The notes below the pieces were generated by a model that searched no databases, was not told the origin of the DNA, and worked only from the letters and a program-made list of their open reading frames with translations. A DNA stretch of 44,800 nt from a virus: positions 1 through 44,800 of the IMG/VR virus record IMGVR_UViG_3300004097_000011; one strand, 5' to 3'. Numbering within the stretch: position 1 is the first letter of the stretch; every line of letters starts with the position of its first letter. Positions 1-44,800 of this stretch are shown here, piece after piece. The translations under genes were made by a program, and so were the position numbers.

Positions 1-155
1 CTGCCCCAATAAGCTGTCCAAGCCCTATCATGGCACTCAATAACAATCTTCCCTTTAGTAAGGCAATCATAGTCACGCGGGTAAAGTGTGATCGTGTCAA
101 GATTGGGTGCGTCGGCTATTACAAAAACCTCTGTTTGATAGCTAGATACTGTCAT
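1..155 (-). CDS. partial phage protein, paralogue of the 1927-2391 gene product (left window edge)
   Basis: The leftward frame opens at an ATG (153-155) behind TAAAGGAG and runs off the window. The visible 51 residues include KGKIVIECHDRAWTAYWG, which matches GKGRIVIECFGKAWAASW in the product of 1927-2391, so the two are paralogues. The family (KGxIxIEC..xAW.a.W) is frequent in phage early regions and has no known function that I can name. The frame is compatible with that of the partial gene at the right window edge, so if the molecule is circular the two pieces would form one gene. The C-terminal part is not visible here. Confidence 0.75.
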   Translation of the reverse strand, partial: MTVSSYQTEVFVIADAPNLDTITLYPRDYDCLTKGKIVIECHDRAWTAYWG

Positions 156-167
156 GCTGATTCTCCT

Positions 168-407
168 TTAATTGCTTTGTACAAAAGGCTCTGATTTCAT
201 CCACGTCCCGTTTGGATATCTGCCTTTGCCATAACCATACCCATCAATAAAACCTTGCAGTTCTTCAATTGTATCAAGGTATATCCGTTCGCCTCTGTCA
301 TGGCCTGAAACAATAAAACAAGAGACATTATTTTTAATGTCTAACCCTGATCTTTCTGCCTGTACTTGTAGTCTGTTAAATTCAGCTACTATTTGTGCTG
401 GCATCAT
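168..407 (-). CDS. hypothetical 79-residue early protein
   Basis: Leftward gene of 79 residues starting with two consecutive ATG codons. The AAGGATAAATTATT sequence in front of them is repeated identically before the 2391 gene. It ends 12 bases before the next leftward gene, consistent with one early transcript. The sequence is soluble, mixed charge, with a Gly/Tyr-rich stretch (FIDGYGYGKGRYPNG) near residues 53-67. I do not recognise a family. The call rests on the ribosome binding site, tight spacing and strand agreement. Confidence 0.7.
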   Translation of the reverse strand: MMPAQIVAEFNRLQVQAERSGLDIKNNVSCFIVSGHDRGERIYLDTIEELQGFIDGYGYGKGRYPNGTWMKSEPFVQSN

Positions 408-501
408 AATAATTTATCCTTTTAATTTAAAGCTCTCTAAACGATTTAAGTCCCATAGACTTATAAGGGTATTTATTTTCAATTTAAAACGCGCTACGGC
501 A

Positions 502-1194
502 TCATTCTGGCTCATCTTGACCCGTTACCGTTAGTTCTTTTGTGTTGGTTTTCTTGTTGCTTGATACTTTTGACTCCAAAACCTTAAAAATACATGCCCA
601 TCGCTTTTCTGATTCTTCTTTTGAAACTGTAGTTTTCCCAGGTGATGCTAATTCTGCTCTTTTCTCTGGAACTTGGTTCGGCTTGGTTCCGTCCCTGACA
701 TCTTCCCTAGCTTGATCTAATGCAGCTTTCCATCTGCCCTTAATCTGATGGAAGTTATTGTTTTTAATCTCCAAAGTCATACTTGTCGCTGCCCAAAATA
801 TAGCAGGATCAGTCCACTTGTCTATTCCCTTCTCGCGGCGCTGTAGCTGGTTCTGTGATTCGTAAAAAGCTGTTTCGTAACAAACTGTGGGCCTGCAAGC
901 CTTTAAAAATTCAGTGAAAGAAGGTGGCCAATCGTATAAACGTTTACATTCCCTAATACCGTATTTCAATTCAACCTGAGTGAGTTTTTCTTCGCATATT
1001 GCCTCTGACCAGGCTTCACGCCAGTTTTTTATGGACGAATCGTTACTGAATGCCGCTCTCCATTTTCCGACGTAGATACCATCCAACCTATTGAAAAGAT
1101 GGTCAATTGGGGCGATACCACCGAAGGTTGATTGCTCTGTTGTCCAGAAAGAAACTTCACTGGTTGCTAACGATTCTTGGATCTGGTTTTTCAT
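502..1194 (-). CDS. replication protein P-like helicase loader
   Basis: Product of about 230 residues resembling phage lambda replication protein P, which brings the host DnaB helicase to the initiator O at the origin. The N-terminal half carries the P-family pattern: a FNRLDGIY..KWRAAF block, then W..AW...I....LT..E...GI..C, then WPPSFTEFLKACRP. The C-terminal 60 residues are charged and probably disordered. It lies directly downstream of the O-like gene and overlaps it by about 38 bases, the usual O-P order. Two ATGs are possible (1200 and 1194). AAGGA abuts the first but sits six bases from the second, so 1194 is chosen. Confidence 0.8.
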   Translation of the reverse strand: MKNQIQESLATSEVSFWTTEQSTFGGIAPIDHLFNRLDGIYVGKWRAAFSNDSSIKNWREAWSEAICEEKLTQVELKYGIRECKRLYDWPPSFTEFLKACRPTVCYETAFYESQNQLQRREKGIDKWTDPAIFWAATSMTLEIKNNNFHQIKGRWKAALDQAREDVRDGTKPNQVPEKRAELASPGKTTVSKEESEKRWACIFKVLESKVSSNKKTNTKELTVTGQDEPE

Positions 1195-1930
1195 CTTCAT
1201 TCCTTATTCTGTTACGGTTTACGTATGCAACTGGGTCGAATTTTTTCGTTTGTCCGTTACTTGATTCGTTGTTTTTTAAAGGGTATACATCCTTCCACGA
1301 TGATCTTATTGATTGGTTTATAACGTCGCATGGGTCGTGTCCTTGGCTTTTAAGTTTTTCAAGCTCAGTAATTAAACATTTTATTGCCCTTGCTGAATTT
1401 ACCGCTTTCACTTTTTTTCTAACATCCAAAAAAGATTCCCATGTTTCATCTGGAACTAAATTTTGAGTGGGCAAAACTTCATTCTTTTTTTCCTTTAGTT
1501 TTTTTAAGGGTTTATTCTTATCTGTATCTGTATCTGTATCTGTATCTGGCAGCGTTACCCTTGCGTTACCTGATGCGTTACCATTACTATCCTGTTGTTT
1601 TTGTTTAAATCTTTTTTGTCGTGTTGCTCCTGATGGATCAAAATCTGACTTAAATTGACGTTTATTCCATGACAGAGGTTGCCACTCATCGTCTATCAAT
1701 TTTGCATCAAATAATCGCTTCTTTACATCACTAATAGTTGAGTATTCTAACCATAGTTTTTGGGCAACAATTCTATCTAATATTCTGCTGCTACAATCTT
1801 GATCTAAAACTCCTTCGCTTTTAAGTGCTAAAATTGCTATAAAGTGACGCTGATCCTCGAAAGCAATTGATATTATTTTCGGGTCGTTTAAAAAATCCGT
1901 ATACATCCTGAACCACGGTAATTTTTTCAT
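1157..1930 (-). CDS. replication initiator O-like protein
   Basis: A 257-residue replisome-organiser-type protein. Known members bind iterons in their own gene through an N-terminal winged helix and recruit P-DnaB. Here the N-terminal ~100 residues (KLPWFRMYTDFLNDPKI, then helix-rich sequence to DDEWQPLSWNKRQF) fit that domain. They are followed by a basic linker, a repeated Asp-Thr stretch and a charged C-terminal domain (about 150-257). The linker DNA carries three GCGTTACC repeats and a hexanucleotide repeat, as expected if the origin lies inside the gene. It starts with an ATGA overlap on the upstream gene and overlaps P downstream, so the three are translationally coupled. Confidence 0.8.
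   Translation of the reverse strand: MKKLPWFRMYTDFLNDPKIISIAFEDQRHFIAILALKSEGVLDQDCSSRILDRIVAQKLWLEYSTISDVKKRLFDAKLIDDEWQPLSWNKRQFKSDFDPSGATRQKRFKQKQQDSNGNASGNARVTLPDTDTDTDTDKNKPLKKLKEKKNEVLPTQNLVPDETWESFLDVRKKVKAVNSARAIKCLITELEKLKSQGHDPCDVINQSIRSSWKDVYPLKNNESSNGQTKKFDPVAYVNRNRIRNEDEKPDPRIVSNQ
1519..1548. repeat. TATCTG hexanucleotide repeat x5
   Basis: Five perfect tandem copies of TATCTG lie in the linker of the O-like gene. Read leftward they encode alternating Asp and Thr. Such an in-frame repeat can change copy number without breaking the protein. It lies directly beside the iteron-like repeats. Confidence 0.9.
1552..1582. other. iteron-like direct repeats, candidate replication origin
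   Basis: Three exact copies of GCGTTACC begin at 1552, 1563 and 1575, that is, spaced 11 and 12 bases, about one helical turn. They lie inside the O-like initiator gene and are flanked by T-rich DNA on both sides (1483-1516 and 1594-1618). In lambda-type phages the origin has this design: iterons within O next to an AT-rich unwinding region. Origin function is inferred from position and repeat structure. Confidence 0.6.
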
Positions 1931-2391
1931 AACAATTCATCCTCAATATTTTTTAGTGCGATTTGAACTACTTTAATAATTTTGCATAAATATTCGTAGT
2001 CAGGGTTAACCTTTTTATTGATAGAATCATACCAATCAGCAGGATCATTTCCGTACATATCCCTCATAAACTGCAAATCATTCCAAGGATCATCCCTTGT
2101 AACATCTATACCTTTTATTTGAGCATCTTCTTTTATTGCGTCAATATCATATATTTCTGTATTAAAGTTGCTTAAATTCTTAGCTAAGTAATAAACATCG
2201 CAAGAACAAAAAAAATCACGCAAATTATTGTTACCCATTGCATTCCATGATGCCGCCCATGCCTTGCCAAAACATTCAATAACTATGCGTCCCTTCCCTT
2301 CTTCAAAATCTGTAATAAAGCAAGTAATAGGATCTAATCTCTTAAGACATGAAATAATTATTGTTTCGGTAACTTTTGTTTGTAGTTTCAT
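1927..2391 (-). CDS. hypothetical phage protein (KGRIVIEC family)
   Basis: Protein of 154 residues, translationally coupled to the O-like gene by an ATGA overlap. Residues about 27-60 carry the motif also seen in the truncated gene at the left window edge. It goes on with NNLRDFFCSCDVYYLAKNL, a pattern I recognise from many phage early regions without a known role. The start ATG follows AAAGGATAAATTATT. A role in replication or host take-over is only suggested by location. Confidence 0.75.
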   Translation of the reverse strand: MKLQTKVTETIIISCLKRLDPITCFITDFEEGKGRIVIECFGKAWAASWNAMGNNNLRDFFCSCDVYYLAKNLSNFNTEIYDIDAIKEDAQIKGIDVTRDDPWNDLQFMRDMYGNDPADWYDSINKKVNPDYEYLCKIIKVVQIALKNIEDELL

Positions 2392-2402
2392 AATAATTTA
2401 TC

Positions 2403-2438
2403 CTTTACGTTTATTTGTAAGTTGCTTTACGTTTATTT
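2403..2438. repeat. 14-bp direct repeat around an intergenic gap
   Basis: CTTTACGTTTATTT occurs at 2403-2416 and again at 2425-2438, separated by eight bases. The second copy contains the stop codon of the Ala-rich gene and the first lies just before the ribosome binding site of the 2391 gene. It probably arose by a small duplication. No function is evident. Confidence 0.7.
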
Positions 2439-3038
2439 AACTAATTCCATTAGTTTATCTGTTTGTTTTTGTATCATTAATCTTTTATCTTGGGTATAAG
2501 CATCAAAAGCATTAGCAGCAGCATAAACAGCACAAGCAGCATGAGTAGCGCAATCAGCAACATAATAAGCAGCAGCATCAGCAGCATAAGTAGCATCAGC
2601 AGCATCAGCATAAGTAGCAGCAGCAGCATCAGCAGCAGCATTAGCAGCATAAGCAGCAGCAGCATTAGCAGCATAAGCAGCATTAGCAGCATAAACAGCA
2701 TAAGCAGCATCAATAGCAGCAGCATACATATCTTCTTGAGATGCCTTTTCATTTAAATAACTTTCTGCTACATCTAGTGCTTTTATACTTCTTTTATCTT
2801 TCATTAAATGATGTACTTGCCGAGCGCAGCATATAGAGTAACTTTGAAATATTTTTATATGTTCAGGCGCGCAACGTGCACACCATAATGTATCTTGCAA
2901 TCCATTAGACTCAAGAATTACGCTGAATGGTAAAACTTCATCATCTGCTTTAGTTTTGTTTAAATTTCCTAGTAATTTTTTCCATCCTTTTGAGCATGGG
3001 TCGTGTTTTTTTATTTCTTTTAATGTTGTTGTAATCAT
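2433..3038 (-). CDS. alanine-repeat protein, Imm5-like
   Basis: Protein of 201 residues. The N-terminal ~100 residues contain a helical segment with SNGLQDTLWCARCAPEHIK, then CCARQVHHLMKDKRSIKALDVAESYL. The next ~75 residues are almost pure helical repeats of the AAYAANA type, encoded by a GCA/GCT-rich tract (about 2508-2728). A short charged tail closes it. The architecture (Ser-Asn-Gly-Leu-x-Asp-x-Leu-Trp head followed by a long Ala-rich helix) resembles the Imm5-like family found in phages and polymorphic-toxin loci. I infer membership from memory of the pattern only. The start follows AAAAGGAGATTAAA and a separate promoter, leader and terminator structure lie upstream. Confidence 0.75.
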   Translation of the reverse strand: MITTTLKEIKKHDPCSKGWKKLLGNLNKTKADDEVLPFSVILESNGLQDTLWCARCAPEHIKIFQSYSICCARQVHHLMKDKRSIKALDVAESYLNEKASQEDMYAAAIDAAYAVYAANAAYAANAAAAYAANAAADAAAATYADAADATYAADAAAYYVADCATHAACAVYAAANAFDAYTQDKRLMIQKQTDKLMELVK

Positions 3039-3058
3039 TTTAATCTCCTTTTAAATGC

Positions 3059-3093
3059 AAAAAAGCCGGGTCTGATTGAACAGAATCCCGGCT
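3059..3093 (-). terminator. intrinsic terminator or attenuator in the leader of the Ala-repeat gene
   Basis: Read leftward, AGCCGGG (3087-3093) and CCCGGCT (3064-3070) form a 7-bp GC-rich stem, extended by TCTG/CAGA inside, followed directly by six T. It lies 15 bases before the ribosome binding site of the leftward gene starting at 3038, so transcription must pass it. Confidence 0.7.
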
Positions 3094-3108
3094 CCTTCTA
3101 TTTCACCT

Positions 3109-3153
3109 GATTCTGCTTTAAACTCCGCCAAGAGTAAAGCAAAATCATGGCGG
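3109..3153 (-). promoter_or_regulatory. structured leader with alternative pairings
   Basis: Upstream of the terminator the leftward leader has CCGCCA (3148-3153 on the leftward strand) pairing with TGGCGG (3125-3130). CAGAATC on the leftward strand (3109-3115) is complementary to GATTCTG (3081-3087), which overlaps the terminator stem. Pairing of the latter would compete with the terminator. This suggests an attenuator or a small RNA, but no known riboswitch class is recognised. Confidence 0.4.
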
Positions 3154-3158
3154 TGATT

Positions 3159-3187
3159 TATATACATTATAAACTAAATATTAACAA
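3159..3187 (-). promoter_or_regulatory. leftward promoter upstream of the Ala-repeat gene
   Basis: On the leftward strand TTGTTA (3182-3187) and TATATA (3159-3164) are 17 bases apart. An alternative -10, TATAAT (3166-3171), lies in the 14-mer TAGTTTATAATGTA, which recurs exactly at 35.17 kb upstream of the YqaJ gene. Confidence 0.5.
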
Positions 3188-3228
3188 GAATACTTTTATA
3201 TTGGATTTTCTTCATAATGACTTCCATA

Positions 3229-3642
3229 TTATTTAACTGTATGCCATTCGTGCCCTGATGCTTTAGAGTTGATATCGCCTATCTTTAACGCCATCACTTG
3301 TTGCTTATGAAAACGGTCGCACTCTTTACGCATCATTCGTTTAAATCCTTTCATCGGTGCTACTGCGTGTAGATTGGTGTCAATTTTGGTACGACCCAAA
3401 ACCCGCACTATTTGGTCAATTTTTTTTATATCGTGATTCCATAAAAAATTACCCAGTTTCGGGATATTTCCGCAAACGAATGTTGCTATTCGTTTATTCA
3501 GATGTAACTGGTTGGGTAATCGTTTCAGTTTTAATGCTTCCAAATCTTCCAGGTTATACCCGTTAAGAAGTCGCCACGCATGTGCATCCCCGGCTTTATA
3601 GAATGCTTCAATTAATATCCTGTCATATTCTGCTTGTGTCAT
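3229..3642 (-). CDS. hypothetical 137-residue early protein
   Basis: The start ATG at 3642 follows AAAGGATTAATT. An upstream in-frame ATG at 3666 lacks a good ribosome site and would overlap the preceding gene. The product is basic (many Lys/Arg, several His), helix-rich, with RIATFVCGNIPKLGNFLWNHD near the middle. I do not recognise the family. A nucleic-acid-binding role would fit the charge but is not shown. It starts two bases after the stop of the preceding small gene. Confidence 0.65.
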   Translation of the reverse strand: MTQAEYDRILIEAFYKAGDAHAWRLLNGYNLEDLEALKLKRLPNQLHLNKRIATFVCGNIPKLGNFLWNHDIKKIDQIVRVLGRTKIDTNLHAVAPMKGFKRMMRKECDRFHKQQVMALKIGDINSKASGHEWHTVK

Positions 3643-3644
3643 AA

Positions 3645-3824
3645 TTAATCCTTTATCATTACGCAATAATATCCACCTAGTTTTTCCCGATTTAATCTGT
3701 CTGCCAGACTCACTGCTTTAACTTGTTTTTTGAATTTGCGGACTATCTGACCGCCATTATCAAGTGCTTTTTCTGTTACAAATTCACAAATTTTAGTTGG
3801 TGTGCGGACTACATAGTATTTCAT
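3645..3824 (-). CDS. small basic protein, 59 residues
   Basis: A short leftward gene: ATG at 3824 after GGAGATTAAA, 59 residues, stop at 3645. The product begins MKYYVVRTPTKICEFVTEKA and is Lys/Arg-rich in its middle (RKFKKQVKAV). It sits exactly between two other leftward genes (9 and 2 bases away). No family recognised. The reading frame is supported by the strong ribosome site and packing. Confidence 0.65.
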   Translation of the reverse strand: MKYYVVRTPTKICEFVTEKALDNGGQIVRKFKKQVKAVSLADRLNREKLGGYYCVMIKD

Positions 3825-3833
3825 TTTAATCTC

Positions 3834-4028
3834 CTAATATGCTTGATTCTTTGTCATCATTAAGTCTGATGATTCCGTCCAATATCCAATAGCTTCATCC
3901 CATTCAACTTCAATAACTTCATTCAAATCCACTGCGTTTACCATTTCACCTTCGTTATTTACATACCACCATTCTGCGTAGATCCCTGTTGATCCTGTTT
4001 CGATATTCATATAAGTTGTATTAGTCAT
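3834..4028 (-). CDS. first gene of the leftward early operon, 64-residue acidic protein
   Basis: The start at 4028 follows AAAGGAAATTAAA. A longer frame to 4121 would run through the promoter, so it is rejected. The product (64 residues, net acidic, rich in Trp/Glu: EWWYVNNEGEM, EVEWDEAIGYW) has no recognised family. It is the promoter-proximal gene of the leftward early block, a position often held by host take-over proteins. That role is only inferred. Confidence 0.65.
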   Translation of the reverse strand: MTNTTYMNIETGSTGIYAEWWYVNNEGEMVNAVDLNEVIEVEWDEAIGYWTESSDLMMTKNQAY

Positions 4029-4089
4029 TTTAATTTCCTTTCTGGTTTCCAAGTTCCGCTTTGTCGGCACTTCCTGATCTCTTAAATGT

Positions 4090-4118
4090 ATTGTATAGTG
4101 CTTAATCGGGAAAGTAAA
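4090..4118 (-). promoter_or_regulatory. leftward early promoter
   Basis: On the leftward strand TTTACT (4113-4118) and TACAAT (4090-4095) are separated by 17 bases, about 60 bases before the first leftward gene. It is back-to-back with the rightward promoter at 4161. Confidence 0.6.
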
Positions 4119-4160
4119 CAAAAAGTTAAATAATAATTGCTATTTATTTTTGAATATAGC

Positions 4161-4189
4161 TTGCATTTATTAAACGTATGGTTTATTAT
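4161..4189 (+). promoter_or_regulatory. rightward promoter of the ibrA-like operon
   Basis: TTGCAT (4161-4166), 17-base spacer, TATTAT (4184-4189): a good sigma70-type match ending 30 bases before the first rightward gene. The -10 context GTTTATTATGT resembles the GTTTATAATGT motif found elsewhere in the window. Confidence 0.65.
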
Positions 4190-4219
4190 GTCGTTAGTTA
4201 CTTAAATTAAGGAATTAGT

Positions 4220-5518
4220 ATGAAAAGAGTATATAAAGAGAAAGACGTGTACGAGGCAGCAAATGAAAGGATAAAGTTTATTTTTGAAAACTTTCCTCGC
4301 ATATACGTTTCTTTTTCTGGCGGCAAAGATAGCGGGGTTATGCTAAATCTTATGATTGATTATATGAGAAAGAATAACATAAGCAAAAAAATAGGCGTTA
4401 TGATTTTAGATAACGAGGCCAATTATGAATATTCTCTAAGGTTTATGCACGACATCATAAGGAATAATTTGGATGTTCTTGATGTTTATTGGTGCTGTCT
4501 TCCTATTACGCTGCCTTGCACAGTAAGCTCATATGCTTTTGAATGGCAATGTTGGGGTGAGGAAGATAAAGCTAGATGGATAAGACCAATGCCAACAGAT
4601 GATTACATCGTTAATATCGATAATCATAAATTTGATTTCTTTGAAGAAAACATGCCATACAATGAATTTTGGGATAAATTCGGTGATTGGTACGGGGGTG
4701 GCGAGGTTACAGCTTGTCTTATCGGTATAAGGACATCAGAAAGTCTTAATAGATTTAGGGCGATAATGAATGAGAATAAAAAGATTCTGAAAGGGCAGAT
4801 GTGGACAAAGTTAAATACTGAAACTACATATAACTGTTACCCGATATATGACTGGATGACAAAAGATGTGTGGATAGCCAACGAAACTTTTGAATGGGAC
4901 TATAACAAGCTATACGACATTTTTTACAAAGCCGGGGTTCCTGTCGGAAGTATGCGGGTTGCCTCTCCATTTATGAGTGAATCAAAGTCAAGCCTTGGTC
5001 TTTATAGGGTTATAGATCCGCATGTATGGGCCAAACTTTGTGCACGTGTTCAAGGCGCAAATTTCATAGCCACCTACGGAAAGCAGCTTGGCTATAAAAG
5101 TTTCAAATTGCCAGAGGGTCACACATGGAAGTCGTTTACAAAATTCCTTCTTGATACCTTGCCAAAGGAAGTTTCAGATAATTTTAAAATGCGCTTCATT
5201 CAGTCTTTTAAATACTGGGGAAGGGTGGGGCGCGGATTACAAAATGAGGTGATAAATGATTTAAAAGATAATAATATTGACTTTAGATTAAACGGGAAAA
5301 CTAGGCATGGAAGTAAACTTCTTGACAGGGTAGCGATTAGAAAATTTCCAGATCATTTAGATGTTCTTAAATGCAACAATGGAATTGTGGCTTCCTGGAA
5401 AAGATTTGCTATAACCATTTTAAAGAATGATCACACATGCAAGTATATGGGGCTTGCACCAACTAAGGAACAGGCAGTTAGGCAAAGATTAATAATGGCA
5501 AAATACAAAAAAATATAA
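4220..5518 (+). CDS. IbrA-like protein, PAPS reductase/ATP pyrophosphatase family with DUF3440-type C-terminus
   Basis: 432 residues. A PP-loop SGGKDSG lies at residues 33-39, the nucleotide-binding signature of the phosphoadenosine-phosphosulfate reductase and N-type ATP pyrophosphatase family. The rest, through GIRTSESLNRFRA, YPIYDWMTKDVW and a C-terminal block (about 388-432, ASWKRFAITILKND..), is typical of the IbrA/DUF3440 group. IbrA with IbrB was described as a regulator of eib genes in E. coli, but its chemistry is not settled. DndC of DNA phosphorothioation belongs to the same superfamily. Here it is the first gene after a strong promoter and is followed by a cupin and an IbrB-like gene. 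The chemical role in the phage is unknown. Confidence 0.88.
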   Translation: MKRVYKEKDVYEAANERIKFIFENFPRIYVSFSGGKDSGVMLNLMIDYMRKNNISKKIGVMILDNEANYEYSLRFMHDIIRNNLDVLDVYWCCLPITLPCTVSSYAFEWQCWGEEDKARWIRPMPTDDYIVNIDNHKFDFFEENMPYNEFWDKFGDWYGGGEVTACLIGIRTSESLNRFRAIMNENKKILKGQMWTKLNTETTYNCYPIYDWMTKDVWIANETFEWDYNKLYDIFYKAGVPVGSMRVASPFMSESKSSLGLYRVIDPHVWAKLCARVQGANFIATYGKQLGYKSFKLPEGHTWKSFTKFLLDTLPKEVSDNFKMRFIQSFKYWGRVGRGLQNEVINDLKDNNIDFRLNGKTRHGSKLLDRVAIRKFPDHLDVLKCNNGIVASWKRFAITILKNDHTCKYMGLAPTKEQAVRQRLIMAKYKKI

Positions 5519-5528
5519 GGGATAAAAA

Positions 5529-5918
5529 ATGAAAATTTTAACACCGCGTACATCAGATGATTCAGGTAGAACAGTAGAATGCCCGACAGGAGGATTTGTA
5601 AGTCGCAGAATGCTTCTTGAAGAAGATGGAATGGGCTATACGATAACCCACACAACAATAACTCCAGGCATGCGGCAAAGGTGGCATTATAAAAATCACC
5701 TTGAATCGTGTTATTGCTTAAAAGGCATGGGGGTATTAACTGAAGAGGAAACTGGATACCAGTATACAATTTTACCTGGTCGGATGTACGTTCTTGACAA
5801 ACATGATGCCCATTCATTTATGGCAACAGTAGAAGTTGAATTATTGTGCGTATTTAACCCGCCATTAAAAGGCCGTGAAGTTCATCAAGAAGATGGCTCA
5901 TACTCAATAAAGGATTAA
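5529..5918 (+). CDS. ectoine synthase-like cupin (EctC family)
   Basis: 129 residues, full length for EctC, which cyclises N-gamma-acetyl-diaminobutyrate to ectoine. The family signature is clear along the whole protein: PTGGF.SRR.LLEEDGMGY near 19-37, HYKNHLESCYCL at 53-64, GRMYVLDKHDAH at 84-95, and FNPPLKGREVHQEDGSY at 109-125. Glu59, Tyr87 and His95 align with the iron ligands known for ectoine synthase, so the active site seems intact. No ectA or ectB is present. Solitary EctC proteins exist and EctC can also act on glutamine-like substrates. Ten bases separate it from the IbrA-like gene and one base from the IbrB-like gene, so it belongs to that cassette. The physiological substrate is unknown. 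Confidence 0.88.
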   Translation: MKILTPRTSDDSGRTVECPTGGFVSRRMLLEEDGMGYTITHTTITPGMRQRWHYKNHLESCYCLKGMGVLTEEETGYQYTILPGRMYVLDKHDAHSFMATVEVELLCVFNPPLKGREVHQEDGSYSIKD

Positions 5919-5919
5919 A

Positions 5920-6468
5920 ATGGAAAGCACATTTAAAAGCCCAGTTTACAACGTACTATCGGTTCATATTGATAGAATAAAAGCTAATGATTACAACCCA
6001 AATGCTGTTGCCCCGCCAGAAATGGAGCTGCTAGAAATATCTATCTGGGAAGATGGTTATACTCAGCCAGTGGTCACGGTGCACGATAAAGAAAACGATC
6101 AATATGTTGTTGTTGATGGTTTTCATAGATACCTTACGATAAAGAATAGCAAGCGTATATATGACCGTGAAAACGGGATGCTTCCTATCGTTGTTCTTGA
6201 TAAAGAAATTGGCGATAGAATGGCCTCTACAATACGGCATAACAGAGCTAGGGGATCTCATAACATTGAACTTATGAGTACCATAGTTTCTGAACTGGTA
6301 GAAATGGGCAAGGGTGATAGATGGATATGCAAGCACATTGGGATGAGTGTTGATGAATTGCTAAGATTGAAGCAGATAACTGGTGTGGCTGCTTTATTTA
6401 AAAACACAGACTTTTCCAAAAGCTGGGAGGCCGAATCAGGTGAAGAGGATTTATCATCACTGGACTAA
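5920..6468 (+). CDS. IbrB-like ParB/sulfiredoxin-fold protein
   Basis: 182 residues. The N-terminal domain has the ParB/Srx nucleotide-binding pattern: IKANDYNPN (20-28), VDGFHR (65-70) and RHNRARGSHN (106-115). The C-terminal part (about 118-160: DRWICKHIGMSVDELLRLKQITG) is a helix-turn-helix-like segment. IbrB proteins of this type are usually paired with IbrA, as here. The DGxHR motif also occurs in DndB-type proteins of the phosphorothioation field. The ribosome site AAAGGATTAAA overlaps the end of the cupin gene, so translation is coupled. Binding of DNA or nucleotides is expected from the family but unproven here. Confidence 0.85.
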   Translation: MESTFKSPVYNVLSVHIDRIKANDYNPNAVAPPEMELLEISIWEDGYTQPVVTVHDKENDQYVVVDGFHRYLTIKNSKRIYDRENGMLPIVVLDKEIGDRMASTIRHNRARGSHNIELMSTIVSELVEMGKGDRWICKHIGMSVDELLRLKQITGVAALFKNTDFSKSWEAESGEEDLSSLD

Positions 6469-6811
6469 ATGGGAATGTTATAAGGCAGGGTTTTTTGGGT
6501 CATCCTTGCCCGAAGGAATAGTCAAGGAAGAAGCTGAAAGTCAATACGCTGAATTCTTGTCCGATATAGAACTTTTTACTTATTCTATGGAGTGCGTTAT
6601 AAATGAGTGGCCTAATTCATGCGATCAATTCTTATCCAATGCAAGTATGAATAGAATTGCGTGGCTTGGCCAGTCGTCTATGTGTTTGTACAGCGGCGTT
6701 CCATCAAGATATAAATCAGGTTTTAGGTTGATGTCTGATGATAAGCAGAATAATGCTAATTTAGCTGCAAAAAAAATACTGGAAAGGTGGATAAAAGATC
6801 GTGAGGGATAA
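6440..6811 (+). CDS. conserved phage protein (YHHWTKWECYKAGF type) in the Ibr cassette
   Basis: A GTG start at 6440 behind GGGAGG is chosen, giving 123 residues that begin VKRIYHHWTKWECYKAGFF. The frame extends upstream to 6383, but that would overlap the IbrB gene by 86 bases and lacks a ribosome site. The N-terminal pattern (I-Y-H-H-x-x-x-W-E-x-Y-K-x-G) is one I know from small proteins that travel with IbrA/IbrB-like genes in phages. Its role is unknown. A Trp/Cys-rich middle (INEWPNSCDQFL, RIAWLGQSSMCLY) and a basic tail are visible. It overlaps IbrB upstream by 29 bases and the next gene by 11. Confidence 0.75.
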   Translation: MKRIYHHWTKWECYKAGFFGSSLPEGIVKEEAESQYAEFLSDIELFTYSMECVINEWPNSCDQFLSNASMNRIAWLGQSSMCLYSGVPSRYKSGFRLMSDDKQNNANLAAKKILERWIKDREG

Positions 6812-7034
6812 ACTTATAATTGATTATATTGAGTATTGGAAAGATAGGGGATATCCTGACGGAATACCCGACGAAGTTCCAGATGAATTAATGAATTTAA
6901 GGATTGCTCCATCTTACAAGGCTATATGTATGTGTGTTTTGGCAAATGATTTGAAATTCTATGGGCTTGGGTTCTCCAGGCCTAAATCCAAATGGTATGG
7001 CATTCTGAAAAGAATAGAGATTGAGTCAAGATAA
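6801..7034 (+). CDS. small protein resembling the C-terminal module of IbrA/DUF3440
   Basis: 77 residues from a GTG at 6801 (GGTGG ten bases upstream). Residues 36-60, APSYKAICMCVLAND, then GLGFSRPK, align without gaps with the C-terminus of the IbrA-like protein (ASWKRFAITILKND, then MGLAPTK). Identical anchors are Ser, Lys, Leu, Asn-Asp and Gly at matching spacings. It therefore looks like a free-standing copy of that module. The N-terminal YWKDRGYPDGIPDEVPDEL also fits sequence seen in IbrA-like proteins of other organisms. It is the last gene of the cassette before the terminase promoter. Confidence 0.7.
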   Translation: MRDKLIIDYIEYWKDRGYPDGIPDEVPDELMNLRIAPSYKAICMCVLANDLKFYGLGFSRPKSKWYGILKRIEIESR

Positions 7035-7038
7035 CTGC

Positions 7039-7078
7039 TTTAGTGTTTAAACTAAAAATTTAGTGTATAATGGTATAT
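7039..7078 (+). promoter_or_regulatory. promoter/operator region before terminase
   Basis: TTTAGT (7039-7044) and ACTAAA (7051-7056) form a dyad around GTTTAAAC. A perfect TATAAT (7066-7071) follows, inside TTTAGTGTATAATGGTATAT. The -35 is poor, so it may need an activator or act as an extended -10 type. It resembles motifs at 3.17 and 35.17 kb. Confidence 0.5.
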
Positions 7079-7160
7079 TAAGATTTATACTTTTAAATTA
7101 ATAACTTAATTAGTTATTGTGATTAAAGTAAACCATTAATCAATAAAGAGAGTTTATATA

Positions 7161-7541
7161 ATGGCTAAGACCAAGGGAAAGACTGGCAGACCAAAGATTG
7201 AAATTGATTATGAATTAGTCGACGAATTGGCTGGAATATTTTGTAATGCGGATGAAATTGCGGCATGTCTGAGAGTTGGTTATTCAACTGTAGAGCGTAG
7301 AATTAAAGAAGACCATAATATGGCTTTTGAGGACTATATTGCCTTAAAACGTAATGAACTAGCTAAACCATCACTTAGACGCATGCAATACAAGAATGCA
7401 GATGAGGGAAATGCGACAATGCAAATCTTTTTAGGCAAGCAATATCTTGGTCAAGCAGACAAGATAGAATCTAAAGAAGAACATACCAAGATCAAGCGTG
7501 TTAATTACAGACGTATAAAGACAGAAATTGCCTTGGATTGA
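7161..7541 (+). CDS. terminase small subunit-like
   Basis: 126 residues. The N-terminal half holds a helix-turn-helix: LVDELAGIFCNADEIAACLRVGYSTVERRIKED (about 20-52), as in small terminase subunits that recognise phage DNA. The C-terminal half (ADEGNATMQIFLGKQYLGQADK) matches the oligomerisation or large-subunit-contact region usual in this family. It lies directly before, and overlaps by 14 bases, the large subunit gene. The start ATG follows AAAGAGAGTTTATATA. A promoter-like TATAAT lies about 90 bases upstream. Confidence 0.85.
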   Translation: MAKTKGKTGRPKIEIDYELVDELAGIFCNADEIAACLRVGYSTVERRIKEDHNMAFEDYIALKRNELAKPSLRRMQYKNADEGNATMQIFLGKQYLGQADKIESKEEHTKIKRVNYRRIKTEIALD

Positions 7542-8790
7542 TTACGAGGATGTTTATGTAGACCTGTTACCAGCTCAAGAATCTTTTATCTTTTCTGAGT
7601 CGCCTAATCCAGCTATCGTAGGTGGATTAGGAAGCGGAAAAACTAAGGGTGGTATATCCAGGCTATTACGCTTGATGCAAGATGACCCTGGTGTCAGTAC
7701 GCTGTATGCAATGCCTACTTATGACTTGTTAAACTTGAGAGCGATTCCCGGATTCCAAGAGGAATTGGAGTTTATAGGGATGCGCCATCAGTTAAACGGC
7801 TCAAAGTATTACATTTATGTTCCTGAGTTGGATAGTTACATTTATTTCAGGTCATACGATAAACCGCAAAGACTAATCGCGTTTGAAGTAGGACATTCGA
7901 TAGTTGACGAGATAGATACATTACCCATAGAAAAGGCTGCGGAAGTATGGCGTAAAGTAACAGAGAGAACGCGACAGAAGACAAATACTTGTCCCAATAG
8001 TATCGGGGCGGTAGCGTCACCAGATCATGGCATACACGGCTTTGTTTATAATCGTTGGGTAAGGCAGGCAACCGAAAGACAAGAATTATTTAATGCTAGA
8101 ACGAATGACAATCCTTTTCTTCCTGATGGTTATGTTGAGCAGATCCGCGAGAACTATGACGATAAGCTGGCGGAAATATATATCAATGGTGGTTTCGTTA
8201 GTCTCACAGACACGAAGGTTTACCACTTTTTCGATAAAGATCAACATCATAAAGACGCGCCAGCAAAAGACAGTTATAATGCCATTCATATTGGCATAGA
8301 TTTCAATGTTGGCGGTTGCTGTTCTAGCGTATCATTAATTAAAGATAAAAATGTTCATGCAATTGAAGAATTTGTCTCACATGATACTTATGATTTTATC
8401 AATAACTTGAATAAATACAAAGGGTATCAAATAACGATATACCCTGACGCAACAGGATCAAGTCGGACTACAAACGCGAGCGAATCTGACATACAGCTGA
8501 TAACTTCTGCTGGCTACCGTATAGATGCTGGTAAGGCAAATCCCTATATTCGTGATAGAGTCAATTCATTCAACTCTGTTATTTCAAAGGGTAACTTTAG
8601 TATTGACACTAATAAATGCCCTCAGTTAACAGAATCACTTGAAGCGCAAGGTTATGATAAAGGTGGTGATCCAGAGAAGTTTGACAAACATCCGGCTATT
8701 GATGATTGGAATGACCAATTAACATACATGATTCACAGGAAATTCCCTTTAATGCGACCAATATCACAAATACAGGTAGGTGGAAGATGA
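7528..8790 (+). CDS. terminase large subunit
   Basis: 420 residues; TTG start inside the small-subunit gene. The ATPase domain has Walker A GGLGSGKT (32-39) and Walker B IVDEID (125-130). The C-terminal RNase H-like nuclease has Asp258 in GIDFNVG, Asp307 in YPDATG, and the HPAIDDWND segment (388-396). It cuts concatemeric DNA and drives it into the prohead through the portal. Both domains are complete. Overlap with both neighbours indicates coupled translation. The family match cannot by itself tell cos from pac packaging. Confidence 0.95.
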   Translation: MPWIDYEDVYVDLLPAQESFIFSESPNPAIVGGLGSGKTKGGISRLLRLMQDDPGVSTLYAMPTYDLLNLRAIPGFQEELEFIGMRHQLNGSKYYIYVPELDSYIYFRSYDKPQRLIAFEVGHSIVDEIDTLPIEKAAEVWRKVTERTRQKTNTCPNSIGAVASPDHGIHGFVYNRWVRQATERQELFNARTNDNPFLPDGYVEQIRENYDDKLAEIYINGGFVSLTDTKVYHFFDKDQHHKDAPAKDSYNAIHIGIDFNVGGCCSSVSLIKDKNVHAIEEFVSHDTYDFINNLNKYKGYQITIYPDATGSSRTTNASESDIQLITSAGYRIDAGKANPYIRDRVNSFNSVISKGNFSIDTNKCPQLTESLEAQGYDKGGDPEKFDKHPAIDDWNDQLTYMIHRKFPLMRPISQIQVGGR

Positions 8791-10148
8791 AATTTACGCA
8801 CTCAACATACGATGTTATGGGATCACGCTGGCAGAAAAGCAGGGACGCTGCCGCTGGTGAATACGAGGTACACGAAAAAGGCACTTTATATTTACCCAAA
8901 CTTGCACTTGAAAAGGCTGATGAATATAAAGCGAGGGTTGAGCGCACCCCGTTCTTTAATGCTACATGGCGCACAATAATCGCACTGCGTGGCATGTTAT
9001 TTCGCAGACCTGCAACAACCAATTTTACGCCAGTAATGGAAGAAGCCAGCCAGAATATTGATAATACTGGGATGTCTTTGACTTCATTCTCACAGCAATT
9101 AAGCATGGAGTCATTAACCGTTGGACGTTCAGGCGTACTGGTGGAACATACAGCCGTTCCAGAGGGAAGTACTCAAGCTCAGGCTAATGAGATAGGGGCT
9201 AAACCTTTCTTGACCATGTACAGCACAGAATCTATCCTGGATTGGAAAGAAACCAATAATGGCGGCATTAAGGTTCTATCATTTGTCAGATTAAAAGAAG
9301 ATCCTGGCAACTATCCTGATATCGAACTAAAACAGAATGACCAGATACACAGACTTTTAATGCTTGAGCCTGGTGGTTACATTCAGAAGATTGTTAAAAA
9401 CGACGGGGAAAATGAAGAACAAGTTGGGGTGGATATTATTCCACGCATGAATAATCAGCCATTACCATTTATCCCATTTCAACCAATCGGTGTCGATTCT
9501 TTACGCATGGCAATAGACCCGCCACCGCTAATTGATTTAATCAACATGAATTTCCATCACTACAGACAGACATCATCTTATGAGCATGGCTGCTTTTTGT
9601 CTGGACTGCCGACCATGTTTGTATACGGAAACACTGACGACAAGACTGTTATACATATGGGCGGATCTACTGCAAACAGTATGCCCAATCCAGAGGCAAG
9701 AGCGGAATTCGTGGAAGTAAAAAGCAACTTTGAGGCATTGGCTAATAACCTTAAATCTAAAGAACATCAAATGGCTGTGCTTGGCGCACGCATGCTTGAG
9801 ACTAAAACGGCTGGTGTTGAGTCTGCTGAGGCGTGGGCAAGAAAGCAGTCTGGCGAAGAATCTGTATTGGCGGATATCTCTACAACGCTCAGTGCTGGAA
9901 TAACTAAGACGTTATATTGGTACACTGAATGGGGTGGAATTGATTCAACTGACTTGTCTTACTCATTGAATAAAGAATTTCTACCTTTTGCACTGAATGC
10001 ACAGCAAATGACCTCTATAATGGGCGCTTACTTGCAGGGCGGAATGAGTTATGAATCCTTGTATCACAACTTTGATCGTGCTGGACTATATCCAGATGGA
10101 ACGACAATTGAAGAAGAAAAAGGCGCTATTGATGAAGGGGGTGGATAA
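8787..10148 (+). CDS. portal protein (DUF4055-type)
   Basis: 453 residues, directly after the terminase large subunit with an ATGA overlap. The N-terminal stretch (YDVMGSRWQKSRDAAAGE, YLPKL, RTPFFNATWRTIIALRGMLFRRP) is characteristic of DUF4055 portal-type proteins. Later GRSGVLVEH and a Ser/Tyr-rich segment (NFHHYRQTSSYEHGC) also fit. Portals form the dodecameric DNA channel at one capsid vertex. Position between terminase and minor head protein supports the call. The very C-terminus is acidic and Gly-rich (EEEKGAIDEGGG). Confidence 0.88.
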   Translation: MKFTHSTYDVMGSRWQKSRDAAAGEYEVHEKGTLYLPKLALEKADEYKARVERTPFFNATWRTIIALRGMLFRRPATTNFTPVMEEASQNIDNTGMSLTSFSQQLSMESLTVGRSGVLVEHTAVPEGSTQAQANEIGAKPFLTMYSTESILDWKETNNGGIKVLSFVRLKEDPGNYPDIELKQNDQIHRLLMLEPGGYIQKIVKNDGENEEQVGVDIIPRMNNQPLPFIPFQPIGVDSLRMAIDPPPLIDLINMNFHHYRQTSSYEHGCFLSGLPTMFVYGNTDDKTVIHMGGSTANSMPNPEARAEFVEVKSNFEALANNLKSKEHQMAVLGARMLETKTAGVESAEAWARKQSGEESVLADISTTLSAGITKTLYWYTEWGGIDSTDLSYSLNKEFLPFALNAQQMTSIMGAYLQGGMSYESLYHNFDRAGLYPDGTTIEEEKGAIDEGGG

Positions 10149-10186
10149 TTGGAAAATATTAAATCAGGCGATTCAGGGGAACCAAT

Positions 10187-10378
10187 TTGAATAACGTCAT
10201 TAGAGCTAATTTCCCTGCCAATAGAAGAATCAGCAGGAAACAAAGCATTATTAATGAACATTCAATCAGATTCGAGAAAGAATTGGCTGACTTGATATTT
10301 CGTTCCATTAAAGCGGGTGTCAGTAAAGAATTCATTGAAATAACTTTATTATCTGCCAAAATAATAGATAAAAACTAA
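10187..10378 (+). CDS. small protein between portal and minor head genes
   Basis: 63 residues from a TTG at 10187 with AGGGGAA six bases upstream; one-base overlap with the next gene (TAATG). The sequence is helical and basic (RANFPANRRISRKQS, then KELADLIFRSIKAGVSKEFIEITLL). I do not recognise it. Its tight fit in the head operon supports a real gene. Confidence 0.6.
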   Translation: MNNVIRANFPANRRISRKQSIINEHSIRFEKELADLIFRSIKAGVSKEFIEITLLSAKIIDKN

Positions 10379-11433
10379 TGCCAGCCGTCAACCAGAAATT
10401 ATTGGATCAAGTTATCAGGTTTCAAATCGACCTGAGACGGCTTGAAGCAGGAACGCAAAGGAAGGTAGTCAAGAGTCTGGAAAAGTTACAGAAGGCCTTG
10501 ATTGGTGAGATAGCAAGCGGCAATCTTCGCGGAATGACTAAAGCTCAGACTAAAAAACTTTTGTCTAGTTTATCGCCCATTTTGGCGCAATACTATACAG
10601 AGGCTAGAAACACGCTACAAGACGAATTGGATGGAGTTGCTGACGTTCAGGTGGCTCAGGCTCAAAAGTCGCTTAATGCTACCGTATTCACTGAAAGAGT
10701 GCCTTTATTACCCACCTCACATGTAATTGAACGTGTATCAAGAAACGTACTCATAAATGGTGGCCCATTAGATAGCTGGTGGAAAAAGCAGGAAGGTGAC
10801 ACGATGTTCAAAGTTTCTGCCCAAATCCGTGAAGGGATTCTACTTGGTGAAGCTAACCAGGGAATAATTTCCAGGATTATCGGCAAACGAGGTGTTCCTG
10901 GTGTAATGGATATCTCACGCAGAAACGCAGCGACACTTGTCCAGACTGCCACGCATACGGTTGCCAATGAAGCACGTCAAGCTGTATATAACGAGAATGC
11001 TGATGTCATTAAATCGCTGATATGGTTCACCGCAATGGATAGCCATGTATGTGTTCTCTGTATAGGCAGATCGGGAAAGCGGTGGAAAAATAATCAAGCC
11101 AAGACTCCTATATCACATAGCATAGCTTTCCAGATACCACCTATCCACATGAATGACCGTTGCGTTCTTCTTCCTGAGACTGCTACTTTTAAAGAACTCG
11201 GTGTTGATCTGCCTGAGCCGACTATTGGAGACCGTGCCTCATCGCTTGGTCCTATATCCGCCAAGACTACGTTTAACGATTATCTGAGGCAAGTTCCAGT
11301 ATCACAGCAGAATGAAATGCTTGGAGTTGGACGCGCTAAATTATGGCGCGAAAAGAAAATCAGCTTATCTCAATTGCTAGATGGGAAGGGTCGAGAATTA
11401 AACCTTGAACAAGTTCGACAGAGACATATTTAG
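10378..11433 (+). CDS. minor head protein (SPP1 gp7/Mu gpF-like)
   Basis: 351 residues. The C-terminal half has the phage head morphogenesis signature: ARQAVYNENAD, then WFTAMDSHVCVLCIGRSGKRW and PPIHMNDRCVLLP, where paired Cys and His/Cys residues form the usual putative metal site. The N-terminal half is helical and basic. Members bind the portal and a few copies enter the head. It overlaps the preceding gene by one base, and position after the portal is the standard one. The C-terminal 70 residues (to LNLEQVRQRHI) are an extra helical tail. Confidence 0.88.
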   Translation: MPAVNQKLLDQVIRFQIDLRRLEAGTQRKVVKSLEKLQKALIGEIASGNLRGMTKAQTKKLLSSLSPILAQYYTEARNTLQDELDGVADVQVAQAQKSLNATVFTERVPLLPTSHVIERVSRNVLINGGPLDSWWKKQEGDTMFKVSAQIREGILLGEANQGIISRIIGKRGVPGVMDISRRNAATLVQTATHTVANEARQAVYNENADVIKSLIWFTAMDSHVCVLCIGRSGKRWKNNQAKTPISHSIAFQIPPIHMNDRCVLLPETATFKELGVDLPEPTIGDRASSLGPISAKTTFNDYLRQVPVSQQNEMLGVGRAKLWREKKISLSQLLDGKGRELNLEQVRQRHI

Positions 11434-11459
11434 TAACTGATTAAATACAAATACTTTTG

Positions 11460-11578
11460 TTATAGTATTACTATAAAAAACATGGTACAGTATATTAACT
11501 GTAAGAATATTAAAGCCCGTTTTGCTCAAATCGGGTTCAAAAGCGCAAGATGCGCGGCTGATAAAGATATCAGTTTTT
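11460..11578 (+). promoter_or_regulatory. structured leader before the scaffold-capsid genes
   Basis: This 180-base gap holds no gene. It contains a perfect 17-bp palindrome (11460-11476, TTATAGTA-T-TACTATAA), ACAGT/ACTGT arms (11487-11502), a hairpin with AGCCCG/CGGGTT arms (11514-11537), GCGC-AAGAT-GCGC (11543-11555), and CTGATA-AAGA-TATCAG (11558-11573) followed by five T. The last is terminator-like. Together they suggest a promoter plus an RNA leader that tunes head-gene expression. Confidence 0.5.
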
Positions 11579-11612
11579 AAAGTTTTACCAACTATCTAAG
11601 AGGGATAAAACA

Positions 11613-12386
11613 ATGGCTCTAGCTCTAAAGCTCGATTCAATCGACGCGCTTGATGAGTCTATTCAAGCACTTTATAAGAAACAAGATGACGATACTTTCA
11701 TTTTGGACTTAGATGGGTATCAAGATCCAACTGGATTGAAATCAGCCCTTGAGAAAGAACGTGAAGCAAATAAGGCATCAACTAAAGAACTGAAAGAAAT
11801 CAAAAAGCGGTTTGATGGTATTGATCCTGACAAGGTTAAAGAGTTACTTTCTAAGATGGGAAGTGATGAAGAAGCCAGGCTCATGGCAGAAGGGAAGCTG
11901 GACGAAGTTGTTGCAAACAGGACAGAGAAATTGAAGTTGGAATACGAAAAACTGTTATTGGAAGCAAAAACAGAAGCGGAAACAGAGCGGAACAAAGCAG
12001 GACAATATAAAGACCGTGTGTTAGATAATAACGTCATGGCTGCTGCGATAGGTTCAGGTGTACATAAGCCAGCTCTTGAGGATGCTCTGATACGAGCAAG
12101 GAATATTTTTAGTCTGGATGAACATGGCAACGCGGTTCAACTGGATCAAGATGGTGCTGTGAAATACGGGAAGGACGGGAAGTCACCCTTCACCACTACT
12201 GAATGGCTCGAAGAAATGAAAGAAGCCGCACCACATTGGTTTACTGCCGGGAATAGCGGTGGGGGTGCTAGCGGAAACAATGAGCAAAACGGAAACAGAA
12301 AAACAATGACGCGCACGAATTTTGATGCACTGGCACCAGACGAGAAGTCGAATGTCGTAAAGAGTGGCGTAACACTAACTGACTAA
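11613..12386 (+). CDS. scaffold protein
   Basis: 257 residues, highly charged and mostly helical. A coiled-coil-like region runs from about 40 to 140 (LKSALEKEREANKASTKELK, LKLEYEKLLLEAKTEAETER). A folded patch follows (VMAAAIGSGVHKPALEDALI), then a Gly/Asn linker (GNSGGGASGNNEQNGN), then a short basic C-terminus. This is the build of siphophage scaffolds, which direct prohead assembly and leave before packaging. It lies directly before the coat gene. The ribosome site AGAGGGATAAAACA is strong, in keeping with high expression. Confidence 0.85.
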   Translation: MALALKLDSIDALDESIQALYKKQDDDTFILDLDGYQDPTGLKSALEKEREANKASTKELKEIKKRFDGIDPDKVKELLSKMGSDEEARLMAEGKLDEVVANRTEKLKLEYEKLLLEAKTEAETERNKAGQYKDRVLDNNVMAAAIGSGVHKPALEDALIRARNIFSLDEHGNAVQLDQDGAVKYGKDGKSPFTTTEWLEEMKEAAPHWFTAGNSGGGASGNNEQNGNRKTMTRTNFDALAPDEKSNVVKSGVTLTD

Positions 12387-12401
12387 CAAGGACTTACTAA
12401 A

Positions 12402-13544
12402 ATGGCTAATACCCTGACAAATCTTATCCCTGACGTGTACTCTGCGTTGGATGTTGTATCACGTGAACTTGTAGGAATGGTTCCTGCTGTAACCCGTGAT
12501 CCCTCTGCTGATCGTGCCGCAGTTGGGCAAAGTGTGCGTTCATTCGCCACGCCTGCTGCCACTGCTTCGGATATCACACCAGCTGTTACTCCGCCTGATG
12601 ACGGAGATCAAACAATTGGTAATGTTGATATTCAAATTACTAAAGCAAGGCGTGTGCCTTTTCGCTGGAACGGTGAACAGAGTCGCGGCATTAATAACGG
12701 TGGCCCAGGTGTTTCAAACATCCGTGTTGACCAGATTGCCCAAGCATTCCGTACACTAACAAACGAAATGGAAACCGATCTGGCTGCATTGTATGCTAAC
12801 GCATCGCGTTCATATGGTGCTGGCGGAACAGTTCCTTTTGGTACTGCTGGCGATTACTCTGATGCTTCACAGGCTCGTAAGATTATTGTCGATAACGGTG
12901 GCCCTCAATCTGACCTACAGCTAGTTTTGAATACTGGTGCTGGTGCTAACCTTCGTGGCAAGCAATCAGATGCTAACCGTCAAGGCTCTACAGCTATGTT
13001 ACGTCAAGGTGTTCTGGAAGATATGCATGGCTTTGCAATTCGTGAGTCCGCTCAAATAGTTGACCATACGAAAGGCACTGGTACATCGTATACATCTGCC
13101 GCTACTGGCTACGCTGTTGGTGTGACATCAATTCCTATTATTACTGGATCTGGCACTGTTCTTGCTGGTGACACAGTAACTTTTGCTGGCGACTCTAATC
13201 AGTATATTGTGACTACAGGTGTTGCCGCACCGGGAACTATTGTTATTGCTGAACCCGGTTTGAGACAGGCTTTACCTGCCTCTGCTACAGCTATGACAAT
13301 TGCCGCTAGTGGCCCACGTAATATGGCCTTTGCGCGCTCTGCTATCATTCTGGCTACTCGCGCACCTGCGTTGCCTGATGATGGTGACTCAGCAGTTGAC
13401 CGCACTTTGGTTACTGACCCTCATAGTGGAATGACTTTTGAGTTGGCGATGTACGCTCAGTACCGTCAAATGCAATACGAGGTTTCCGCAGCTTGGGGGC
13501 CAAAGATGCTTAAAGTTGAGCATACTTCTGTATTGGCTGGTTAA
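12402..13544 (+). CDS. major capsid protein, P22 coat-like
   Basis: 380 residues. The N-terminal MANTLTNLIPDVYSALDVVSRELVG, the VQI/PFRWNGEQ segment and the C-terminal FELAMYAQYRQMQYEVSAAWG fit the P22 gp5-like coat family (HK97 fold). Residues about 222-305 (Thr/Gly/Val-rich: SIPIITGSGTVLAGDTVTFA) form a beta-rich insertion like the P22 I-domain. Following scaffold and preceding neck genes, it is in the expected place. Codon use is richer in GCT/GGT than in the early genes, as expected for a highly expressed gene. Confidence 0.92.
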   Translation: MANTLTNLIPDVYSALDVVSRELVGMVPAVTRDPSADRAAVGQSVRSFATPAATASDITPAVTPPDDGDQTIGNVDIQITKARRVPFRWNGEQSRGINNGGPGVSNIRVDQIAQAFRTLTNEMETDLAALYANASRSYGAGGTVPFGTAGDYSDASQARKIIVDNGGPQSDLQLVLNTGAGANLRGKQSDANRQGSTAMLRQGVLEDMHGFAIRESAQIVDHTKGTGTSYTSAATGYAVGVTSIPIITGSGTVLAGDTVTFAGDSNQYIVTTGVAAPGTIVIAEPGLRQALPASATAMTIAASGPRNMAFARSAIILATRAPALPDDGDSAVDRTLVTDPHSGMTFELAMYAQYRQMQYEVSAAWGPKMLKVEHTSVLAG

Positions 13545-13549
13545 TTCTG

Positions 13550-13798
13550 ATGATGCTGAAAACCATTAAAGTAATGCCGTGGGGATCAGATCAAGGTGAC
13601 TTTGTTTTAATTAATGCAGTGGATTACGATCCTAAAACGCATAAATTATACGAAGTCACCCAGGATGAAAAAGGTCTGACTGTTGCGGAATTAAAAAAGG
13701 CACTTGACGGTTACAACGTCGGGTATTCAGATAACGCAAAGAAAGCTGATTTACAGCTTGCTCTTGATATTTATAAAGAGCAAATGGAGTTGGATTAA
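13550..13798 (+). CDS. small head protein with a HeH/LEM-like motif
   Basis: 82 residues (starts ATGATG; no strong ribosome site, so coupling to the coat gene is likely). The C-terminal half, LTVAELKKALDGYNVGYSDNAKKADLQLAL, has the helix-extended loop-helix pattern of HeH/LEM domains seen in capsid-adjacent phage proteins. The N-terminal half is beta-rich. A head-decoration or connector role is possible, but function is not shown. Confidence 0.7.
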   Translation: MMLKTIKVMPWGSDQGDFVLINAVDYDPKTHKLYEVTQDEKGLTVAELKKALDGYNVGYSDNAKKADLQLALDIYKEQMELD

Positions 13799-14299
13799 AT
13801 GGCTTTAATTGTCGAGGATGGGTCAGTAGTAACGGGTGCTGAAAGCTATGTTTCTGTAGATGATGCAGACACCTATCATTATGTGAGGCTGAATACTTCT
13901 TGGACTGCTTTAAGTACGGTTCAAAAGGAAGCTCATCTGCGTAATGCTACTGATTACATGACTGGGCAATATGAGAGCAAATGGTCTGGTGAGCGGGTGT
14001 CCAATTCTCAAGAACTGGATTGGCCTCGCGCCCTGGTCTATACGCGGGATGCGTACATAGAAAGCACGATAGTGCCAAAAGAGATTAAGAATGCTTGCGC
14101 TTTATTGGCGCTCAAATCTTCTGAGGCTGAGTTGCTTCCTGATGAAACTCAGGTTGTTATTAAGGAAAAGGTTGACGTAATTGAAACGACGTTCAGCGAA
14201 TTCTCAACTCAAACAAAACAATATAAAGAGATTGACTCGATGTTGAGTCGATATCTAAGTAGAACAGGCGGCAATCTTCAAATGATTCGTACTGCATAA
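13799..14299 (+). CDS. head-tail connector, DnaT-like-domain family
   Basis: 166 residues. MALIVEDGSVVTGAESYVSVDDADTYH with W..L....KEA.LR.ATDYM and LDWPRA fits the phage family often labelled putative DnaT-like domain, which sits in the neck as a connector (adaptor). It has the helical-bundle pattern ending in a long helical tail. It begins at the stop of the preceding gene and ends one base before the next, typical of the neck operon. Confidence 0.78.
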   Translation: MALIVEDGSVVTGAESYVSVDDADTYHYVRLNTSWTALSTVQKEAHLRNATDYMTGQYESKWSGERVSNSQELDWPRALVYTRDAYIESTIVPKEIKNACALLALKSSEAELLPDETQVVIKEKVDVIETTFSEFSTQTKQYKEIDSMLSRYLSRTGGNLQMIRTA

Positions 14300-14653
14300 A
14301 TGGCTGATTATTCAAGACAAATAAACACCGTTTTAAAGCAGATGAAAGCGAAGGGTCAAGCTGTTACGATTACGAAACGCACGGCAGGCACTTATTCTGC
14401 TGGTGCTGTGTCGATAACCGAAACAACTGAATCTGGTTTTGGATTGCAAACTGAATTTGGATTTAAAGAAATAGACGGTGAATCTGTAATGCGCTCAGAC
14501 ATTAAACTTTTATTATCACCAACAGGGATAACAAAACCAACGCCAAACGATAAGATTACTTTGGCAACTGGCACGTTTGCTGTAAAGCATGTATCAGAAA
14601 TTAATCCTTCGGGTGATCCGATTTTATATAAATGTCAGCTCCGTAGCATATGA
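14300..14653 (+). CDS. head-closure/stopper-like protein
   Basis: 117 residues, predicted mostly beta: an N-terminal helix (ADYSRQINTVLKQMKAKG), then alternating strands (VTITKRTAGTYSAG, SDIKLLLSP, DKITLATGTFAVKHV). Size, fold pattern and place between the DnaT-like connector and the tail-completion gene fit a head-completion stopper. No single decisive motif is seen, so the function is inferred from synteny. Confidence 0.7.
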   Translation: MADYSRQINTVLKQMKAKGQAVTITKRTAGTYSAGAVSITETTESGFGLQTEFGFKEIDGESVMRSDIKLLLSPTGITKPTPNDKITLATGTFAVKHVSEINPSGDPILYKCQLRSI

Positions 14654-15090
14654 GTTTTGCGCTTGATATAACGAAATTCGCCAAGAAAGTTGATGTCAAC
14701 CTAGAAAAAGTTGTCAAAACTGTGGTCATTAATCTTGGAACCAAAGTCATTCAACGTAATCCTGTTGGAGATTGGACTTTGTGGAATCCCCCAAAGAAAC
14801 CGATTGGCTATGTTGGAGGAAGGTCGAGATCAAATTGGCATTATGGATTTGGTACGATGCCATCAAAGATCATTGATACTATTGATGCAACTGGTGGTAC
14901 AGCAATAACGGCTATAACGAATGGCGTTAATAATTCGCCAGTAGCAGGGATTCATTGGATAACAAACAGTTTGCCTTACATCGTGCCGCTTGAAGATGGA
15001 TCGTCAAGACAAGCGCCTGCTGGAATGGTTAAAATATCAATCGCAGAATTTGGCGCAGTAGTCGACAAGGCAGCAAAAGATGTCAATTAA
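14650..15090 (+). CDS. tail completion protein, HK97 gp10-like
   Basis: 146 residues; ATGA overlap with the stopper gene. The helix FAKKVDVNLEKVVKTVVINLGTKVI is followed by RNPVGDW and GRSRSNWHYG. A late PYIVPLEDGSSRQAPAGMV segment is characteristic of HK97 gp10-type tail-completion proteins. These join tail to neck. The overlap with the next gene (11 bases) is normal for this module. Confidence 0.8.
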   Translation: MSFALDITKFAKKVDVNLEKVVKTVVINLGTKVIQRNPVGDWTLWNPPKKPIGYVGGRSRSNWHYGFGTMPSKIIDTIDATGGTAITAITNGVNNSPVAGIHWITNSLPYIVPLEDGSSRQAPAGMVKISIAEFGAVVDKAAKDVN

Positions 15091-15484
15091 TAGTATCAGA
15101 ACAGCGTTAGAGTCGGGAATTGCGGGAATGAGTCCTACCATAGCGACGGTATGGGAAAACACTGAATACACGCCTGTTACGGGTACGCCATACCAGCGTT
15201 TATATTTACTTTCTGCTGATCCGGGTAATAATGAATTTGGGCCAATTCACCTTGAGCAAGGCATCTTCCAAGTGAGTTTATTTTACCCACTTGGGGCGGG
15301 AACGGCAGCAGCGGCAGCAAGAGCGGAATTAATAAGGACGACATTTAAACGCTTCAACACTTTTAGCTCTGGTGGTGTTGATGTGAATATACACAAAACG
15401 CCACACATTAAACAGGCAAGGCGTGACGAGGATCGCTGGATGCTTCCAATAGATATAAGTTACTTTGCCCACTTAACATCGTGA
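15080..15484 (+). CDS. tail terminator, DUF4128-type
   Basis: 134 residues. IRTALESGIAGMSP and WENTEYTPVTGTPYQR, then FQVSLFYPLGAGTAAAAARAELI, match the DUF4128 group of phage tail-terminator proteins that cap the tail tube. The fold is alpha/beta. The stop overlaps the start of a 31-residue gene (GTGA). Confidence 0.8.
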   Translation: MSINSIRTALESGIAGMSPTIATVWENTEYTPVTGTPYQRLYLLSADPGNNEFGPIHLEQGIFQVSLFYPLGAGTAAAAARAELIRTTFKRFNTFSSGGVDVNIHKTPHIKQARRDEDRWMLPIDISYFAHLTS

Positions 15485-15576
15485 GCGATAGCGCAAAAAG
15501 AATGCACGCATCATTCATCCGTTTATTAAAGGGAATGATTACTGCTTACGAAAAATGGCTGAAAGAACAAGATTAA
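15481..15576 (+). CDS. 31-residue small tail-module protein
   Basis: GTG at 15481 overlaps the previous stop (GTGA). The product reads MSDSAKRMHASFIRLLKGMI then TAYEKWLKEQD. Small proteins ending AYExWL are known at this position in other siphophages. It fills an otherwise empty gap of 110 bases. Role unknown. Confidence 0.6.
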   Translation: MSDSAKRMHASFIRLLKGMITAYEKWLKEQD

Positions 15577-15594
15577 TTAACGAGGGGTATTAAA

Positions 15595-16806
15595 ATGGCA
15601 ATCGGCACAGGTGTAGCAAAACAAGTTATCTATAAAGTACAGTCGGCACTTGGAACGAAGGCAACTGCAAGTGCAGCCCAAATTCTAAGGCGTGTAAGCT
15701 CAGATATTCAACTGAATAAAAGCACTTTTGAATCAAACGAAATTAGAACAGATTACCAGGTTTCTGATTTTCGTCATGGTTCAAAGTCAATAGGCGGATC
15801 ACTTAACGGTGAACTTTCCCCAGGTACATACAAAGACTTCTTTGCGGCTGGCTTGCGTAAGGCATTTACGGCTGTGTCTGACATTACCAGTTTGTCTATA
15901 ACGATTACGGCATCAAGCGCACCTTTTACTGTTGCTCGTGGCTCAGGTTCTTTTTTAACGGATGGCCTCAAGGTTGGGGATGTTGTGAGGTTGACGGCAG
16001 GATCATTTAACGCTGCCAACATCGACAAGAATCTTCATGTTGCTACTGTAACGGCTCTAAATTTCACTTGCTACCCGCTTAATGGCGTGGCTATGGTTGC
16101 AGAGGGTCCAATAGCTACATCAACGCTTGAGATTACTGGCAAAAAATCATTTGTTCCTGAGACTGCACACACCAATCTTTATTACACGATTGAGCATTGG
16201 CATAGTGATATAAGTCAAAGCGAGTCATTTGTTGATTGCAAAATTGGGACGATTGGGGTTGCTATTACACCTAGCGGTATGGCTACATGTAACTTTGGCG
16301 TGTTGGGTACTAATCAGGATTTGGATTCATCTCAATACTTTACTTCCCCAAGTGCGGCGACAACATCAGGCGTAACGGCTGGTGCTAATGGCCTGTTAAT
16401 GGTTGACGGGGCTACTGTAGGGAACGTCACAGGCATATCTTTTGACATTGATGGGAATATGTCGACAGAGGAAGTTATTGGCTCTAACGTCACTCCTGAC
16501 GTGTTCGCTGGATCCGTGAAAGTGTCGGGACAATTAACCGTTCTGTTTGAAGATGATACTTTCTCTCAGATGTTCGAGGATGAAACAGAGGCAAGCGTGG
16601 CGATAGCGTTAACAACTAGTAATGCTGCCGCTGCTGAATTCGTATCATTCACAATGCCACGTATTAAAGCTGGCGGTAACAGTAAGGATGATGGACAGAA
16701 AGGAATCGTACAGACGATCCCATTTACAGCTTTGCTTAACGGCTCAGGCGGAACGGGAACAAGTTCAGAAGCAACAACCATAGTAATCCAAGATTCTTTA
16801 GCTTAA
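15595..16806 (+). CDS. major tail tube protein
   Basis: 403 residues, beta-rich, Thr/Ser/Gly-rich. The N-terminus (GTGVAKQVIYKVQSALGTKA, LRRVSSDIQLNKSTFESNEI, RTDYQVSDFRHGSKSIGGSL) matches the Phage_tube_2 type of tail tube subunits. The ~400-residue length suggests an added Ig-like or hairpin insertion (about 100-170: TITASSAPFTVARGSGSFL). It polymerises into the tail tube around the tape measure. A good ribosome site (CGAGGGG) and its place before the chaperones support the call. Confidence 0.88.
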   Translation: MAIGTGVAKQVIYKVQSALGTKATASAAQILRRVSSDIQLNKSTFESNEIRTDYQVSDFRHGSKSIGGSLNGELSPGTYKDFFAAGLRKAFTAVSDITSLSITITASSAPFTVARGSGSFLTDGLKVGDVVRLTAGSFNAANIDKNLHVATVTALNFTCYPLNGVAMVAEGPIATSTLEITGKKSFVPETAHTNLYYTIEHWHSDISQSESFVDCKIGTIGVAITPSGMATCNFGVLGTNQDLDSSQYFTSPSAATTSGVTAGANGLLMVDGATVGNVTGISFDIDGNMSTEEVIGSNVTPDVFAGSVKVSGQLTVLFEDDTFSQMFEDETEASVAIALTTSNAAAAEFVSFTMPRIKAGGNSKDDGQKGIVQTIPFTALLNGSGGTGTSSEATTIVIQDSLA

Positions 16807-16828
16807 TAACTTAAAAGGACTCATACCA

Positions 16829-17254
16829 ATGAAAAAAGGTATCTCTCTGACTTCACTCGATTTAGATAAAGTTTGTGAAAACCACTTTGAATTTGAATAT
16901 TTAGACCCCAACGGAAAAGGCACTGGGGTTTATCTTAGTGTTATAGGTGGGCATTCGCAGAAAGTTCGACAGTATTCCATTAATGAAATTAATCGACTAC
17001 GTGAACAAGAATCAATTAAGGCTCGTATAGCAAGGAAGCGTAACAAGAATGCAGTCACCGATGATTACACGCCAATTGAGGATGATATTGAATACGCGAT
17101 TAAAGACGCAGCAATCAGACTTGTCGGATGGCGTGGGATTGATGATGAATTTAATGCTACTAATGCCGATATCCTTTGCCGCACCAATCAGCTTGCGCGT
17201 CAGCAGATTATGGAGGCATCAAGCGAAATCGGGAATTTTACCAAGAGCAAGTAG
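16829..17254 (+). CDS. tail assembly chaperone, short form (G-like)
   Basis: 141 residues between tail tube and tape measure, the position of lambda gpG. N-terminal MKKGISLTSLDLDKVCENHFEFEYL, a beta segment, then helical charged sequence and WRGIDDEFNATNADILCRTNQLARQQIMEASSEIGNF. The next frame, -1 relative to this one, has no proper start, so the pair probably works like G and GT by frameshifting. It shepherds the tape measure before tube assembly. Confidence 0.85.
   Translation: MKKGISLTSLDLDKVCENHFEFEYLDPNGKGTGVYLSVIGGHSQKVRQYSINEINRLREQESIKARIARKRNKNAVTDDYTPIEDDIEYAIKDAAIRLVGWRGIDDEFNATNADILCRTNQLARQQIMEASSEIGNFTKSK
17234..17242 (+). other. candidate -1 frameshift site
   Basis: In the short form the codons are AAT TTT ACC. 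The four T (17236-17239) let the Phe tRNA slip back one base onto TTT without mismatch, after which the frame reads TAC CAA GAG of the long form. The short form ends 12 bases later. It is not a canonical XXXYYYZ heptamer, so the exact site is inferred. Confidence 0.5.
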
Positions 17255-17583
17255 AACTACTGCTTGCTTATGCGGAAAAAGAATTTGAATTGAGTAAGAA
17301 ACAACCGGATGGTCATTCATTAAGGGATCATCTGGAAAGTGCTTGGGAACAAACTGGCGAAAAACCAGATGGACTTGAGACAGGTGAAACGCCTGATCTT
17401 TTGATTAAGGTTTGGAACTGGTTCATTGAATTAGATCAAGGTAGAAATTACAGTGAAATGGGGGCGCTGCCAATAACGTATCAGGATATTAAAGCATGGG
17501 CATATCTGATGCGCGTATTTCCGGAACCATACGAAATAAAAATCATTAAACAAATAGACACTTTATACCTTACTAAAAAATGA
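17239..17583 (+). CDS. T-like extension of the tail assembly chaperone (frameshift product)
   Basis: This part of the frame gives about 114 residues (YQEQVELLLAYAEKEFELSK to YLTKK) and lies -1 to the short form. The only upstream start would be a TTG at 17176 without a ribosome site. The natural reading is 16829-17239 joined to 17239-17583 by a -1 slip, giving a protein of about 250 residues. The ATGA overlap with the tape measure gene at 17580 is typical for the T segment. Confidence 0.78.
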   Translation, partial: YQEQVELLLAYAEKEFELSKKQPDGHSLRDHLESAWEQTGEKPDGLETGETPDLLIKVWNWFIELDQGRNYSEMGALPITYQDIKAWAYLMRVFPEPYEIKIIKQIDTLYLTKK

Positions 17584-20500
17584 CAGATATAGCAGAACTA
17601 GCCATTCGAGTTAACACATTGGAGCTTGAAAAGGCCAATAGGACACTCAAGCAGACTGATGATATAAGTCGAAAGGTTGTATCTGGTATTAAGTTATTGG
17701 CATCTGGCTTCCTTGCCATAAAGTTAAAGAATCTGATTTTTGAAGCCACGACACTAAACCAGCGTTATCAAGAACTTGGCGTGTCAATGCGTGTAGTCGG
17801 CAACAATGTCGGCATATCTGGCGCACGGATGGAAGCAACTGCCGTTTCAATACAAAAAATGGGCATATCGCTCATCAAGTCACGTGAAAGTGTATTAAAA
17901 CTTGCAGCCGCTCACATTGATCTAAAAGAAGCTGAAAAACTAGCAGATCTTGCTAGAAATGCCGCTATTCGTAAAGGTGGAAATACTTCTGAGGCGTTAA
18001 ACTCAATTATTGAAGGTGTGCAGCGTGGGGAGATTGAGTTATTAAAAACCCTTGGCATTATGGTTAGTTTTGAAAACGCATACAAGAAGTTGGCTGGTGA
18101 AATAGGAACAACCGCAAGTGCTTTAACTCTGGCACAAAAACAACAAGCAAGGCTAAACGAGGTGTATGACAAGGCACCTGGAATTGTCGGCCTGTATACA
18201 GCGGCAATGGGCAACGCTGGCAAACAATTCCGATCTACTGATCGCTTGGTTGAAAACTTAAAGGTAAGGCTTGGCGGGTTATTTGACGAGGCTGCAAAGT
18301 TTTTGGTTGCTGGTTATACTGCTCAATTAAAAGAGTTAGATGGTACGGTGAATGAACTTGTTGACAATAACGAGTTTCAAGCATGGGGCGATAATGTTGC
18401 AAGGGTCTTTGCCTTTATCTCTGACAGAATAAGCAATCTGGGTGCGGTATTTAGGATTGTTGGCAATTCGTTTGCTGCTGTAGCGGCTCAAGCGGTAGCG
18501 TTAGTTAATCTTGATTTTGACGCTGTAGCAAACATTAACGAGCAATTTAATCTGGATTTAAACGAGGAAATTGCTGGCCTTGATAAATACACCTTGGCAC
18601 TTGAGGCACAGATAATAGAGCGTGATTTACTAACTGAATCAGTGACCGGGTACGCAGCAAAACTTGCTACAGTTTCCGAGGAAGAAGAAGAAGCGGTCGA
18701 GGTTAATAAGGATTTGGTAAAACAACAAGGTGATTTTGTTGAAAACCTCAAGGATGAAATAGCGGGTCTTGGCAAGACGACATTTGAAGTTAGAAAACTT
18801 GAAGCTGCTAAGTTAGGATTATTGGGTGTAACGGAACCGTTAATTGATGAACTAGAACGTGAAACAAATGCCCTTCAAAAAACAGCAGATGATTTAGCAG
18901 CAATTGAATCCATAACCAAATCAGTTCGTACTGAGCAAGAAAAATATGCTGATGATGTAGCGGAACTTGACAGGCTTCTTGGTGAAGGTTTGGGGGTTGA
19001 AGCACACAGACGTAAAGTTAAAGAATTATCTGATGAATTCGAAAATGTTGAGGGATCTGGAAAAAGTTCTATTGATGCGATAGAACAGGCTTGGACTCAA
19101 GGACTCAGAAACATTCAATCAAAACTTGCTGACGGTCTATTCAATTTCTTTGATGATGGTTTAAAAGGAATGTTGGACAATGTTCTTTCAACCGTTGGTC
19201 GTATCGGTTCGGAATTTGCCGCTATTGGAATACTTCAAGGCGTAGGTCTTGGAAGGGGCGGAAGTGGTGGCGGTGGGGGTGGTTTTAGTATAGGTGGCGC
19301 GTTAAATGCAGGATCAAATCTTTTTTCTGGTATTACTGGCGGCGCGTCAAAGTTTATTGGTGGTGGCATTAATTCTGTTGGCAACTTTCTTGGCTCTAAG
19401 TCTATTAGTCAATTTGGTTCTGGTTTTGCTGGAACCGGTGCAGGGGCATTTAGTAACCTTGGCGGAGCGGGAACGGCTTTTATAGGCGGCCCAGGAACAG
19501 CAATAGGCGGGTCAGGGTTGGGTGGCGCTGCTGGTATTGGCGCTACTGCATCAAGTCTACTTGGCCCAGTAGCTATTGCGGCTGCTGTTGACTTCGGATT
19601 GCAGAAAGTTTTTGGTGACAAGAAACTTGGCGGCGCTGCTGGCGATATACTCAGCTTTGTTCCAGTAATCGGCACATTAATTAACGGGTTATTCGGACGA
19701 TCACCAGAAAAATTTAATAAACAATTCGGACAATTGCAGGTTGATTCAGATGGAGTTACCGGATCATTCACAGATGAATTTAGGGCAAAGGGTAGCGTAT
19801 TTAGTAAAAGCAAGCATCGTAGAACTGAGTCATCCAATTCAAGTGAACTGGTAGCGGTATTTGATAACGTCATTGACGGATTTATTGATTCAACTACTGC
19901 CTTCGCTGAAAACTTGGGTTTGACTACCGGATCAATTGACGATTTAGCAATTAAGGTATTTTTCCAAGGCAAGAACAAACAGAGAATTTCAGAAGAACAA
20001 ATCACAGAAGAAATTGGAAAGATTCAAGAACAGATAGCAAAAAATTTATTGCCTACCATCGACACGTTTAAGCGTACGGGTGAGGATTACATTGACACAT
20101 TGGATCGTATTAATAACGAATTCAGTGTGCTGGCTGACTTAGGAAATGCCCTGGGCAATTCAACTGCATCAGTACGTGCATTCCTACAGGCTGCTGATAT
20201 CGGGGATAGAAGTTCATTTGTCGAGGCTGCTGGCGGCATAGATGTTCTTTCACAAAAAGTTTCTTTCGTTGCTGAAAACTTCTTAACAGATGCAGAAAGG
20301 CTCGCGCCTGTTTCGGAACTGTTAGCAAAAACCCTTGATGAAGTTGGAATTTCTTCCACTATTACCAAGGATCAATTTGGTGACTTGATTCAATCGTTTG
20401 GGCACGTAGACGGAATCAGTGAGAGTTTATTGCAAACGCTTCTTGAATTGGCCCCAAGTATCTTGGCTATAAGAAACGCTGAGGATCAATTGGCGGCAAC

Positions 20501-21503
20501 CCGTAAGAAAGCAGCGGGTGATAATGTAAATAAAGCATTTAATACTTTACAGAAAACTGTTGACGAAGAAAGAAACAGAATTACTGCTGAATATAGTAAG
20601 AATATTCAAACTGCTACCGACGCCATACAAACGCTCACAACGCTCTCTAACGCATTAAAGACTTCACTAAATGATATCAATCCTCAGTCTATTGGTGAGG
20701 CGCGTAGCAAGCTCCGTGAGGCGATTGTATCCGCCTCCCGTGGCAATGTTATTGACCTCAAGAGCATTCAGACTTCAATTGCTACAGTTTCGGGTGATAG
20801 TTCGAGTAGATTTGGATCATTAGCAGAATTTCAAAGCAGTCAGGCAGAAAGTTCTCAGTTGTTACGGGATCTTGGACTTGCCACAGAAAACCAATTAAGC
20901 ATTGAAGAAAGGAACTTGGTTGCATTAGAAAGTGGATTTGAAACAGAACTGGCAAGACTCGATTCGGTTATAGAACAAGCTGAAAGGCAATCAGGTTTAT
21001 TAGAAGGAATTAACTTGTCTCTGGCTGAAATAATATCTCTGTTTAATCTACGCTCTCAACAAAACGGTGGTGCTGGAGGCATACAAGGGGGCAGTGCTGC
21101 TGGAAATCCAGATGTGTCTGATTCCGAGATTAACAGTTTCACATTGCAATCAGGAATTACTCCGGATCAGATATATATCGCAGCAAAAAAACATGGCATT
21201 TCTGCTGTGCAACTTGCTGAGGCAACAAGGTTCAGTTTAGACGACATCAACGAATTCACAAGCGAAAATGGACTTGATCCGCTTAGAACGGGTACTAATT
21301 TCGTACCACGAAACATGCCTGCATTCTTACACAAAGGAGAAGAAGTTAAGCCAAAGGCATTTGTTGATAGTGATAAAAGCGAGCGTATTGAAACTAATAT
21401 ACTTTTGAAAGAGTTAATTGTATTCACTCAAAGGACAGCAGATTTACTTGACAGCACCACAGGCGGCGGTGGGCCAATGTTAACAAGGGCTACAGGTACA
21501 TAA
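17580..21503 (+). CDS. tail tape measure protein
   Basis: 1307 residues, the longest gene, directly after the chaperones. The N-terminal 550 residues are helical and coiled-coil-like (IRVNTLELEKANRTLKQTDD, FETTFEV-type heptads). Residues about 555-700 are hydrophobic and Gly/Ala-rich (GGSGGGGGGFSIGGAL, GFAGTGAGAFSNLGGAG), the usual membrane-active part. The remainder is helical again with a short C-terminal domain. By the known scaling of tape length to tail length this predicts a tail near 200 nm, which is my estimate. No lysozyme or peptidase motif was seen inside. Confidence 0.93.
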   Translation: MTDIAELAIRVNTLELEKANRTLKQTDDISRKVVSGIKLLASGFLAIKLKNLIFEATTLNQRYQELGVSMRVVGNNVGISGARMEATAVSIQKMGISLIKSRESVLKLAAAHIDLKEAEKLADLARNAAIRKGGNTSEALNSIIEGVQRGEIELLKTLGIMVSFENAYKKLAGEIGTTASALTLAQKQQARLNEVYDKAPGIVGLYTAAMGNAGKQFRSTDRLVENLKVRLGGLFDEAAKFLVAGYTAQLKELDGTVNELVDNNEFQAWGDNVARVFAFISDRISNLGAVFRIVGNSFAAVAAQAVALVNLDFDAVANINEQFNLDLNEEIAGLDKYTLALEAQIIERDLLTESVTGYAAKLATVSEEEEEAVEVNKDLVKQQGDFVENLKDEIAGLGKTTFEVRKLEAAKLGLLGVTEPLIDELERETNALQKTADDLAAIESITKSVRTEQEKYADDVAELDRLLGEGLGVEAHRRKVKELSDEFENVEGSGKSSIDAIEQAWTQGLRNIQSKLADGLFNFFDDGLKGMLDNVLSTVGRIGSEFAAIGILQGVGLGRGGSGGGGGGFSIGGALNAGSNLFSGITGGASKFIGGGINSVGNFLGSKSISQFGSGFAGTGAGAFSNLGGAGTAFIGGPGTAIGGSGLGGAAGIGATASSLLGPVAIAAAVDFGLQKVFGDKKLGGAAGDILSFVPVIGTLINGLFGRSPEKFNKQFGQLQVDSDGVTGSFTDEFRAKGSVFSKSKHRRTESSNSSELVAVFDNVIDGFIDSTTAFAENLGLTTGSIDDLAIKVFFQGKNKQRISEEQITEEIGKIQEQIAKNLLPTIDTFKRTGEDYIDTLDRINNEFSVLADLGNALGNSTASVRAFLQAADIGDRSSFVEAAGGIDVLSQKVSFVAENFLTDAERLAPVSELLAKTLDEVGISSTITKDQFGDLIQSFGHVDGISESLLQTLLELAPSILAIRNAEDQLAATRKKAAGDNVNKAFNTLQKTVDEERNRITAEYSKNIQTATDAIQTLTTLSNALKTSLNDINPQSIGEARSKLREAIVSASRGNVIDLKSIQTSIATVSGDSSSRFGSLAEFQSSQAESSQLLRDLGLATENQLSIEERNLVALESGFETELARLDSVIEQAERQSGLLEGINLSLAEIISLFNLRSQQNGGAGGIQGGSAAGNPDVSDSEINSFTLQSGITPDQIYIAAKKHGISAVQLAEATRFSLDDINEFTSENGLDPLRTGTNFVPRNMPAFLHKGEEVKPKAFVDSDKSERIETNILLKELIVFTQRTADLLDSTTGGGGPMLTRATGT

Positions 21504-22435
21504 TGGCGACAGTTGACGCAACAGTTTCAATCATGGTTCCTGTTGAGGTGAATGATACTACCCTTACATCAACCACCGTGGCTGAAACAGATTACTCTCA
21601 GTGGTTAATCGGCACGACATACGCGCTTGCTGATATGGTAATTGATACAACAACGCACAGAATCTATGAAAGCGCACAGGCTAGTAATACAGGCAATGAC
21701 CCAACTGATGTTGCTAACAGAACAGGTGAGGCTCCTTGGTGGATTGACGTAAGCGCTACGAATGCTTGGAAGATGTTCGATGGTCAAAGTGCATCGGCAA
21801 CGGTTGAGGCTTTAACATTAACCATTGTTGTAAAACCCGGTTTTGCTAGTTCGATTTATATGGGCGGATTAATCGGTGATTCTGCTACTGTTGTTATGAC
21901 CTCATCCCCAGGGGGAACAGAAGTCTATAACGAAACGATACAGCTTGAAAATTCTTTGCCTGGTGATTATTATGAATATTTTTTCTCACCATTTACACAG
22001 CAACCTGACTTAGTAGTTAATGACTTGCCACCTTATTTGAATGGTGAGGTAACAATCACGCTTACAATATCCGCTGGATATGTAGAATGTGGAATGTTCA
22101 GAATTGGGGATTTAAGACCGATTGGCTTAACTTCTTATAATTCAGAAGTAATACCAAAGACTTACAGTTATATTGATATAGATGAGTTCGGTAATAATAA
22201 GATAGTTCCAAGGAACAAAGCGAAGGACATGAGGATTCCTGTCGTTGTTGAAATAGCTGCTTCTGATTCGGTTGTCGATTTAATGACGAGCGTGCTTGAC
22301 GTTCCAAGCGTAGTAGTTGGAACAACTCTTGACGATCATGCTGCATTACGCGGGTTTGGTTTAGTTAGCGGAAGCATGAAATATTTAAAACCGGGGTTAA
22401 ATTCCCTTAGTCTTCAAGTAAAAGGATTAATTTAA
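21503..22435 (+). CDS. tail tip protein with carbohydrate-binding-like module
   Basis: 310 residues; TAATG overlap with the tape measure. Residues about 33-90 (WLIGTTYALADMVIDTTTHR, IYESAQASNTGNDPTD, WWIDVSATNAWKMFDG) resemble the W-x-G-T-x-Y carbohydrate-binding-like pattern found in siphophage tail-tip proteins. The rest is beta-rich and ends YLKPGLNSLSLQVKGLI. It is probably the distal tail protein or its partner, from position. Receptor or sugar binding is inferred. Confidence 0.7.
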   Translation: MATVDATVSIMVPVEVNDTTLTSTTVAETDYSQWLIGTTYALADMVIDTTTHRIYESAQASNTGNDPTDVANRTGEAPWWIDVSATNAWKMFDGQSASATVEALTLTIVVKPGFASSIYMGGLIGDSATVVMTSSPGGTEVYNETIQLENSLPGDYYEYFFSPFTQQPDLVVNDLPPYLNGEVTITLTISAGYVECGMFRIGDLRPIGLTSYNSEVIPKTYSYIDIDEFGNNKIVPRNKAKDMRIPVVVEIAASDSVVDLMTSVLDVPSVVVGTTLDDHAALRGFGLVSGSMKYLKPGLNSLSLQVKGLI

Positions 22436-22436
22436 A

Positions 22437-23261
22437 ATGGCTTTAACTCCCTATACAGGCGGAATACCGCAAAGAAATAACAGGTCAACGTTTTCTGGGT
22501 TAATGGATGCGTTTGTTACATGGTTGCTAGAAACATTTATGGTTGAAATTGACGCGGTTGTTGATGCAATGAATCTCAATGATTTGAATGCTACCAGCAC
22601 AACATCTATAACAATTGGAACAGGAACCCAAACATTCACGACGCAATCATCAAAGTCTTACGTTAACGGAATGCAGCTTGTAATAGCTGATGATGCTGAT
22701 CCATCTAATAAATGGATGCAAGGTCGGGTGACTTCTTATAGTGGAACCACGCTTGAAGTTGATGTGCAAACAAAAGCAGGAACAGGGACGTTATCGGATT
22801 GGATTATAAGTTTTTCTGCCCCAGTCCCTTATGTTGGTCAACAAGAAGTGACTGTTCATACTGGGAACGGGGTGGGCTCTACAAATACCAAGATAAGACG
22901 TTTCACCACTGAATTGACGAATGTTGGAACCGCGATAACATACGCGGATAGCTCGACTCTAGGAGCTAGTTTCACAATCAATACACCAGGATTGTATGAA
23001 ATTTTTACAATGGATTCAGGTACAGCGGCAGGTTGGAGACCTGGTGCATCATTAAATTCATCTCAACTCACGACAAATATCCAAACTATCACAATTGCTG
23101 ATGTTATCTTAGCCACAACAACCGATAGTGCCAATGAATCAGTGGCGGCTAGCAGAACTATGTCATTAACCACAAACGATGTTGTGAGGCCACATATCGG
23201 AACGTCAGGCTCACCAGGGACATCAGGACAAATTATATTTAGCGTGAGAAAGGTTGGTTAA
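22437..23261 (+). CDS. tail tip/fibre protein, beta-rich
   Basis: 274 residues. N-terminal helix (FSGLMDAFVTWLLETFMVEIDAVV) for attachment or trimerisation. Then SITIGTGTQTFTTQSSKSYV, GMQLVIADDADPSNKWMQG and VTSYSGTTLEVDV, a beta repeat common in phage tail and fibre proteins. The C-terminal 110 residues (TKIRRFTT, PGLYEIFTMDSGTA, SGTSGQIIFSVRKVG) are a beta-sandwich-like head. It probably forms part of the adsorption apparatus. Confidence 0.7.
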   Translation: MALTPYTGGIPQRNNRSTFSGLMDAFVTWLLETFMVEIDAVVDAMNLNDLNATSTTSITIGTGTQTFTTQSSKSYVNGMQLVIADDADPSNKWMQGRVTSYSGTTLEVDVQTKAGTGTLSDWIISFSAPVPYVGQQEVTVHTGNGVGSTNTKIRRFTTELTNVGTAITYADSSTLGASFTINTPGLYEIFTMDSGTAAGWRPGASLNSSQLTTNIQTITIADVILATTTDSANESVAASRTMSLTTNDVVRPHIGTSGSPGTSGQIIFSVRKVG

Positions 23262-23263
23262 TT

Positions 23264-23668
23264 ATGTACAAGTTACTAATTGATAGCCCAGGCGGAGAGC
23301 AGAAAATAATTGTGATTAAAGAAGGTGGCGGTTATTTCGATAAATCTGCGGTTGTTTGGGATGAATCTAAAGACGGAGTAATGCCTAAAATAACGCTGGG
23401 CTCTATGATTCGCAGCGGGAAAAGTCTTGTGGTTGATGCAGCAAGAAAAGCGCAACACGATGCTATAATTAATGCCAGGAAAGCAGAGAAGACAAAGATG
23501 GAAACATTGCGCTCATCTGTTGACAGCGATTCTGATATTTCGGCATTTAAAGGCAAATCAGGGACAGATATAGACACATGGTTCGCGGCAAATGTCACCA
23601 CGGGCTTGCAGGCTGCCAGAGTATTAAAAAAGATAATCAAATTGTTAGTTTTACGTGGGATTTTATAA
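23264..23668 (+). CDS. hypothetical tail-region protein
   Basis: 134 residues, starting three bases after the preceding stop. N-terminal beta part (LLIDSPGGEQKIIVIKEGGG), then a long charged helix (ARKAQHDAIINARKAEKTKM) and a C-terminal helix (LQAARVLKKIIKLLVLRGIL). Family not recognised. Position suggests a tail or fibre accessory role. Confidence 0.65.
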   Translation: MYKLLIDSPGGEQKIIVIKEGGGYFDKSAVVWDESKDGVMPKITLGSMIRSGKSLVVDAARKAQHDAIINARKAEKTKMETLRSSVDSDSDISAFKGKSGTDIDTWFAANVTTGLQAARVLKKIIKLLVLRGIL

Positions 23669-23680
23669 ACGAGGTTATAA

Positions 23681-23938
23681 GTGGCACTTAATTTAAAACA
23701 CCAAACAACTGAACAATTTCTGGCTCGTTTTAGAACCAGATACCAGGAGGCAACCAGGGGACGTAAGGTGACACGATTGGCTAAACGTATTATGGATGCG
23801 TTTGACGCGGGTGAGTTTACCAATCTACAGATTAGAACTGCATTTGGTTATACCCCTGCAAGGTTTGCTACTTTTAAAACCAAACTTGAAAATCAGCGTA
23901 CTCGTTACGAGGCGGTAGAAAGTGAGGTGGGTGAATAA
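23681..23938 (+). CDS. small basic protein in tail region, 85 residues
   Basis: GTG start at 23681 after CGAGG. Product rich in Arg (EQFLARFRTRYQEATRGRKV, TRLAKRIMDAFDAGEFTNLQ) with a helix-turn-helix-like middle (TNLQIRTAFGYTPARFATFK). It ends at the start of the next gene (TAATG). The family is frequent among phage tail-region small genes in my memory, function unknown. Confidence 0.65.
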   Translation: MALNLKHQTTEQFLARFRTRYQEATRGRKVTRLAKRIMDAFDAGEFTNLQIRTAFGYTPARFATFKTKLENQRTRYEAVESEVGE

Positions 23939-24156
23939 TGGCTATTGTGTCGAGCACTTATACTACGTCTCCATACAATCCTGATAGTGTAGTTGTACAA
24001 CAGAAGCATACAGACACAGAAGGGGACACGCACTATAGGACTTTTGTTACTCTAAAAACTGTAGACTTAGATGCGCTCCTGATTGTAGATGCAGCGGCGA
24101 TGGCTGACTCGCTGGCTGAGGTTGAAGCTAACAAGATATTAGAAGGTGATGACTAA
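23938..24156 (+). CDS. 72-residue tail-region protein
   Basis: Starts at the stop of the previous gene and ends one base before the next. Thr/Asp/Ala-rich (YTTSPYNPDSVVVQQKHTDT, KTVDLDALLIVDAAAMADSL). A small structural accessory is likely, and no family is recognised. Confidence 0.6.
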   Translation: MAIVSSTYTTSPYNPDSVVVQQKHTDTEGDTHYRTFVTLKTVDLDALLIVDAAAMADSLAEVEANKILEGDD

Positions 24157-25467
24157 ATGACTGACCATTATGTTGATCCAACGGCTTCTGGAGCTAATGA
24201 CGGCACTAGCTGGACAGATGCGTGGCAGTCTGCTGCAAGTATTAGTGCGTCAGCAGGGGACAGAGTATTTCAAAAAGGTCTGCAAACCATAACTGCTGAC
24301 ATTACAATTACTTTTCCTAATGCACCAACAAATCCTGTTCAGTGGATAGCTACAACAGACACTGCGAATGAGCCGCCATTATCAATAGCTGACTCAGGCG
24401 CGGGGGTTGATTCGGTAACAAATAGTGTTGATATAACTGTAAACGGCAGCTTTGCCATGCACGGTATTACATTAGAAGTTGGAGGGACACTGCCAGCTAG
24501 TATAAAGATTAACTCAGGCAACACCGCTGCTAAATTCTGGTCGTTTACCCATTGCACTATAAATAATTTGTGTACTTTTAATGGTGGCATAGTGCTTGGT
24601 CTAGCAAGTTCAAACAGTAGAAACAGGTTTATATCAAAGAATACAACCTGGGGATTAAATGACGACTTACAATATATCACCCTAACAGCCTGTCATTGGG
24701 ATTCTTTTGGCGACAGCATTAATTTTACATCTGGAACTCAATCTCTATATTTAATCTATCCTCTACTTAATTCTAGTGCTAGGTTTATGGGGCTTGACTC
24801 ATCATCCTGTACTGGAGACATAATCAAAGGATCGGTTACTACTTCAAATGGAAAGATTGAGTTTGTTGACTGCAAGAAACACACAAGTAGCGATTGGGTT
24901 GACTCGATAGCATCAGGCGAGGGGCTTGAGGTTCTTGTATCCAATAGCTCTGATGCAGATATTAATTATAATTTAGAGCATCATAATGAATCAGGAAATA
25001 CTACTGTTAGTGTGACAATATATGCAACGGCTGGAAACACTTACGATGGTACAAATCCGTATTCGATCAAAGTTACTGGAACAAATGCTACAGAATCAAG
25101 GCCGTATATATCACCCTGGATGGCGATCTATAATTCTGACACATCCGCTATTACACCTTATTTAGATTTAATTCGTGATGGAATCACAACAGCGTATCAA
25201 GATGATGAAGTATGGGGCGAATTTATGACTCTAAATAATACAGGGTTCCCGTTGACATCATTAACTGATGACAGGGCTTTAGTTTCACCATCTAATCAAG
25301 GGTCAAGCAGCCTTGGTGCTAGCGATTGGGAAGGCGAAACAACGCCTTGGTACGGGAAAGTACAAAGTGAAAGCGTAACGCCTGCTGAGATAGGATATAT
25401 CTATGCGCGTGTTGGTGTGTCGGGTGCATACACGGTGTATGTTAACCCAGGCATAAGAGGCACTTAA
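24157..25467 (+). CDS. tailspike/fibre protein with parallel beta-helix-like body
   Basis: 436 residues. The N-terminal YVDPTASGANDGTSWTDAWQSAAS is the recognised lead-in of parallel beta-helix proteins (DUF1565/pectate-lyase-like). The body is full of short Thr/Ser/Asn/Asp strands (ITVNGSFAMHGITLEVGGT, WSFTHCTINNLCTFNGGIV). The last ~130 residues are a separate beta domain (YSIKVTGTNATES to VYVNPGIRGT). Such proteins bind or cut surface polysaccharide. No catalytic residues can be assigned. Confidence 0.72.
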   Translation: MTDHYVDPTASGANDGTSWTDAWQSAASISASAGDRVFQKGLQTITADITITFPNAPTNPVQWIATTDTANEPPLSIADSGAGVDSVTNSVDITVNGSFAMHGITLEVGGTLPASIKINSGNTAAKFWSFTHCTINNLCTFNGGIVLGLASSNSRNRFISKNTTWGLNDDLQYITLTACHWDSFGDSINFTSGTQSLYLIYPLLNSSARFMGLDSSSCTGDIIKGSVTTSNGKIEFVDCKKHTSSDWVDSIASGEGLEVLVSNSSDADINYNLEHHNESGNTTVSVTIYATAGNTYDGTNPYSIKVTGTNATESRPYISPWMAIYNSDTSAITPYLDLIRDGITTAYQDDEVWGEFMTLNNTGFPLTSLTDDRALVSPSNQGSSSLGASDWEGETTPWYGKVQSESVTPAEIGYIYARVGVSGAYTVYVNPGIRGT

Positions 25468-26489
25468 TGGCAGTCACAAGAATCGTCGGCGGGGTAATTG
25501 TTGAAGAAAGCTCAACAGTCACTCGTATTGTTGGCGGGGTAATTCTTGAAGAAACTGGTGGCGATGTAGTATTGACCGTTGCCGATATGACTCATACAAA
25601 CGTAATAGACGCAGTTGCTTTAACTCAAGCCAACACGCTTGCTGTTGACGCAATGGCTCACGCTCAAGCAATTGATAACACTGTTTTAAATACCGCTTCA
25701 ACTTTGACTGTTGACGCTATGCTTCACGGATTAACTCAAGATGCGGTGACTTTAACGCAGCAGAATGTACTTGTTGTTGACGGAATGGCTCACGTAAATG
25801 TTCTTGATAATACAATCTTGACTTCTGGCGGCACATTGTCCGTAAATCCTATGGACCATGCTCACACTATGGACGAAGTTGGATTGACTCAAGCAAACAC
25901 TATTGTTGTTGACCCTCTTGACCATACTAACGTAATTGACAATGTTAATCTTAATCAACAAAATACATTAACCGTTGCTGGAATGGCTCACTCTCATACT
26001 ATTGATAACATTGAACTTTCCACCGCAATAAATCTTATTGTTGCCAACATAGTTCACAGTCATTTAATAGATAACGTCGGATTAGTTCAGGCAAATACAT
26101 TATCTGTTGCGGCAATTGTTCATAATCATTTAATGGATGGGGTTGCTTTAACTCAATCCAATTTACTATCTGTTGACGATATGCTTCACAGTAACGCGAT
26201 TGATGGATTAACATTAAATACAAGCGTTAATCTTTCAATGAATGATTTATTGAGCGCAAATAGCATAGATGCGGTATCATTAACACAAGCTAACTTATTA
26301 ACAATTCAAGACATTCTGCACTCTCACGAAATAGAAGGGAATCTTTCCTTATCTGGTGACGCTGTTTTGACTGTCGGTAGTATCACGCAAGCACACACGA
26401 TTGATAATATCAATTGGACAGTTTTAATTACTCCAAGTGGTCGTATTTATCTTGTTAGTGCAGAAAATAGGGTTATATCAATTCAATAG
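25467..26489 (+). CDS. repeat tail fibre protein, 22-residue repeats with His motifs
   Basis: 340 residues, TAATG overlap with the spike gene. The first 33 residues hold a duplicated VTRIVGGVI motif. Residues about 37-300 contain twelve to thirteen near-perfect 22-residue repeats of the type L-x-V-D-x-M-x-H-x-H/N-x-I-D-x-V-x-L-T-Q-x-N. Five repeats contain H-x-H (HAH, HSH, HSH, HNH, HSH); most others have H-x-N or H-x-Q. A short tail (ITPSGRIYLVSAENRVISIQ) ends it. In T4 gp37 HxH motifs of a trimer hold a row of iron ions, so a similar metal-stiffened needle is inferred. Confidence 0.75.
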   Translation: MAVTRIVGGVIVEESSTVTRIVGGVILEETGGDVVLTVADMTHTNVIDAVALTQANTLAVDAMAHAQAIDNTVLNTASTLTVDAMLHGLTQDAVTLTQQNVLVVDGMAHVNVLDNTILTSGGTLSVNPMDHAHTMDEVGLTQANTIVVDPLDHTNVIDNVNLNQQNTLTVAGMAHSHTIDNIELSTAINLIVANIVHSHLIDNVGLVQANTLSVAAIVHNHLMDGVALTQSNLLSVDDMLHSNAIDGLTLNTSVNLSMNDLLSANSIDAVSLTQANLLTIQDILHSHEIEGNLSLSGDAVLTVGSITQAHTIDNINWTVLITPSGRIYLVSAENRVISIQ

Positions 26490-26501
26490 GGGGTATCAAA
26501 A

Positions 26502-26711
26502 ATGCAAGTTGAATTCTTGGAACGGGTTGGAAGCAAAGGCATGAAAGGCGACAGGAAAACAGTCGATGACGAAACAGGCATAAGGTGGTGCATGGCTGGA
26601 TTTGTAAAGGATATGGCGGGGGTTGTTGAAACAGGCGAACGTAATACGAACCCTGTGACTGTTAACCCAAAAAGCATAATAAGTGCAACAGAAAATAGTG
26701 AGGCTCAATAA
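26502..26711 (+). CDS. 69-residue tail-region protein
   Basis: ATG at 26502 (the previous gene ends 13 bases before, AGGGGG upstream), stop overlapping the next start (TAATG). Charged, Lys/Asp/Glu-rich (EFLERVGSKGMKGDRKTVDD, then GIRWCMAGFVKDMAGVV). Family not recognised; probably a minor structural or fibre accessory. Confidence 0.6.
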   Translation: MQVEFLERVGSKGMKGDRKTVDDETGIRWCMAGFVKDMAGVVETGERNTNPVTVNPKSIISATENSEAQ

Positions 26712-27088
26712 TGGCTAAGAGTGTATCAGATTTGGTACTTGACGCAGCGTTAGATAAATCAGCTACAGGAAATATTCTTACGGTATGCGACACGTTGCCA
26801 ACAACCAGAACAGAGGCGGTGACGACGTACATGCTTGCTAGTGTTGTTGTCACAGCAGGGGATGGGAACGGTGATTTTGTTATAAGCAATGGTGATACAT
26901 CTGGACGTAAACTTGCCGTTGCACAACAAGCATCTATATCAATCACCAATTCAGGTGACGCGATCAATGTTGCTATTTGTGATGCCAGTGATCTTCTTTT
27001 GGTTACGTCTTGCACATTGCAAACTTTAACTTCCGGTGGAACTGTAACAGTTCCCACATGGGATCAAGAAATTGCTGATCCAACCTAA
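26711..27088 (+). CDS. small beta-rich structural protein, 125 residues
   Basis: Beta-strand-rich Thr/Ala/Val sequence (LTVCDTLPTTRTEAVTTYML, ISITNSGDAINVAICD). It has the look of an Ig-like or fibre-domain protein. It lies between the fibre genes and the adaptor gene. No named family could be assigned. Confidence 0.6.
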   Translation: MAKSVSDLVLDAALDKSATGNILTVCDTLPTTRTEAVTTYMLASVVVTAGDGNGDFVISNGDTSGRKLAVAQQASISITNSGDAINVAICDASDLLLVTSCTLQTLTSGGTVTVPTWDQEIADPT

Positions 27089-27090
27089 TC

Positions 27091-27417
27091 ATGGCATTTG
27101 AAGAATTAGAATCAAAAGACCCGAATTCATCAGGCAAAGATTATGTATTTGACTTTGCCCCATTAACCAATGGTCAATCCGGCGCTGTAAGTGATTACTT
27201 GCAAGCGGGTGAACTGATATCGACAATCGTCAGTGTAGCAACCAACGATCCTCTTTTGAACATAGATAGTTCATCAATAACGGATACTTCAACATCTGTT
27301 ACAGTGCTACTATCCGGCGGCACTGTGAACACTTACGCTGATGTTACTGTTAGAATAACAACTGATCTAGCAAGAACAGATGACAGAACATTCAGAATTC
27401 TAATTGAAGAAAAATGA
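27091..27417 (+). CDS. fibre-tail adaptor-like beta-sandwich protein
   Basis: 108 residues. The layout KDPNSSGKDYVFDFAPLTN, ELISTIVSVATNDPLL, then TSVTVLLSGGTVNTYADVTV, ending TDLARTDDRTFRILIEEK, fits the LtfC/p132-type beta-sandwich phage fibre-tail adaptors. Such a protein would link side fibres to the tail. Assigned from motif order and position. Confidence 0.7.
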   Translation: MAFEELESKDPNSSGKDYVFDFAPLTNGQSGAVSDYLQAGELISTIVSVATNDPLLNIDSSSITDTSTSVTVLLSGGTVNTYADVTVRITTDLARTDDRTFRILIEEK

Positions 27418-27731
27418 CAAATAACAATATGGACAATCAAGAAATAATAAATTCACTTGCGGGGGCAATTGGTTTCCTTTTCGCTTGGATTCTTCAAGGT
27501 TATAGGACAAGATTTAAAAATATTGAGGATAAAAGAGAAGAAGATCATAAAAGGGCACAAGAACTTGAATTGCTTGTTTCTGGTAAGTATCTAACAAGAT
27601 TAGATCATGCAGAGTCCAACAGAAAGCATGAAGAATCAAACATGCGAATGCAAGAAAAACTTGATAAAGTTATTGACAAACTCGATAATGTTCCATGTAA
27701 ATTAATAGATCAACGTAAAAACCCAAGGTAA
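27414..27731 (+). CDS. small bitopic membrane protein, lysis region
   Basis: 105 residues. One membrane segment near the N-terminus (SLAGAIGFLFAWILQGY, about 14-30), then a long charged coiled coil (EEDHKRAQELELLVSGKYL, RKHEESNMRMQEKLDKVIDK). N-terminal anchor plus coiled coil resembles i-spanin (Rz)-like or holin-accessory proteins. It stands just before the endolysin. The exact role is not decided from the sequence. Confidence 0.7.
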   Translation: MTNNNMDNQEIINSLAGAIGFLFAWILQGYRTRFKNIEDKREEDHKRAQELELLVSGKYLTRLDHAESNRKHEESNMRMQEKLDKVIDKLDNVPCKLIDQRKNPR

Positions 27732-27734
27732 TTA

Positions 27735-28220
27735 ATGGACATTAAAAAAGCACTAGAGCTTGTTGTTGTTCCAGGCTTAGATCTATTGCCAAAAAAAATG
27801 GACACCCCTGACTCAAGGGTAATGCTTCTATCCATTGGTTTGCAAGAATCACGTTTCAAATATCGCCGTCAAATTAACGGGCCAGCACATTGCTTTTATC
27901 AGTTTGAACATGGCGGCGGTGTCAAAGGTGTTTTGACACATCATTCCACTAAAAAATATATTCTTCCTATTCTTGAGCAATTAGAAATTCCAAAGGAAGA
28001 ATCCTATGATGCGATTGTATACAATGATGCACTGGCTACCGTTTTTGCCAGACTGTTGTTGTGGGCTAATCCAGGTGCAATGCCTAAAGTTAATTGCGAT
28101 CATGGCATTGCCTGGGATTATTACATAAATGGATGGCGACCCAGTAAGCCGCATCGACATACCTGGGATCTTCATAGAATCCATGCAACAGAAGTAGTTT
28201 TAAATGATTTGATATTATGA
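27735..28220 (+). CDS. endolysin, lytic transglycosylase-like
   Basis: 161 residues. LLSIGLQESRFKYRRQI contains the candidate catalytic Glu38 of goose-lysozyme/SLT-type transglycosylases, followed by GPAHCFYQFEHGGGVKGVL, a pattern I know from phage endolysins. The C-terminal part includes WDYYINGWRPSKPH. No signal peptide or membrane segment is seen, so export would depend on a holin. The ATGA overlap with the next gene is clear. Confidence 0.82.
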   Translation: MDIKKALELVVVPGLDLLPKKMDTPDSRVMLLSIGLQESRFKYRRQINGPAHCFYQFEHGGGVKGVLTHHSTKKYILPILEQLEIPKEESYDAIVYNDALATVFARLLLWANPGAMPKVNCDHGIAWDYYINGWRPSKPHRHTWDLHRIHATEVVLNDLIL

Positions 28221-28519
28221 GTGCCAATTTACATATTGTGGAAGGTTTGTGTTTTGAAGAATGTATAAAAGATGTGGTTTACATTGTACGGGGATATGAT
28301 AAAGGGGAAAATTATCCAGCCGAGTATAAATACGTTTTTACGGTGATTGTTGTTGACGGCAAAGCAGAGGCAAAAGGTTTTTTGTCACGAAGAAATACTA
28401 TTCTAAAGCCATCAGATCTACGCGTAATTAATGATTATTTTGATTCCAAAGGTTTTAGTATAAGGGAATATAGTCGCAGTACTGGTGCAAATTTAAGAGA
28501 TGTTAAAAGACATGATTAG
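28217..28519 (+). CDS. hypothetical lysis-region protein, 100 residues
   Basis: Starts ATGA over the endolysin stop and overlaps the lipoprotein gene by up to 20 bases. Alpha/beta sequence without signal peptide (CIKDVVYIVRGYDKGENYP, FTVIVVDGKAEAKGFLSRRN). No family recognised. Position within the lysis genes may be incidental. Confidence 0.65.
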   Translation: MSANLHIVEGLCFEECIKDVVYIVRGYDKGENYPAEYKYVFTVIVVDGKAEAKGFLSRRNTILKPSDLRVINDYFDSKGFSIREYSRSTGANLRDVKRHD

Positions 28520-29018
28520 AAAAAGTATATTATTCGCGATAGTTTTGTTATTTTCAACAGGATGCGCTCTTGTGCATAACGCTACCGAAACAACGGCAAA
28601 TGCTGCATATGCAACACATCTAATTCAATCCGGGCAAGTGGAACAAGTTATTACCTCTGTTGAACTAACCGACACCGAAAAACTAAAGATCACGCACGCT
28701 ATCAATGCTTTTAATAACTTTGTGGTTGAATACAAGTCAAAGGTATCTAATGGAGATTTCGGTACATCTGACCCTATGTTTCATGGATTTATTATTGACT
28801 TTGAATTATTGACTGTGCAGTACAAGAATGTGAGCGAGATAATCACACTCAATTATGATAAATATTCGCCAGAACAAAAGTTGATTCTGGAAGATTATCA
28901 AAACTTGGCTATAAGTTTAAACGGATCTGTTGACAGTTTAGTTGCTGCCGGACGTAGACACCAAGCACTAATATTTGGCATCAAGTTTGCCGGAATACTT
29001 GCAAGTGGCGCGTTGTAA
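28512..29018 (+). CDS. phage lipoprotein, lysis region
   Basis: From ATG 28512 (another in-frame ATG at 28500 would add MLKD) about 168 residues. The N-terminus MIRKSILFAIVLLFSTGCAL is a lipoprotein signal peptide with a Cys at the lipobox. The mature part is helical (TETTANAAYATHLIQSGQVE, YSPEQKLILEDYQNLAISLN). An outer-membrane spanin or a periplasmic accessory is possible, inferred from the location in the lysis cluster. Confidence 0.78.
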   Translation: MIRKSILFAIVLLFSTGCALVHNATETTANAAYATHLIQSGQVEQVITSVELTDTEKLKITHAINAFNNFVVEYKSKVSNGDFGTSDPMFHGFIIDFELLTVQYKNVSEIITLNYDKYSPEQKLILEDYQNLAISLNGSVDSLVAAGRRHQALIFGIKFAGILASGAL

Positions 29019-29329
29019 TGGAATTTTTGCAAGACTTAAACCAATTTGAGAAGATTGGTTTGTTTGCCATAACCGCTATTTTAGGCATGGGTTATAGCTA
29101 TTTCAAGCGATGGTCTTGGGAAACTGAGGGAATCAGGCTTGGAACTTACTTATTTGGCGATACTCACGCCATAGGACGCGCTGTAACTACTTTAGCTGGC
29201 CTGTGTATAGTAACGGGTATGCTTGGGTATTTAGATTCGTTAGAGGCTGATAAAATCATTGTTGCTGCATTCGGATTAGGAATGATGGTTCCAGAAAAGG
29301 TTGATAAGGAAAAAGCTCAAAATGGTTAA
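29018..29329 (+). CDS. membrane protein, holin candidate
   Basis: 103 residues, TAATG overlap with the lipoprotein gene. Hydrophobic segments at about 12-27 (IGLFAITAILGMGYSYF), 54-72 (GRAVTTLAGLCIVTGMLG) and 78-90 (ADKIIVAAFGLGMM). Short, with charged ends and a YLFGDTHAIGRA motif I have seen in phage membrane proteins. Next to an endolysin it is the best holin candidate in the window, but no definitive family motif is present. Confidence 0.65.
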   Translation: MEFLQDLNQFEKIGLFAITAILGMGYSYFKRWSWETEGIRLGTYLFGDTHAIGRAVTTLAGLCIVTGMLGYLDSLEADKIIVAAFGLGMMVPEKVDKEKAQNG

Positions 29330-29759
29330 TCGCACAGATTTGTATTATCAGAAGGGATTCAAGTATCAGTTAAAGCAGGATTTTCATGCCAAAACTAAAA
29401 TAATTCCAACAGAGGATATCAAAGCAAACTTCATTCAATTAGATAGAAACGGGTTGATTGTAATCCTTAAAGGGTATGCCTGGGATGGACCGTCTGGCCC
29501 AACGTATGACAGTGATAATACAATGGCGGGTTCTTTAGTCCATGATGCAGTTTATCAACTTATCCGCGCTGGTAGACTCCCTGCATCATACAAAGGCATT
29601 GCTGACGAAACCATGAAAGAAATAATGGTTGAGGATGGAATGTGGAAGTTCCGGGCAAAGTATTTCTTTGTTGGCGTGAATACATTTGGCGATGGATCTC
29701 TTGTCAAACCAAGAAAGACATATCAAATCCCTGCTGGAACAAAGTCAAAAAGGAATTGA
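29322..29759 (+). CDS. DUF1353 family protein
   Basis: 145 residues from ATG 29322 (MVNRTDLYY); a longer frame from 29301 is less likely. YAWDGPSGPTYDSDNTMAGS and LVHDAVYQL match the DUF1353 pattern (xxDxASxP, HDxxY), a phage protein family near the end of late operons with a suspected peptidase or lysis role. His in SLVHDAVY is the conserved residue. Last rightward late gene, 14 bases from the convergent leftward gene. Confidence 0.8.
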   Translation: MVNRTDLYYQKGFKYQLKQDFHAKTKIIPTEDIKANFIQLDRNGLIVILKGYAWDGPSGPTYDSDNTMAGSLVHDAVYQLIRAGRLPASYKGIADETMKEIMVEDGMWKFRAKYFFVGVNTFGDGSLVKPRKTYQIPAGTKSKRN

Positions 29760-29773
29760 ATCTTGCCATAGTA

Positions 29774-29941
29774 TTAAAGCGGTTTGCTTTCATTTGAATT
29801 CTCCTGGTTTAATTTATTTACAATCCATTCTGTCAGCTTCACGCCTTCGCTTCTTGCTGCCTTTACCCATCGCGCTTTGTCCCTGGTCTTGCATTGCGCG
29901 TGGATATAAGAAACCCGCTCTATTTTTTTAATTTTTTCCAT
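29774..29941 (-). CDS. small basic protein (VHAQCK type), 55 residues
   Basis: Short leftward gene with ATG at 29941 and CAGGA nine bases upstream. The product starts MEKIKKIERVSYIHAQCKTR and continues DKARWVKAARSEGVKLTEWI. The pattern IHAQCK.RDKA.WVKAAR.EGxKLTEWI is one I know from small phage proteins of ribbon-helix-helix type, so DNA binding is likely but not shown. It is the last leftward gene, ending 14 bases from the DUF1353 gene. Confidence 0.7.
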   Translation of the reverse strand: MEKIKKIERVSYIHAQCKTRDKARWVKAARSEGVKLTEWIVNKLNQENSNESKPL

Positions 29942-30012
29942 TTTACTAATTCCTGTGATAAAATATATTCATACTCGTTGGTGGGTTGTGTTGGAGTAAA
30001 TAGCACTGTCAT
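29920..30012 (-). CDS. possible 30-residue coupled peptide
   Basis: ATG at 30012, stop at 29920 inside the next leftward gene. Product MTVLFTPTQPTNEYEYILSQ then ELVKWKKLKK. It lacks a clear ribosome site, so translation is uncertain. It would fill the gap between the J-domain gene and the small basic gene. Confidence 0.3.
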   Translation of the reverse strand: MTVLFTPTQPTNEYEYILSQELVKWKKLKK

Positions 30013-30026
30013 AATTTGACGCCGTG

Positions 30027-30050
30027 AAGGGGAATCTCCTTCCCCTTTGT
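30027..30050 (+). terminator. hairpin at the end of the rightward late operon
   Basis: AAGGGGAA (30027-30034) and TTCCCCTT (30040-30047) form a perfect 8-bp stem with a 5-base loop, 270 bases past the last rightward gene. The U tract is short (TTTGTGCCTTTT), so efficiency is uncertain. Read leftward it has no T run, so the leftward transcript would not be terminated. Confidence 0.55.
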
Positions 30051-30055
30051 GCCTT

Positions 30056-30544
30056 TTACTTGATCTTTTTCCTTTCTTCTTTTTCAGCCCTTATTTCCCT
30101 GCTGCCGTGAAATGTTCTTATATCTTCCATACTGAACTTTCCACGCGATCTGCTTTTATAATCTGCTGGTCTAAAATACCACTTCATTTTTTTACTAGCC
30201 CATTTGTACCCTGATTTTTTAATTTCTTCTTTATGTGGCCTGGTATCGCCTGACAACCACACCCACACGCCGCAAACTTCAATGTCTATACCTTCCATCC
30301 TTAAAGCTGCTTTAATCGCGTCACTGAGCTTGTCGTCGTAATCAGGGGTATCATTAACGATAGTGAAGTCTGATTCTTTCTTTAAGACTTCAAAAGCAAT
30401 ATTAATCAGCTTCATCATTTCTAATCCGGCTGGATTTCGGTCAGGATGAAATTTGAAACACGCTTTTCTGTATGCTGCTTTGATTATTTCTTGATTGATG
30501 TCGCCGGAAATGGCTAGGATTTTAACTGCTTCTGTTCTGTACAT
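30056..30544 (-). CDS. J-domain (DnaJ-like) protein
   Basis: 162 residues. J domain in the N-terminal 60 residues: helix (EAVKILAISGDINQEIIKAA), YRKACFKFHPDRNP with the HPD motif at 33-35. The C-terminal half holds VWVWLSGDTRPHKEEIKKSG and KWASKKMKWYFRP, which recurs in phage proteins of this type. It would recruit host DnaK, for replication complex remodelling or folding; the substrate is not evident. A promoter lies 45 bases upstream. Confidence 0.88.
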   Translation of the reverse strand: MYRTEAVKILAISGDINQEIIKAAYRKACFKFHPDRNPAGLEMMKLINIAFEVLKKESDFTIVNDTPDYDDKLSDAIKAALRMEGIDIEVCGVWVWLSGDTRPHKEEIKKSGYKWASKKMKWYFRPADYKSRSRGKFSMEDIRTFHGSREIRAEKEERKKIK

Positions 30545-30564
30545 TTTACTTTCTCCGTTTGGTT

Positions 30565-30620
30565 CCAGGTTTCGCCTGGTCGATAATTCAATTATACACA
30601 GTTAGTTTATAAAAGTACAA
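30565..30620 (-). promoter_or_regulatory. leftward promoter of the J-domain gene with leader hairpin
   Basis: Leftward: TTGTAC (30615-30620), 18-base spacer, TATAAT (30591-30596). The leader then forms a CCAGG-CGAAA-CCTGG hairpin (30565-30579) before the CGGAG ribosome site. It could stabilise the mRNA. Confidence 0.6.
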
Positions 30621-30621
30621 T

Positions 30622-30822
30622 TTATTTTAAACGCTCTTTCAATTTCTTAAAATCATTCAGCCTATTTCTGACTTTTTTTATATCATTGCGTCTGGTTTCT
30701 CTATCGTATGCTACGTCATTGGTTCTCATGATTGCATCTAAAAATGCAGCTGCTTCCCTTGTTGCAGCGTTTACCGCGTAGCGTATTAAATCTTTTTTCG
30801 TTCCTGTTTTATATTTTCTCAT
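30622..30822 (-). CDS. small basic protein, 66 residues
   Basis: Start at 30822 overlaps the stop of the upstream gene by 14 bases. Basic and helical (MRKYKTGTKKDLIRYAVNAA, then RNDIKKVRNRLNDFKKLKER). No known family is recognised. Its position before a strong promoter marks the end of a transcription unit. Confidence 0.6.
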   Translation of the reverse strand: MRKYKTGTKKDLIRYAVNAATREAAAFLDAIMRTNDVAYDRETRRNDIKKVRNRLNDFKKLKERLK

Positions 30823-31009
30823 TTAACTTCTCCCAAAGTTCGCTGGTGTAGGGTGTCCATTCAATATTAGTGTTGATATAATTCTCTATAAATATATTCA
30901 TAACCATGCCGTGTCTCGTATAAAGTTTTAAATTATCCCTATCTCTGCATATAAATTCACAGTCATCATCAGGCGGCATTTGATCCGAGCATTTCTTCCA
31001 GGTTGTCAT
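30809..31009 (-). CDS. DUF551-like protein, copy 1
   Basis: 66 residues. MTTWKKCSDQMPPDDDCEFI to EWTPYTSELWEKLNEKI fits the DUF551 pattern of W-x-x-C-x-x-x-M-P followed by a C-terminal W-x-P. It is a paralogue of the 31331-31528 product, which lies on the other side of the MazG gene: both have WxKC..QMP..D and EW.PxT..xWEKxN. Function unknown. Confidence 0.72.
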   Translation of the reverse strand: MTTWKKCSDQMPPDDDCEFICRDRDNLKLYTRHGMVMNIFIENYINTNIEWTPYTSELWEKLNEKI

Positions 31010-31341
31010 ATCACCTCAGCCTTGTTAAGAATGGCAACAGATTCATCATATTTTGAATCTGTGCTTTTTATAAAAACACCGTCAAGCATGATTCCTTTAC
31101 GGTCTTTAATATCTTCATAGGCTATTTCCAAACACTCTGATAAACTGGTATCAAGCTGTGCTGCCAGTATAATTAGCACAACCAAGCAATCTCCTATATC
31201 ATCTTTACAATCTGATTGTTTGTTTATGTTGTCGGCAAGTTCTCCTACTTCGGACATTAATTTAAGCGTCTGTGATTTAGAGTCAGATCCTTTAATTAAA
31301 TTTCTATCGTTTGCCCATTTAATTACTTTTTCAAGTTCCAT
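31006..31341 (-). CDS. MazG-like nucleotide pyrophosphohydrolase
   Basis: 111 residues. KLMSEVGELADNINKQ and DDIGDCLVVLIILAAQL are the MazG-type E-x-x-E and D-D-x-x-D metal-binding signatures (all-alpha NTP pyrophosphohydrolase). Members hydrolyse (d)NTPs or ppGpp. Phage MazG is thought to adjust nucleotide pools or host starvation signalling. It is flanked by the two DUF551-like genes with short overlaps, so the three form one unit. Confidence 0.85.
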   Translation of the reverse strand: MELEKVIKWANDRNLIKGSDSKSQTLKLMSEVGELADNINKQSDCKDDIGDCLVVLIILAAQLDTSLSECLEIAYEDIKDRKGIMLDGVFIKSTDSKYDESVAILNKAEVI

Positions 31342-31528
31342 TCACTTTCTCCCAATTATCGTTTGTAAAAGGCATCCATTCCCTGTCATCAATTCCATTA
31401 TATTTGCATAAAATAAGAAACGTTTCTGAATGAGCTCTCTTTGGTTCTGGCAATAATCCCGTTCTGTAGATAAGCAAACCTTCGTCATTGTGCGGCATTT
31501 GAAGCGTACATTTAATCCAGTATGGCAT
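31331..31528 (-). CDS. DUF551-like protein, copy 2
   Basis: 65 residues. MPYWIKCTLQMPHNDEGLLI and DREWMPFTNDNWEKVNGT show the same pattern as copy 1. The pair with a gene between them suggests a local duplication. Function unknown; the family is common in phage early regions. Confidence 0.72.
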   Translation of the reverse strand: MPYWIKCTLQMPHNDEGLLIYRTGLLPEPKRAHSETFLILCKYNGIDDREWMPFTNDNWEKVNGT

Positions 31529-31538
31529 TAGCTATCCC

Positions 31539-32072
31539 TCAAAAAGATTCAAAAAAATCATTCAATTCCTTACCTGTTACAGAATAATCAAGCCACTTGC
31601 TTTCACCTTTACATGAGACTGATACAGTTTGCAATCCTTTGAAAAATTCACTAGGGACGAGAAGTATATGTTTAATTACTCTATTTTTATCCATGCAAAA
31701 ACAACACATAAAATCACAAACTAGAGTTTGTTTTTTAAAAGAGAATGACCATGATTCCGATTTATATTTTCTGTTTAAAATACGTGGCTTTGAACATTTA
31801 ACATCGACTTTTTGATTGTTAACTGTGAAATCATATTTATATTGCCATTTGATTTCATTCATACTTACAGCAGATGGAACGAGTCTCTTAAATTCAGATT
31901 CCGCTAATGATCCTAATTTATCCCTATCAGATCCATATTTAAGTCTATCACCAATAATTTTAACCCCTTGCTTCTTTAACCTGTAATAAAGAGTACTCCA
32001 AGGTATGCCGATATCATCGGCAGCAAGTTTTAAGTTTTTATATTTTGCGTAAGCAAGGGATTCTTGGCTCAT
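31539..32072 (-). CDS. HTH plus PD-(D/E)XK-like nuclease
   Basis: 177 residues. N-terminal helix-turn-helix (KNLKLAADDIGIPWSTLYYR, then LKKQG). From about residue 50 a PD-(D/E)XK-type core is suggested: LGSLAESEFKRLVP supplies the first Glu, YKYDFTVNNQKVDVKCSKPR gives the Asp-x(n)-Asp-x-Lys pair. The order fits small endonucleases of this fold. The target is unknown; a role in recombination or attack on other DNA is possible. Start ATG follows a weak GGAAAAATT ribosome site. Confidence 0.68.
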   Translation of the reverse strand: MSQESLAYAKYKNLKLAADDIGIPWSTLYYRLKKQGVKIIGDRLKYGSDRDKLGSLAESEFKRLVPSAVSMNEIKWQYKYDFTVNNQKVDVKCSKPRILNRKYKSESWSFSFKKQTLVCDFMCCFCMDKNRVIKHILLVPSEFFKGLQTVSVSCKGESKWLDYSVTGKELNDFFESF

Positions 32073-32094
32073 AATTTTTCCTATTTATTTTATA

Positions 32095-32517
32095 TCAGAA
32101 TGTAATTATATCGTCATCCATATCATCAAACCCATTGCCAGCTTGCGTTTCAGGCTGATTTGTTTCTTGATTGGGTTTTGATCCACCTGGCTTGCCAAGC
32201 ATTTTCATATCATTGGCGATAATTTCAGTTGTGTATCTCGTATTGCCAGACTTATCTTCCCATTTGCGAGTTTGTAACTTTCCCTCAATATAGACGGAGC
32301 TACCTTTAACAAGATATTCGCTGACTATTTCAGCAAGGCGACGATAGAATGTCACGTTATGCCATTCAGTCCTTTCCTGCTTCTCGCCATTCTTATCTTT
32401 CCAACTCTCAGAAGTTGCTACTGTTATGTTTGTAACAGCATCGCCGTTTGGTAAAAACCGTTTTTCAGGATCTTTACCTAAATTACCAATCAATATTACA
32501 TTATTTACTGATGCCAT
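32095..32517 (-). CDS. ssb: single-stranded DNA-binding protein
   Basis: 140 residues. [49 protein letters not shown] and [20 protein letters not shown] are the bacterial SSB OB-fold signature. A Pro/Asn/Gln linker leads to the acidic tip DMDDDIITF that binds partner proteins. It coats ssDNA during replication and ERF-mediated annealing. The tip ends in Phe like host SSB. The ribosome site AGAGGTGAAAA is good. Confidence 0.95.
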
Positions 32518-32537
32518 TTTTCACCTCTTATTAAAAT

Positions 32538-33224
32538 TTAATATACGTGTTTCCATGATATTTTATTAACTATCCTATAAATATTCGCGGCTGACGTGTT
32601 GTGCATTACTGCTAGCTCGCATTGAAAATATTTATTTGGATTTGTGTCTCCTTTTTTCTTGTGGAATTTTCTGATAAATCTAACTTGGTCTTCTGTCATC
32701 AAACAATTATTGGCATGATCTTTCCCTCGTTTGAAATTGGTTGAAGTATCACCGATTGATTTTTTATACTTTCTGACAATACTTTGAATATAACCTCTAT
32801 CTAGTTTATAGATAAAAGAAATATCATCGAATGAAATGCCGTATTGTTCAGCAAAACTATCTATCTTTATAATTTCACTGTCACGCTGCATTAATAACTT
32901 GTTTCTCCCATTCTTTCGCATCAATCCATTATCAAGCCTTAATTTAGCACATATCTTGAAGATGTCAGCACGGCAAAATGGTTGATCGTGCGGTCTGGGT
33001 AGCATTCCCTTTTCCCTTAGCTCGATTATTATTTCAAACGATGTTCGTCTGTCCATTAATCTCTCGTAAATAAAATAATTAATCGCTTCAATTTGTTCTT
33101 CATCCGTTTTATAAATTGATTCAGGGTACATCGGTTCCTCAAACGCTTTAACGCTTGGAGGTATAGGTGCTAGACCCGCAATTATCATGTAGTGAGTCTT
33201 TTTGTTTTCTTGTGTGAACATCAT
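32538..33224 (-). CDS. HTH-containing hypothetical protein
   Basis: 228 residues, starting directly at the stop of the membrane-protein gene. Several helix-turn-helix-like segments are visible: SFAEQYGISFDDISFIYKLD and ELAVMHNTSAANIYRIVNKI, with basic sequence (RGKDHANNCLMTEDQVRFIR) between. Two successive DNA-binding units are probable. I do not recognise the family; it could be a transcription regulator or origin/recombination factor. Confidence 0.65.
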   Translation of the reverse strand: MMFTQENKKTHYMIIAGLAPIPPSVKAFEEPMYPESIYKTDEEQIEAINYFIYERLMDRRTSFEIIIELREKGMLPRPHDQPFCRADIFKICAKLRLDNGLMRKNGRNKLLMQRDSEIIKIDSFAEQYGISFDDISFIYKLDRGYIQSIVRKYKKSIGDTSTNFKRGKDHANNCLMTEDQVRFIRKFHKKKGDTNPNKYFQCELAVMHNTSAANIYRIVNKISWKHVY

Positions 33225-33548
33225 CTAAAACCCCATTTCAATCAAAGATACAACGATGTAACCAAAAAAGAATAGAAATAAATTTCTGGTTATCATAAAA
33301 ACTACTTTCCCATAAAATACTGAATCTGACTCAGATTGCGCCTGAGTCTTGTTTGAGAATAATCCCGCTATTAAAAACAAAGCGTATGCGTTAAGCACTG
33401 AGATTCCTTTCACCTCAAACATCGGGACTATAAACCATCCCCACATCGTTGAAAGAATATAACCATTCATTAAAGCTATTGGGGCCACAAGAGACATCAT
33501 AATCAAAAATCTACTCATTGCTTTTGGCTTTTCTTTTTCTGGTTCCAT
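33225..33548 (-). CDS. small membrane protein
   Basis: 107 residues from ATG 33548, chosen over a TTG at 33563 because GAGGGTG lies six bases upstream and the longer frame would overlap the exonuclease stop. Hydrophobic segments: RFLIMMSLVAPIALMNGYIL, ISVLNAYALFLIAGLF and FLFFFGYIVVSLIEM, so three membrane helices. Located among recombination genes, which does not explain a role. No family recognised. Confidence 0.65.
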   Translation of the reverse strand: MEPEKEKPKAMSRFLIMMSLVAPIALMNGYILSTMWGWFIVPMFEVKGISVLNAYALFLIAGLFSNKTQAQSESDSVFYGKVVFMITRNLFLFFFGYIVVSLIEMGF

Positions 33549-33549
33549 G

Positions 33550-35142
33550 TTATTCACCCTCAAGATTGATTGACACGTTTCTTATTACACCCTCACGAAT
33601 GATAGTTATTAAATTTATTGCCGCATCCTTACTTTCACGCAAAAGCCCGGTCGCATAAAGGTCGGTAATTGTTTCTTGTATTTTAATATCGCTTGCTGCT
33701 TTTGGGTTTGGTGTATCAAAATCTTTTAACTTTGCCCCACCATATCCAGAACCATTAAAAGTACCTTTGATTGGCTCCACTTTTTCCGGTTCCGGTTTCT
33801 TTTCCTGTGTAGCCTTTTCATCTTCAATTTTCTTTTGTGCCGCCGCTTCAATTGCTTCTTGGTGTTCCTTAATACGAGTCTTTACAAGCAATTCAAAGTC
33901 ATCCCGGTCTTTGTAGATTATTGTGTTCAGGTCGTTGAATATAAGTAAATGATCTTTTGCTTGAAGATTAAACCATTCAACCTTTGATTTAATATCATCC
34001 ATGACTTCATCTGCTTTGATTATCGCGTTTGCTAGGCACGTATCAATCGCATTCTCAAGGCTTGATAATGAACTAAGCCCTTTGCCTGCTAATACAAAGT
34101 CTGGCTTTTGTGCAATCATTCCGTTACTTCCAACTAACTTTTTAAATTCATCCTGCAATACTTTCATATGAAGCTCATACCGTTCTACACCTTTTTGACG
34201 AATAGCGTTTTTTCTGTTTTCGTTTTCCGTCTTATAAACCTTTTCACCCTTCAATGCTGCTTGACGCATTAATTCTTGAATCTCTTTTAAATCGCGAGTG
34301 AATTTGTCAACATCGGCAATTTCTGCCAAGGCGTTCGCTAGAATCACGTCACATCGCTTTGTAGCGGCACGAAAGTTCTTGTTGCTTGCGTCCAGATCGG
34401 CAAAGTCTTGATCGCTCTCAGGCTTCGCTTCTGACTGTTTAATCAAGGCTAATACGGCTGGCTTGTATTCGGTTAATACATTCGAGGTTAAAGAAGTGCC
34501 TTCCATTACATAAGAAAGTGCCGGCAGTTCTTCTATTGGGGCTGCTACCGCTTCAGCTACTAAAACAGGTGGCGTATATTTTGCCAGATCCTTTTCAAAC
34601 TGTTTCCAGCCTGCTTTGATTTTCTTAAACCATTCGGGATCGGGTTTAATTGTAATAAAAATGTTCTTTTCTTTTGATCCATCTCCAACTGAAAAATACA
34701 ATTCACTTGCGCCAGTAACCATCAATACTTGCTGGCATTGCGGCATTAAGTGTTCCGGTATCGATTCGTTGTTTTCTAGGTGCTTAACTAAAACTTTATT
34801 CCATTGTTTATGCTCCCAAGCTGTTTTCCGGTCATAGGTTAAACCGTCGCACGATGATAATATTTTTCCTTCTGAGCATGTGACTGGGTATAGGTCATCT
34901 CCTATAATTTCCTCCATAATGGGACGCGCCATTTCTTCTGCTTTATGACCGTTGGCAAAAAGCACGTCAATAGTATATTGGCTGTGTTTTTTTTGAATAC
35001 CCGTCTTTTTTGAATGTAATAATTCTTCGCGTGTCATTCTCTTTGATAACCCAAGCATAGCCGCAGCATCACTTGCGCCAAACTTAGTAAAACGCAAATC
35101 AAGCCACTCATCAGTTCCTTGCAATACATTATGAACTTCCAT
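33550..35142 (-). CDS. YqaJ-family exonuclease with long helical extension
   Basis: 530 residues. The first ~200 are a YqaJ-type (lambda exonuclease-like, PD-(D/E)XK) nuclease: QGTDEWLDLRFTKFGASDAA, NGHKAEEMARPIMEE (64-78), SSCDGLTYDRKTAWEHKQ with Asp99 and Glu110-x-Lys112. Residues about 230-430 are a long charged helix (EADKVMDDIKSKVE-type), similar to DUF1351-like recombination proteins, so this may be a fused nuclease-accessory. It pairs with ERF next door, giving a two-component recombination system: 5'-resection plus annealing. Confidence 0.85.
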   Translation of the reverse strand: MEVHNVLQGTDEWLDLRFTKFGASDAAAMLGLSKRMTREELLHSKKTGIQKKHSQYTIDVLFANGHKAEEMARPIMEEIIGDDLYPVTCSEGKILSSCDGLTYDRKTAWEHKQWNKVLVKHLENNESIPEHLMPQCQQVLMVTGASELYFSVGDGSKEKNIFITIKPDPEWFKKIKAGWKQFEKDLAKYTPPVLVAEAVAAPIEELPALSYVMEGTSLTSNVLTEYKPAVLALIKQSEAKPESDQDFADLDASNKNFRAATKRCDVILANALAEIADVDKFTRDLKEIQELMRQAALKGEKVYKTENENRKNAIRQKGVERYELHMKVLQDEFKKLVGSNGMIAQKPDFVLAGKGLSSLSSLENAIDTCLANAIIKADEVMDDIKSKVEWFNLQAKDHLLIFNDLNTIIYKDRDDFELLVKTRIKEHQEAIEAAAQKKIEDEKATQEKKPEPEKVEPIKGTFNGSGYGGAKLKDFDTPNPKAASDIKIQETITDLYATGLLRESKDAAINLITIIREGVIRNVSINLEGE

Positions 35143-35165
35143 TTAAGTCTCCAATTGATATTAAT

Positions 35166-35185
35166 AACCTACATTATAAACTATA
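35166..35185 (-). promoter_or_regulatory. promoter-like motif between ERF and YqaJ genes
   Basis: Leftward TATAGTTTATAATGTAGGTT contains a perfect TATAAT. It shares the 14-mer TAGTTTATAATGTA with the 3.17-kb site. The -35 is weak. Likely an internal promoter for the exonuclease. Confidence 0.5.
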
Positions 35186-35188
35186 AGT

Positions 35189-35782
35189 TTATTCAGTAAC
35201 AGCTTTTTCTTCCTGACTCCAAGATTTAATTTCATTTAATTGATCTGGTGACAGTTTATATTTTGAGTCTAAAAATCCAAGCAAACTATCAACCGTACTT
35301 CCTTGTTCAAGCATCGTAATTTTCCACTTTGATGATTTGGCGGTAAATTGTTCATCGTTAAGTTCCGGCAATTCCTTTTTTTGTGGCGGCGGTGCTTCTG
35401 TCGCCGCATTGCCGTCGTCGTCAATTGGGGATACTCCAACCATTGAAGCAAGTGCATATCTTCTTGCGTACGTAATCGCGATGCCTACTGCCTGGGCATC
35501 TGACTTTGATACTGGCATAACGTAGCTGCTTGACATCCACTCGCCGCTTGAGTGGCATAATATAGTCTCTATTGTAATTCCCCTTTCTGCTTCCTCTGGG
35601 CATTGAATAACCGATAACCCGTTAGCTGATAGCTGTTTCCTGCACGCTTCCCATACACTAGATAAATCGGCATACTGTGATTTAAAGAATGGGTTTTTGC
35701 TATCCTTTTGTGCACCAACAATATCTCCCTGTGCTTTTGCGAGTGCTGATGCTAATTCTTTAATTGATTCACTTTTATTCAT
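35189..35782 (-). CDS. ERF-family single-strand annealing protein
   Basis: 197 residues. LASALAKAQGDIVGAQKDSK, NPFFKSQYADLSSVWEACRK, GLSVIQCPEEA, SSYVMPVSKSDAQAVGIAIT and YARRYALASMVGV are the ERF signature (P22 Erf-like). It anneals complementary ssDNA, here probably with the YqaJ exonuclease and SSB. The C-terminal 60 residues (QKKELPELNDEQ to QEEKAVTE) are acidic and probably disordered. Three bases from the upstream gene. Confidence 0.92.
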   Translation of the reverse strand: MNKSESIKELASALAKAQGDIVGAQKDSKNPFFKSQYADLSSVWEACRKQLSANGLSVIQCPEEAERGITIETILCHSSGEWMSSSYVMPVSKSDAQAVGIAITYARRYALASMVGVSPIDDDGNAATEAPPPQKKELPELNDEQFTAKSSKWKITMLEQGSTVDSLLGFLDSKYKLSPDQLNEIKSWSQEEKAVTE

Positions 35783-35784
35783 TT

Positions 35785-36177
35785 CTATTCCCCCAATGTG
35801 ATTTTATTAACTGCTGTTTTGAATTCACCTAAAATGTGTTCTCTAAAGTGCTTGTTGCCACTACGATCAATATCATCGAATCTCAGCATTTCTATCATTG
35901 ATAATGTGATTCCCAATGCTTCAAGCGCCAAGTCATAATCTTTCGCCGCATTGTTACCGTCATCATTTGGTAGCAGGTCAATCTGAATCATTTCATACTT
36001 TTCAACAAGTTCCTCAAGCTCAAGGAATAATCCTTTTTCTGGTTCCTGCATAATTATTTTAATTTTCCCATCCGATGATTCTGCACCAACATCATTGGCG
36101 GTAAATGTTACGTCAAAACCTTGCTTTTTTGCTTCAAGGCTCATTGATTTTAAAAATCCATCTGATACTAATTTCAT
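35785..36177 (-). CDS. hypothetical early protein, 130 residues
   Basis: Acidic (VEKYEMIQIDLLPNDDGNNA, LRFDDIDRSGNKHFREHILG), no membrane segments, no known motif. It lies between a small membrane gene and ERF, with two to three base gaps. A recombination accessory role is possible by location only. Confidence 0.65.
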   Translation of the reverse strand: MKLVSDGFLKSMSLEAKKQGFDVTFTANDVGAESSDGKIKIIMQEPEKGLFLELEELVEKYEMIQIDLLPNDDGNNAAKDYDLALEALGITLSMIEMLRFDDIDRSGNKHFREHILGEFKTAVNKITLGE

Positions 36178-36178
36178 A

Positions 36179-36340
36179 TTAAATCCCCAATAAAAGCAAG
36201 CTGTTGTGCAATAACGTCGTAACGATTACTGCGCCGATAATTGATACCAAGCTCCACATACGTGCGTTATATTCCTTTGAATAACGCAATGGAATTTGGA
36301 ATATTCCCTTTTGATTGCATCTTAGTTTTAAATCATTCAT
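36179..36340 (-). CDS. small membrane protein, 53 residues
   Basis: ATG at 36340 follows GGAGGTAAGTTAA. N-terminal basic part (MNDLKLRCNQKGIFQIPLRY), then a membrane helix from about 29 to the end (WSLVSIIGAVIVTTLLHNSL). One transmembrane segment with a positive N-terminus would place the short head in the cytoplasm. No family recognised. Confidence 0.65.
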   Translation of the reverse strand: MNDLKLRCNQKGIFQIPLRYSKEYNARMWSLVSIIGAVIVTTLLHNSLLLLGI

Positions 36341-36550
36341 TTAACTTACCTCCACATATTGCATACAGGTTAATAACAAATTATCGTAATCACCGCTTTT
36401 TGCTTCCTTGATAAATTCATCCGCTAATTCTGGTCGATCACTTGAAAGAATCGCTTTTTTTACCGCTCCCATAATGGCAAAAGCATTTCCGTCTATAAAA
36501 GCATTTCCGTCTATTTCGGTTAAAACTACATGGGCGTTTGTTAGTGGCAT
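36341..36550 (-). CDS. conserved phage protein, 69 residues, with in-frame duplication
   Basis: The C-terminal part DGNAFAIMGAVKKAILSSDR, then KSGDYDNLLLTCMQYVEV, is a phage family I know by its pattern (DGNAFAIMGAVxKA, GDYDxLLxTCMxxV). Near the N-terminus IDGNAF is repeated twice because of an 18-bp tandem duplication. Function unknown. It overlaps neither neighbour and starts after AAGGAACTAAA. Confidence 0.75.
   Translation of the reverse strand: MPLTNAHVVLTEIDGNAFIDGNAFAIMGAVKKAILSSDRPELADEFIKEAKSGDYDNLLLTCMQYVEVS
36479..36514. repeat. 18-bp tandem duplication inside the 36341-36550 gene
   Basis: AAAAGCATTTCCGTCTAT occurs twice without interruption (36479-36496, 36497-36514). It adds six residues (IDGNAF) in frame near the N-terminus. 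Perfect identity indicates a recent slippage event. Confidence 0.9.
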
Positions 36551-36559
36551 TTTAGTTCC

Positions 36560-36733
36560 TTATTTACTTTTGAGTGTTTTGATTGTTGTCTCGAAATCTA
36601 GTATTAGTTGAGTAAGTCTTGCATTTTCATTTTCCAATCTAGTGAATTCTGTTAGTAAATTATGGAAGGCATCCTCTAGAACACCCCCCTCTAAGTTATC
36701 GTTTATATCAAAAATATCGTCCTGCAATCCCAT
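36560..36733 (-). CDS. small coiled-coil protein, 57 residues
   Basis: ATG at 36733 (AGGAGTTGCTA upstream), stop at 36560. The product MGLQDDIFDINDNLEGGVLE and then a helical heptad-like stretch (RLENENARLTQLILDFETTI) resembles small phage proteins of the MGLxDDIFD type. The start overlaps the preceding stop (TAATG). A dimeric coiled coil is likely, role unknown. Confidence 0.65.
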   Translation of the reverse strand: MGLQDDIFDINDNLEGGVLEDAFHNLLTEFTRLENENARLTQLILDFETTIKTLKSK

Positions 36734-36945
36734 TAGCAACTCCTATCCCATGAATATTCCTCATACCCAAATATCTTTTCAACCCTTGCCATTTGCTTTG
36801 ACATTTCATCCTGTATGGTTTTAGTTTGCTCCGGTGTATAACCGTTATATTCTTCATGTATAACGGTAAAGGCGTTTTGCATGGCACTAAGTAATTGTCT
36901 TTGAGCTTCTTCCTTTACTTGTGCTTTGGTTTTATAGTTTTCCAT
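36733..36945 (-). CDS. small phage protein, 70 residues, first of the leftward unit after the Cro-like gene
   Basis: MENYKTKAQVKEEAQRQLLS, AMQNAFTVIHEEYNGYTPEQ, and C-terminal VEKIFGYEEYSWDRSC. Helical, charged; a pattern (AxxxLLxAMxNAxxxxxxEYxxYTPEQ) I have seen in phage early genes without known function. It is transcribed away from the 37103 gene, across an operator-like dyad. Confidence 0.7.
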   Translation of the reverse strand: MENYKTKAQVKEEAQRQLLSAMQNAFTVIHEEYNGYTPEQTKTIQDEMSKQMARVEKIFGYEEYSWDRSC

Positions 36946-36977
36946 TTTGTTATCCGTTTTGTTTTTTGAAGTATTAA

Positions 36978-37009
36978 GTACAGTATATACCTATTGTTTA
37001 TATATGTAC
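36978..37009. promoter_or_regulatory. operator-like dyad with leftward promoter between the divergent genes
   Basis: GTACAGTATATA (36978-36989) and TATATATGTAC (36999-37009) are inverted arms with one unpaired base. A leftward -35 TTGTGT lies at its right edge with TATATA 18 bases on. The element would overlap the leftward promoter and could be bound by the Cro-like product. GTACAGTATAT recurs at 11485-11495 before the scaffold gene. Confidence 0.5.
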
Positions 37010-37102
37010 ACAAATAAATGATCTAATTTTAAACAAAATGAATATTATTTTACGGTATTTGTGTGATATTATTTAATCTTAATCTTAACGAATGGTTTAC
37101 AG

Positions 37103-37339
37103 ATGTCAAATACTAAAATTAAAATAGATTCAGAAATCATTGAAAGTCTTGGGGGGTGTACCGCTGTTGCCGTTCTTATGGGCTTTGATAAAGATGCTGG
37201 TGGCGTTCAGCGGGTCTTTAACTGGAAGTTGAGGGGAATACCTGCCCAAGTTATTTTGAACAACCCTGGTGTGTTTGATAAGGCTATAAGGAATAATATG
37301 GAAGAAAAAAAGAAGGTTGTAAAAAAGAAAAAAGTTTAG
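37103..37339 (+). CDS. Cro-like HTH regulator
   Basis: 78 residues, the only rightward gene inside the leftward early block. SLGGCTAVAVLMGFDKDAGG and VQRVFNWKLRGIPAQVIL fit the short Cro/YdaS-type helix-turn-helix (GG..AVA..LG...V..W..RGIP). A Lys-rich tail (KKVVKKKKV) may add DNA contact. It likely acts on the dyad 90-120 bases upstream. No CI partner is present, so it is an isolated regulator. The ribosome site is weak. Confidence 0.75.
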   Translation: MSNTKIKIDSEIIESLGGCTAVAVLMGFDKDAGGVQRVFNWKLRGIPAQVILNNPGVFDKAIRNNMEEKKKVVKKKKV

Positions 37340-37476
37340 TTTTTATTAAGCCAATTATTTAATCTTATAATAAAATATTCCACTTTAAATTCTGCGCATA
37401 AAAGCAAGAATAATTTTTTAAAACTGTTACGAACATCGTCAATACATTCGAATATGGTTTTATTATTTTCACTCAT
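37336..37476 (-). CDS. small protein, 46 residues
   Basis: ATG at 37476 after AAGGAGTATTGT, overlapping the RusA stop (ATGA). Product starts MSENNKTIFECIDDVRNSFK; C-terminal part hydrophobic and aromatic (LFLLLCAEFKVEYFIIRLNN). It ends four bases inside the convergent Cro-like gene. No family recognised. Confidence 0.6.
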   Translation of the reverse strand: MSENNKTIFECIDDVRNSFKKLFLLLCAEFKVEYFIIRLNNWLNKN

Positions 37477-37919
37477 ACAATACTCCTTAATGCTATGTGG
37501 TCGAATTCAAGTACACGGATCTCTGAACACGGTGTAGCGCCATACAGCTTCAGGATATGTACATCTACTATCTGGCTATCATCGTGATAGACAATTTCAT
37601 TCATAGCATCCTCACATCCTTTCTGCAAGTTGCTACAATCCGGCTTTGTTACTGGAAAAATCTCGTTATTCAATGCCGCTGCTTTTTTCTTCTTTGCCCA
37701 TGATTTAGGAATAGGCATATAAAAAGTGATATCAAGATGAAGGGGGCCTGTTAACAATTCTTTCCCATGCATGGCTTTTTTTGCATCACTGGCAACCATC
37801 TTTTCAAAGTTAACCGTTTTCGTTGGCGTGTAGTGAATAGTAATTCCTGATTTTAATCTCGCTGAGCGTGCCCTTCCTTTTGCAACAGGAACGCCAATCA
37901 CAACAAATTCAACTTCCAT
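37473..37919 (-). CDS. rusA: RusA-like Holliday junction resolvase
   Basis: 148 residues. FVVIGVPVAKGRARSARLKS, then KPDCSNLQKGCEDAMNEIVY (92-111) and HDDSQIVDV with Asp94, Asp113 and Asp114 are the RusA active-site motifs. RusA cuts Holliday junctions and is a normal product in phage recombination regions. It works on branched DNA made by the ERF-YqaJ system. Overlaps both neighbours. Confidence 0.92.
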   Translation of the reverse strand: MEVEFVVIGVPVAKGRARSARLKSGITIHYTPTKTVNFEKMVASDAKKAMHGKELLTGPLHLDITFYMPIPKSWAKKKKAAALNNEIFPVTKPDCSNLQKGCEDAMNEIVYHDDSQIVDVHILKLYGATPCSEIRVLEFDHIALRSIV

Positions 37920-38167
37920 TATTCACCGTTCCTTATAAGATGCTCGCGCACTGACTTATTGTTGAACAAATCATCTGTCTTAACCCTCAACCCAAGATTG
38001 ATAAGAGCATTACCAAGGTTTTCAATTGAATCATAATCCTTGATTAACAGGTTGTAGGTGTCTCCATTTTCCAATATTATTTCTAAGCCAAAATTATTTG
38101 CTGGATGTATTCCGTTGTATAACGCCTTTTTGCTAGATACAGTAATTGCTTTGATAGTTTGTTTCAT
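37919..38167 (-). CDS. hypothetical early protein, 82 residues
   Basis: ATG at 38167 after AAGGGAAAGTT; stop shares one base with the RusA start (TAATG). Alpha/beta sequence (AITVSSKKALYNGIHPANNF, LEIILENGDTYNLLIKDYDS). No known family. Coupled to a 10-codon frame upstream by ATGA. Confidence 0.65.
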   Translation of the reverse strand: MKQTIKAITVSSKKALYNGIHPANNFGLEIILENGDTYNLLIKDYDSIENLGNALINLGLRVKTDDLFNNKSVREHLIRNGE

Positions 38168-38196
38168 AACTTTCCCTTAATTAATACTGCCTTCAT
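38164..38196 (-). CDS. coupled mini-ORF, 10 residues
   Basis: MKAVLIKGKL: its ATG overlaps the upstream stop (ATGA) and its TGA overlaps the downstream ATG (ATGA). It may serve translational coupling rather than encode a product. No independent support. Confidence 0.3.
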   Translation of the reverse strand: MKAVLIKGKL

Positions 38197-38402
38197 CTTT
38201 TTCCTTTCTTTATTTTCTTTTCCATAACGAAAGTATGAATGTTTGGCTGAACGCCTTTTTTGCCTTGTTTGCCGATTCGTCTTTTTTGTTCTTGGGCAAA
38301 TGTTATTTTTACTTGATCTTTCCCAAATTCCGCTTTCATTTCATCGCCAAATTCGCAGCATATGGGGAATAACTGATAAAATTTTTCTTTCGATAATGCC
38401 AT
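38193..38402 (-). CDS. hypothetical basic protein, 69 residues
   Basis: MALSKEKFYQLFPICCEFGD, then AQEQKRRIGKQGKKGVQPNI, with a Lys-rich C-terminus (MEKKIKKGKR). Basic enough for nucleic-acid binding, but no motif shows it. It lies between RusA-side genes and the zinc-finger gene. Confidence 0.6.
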   Translation of the reverse strand: MALSKEKFYQLFPICCEFGDEMKAEFGKDQVKITFAQEQKRRIGKQGKKGVQPNIHTFVMEKKIKKGKR

Positions 38403-38425
38403 TTAAAATCCGTTTCACTATTTAT

Positions 38426-38728
38426 TTAACCAAGTGGAGTGCCTTTATGCTGCGGCCTTTCAATATTCACATAAACATAATTCGAGAGATCTGTTTCACC
38501 CGTTTCTTTATGTTTTAAATTGCCCTCGTCGTTTGTTACAAACATTCCAATTGGTAATAATATTTCTTTGGGGAATTTGTTATGCCATTTACCAGAGTAG
38601 CATTCTGAACATATCTTTTTATCCTTCCCCCAATATGATCCTAGGGCGGTGTTTTCTTTAGCTCCGCACTTTTCGCATTGGTATAAGCTCACAACCCCAT
38701 CCTCATAGTTAGATTTCCCATCCATCAA
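38426..38728 (-). CDS. zinc-finger phage protein
   Basis: About 100 residues (start TTG 38728 or ATG 38725, no clear ribosome site). SLYQCEKCGAKENTALGSYW and KICSECYSGKWHNKF give a CxxC...CxxC zinc-binding set, a family known from phage early regions (CGAxENTALGxYW, CSxCxxGKWH). Exact role unknown. Confidence 0.7.
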   Translation of the reverse strand: MMDGKSNYEDGVVSLYQCEKCGAKENTALGSYWGKDKKICSECYSGKWHNKFPKEILLPIGMFVTNDEGNLKHKETGETDLSNYVYVNIERPQHKGTPLG

Positions 38729-38749
38729 TAAATTCGTTCCAATCTGACA

Positions 38750-39229
38750 TTATCTTAATCCGCGTTGACTAAATTGAGTGACGTAAGTAAATTCAGGCTG
38801 CACCGACATTAATATTAACGGGTCGTGACCAATTATTTTCAACTCTACCTGCTGGTGAGTCTTTAAATTCTTTAGAACAACAATACCGTTACTTATGGAT
38901 AAGATTCGATGCAGAAGAATAAGCGGTTTATTTTCTTCCGAACAAGTATCATGTAGGCAATAATGAAACTCACGCTTCACCAAGTTACCTATAATCTTCA
39001 TAGTGCCAGTATGTTCAAGTGTTCCAAGTGCGGTGTCTTGCCATTCTTTTAAAGCTGGATTCTAGCGCACCAGTACAGGCGGATAATCTCTACTTCCGTT
39101 ATCAATCCCTACCGTATAAAATATTAATACAGGGTTAGCCCAATCATGTTTTGGGGCCTCACTTATATCTCTCAACTTACTAACTATGATCCGCCCGTCA
39201 GTGGTTTCTTGTATTGTTGGTCTAGTCAT
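38750..39229 (-). pseudogene. gene interrupted by an in-frame amber codon
   Basis: From ATG 39229 the frame reads 55 residues (MTRPTIQETTDGRIIVSKLR through YPPVLVR), then TAG at 39062-39064. It then continues open without shift (NPALKEWQDTALGTLEHTGT) into the frame ending at 38750 (VKREFHYCLHDTCSEENKPL). The total is about 158 residues with a single stop. No ribosome site lies before the Met at 39001. It looks like one protein split by a nonsense mutation or read through. Before the amber it may be expressed as a short product. Family not recognised. Confidence 0.72.
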
Positions 39230-39232
39230 CTT

Positions 39233-39742
39233 TTAAAATTTCCCCGGCGCAACCTGAAGACAAGTTATACCGTTATTTCTCCACATCTCAACAACACGAT
39301 CCCTGTCGTCGAATATAGCAGCCAAACGATTCCTATCTTCATCTAACATATTATTTAACCATTGTTCTTTTAATACATGATCTGGTGTGAAATCACCGTT
39401 TTGACGCATAATCAATCTCTCTGGCAAAACAGGAATTACATCAAATGTGTTTTTGCATAACCACTCAACAGTAAGATCCCTTACATCTTCTGTTCTGCCA
39501 GTAAAAAACCAGATATCAGCACCAGTTAAAGCCAATCTTTGCATAATTGAGATAATTGGCAAATTTGGCTTGTCGTCGCCACATTTCTTATAAAAATCTT
39601 TCCATTTGTCAGGGTTGTTTTCTTCCTTTAAAATATTAAGTCTGTGTTCAATAAAAGCCAGCGTCCCATCAATATCAAAGATATAAAGTGGCTTTATTTC
39701 CCTGTCAGTTTTTATTGACTGGTCTTTACTTGTAGTTCCCAT
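39233..39742 (-). CDS. HAD-family phosphatase (polynucleotide 3'-phosphatase-like)
   Basis: 169 residues from ATG 39742, with GGAGG eight bases upstream. IFDIDGTLAFIEHRL is HAD motif I with the nucleophile Asp; WFFTGRTEDVRD motif II; Lys/Arg region and AAIFDDRDRVVEMWR motif IV. This resembles the phosphatase domain of T4 polynucleotide kinase. It would remove 3' phosphates from nucleic acid or act on small substrates. It lies next to the broken gene and two mini-ORFs. Confidence 0.82.
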   Translation of the reverse strand: MGTTSKDQSIKTDREIKPLYIFDIDGTLAFIEHRLNILKEENNPDKWKDFYKKCGDDKPNLPIISIMQRLALTGADIWFFTGRTEDVRDLTVEWLCKNTFDVIPVLPERLIMRQNGDFTPDHVLKEQWLNNMLDEDRNRLAAIFDDRDRVVEMWRNNGITCLQVAPGKF

Positions 39743-39744
39743 TC

Positions 39745-39855
39745 TCAATACCTCCATGAAATACAATCATCGTAATAATCGAACCCCGTCCCAACGACAA
39801 AGTATATAGACAAATAAACCAAAAGTATAGAAGAAATTAAAATTAATGATCTCAT
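39745..39855 (-). CDS. small membrane peptide, 36 residues
   Basis: ATG 39855 in ATGA overlap with the preceding mini-ORF. Product MRSLILISSILLVYLSIYFV then a short polar tail. One membrane helix. The stop lies two bases from the HAD start. Packing supports translation, function unknown. Confidence 0.45.
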   Translation of the reverse strand: MRSLILISSILLVYLSIYFVVGTGFDYYDDCISWRY

Positions 39856-39911
39856 TGCGGTCTACCCATGATCTTGATGAAAGCCAATTGGATCTCCCGT
39901 AGATTCATCAT
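39852..39911 (-). CDS. coupled mini-ORF, 19 residues
   Basis: MMNLREIQLAFIKIMGRPQ; starts in ATGA overlap with the upstream stop at 39908 and ends in ATGA overlap with the next frame. Too short to assign; the double coupling argues for real translation. Confidence 0.35.
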   Translation of the reverse strand: MMNLREIQLAFIKIMGRPQ

Positions 39912-40201
39912 AATAAACCTCTTGTTTTTAAATTCTTATACACTGATAATATTCTTCTGCCTAAGTCGGTACTTAATCTCACGCCATGTTTTAAATTGTA
40001 ATAAACTGATTCTGATATAGGTATAAAATCTTTTGCTTTTTCTACACCTCCCTTGCAATCAGCAATAGCATGGAACATTTTTACGAATAATTTAAGTTGA
40101 TTTTTGTCAGTTATAAATACAGTATCATTGTGAGGTGACTTGCCTCTTGAATTTTCCTTTATATGTACGTTTCTGCTATCACTGTGTTTAAGCATTCTCA
40201 T
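39908..40201 (-). CDS. hypothetical early protein, 97 residues
   Basis: Starts after AGGTGAAAGGAGG. Basic N-terminus (MRMLKHSDSRNVHIKENSRG). The second half (KDFIPISESVYYNLKHGVRL, STDLGRRILSVYKNLK) looks like a helix-turn-helix. A regulator is possible. No family recognised. Confidence 0.62.
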   Translation of the reverse strand: MRMLKHSDSRNVHIKENSRGKSPHNDTVFITDKNQLKLFVKMFHAIADCKGGVEKAKDFIPISESVYYNLKHGVRLSTDLGRRILSVYKNLKTRGLL

Positions 40202-40252
40202 TTAACCTCCTTTCACCTTTAGTTTTTTAGCTTGTTAACATTAAGCATCATT

Positions 40253-40435
40253 CTATATCTCAACTTTAGATTTATTGACTACCCATGAATCGCATCTCTT
40301 GCATTGTTCCCACTCATTATCCTTAAAATCATAGCCAGCTTGGTAAATGTGCGCTTTTGTTTTACACGTATCGCATATCTTATATCCTCTGTCATAGTCT
40401 GCGTGAGTCGCTGTATGTTGTATGTCATGCGGCAT
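40253..40435 (-). CDS. zinc-ribbon protein, 60 residues
   Basis: CDTCKTKAHIYQAGYDFKDN and QCKRCDSWVVNKSK give two CxxC pairs about 23 residues apart, a zinc ribbon. Such small ribbons are frequent in phage early regions. Ends in SKVEI before a short gap. Confidence 0.65.
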   Translation of the reverse strand: MPHDIQHTATHADYDRGYKICDTCKTKAHIYQAGYDFKDNEWEQCKRCDSWVVNKSKVEI

Positions 40436-40441
40436 ATTTAA

Positions 40442-40732
40442 TCACCATGATTGAATTGAACGGCTTGAGCCGTATAGAGTCTCGATTGTTTTATCAAGCA
40501 AACTGAGTTCAGTTTCTTTCATTATTTTCCACATTATTTGCTCACCATGAATGCCGTTTTTAGCGCCCTGATGGCAATCTTTACATAACGGGATGGTACA
40601 GAAATCGCCCGATCTTATGCCTGGTATTCGACCCTCAAGAATATGATGGGCATCTGATGGTGCGTGTGCTCCGCAAAGTGAGCAGGGTAAACTTTTGATT
40701 CTGAATACATGTGCCTTACTTGCCTTGGTCAT
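40442..40732 (-). CDS. Ref-like HNH nuclease
   Basis: 96 residues. SLPCSLCGAHAPSDAHHILE, then FCTIPLCKDCHQGAKNGIHG, gives the C-x2-C...HH...C-x2-CH zinc and HNH arrangement of Ref-like proteins (P1 Ref, a RecA-dependent nuclease). It may introduce breaks at RecA-bound strands or process recombination intermediates. It overlaps the upstream small gene by 17 bases. Confidence 0.82.
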   Translation of the reverse strand: MTKASKAHVFRIKSLPCSLCGAHAPSDAHHILEGRIPGIRSGDFCTIPLCKDCHQGAKNGIHGEQIMWKIMKETELSLLDKTIETLYGSSRSIQSW

Positions 40733-40931
40733 ATTCCAATCCTTTATTTATTTTTCGGTAAAGAATTCTTTTGGTTGTCGTACTCATCCCGCTGCAAATC
40801 TTACATTGACCTGATTCTGTAATTGCTGATTTTGGATGGTCGCACGATCTCTTGAAATGCTTGATTCTATTCTTGCGCCTAATGTGCGCGTTTTTTGTTG
40901 CTGTTCTTCCCCTGTTACGTGAATTAGTCAT
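40716..40931 (-). CDS. small basic Cys-containing protein, 71 residues
   Basis: ATG 40931 chosen because GAGAGG lies seven bases upstream. NSRNRGRTATKNAHIRRKNR then KHFKRSCDHPKSAI and GQCKICSGMS: strongly basic with C-H and CxxC, so DNA/RNA binding with zinc is likely. Name not known. Overlaps the DUF1367 gene. Confidence 0.65.
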   Translation of the reverse strand: MTNSRNRGRTATKNAHIRRKNRIKHFKRSCDHPKSAITESGQCKICSGMSTTTKRILYRKINKGLEYDQGK

Positions 40932-41430
40932 TAACAAACCTCTCAGCCATTGCTTCGATTTGATCCGGGGCTAAATCTTGCCAATAGTTATCTGAAATAT
41001 GACGGCAAATAGTTTTGATCGCTGCTGTGAATTCCGCCTCACCAAGTGAATCAAAACTAAAACTCAAAGGTACTTTAACAATACACATTTGCTCCCCTAC
41101 CTTCACGGCAATTTCTTCACATGCCGCGCCAGATTCAATCTGCAAACGCTTTAAAACTTTATGGCTGTCGTCATACAGATTGAACTCACCAATGTTGTCA
41201 CGGCACATCTGAGCGATTGCATGAGCGTTTTTATTGGTTCCTATGTTCCTTAGCTTTGACAGATGTGCGCCTACTATGTCTCCTGGCTTATATTTCTTTT
41301 GTTCTAGTAAGCTGGCTGCGTACCTATCAGCAGATTGTAATTCGCCGTTGATCCCCACGCGGAAAAATATCTTTTCGCGTTTGGGTGCTGTCTTGGCTTT
41401 GTGTATAACTTCGTTTAAAGTTTCCATCAT
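40924..41430 (-). CDS. DUF1367-like phage protein
   Basis: 168 residues. IFFRVGINGELQSADRYAAS, KYKPGDIVGAHLSKLRNIGT, then HKVLKRLQIESGAACEEIAV and AAIKTICRHISDNYWQDLAP match the DUF1367-type pattern (GxxGxLxPADxxA, KxGDxxxAxxxxxRNxxxH). Common in phage replication regions, molecular role unsettled. Two starting Met codons, the first taken. Confidence 0.78.
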   Translation of the reverse strand: MMETLNEVIHKAKTAPKREKIFFRVGINGELQSADRYAASLLEQKKYKPGDIVGAHLSKLRNIGTNKNAHAIAQMCRDNIGEFNLYDDSHKVLKRLQIESGAACEEIAVKVGEQMCIVKVPLSFSFDSLGEAEFTAAIKTICRHISDNYWQDLAPDQIEAMAERFVND

Positions 41431-41446
41431 TCTTTGTCAGACTTAA

Positions 41447-41959
41447 TCATAATGGTCTGTCCTGTCCGTGGTTTTTGTGGTAGCCGTAGGCTATTTCTGA
41501 TGCTTTGCGTGCACATGCCGCCTCGAATATGTGACTGAAGTAGCCTAAGTGTATGATCGGTTTAGTGCCCACGTATGCATGCCACTTCTGTTTGTCATTC
41601 CGCCAATGTACACCCGTACAACCTGATATATTGTCGTCCCGCAGTCTGTGATTCTTATTGTTCTGAGTGCGCGTAGCATGGCGCATGTTCACCCATCTGT
41701 TATCGGTACCATCGCCAGAAATATGATCTACTTCGTCTGGAGGAAAAACACCTTTCACGTATAGGAAGGCCAGTCTATGGGCTTTGTAGTGTTTGCCATG
41801 CAACGTGATGACGATGTACTTCTTGCCACGTACCGTTTGCACGCTTCCTGCTATCCAGCCCTTCTTTACAGGCCCTCTGCCCTTCAACCACACAAAAATG
41901 CCGGTTTCAGGGTCGTAGTGCAGCAGTTCTTTGAGTCTAGCCTGCGTTAGATCCTTCAT
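41447..41959 (-). CDS. HNH homing-type endonuclease with AP2-like domain
   Basis: 170 residues. LHYDPETGIFVWLKG and HRLAFLYVKGVFPPDEVDHI, then SGDGTDNRWVNMRHATRTQN (HNH core: His-Asp...Asn). C-terminal SGCTGVHWRNDKQKWHAYV is an AP2-like DNA-binding domain. These free-standing genes can spread by cutting related phages. It starts at the subtilase stop (ATGA), so it may ride in that transcript. Confidence 0.88.
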   Translation of the reverse strand: MKDLTQARLKELLHYDPETGIFVWLKGRGPVKKGWIAGSVQTVRGKKYIVITLHGKHYKAHRLAFLYVKGVFPPDEVDHISGDGTDNRWVNMRHATRTQNNKNHRLRDDNISGCTGVHWRNDKQKWHAYVGTKPIIHLGYFSHIFEAACARKASEIAYGYHKNHGQDRPL

Positions 41960-43233
41960 GCCACTATCGCAAAGTCAAAGGTATCAGTTTGCTCGATGCC
42001 ACCTTGCCCAACAATAACAACATGCGCGGTATGGTCGCCCTCTGTTGCGTTATCAAGTTGCAACTTATCGTTAATGCCGCCAAATCCGTGAAGATTACCG
42101 TGATAAGTGGTACCTGCTGAAAGACCGTCAAATGATATTAAATGATCGCCTCCCTGATATGGCACGTAGTTTCCGGATGCGTCCCGGTCAAATGTTCCGT
42201 CAGGTGTCTCAATAAATACCTTAACACCGAAACTTGTTTCTTGCTCTGGCAACAAATAACTAAAGGTCAGGTCTTGAGTTTTGCCCCATAAATCTTGGGG
42301 AATATGAATCAAAGGATCTGTGCGCCCTGTAGCGTCGTTATCGTGCAAGAAAAATCCAAGATTTAATGAACCATTTTCTGCAAGACCAGTTGCGGGTATA
42401 TCCATCACTGGAAGCGTGTAGTCATATATTTGATCTATCACAGTACCTGCTTCAACGATCCCAGTTTCAATTGCTTCCTTAGCAAGTAGAATCGCACCGC
42501 TTACTATTGGTGCTGAAAATGATGTGCCGTTCCATGTCCCCACATCACCATTTTTGAATACGCCTGTAACATTCTGGCCAACTGCCAAAATATCGACCAC
42601 ATCGCCGTTCTGTGAGAAATTAGATTCAGTTAAGAATCTTGTATGAGACCCTACAACATCAACCCTTGGGTCGTAATTAGCAGGCCAGCCCGGTTCAATA
42701 TGTTCCCGCCCTGCGTTACCTGCTGATGCTACAACCCTGATACCTAAATCAAGTGCTTCAACAATGACATCTTTAAAATCTTGTGGACCATTAAAGAAAC
42801 CGCTCAGTGATAAGTTAATAACATCGACACCTAATTCAATACCCCAGTTAACTGAATCTATAAGGGCTTGTGTGTTATAGGTTCCTGCGCTGCCCTCGTT
42901 AGCTTTAGCAATATAAATATCTGCTTCATCTGCGATTCCTGCACCAAGTTCGCCGTCATGGTTGTCACCAATCATGTATGAAATGAAAGTCTCGTGGCTG
43001 TGTAAATCCTGCCAAGATTGGTCAGAAGAAAATGATCGCCCTTCCTTAATGTCAATCGTGTCATGGTTCGTTGGGCCACCTGTCCCGACTATAAGAATTG
43101 ATTGGCCTGCGCCATGAAGGTTATATTCACTCCAAGCATAATCAATGTTGTTGGTCTGTATGTGATTAGGTGATGATGTCCGGTCGGTTACATCGGTACG
43201 TGTGAAAAGTGGATCTGTTGGTAATGTGTACAT
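41956..43233 (-). CDS. subtilisin-like (S8) protein lacking the canonical Asp
   Basis: 425 residues. S8 layout: N-terminal PTDPLF and AWSEYNLHGAGQSILIVGTG, His region LHSHETFISYMIG (His80), oxyanion ASAGNAG (Asn173) and Ser238 in GTSFSAP. The first catalytic motif should read V-D-T-G but is VGTGG (49-53), so Gly50 replaces Asp. The codon is GGG, two changes from an Asp codon. C-terminal ~170 residues form a beta-rich domain (YLLPEQETSFGVKVFIETPD). No signal peptide, so it would act in the cytoplasm. It may be inactive, use another residue, or serve binding. Confidence 0.85.
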   Translation of the reverse strand: MYTLPTDPLFTRTDVTDRTSSPNHIQTNNIDYAWSEYNLHGAGQSILIVGTGGPTNHDTIDIKEGRSFSSDQSWQDLHSHETFISYMIGDNHDGELGAGIADEADIYIAKANEGSAGTYNTQALIDSVNWGIELGVDVINLSLSGFFNGPQDFKDVIVEALDLGIRVVASAGNAGREHIEPGWPANYDPRVDVVGSHTRFLTESNFSQNGDVVDILAVGQNVTGVFKNGDVGTWNGTSFSAPIVSGAILLAKEAIETGIVEAGTVIDQIYDYTLPVMDIPATGLAENGSLNLGFFLHDNDATGRTDPLIHIPQDLWGKTQDLTFSYLLPEQETSFGVKVFIETPDGTFDRDASGNYVPYQGGDHLISFDGLSAGTTYHGNLHGFGGINDKLQLDNATEGDHTAHVVIVGQGGIEQTDTFDFAIVA

Positions 43234-43242
43234 TTTAAGCTC

Positions 43243-43416
43243 CTATTTATCTGTTAAACGTCTGTTGCGTTTCTGCACTTCCATGTCTTCTTTTCGTCTT
43301 AGTTTCATTTTCTTCATTTTTCGTCCGGTGTAAGCTCTGTCTATCAAATAAGTCAGACCAATAAAAATAAAGAATACAACTAACACTGCATAAAAATAAA
43401 AATGTGTATCATTCAC
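43243..43416 (-). CDS. small bitopic membrane protein, 57 residues
   Basis: GTG at 43416 (GGAGG upstream) is preferred over a long frame from 43497. Product VNDTHFYFYAVLVVFFIFIG has one membrane segment, then a basic tail (KMKKMKLRRKEDMEVQKRNR). The GTG overlaps the upstream stop by eight bases. Its C-terminal KRNRR.TD recurs in the upstream gene product. Confidence 0.65.
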   Translation of the reverse strand: MNDTHFYFYAVLVVFFIFIGLTYLIDRAYTGRKMKKMKLRRKEDMEVQKRNRRLTDK

Positions 43417-43702
43417 TTTTATCCTCCAAATAATCTGTTTTTCGTCTGTTCTTTTTCTGAATCGGAAACTCACTTGTTGATACATAAACCTTTTCATCTG
43501 GAAAGCTGAGGTTTAATAACCACACCAAATGCTCAATTCCGTCGTGCAGTGTGCTAAATTTTTTCGTGTGAAGCGGGTTATTTTTGTTTCTAACTTCGGT
43601 ATTTGTATCAAGTAACAACTTACCCTCCATTACTTTGAGCGTGTAAGTCATTTGAATGTCTGATACTGGCTCACCATCTTTTACTATTTTATAGTTGTTC
43701 AT
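43409..43702 (-). CDS. hypothetical early protein, 97 residues
   Basis: MNNYKIVKDGEPVSDIQMTY, then LHTKKFSTLHDGIEHLVWLL and PIQKKNRRKTDYLEDKSE. Alpha/beta, no membrane helix. The KKNRRKTD segment is echoed in the small membrane protein downstream, so the two may be related in regulation or origin. No family recognised. Confidence 0.6.
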   Translation of the reverse strand: MNNYKIVKDGEPVSDIQMTYTLKVMEGKLLLDTNTEVRNKNNPLHTKKFSTLHDGIEHLVWLLNLSFPDEKVYVSTSEFPIQKKNRRKTDYLEDKSE

Positions 43703-43714
43703 TATCTTATCCCA

Positions 43715-44062
43715 TTAAGTAAATTTTACTTTTTCTGCTGATACTTCCATATACGGCCCAGGTTTTTCATTTCTCAATACCCTAAAATTAAACACGTTAG
43801 AATATTGCGGGTGTTTTTTTACAAACATCCTGGAAAAATACGCTTGGTAGGCATCGTTGATTCTAAAGTTAACATCATCTGTTTTCAAAAATTCATGCCA
43901 ACGAATCCAGTTAATTATTAACTTTGAACTTAATTTAGTCCTTCCACGCCTTATTGCCTTTAATGCCTGTTCTTCAAATGCAGCATATACGTGCGGGTTA
44001 GTTTCATTAAATGCTTCAAAACCTTCCCTTATTGAATGACCGTTTAACTCCTTATAATTCAT
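43715..44062 (-). CDS. conserved phage protein of unknown function, 115 residues
   Basis: SIREGFEAFNETNPHVYAAF, EEQALKAIRRGRTKLSSKLI and INWIRWHEFLKTDDVNFRIN, then FVKKHPQYSNVFNFRVLRN. This order (IxxGFxxFxxxNPxVYxxF, IRWHxxxxxxxxxFKINxxY, HPxYxxxFxxR) is a recurring phage early protein I know only by pattern. Basic helical body; nucleic-acid binding is possible. Confidence 0.75.
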   Translation of the reverse strand: MNYKELNGHSIREGFEAFNETNPHVYAAFEEQALKAIRRGRTKLSSKLIINWIRWHEFLKTDDVNFRINDAYQAYFSRMFVKKHPQYSNVFNFRVLRNEKPGPYMEVSAEKVKFT

Positions 44063-44081
44063 TTTATTCTCCTTATAAACA

Positions 44082-44414
44082 TCATTTTTCTTCGACTACC
44101 TTCCAAATATAGTAAGCCACACTTGATGATTCGCATTGATACCAACATAAAATATCACCACCATCTATTTCGGAACTACAGTATTCATATTGATTCACTG
44201 TTCTTTTTACGTGACTAACCAATTCAAAAGTGCGTCTGATTACTGGCAACTTTTCAAGCATCAATCGTGGTTGACAGATTATTCTTGGTGACTTGAGAAA
44301 ATCACCTTCTTTTGTAATCATTGCATCAAAATCTTTTTTATGTGGAGTAGTAAAAGCAATTGCTTTATATCCATCTGGAATCAAATTATCATCTATTTCT
44401 ATAGTTACTTTCAT
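44082..44414 (-). CDS. hypothetical protein, 110 residues
   Basis: Start ATG 44414. MKVTIEIDDNLIPDGYKAIA, with IPDGYKAIAFTTPHKKDF, a pattern (PxGYExVxFRxPxxGE-like) shared by small phage early proteins. C-terminal Trp/Tyr-rich (ILCWYQCESSSVAYYIWKVV). Function unknown. Confidence 0.65.
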   Translation of the reverse strand: MKVTIEIDDNLIPDGYKAIAFTTPHKKDFDAMITKEGDFLKSPRIICQPRLMLEKLPVIRRTFELVSHVKRTVNQYEYCSSEIDGGDILCWYQCESSSVAYYIWKVVEEK

Positions 44415-44415
44415 T

Positions 44416-44800
44416 TTAACCTCCCATTAAAAAAGCTATTAAAACCGCCACTCCTAAACAGCATAGGAATACTTGTTGCGTGAATCTGTCTGTCTTTTCC
44501 TTTTTTGTTATTGTTGTAGCTGCGTTAATAAACGGATTAATCAAGTCATTGTTATTTGCAATCTCTTTAAATTTTTTATTTAGCGTTTGAATTGAATTAT
44601 CTAATTTCACTCTATCCGTAACAACTGGAATCTTTATTTTTTTCTTGGGTATCTTTTTTGCTAAATTTTCCATAACGTTTGTGCTGAAACCAAAGCTCAC
44701 TGGATTATTAATGTTTGTAAAAATAATGGAATAAGGTAAGTTCTTTTGAGAATAACCATTGTTTTTTGCATAAACCCTCATGCCGCGCTTTGCGTTAAAC
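44416..44800 (-). CDS. partial gene at right window edge, C-terminal membrane segment
   Basis: The frame is open to the last base (FNAKRG before the first Met at 44781), so the start may lie beyond the window. Visible product (MRVYAKNNGYSQKNLPYSII, VVTDRVKLDNSIQTLNKKFK) is basic, with a C-terminal membrane helix (QQVFLCCLGVAVLIAFLMGG). The frame is in phase with the truncated gene at the left edge, so on a circular map both would form one gene. Confidence 0.6.
   Translation of the reverse strand, partial: FNAKRGMRVYAKNNGYSQKNLPYSIIFTNINNPVSFGFSTNVMENLAKKIPKKKIKIPVVTDRVKLDNSIQTLNKKFKEIANNNDLINPFINAATTITKKEKTDRFTQQVFLCCLGVAVLIAFLMGG

Follow-up and report, generated by a model that had tools for sequence, protein, structure and literature searches.

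Several described systems resemble the locus analysed here in part. IbrA and IbrB are encoded by adjacent genes in an island of Escherichia coli ECOR-9 and in many phages; ybdN/ybdM of E. coli K-12 share their domain annotations (PMC9068703), and the only phenotype that we found for the pair in the literature is the reported activation of prophage eib genes in E. coli (cited in PMC6008420). Ectoine synthase (EctC), the cupin of ectABC operons, has had roles assigned to its individual residues (PMC6344544). Dnd/Ssp systems (with DndC and DndB) and BREX type 4 (with BrxP) have a PP-loop enzyme resembling PAPS reductase, accompanied in Dnd by a ParB-like protein. Finally, phage 5-carboxymethylcytosine hypermodification – a system of repurposed RNA-modification enzymes, with CmoA/CmoX/CmoY and an ATP-dependent ligase that attaches glycine to DNA – frequently has ParBc genes as neighbours (PMC12783734).

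Our locus lies in a 44.8-kb IMG/VR virus record, referred to in its full length as the window, and encodes IbrA, EctC, IbrB and two small proteins, g4 and g5. With other IbrA/IbrB pairs it shares the same two families, adjacent and phage-borne, yet it has a dedicated IbrA clade tied to EctC, g4 and g5, EctC being missing from most other pairs examined. Its EctC has the cupin family, the iron ligands and most substrate residues in common with the enzyme of ectABC operons, but it occurs without EctA and EctB, has lost Trp21, sits on a separate branch and always accompanies IbrA/IbrB. Dnd/Ssp and BREX type 4 have the PP-loop enzyme in common with the cassette, and Dnd also the ParB-like protein, whereas the cassette scores far under the family cut-offs and its tailoring enzymes are not those of sulfur chemistry; Pfam, PHROG, NCBIfam and PADLOC profiles detected no DndD or DndE partner in it. 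The 5-carboxymethylcytosine system is similar in its ParB-type protein and in attaching an amino-acid-like group (as we propose for the cassette), but the enzyme families differ, and the cassette has no constant base-modifying methyltransferase. Literature searches on EctC with IbrA/IbrB returned no description of the module, of its tailoring slot or of g4.

Layout of the cassette

Five packed ORFs – separated by about 10 bp or less, or overlapping slightly – make up the cassette (Table 1), and family matches and ORF calls bear out the identities given to them in an initial annotation of the window. On its 3′ side follow a small ORF at 7161, with only a weak HTH match, and the terminase large subunit gene at 7528. 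The single promoter that the initial annotation assigned to the five genes was not recovered: a sigma-70 scan of the + strand from 3700 to 7300 gave no site, a phage-specific promoter still being possible. EctA and EctB, stated there to be absent, indeed have no match in the whole 44.8-kb record.

Table 1. Genes of the cassette, in window coordinates
Gene product	Length	Position	Strand	Features
IbrA-like	432 aa	4220..5518	+	N-terminal PP-loop (SGGKDS) PAPS-reductase-fold domain and C-terminal DUF3440
EctC-like cupin, proposed cyclase	129 aa	5529..5918	+	PF06339, NF009806, PDB ectoine synthases
IbrB-like, ParB/Srx-fold	182 aa	5920..6468	+	phrog_2159, weak ParB_N; motifs DGFHR and TIRHNRARGSH
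g4, all-helical, new family	about 123 aa	6440..6811	+	GTG start; overlaps the end of IbrB
g5, stand-alone IbrA C-terminal module	77 aa	6801..7034	+	End of DUF3440; without HTC motif

Conservation and descent

The arrangement is confirmed and extends to a conserved module. Phages of very different bacteria share the five-gene block, and Pseudoalteromonas phage XCL1123 and Mycobacterium phage Gaia carry it in the order found in the window. A cupin between IbrA and IbrB, regarded as unusual in the initial annotation, is thus rather the rule for the EctC clade, and GenBank already labels the gene 'ectoine synthase/ParB multidomain protein' in both Gaia and XCL1123. Gaia encodes EctC and IbrB as one protein and has an extra gene, gp105, between IbrB and g4; in one IMG/VR locus (L006), EctC, a methyltransferase and IbrB lie within a single ORF.

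A cupin located away from the pair, or missing, in related phages would have spoken against the reading of the initial annotation; the survey did not refute it in this way. Scanning IMG/VR for EctC yielded 61 viral loci, and every one uncut by contig ends has IbrA and IbrB – nearly all also g4-g5 – with the gene order permuted in some. Conversely, many more distant IbrA/IbrB pairs exist without EctC, and a Streptococcus phage has the pair without EctC, g4 or g5. EctC-, IbrB- and g4-seeded scans together gave 213 distinct IbrB genes, 129 of them flanked on either side by 2.5 kb or more, in samples driven by homology queries, whose counts therefore express linkage and not abundance. EctC accompanies 54 of these 129 genes, with IbrA in 54/54, g4 in 52/54 and a helicase in the other two; among the 75 EctC-less ones, the helicase occurs in 60 and g4 in 14.

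Some candidates were set aside. A presumed phage EctC (L004, MT835761) adjoins EctB, the 'phage' record in fact holding a bacterial ectoine operon, and the nearest bacterial EctCs (from Marinomonas and others) do not share the cassette context, ectB being mostly next door. A GIY-YIG gene inside one locus (L032) looks like a homing endonuclease, as does Gaia gp105 if the annotation in the relative Nebkiss is followed; neither was counted as part of the cassette.

In an IbrA tree (118 rows; quick method, LG+G4), the 49 rows of IbrAs that accompany EctC group in a single clade (support 100), and phage EctCs fall on one side of a branch from 18 bacterial EctCs with support of 99.8, in an alignment of only 126 columns. 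Since phage EctC and its accompanying IbrA each form one clade, EctC looks to have been acquired once by an IbrA/IbrB lineage and then retained, a pattern not expected of a metabolic gene picked up casually. GNAT-bearing and g4-bearing IbrAs are scattered over several places of the tree, on which the content of the slot occupied here by EctC has changed several separate times.

The IbrA/IbrB core and its small partners

IbrA matches PF11922 (DUF3440, 1e-59), PF01507 (PAPS_reduct, 9.8e-10) and phrog_2302 (6.6e-108), and its gene adjoins that of the ParB-like IbrB, as in other IbrA/IbrB pairs. Its AlphaFold model (pLDDT 87.5), computed like that of g4 without rows from GenBank phages, resembles CysH, ATP sulfurylase, FAD synthase, TilS, TtuA and NcsA in the PDB. 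The PP-loop is kept in an alignment of 62 homologues, none of which contains the ECG[ILV]H motif with the C-terminal catalytic cysteine of CysH; Cys93 and Cys407 are the only cysteines to reach 80% conservation. Because the PP-loop is kept, the model is like CysH, ATP sulfurylase, FAD synthase and TilS, and the ECGLH motif of CysH is missing, IbrA probably acts by adenylation rather than as a PAPS reductase. The likeness of IbrA to DndC and of IbrB to DndB, to which the initial annotation had pointed, proved weak; for IbrA, the DndC NCBIfam model gives 23.1 bits against a cut-off of 290.4.

IbrB belongs with phrog_2159 (3e-78) and matches Pfam ParB_N weakly (1e-4). It also matches ParB-domain DNA methyltransferases (phrog_498, 6.8e-9), and the ParB fold is often joined to phage DNA methyltransferases. 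The key residues of its DGxHR and RHNRARG motifs are invariant across 46 homologues, and ParB folds are known to bind several NTPs (PMC12704722). Its alignment with TIGR00180 (2.5e-4, residues 14–150) reaches 20.9 bits, far under the cut-off of 58.45; this weak likeness to canonical ParB counts against a DNA-modification reading.

No match to g4 was found in Pfam, PHROG, NCBIfam or PADLOC, and 60 diverse homologues were aligned with it. AlphaFold predicts a small helical protein (pLDDT 97.1), for which a fold search of the PDB gave no significant relative (best E 1.5) and no functional clue. Of DUF3440, g5 covers no more than the final ~40 positions (139–178; 2.9e-5, just below the gathering score); it also matches phrog_15645 (6.2e-9), and it adjoins g4 in XCL1123, Gaia and IMG/VR loci too.

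EctC: a kept iron site and an altered pocket

The family assignment of EctC is clear: it scores 145.2 bits (1.6e-42) against Pfam Ectoine_synth (PF06339), where the cut-off is 27, and 146.6 bits against NCBIfam NF009806, above the curated cut-off of 128, and it matches ectoine synthases in the PDB (5bxx, 5.8e-29; also 5onm-o). The initial annotation was correct in crediting it with a full set of iron ligands, as Glu59, Tyr87 and His95 align with Glu57, Tyr84 and His92 of PlEctC; across phage EctCs they are kept in 49/49, 49/49 and 48/49 sequences, respectively. The equivalents of Ser23, Arg25, Thr40 and Tyr52 are likewise present in 49/49, and that of Phe106 in 46/49. The full substrate/product pocket, including Trp21 and Asn38, was not recovered. 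The equivalent of Trp21, a residue packing against both substrate and ectoine (PMC6344544), is lost in 49/49, where F, M, L or a gap stands in its place; the Asn38 position is variable, and in the bacterial EctCs compared it is mostly His too. Because the iron ligands and most substrate residues are kept while Trp21 is lost, we read phage EctC as an enzyme that probably retains the cyclisation chemistry on a changed substrate.

An exchangeable tailoring slot

Three cassettes (L006, L031 and L061) contain an EctD-like dioxygenase gene between IbrA and EctC. TIGR02408 is by far the best family for these proteins (5.6e-85 for L031, 1.4e-55 for L061 and 7.9e-51 for L006) and the HxD...H iron motif is kept, with scores – 173, 285 and 189 bits for L006, L031 and L061 – below the equivalog cut-off of 336.5. 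An EctD-seeded viral scan returned nothing beyond L031's own contig. L006 and L061 also carry related methyltransferases (64% identical), fused between EctC and IbrB in the former and encoded by a gene of its own, located between EctD and EctC, in the latter.

In EctC-less cassettes, the slot holds other genes: GNATs of more than one type (L160, L205, L206, L216, L217, L285 and L313), a methyltransferase different from that of L006 and L061 (L307 and L308) or a PD-(D/E)XK nuclease-like gene (L318). Among the IbrB loci compared, EctC never co-occurs with the GNATs searched for. Enzymes that cyclise, hydroxylate, methylate and acetylate are of the kind expected to decorate a small amine- and amide-bearing group. 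Counting against a modification module, EctD is confined to three cassettes, and only a minority has a GNAT-like enzyme in the slot.

A SNF2-type helicase gene usually precedes IbrA in EctC-less cassettes, in most at a spacing of a few bp; of the loci fetched, 144 have it upstream and 3 downstream, with near-copies included in these counts. At low score, the protein resembles the SNF2 helicases of DISARM, Zorya and Dpd. Helicase and g4-g5 occur together beside none (0/129) of the full-flank IbrB genes. Strict mutual exclusion is weakened, as one locus (L315) has both and the sampling was query-driven; other helicases, of the SF2/ResIII type, are found near the g4 cassettes of phages Amjad_SA and Mwe-JY13. 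Phage replication regions often contain helicases, and this counts against a DNA-modification reading.

Proposed function and alternatives

We infer that the cassette is a phage biosynthetic and modification module in which an IbrA/IbrB core is combined with exchangeable tailoring enzymes, DNA being the likeliest target, and we give this reading a probability of roughly 40%. A modification of DNA was already among the hypotheses of the initial annotation. The core would consist of a PP-loop ATPase of the adenylating kind (IbrA) and an NTP-binding, probably DNA-binding, ParB-fold protein (IbrB), which together would activate an amino-acid-like group and attach it, with phage DNA as the most likely recipient, at about the time of replication or packaging. 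The iron cupin EctC might then close this group to a cyclic amidine by an amide-plus-amine condensation, as in ectoine synthesis. In some relatives, the EctD-like dioxygenase would hydroxylate the ring, and the methyltransferase may cap it; in EctC-less ones, an acetyltransferase or another methyltransferase would take EctC's slot. Access to the target could be provided by g4-g5 or, in other cassettes, by the SNF2-type helicase. DNA as the likeliest target is suggested by association – the helicase next to IbrA, the ParB fold and the 5-carboxymethylcytosine precedent. No source of the amino-acid substrate was identified within the cassette, and this counts against a modification module, as does eib activation being the only phenotype found for IbrA/IbrB in the literature (cited in PMC6008420).

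Put more specifically, the cassette might define a new class of DNA hypermodification in phages: IbrA/IbrB would install the amino-acid-like group on bases and an EctC-type cupin would cyclise it to a cyclic amidine, with hydroxylation and methylation in some phages and acetylation or methylation instead in others; this version is tentative, and we hold it to be rather doubtful.

EctC and EctD natively work on free small molecules. This, along with the similarity of the IbrA fold not only to CysH but also to tRNA-modifying PP-loop enzymes (TilS, TtuA, NcsA) and to FAD synthase-type adenylyltransferases of free metabolites, would suit the same biosynthetic logic directed at another target: RNA or tRNA, a protein, a nucleotide or a released small molecule acting as a signal or inhibitor. 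The linked genes for a ParB-fold protein and a helicase speak instead for DNA, and we judge such a different target unlikely, if worth keeping in mind.

Less probable is a regulatory or lysogenic-conversion module, in which IbrA/IbrB would activate prophage or host transcription and EctC would make or sense a ligand. It would accord with the reported role of the pair in E. coli eib expression (cited in PMC6008420) and with the weak alignment of IbrB to ParB past the N-terminal domain (residues 14–150). However, the PP-loop is kept in all IbrA homologues examined, the EctC iron site is intact, and a slot swapped with an acetyltransferase or methyltransferase, at times with an added hydroxylase, fits synthesis better than sensing.

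We see only a small chance that the module serves defence or superinfection exclusion by marking or attacking competing DNA: the combination of PP-loop enzyme, ParB-like protein and helicase is reminiscent of Dnd and BREX type 4, and the helicase resembles those of defence systems as described above, but a nuclease is not a constant part, and PADLOC gave only weak DndC/BrxP matches to IbrA and none to the remaining cassette proteins.

Osmolyte synthesis, with phage EctC as an auxiliary metabolic enzyme making ectoine or hydroxyectoine for osmoprotection from host-made N-gamma-acetyl-diaminobutyrate, is the least likely reading – in agreement with the initial annotation – because EctA and EctB had no match in the EctC-bearing virus records tested, the window included (nor any over the cut-off in the MAG holding L127), and the substrate residue Trp21 is lost; the kept iron site and the three EctD-like partners would fit it, yet it leaves the invariant linkage to IbrA/IbrB unexplained.

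Significance

GenBank annotators had already recognised the 'ectoine synthase/ParB' combination in two phages; the module, its tailoring slot and the g4 family are new with respect to the literature searched. For IbrA/IbrB – widespread, with an uncharacterised biochemistry – the cassette provides a context, as the pair is accompanied by interchangeable enzymes that tailor small molecules. PMC6344544 raises the question of what EctC proteins do when encoded away from ectoine operons, and the cassette suggests an answer. The DNA-modification hypothesis can be examined directly in two cultured phages, Gaia of Mycobacterium smegmatis and XCL1123 of Pseudoalteromonas marina.

Nuclease and nuclease-like genes, and record assignment, at related loci

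Nuclease or nuclease-like genes occur within several cassettes related to that of the window. At the locus L032, a homing-type endonuclease gene is inserted between EctC and IbrB. At three further loci (L318, L323 and L376), whose cassettes carry g4 and lack EctC, the slot in the IbrA/IbrB interval holds a PD-(D/E)XK nuclease-like gene, for which the Pfam search, among these three, covers L318.

In a Saprospiraceae MAG, the 6.7-kb contig L127 also carries a cassette of the phage type; this contig may be part of a prophage or have been binned in error. An EctB–EctC operon of bacterial type is present in the GenBank 'Bacteriophage sp.' record MT835761 (L004), probably a misassigned bacterial contig.

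Other genes in the window

The protease, the DnaJ-domain protein and the PNKP-type phosphatase are encoded amid other minus-strand genes, those around the protease being phage genes. The low-complexity protein, which has no Pfam match, contains a long stretch rich in alanine, aspartate and tyrosine.

Coordinates of features in the window and at related loci
Feature	Location	Strand	Remark
Low-complexity protein	window 2433-3038	-	
DnaJ-domain protein	window 30056-30544	-	
MazG-like protein	window 31006-31341		
PNKP-type phosphatase	window 39233-39766	-	HAD_PNKP 2.6e-28
Peptidase_S8 (subtilisin family) protease	window 41956-43233	-	long C-terminal part
GIY-YIG/NUMOD3 endonuclease	L032 4510-5259		
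Phage-type cassette	L127 3527-6276
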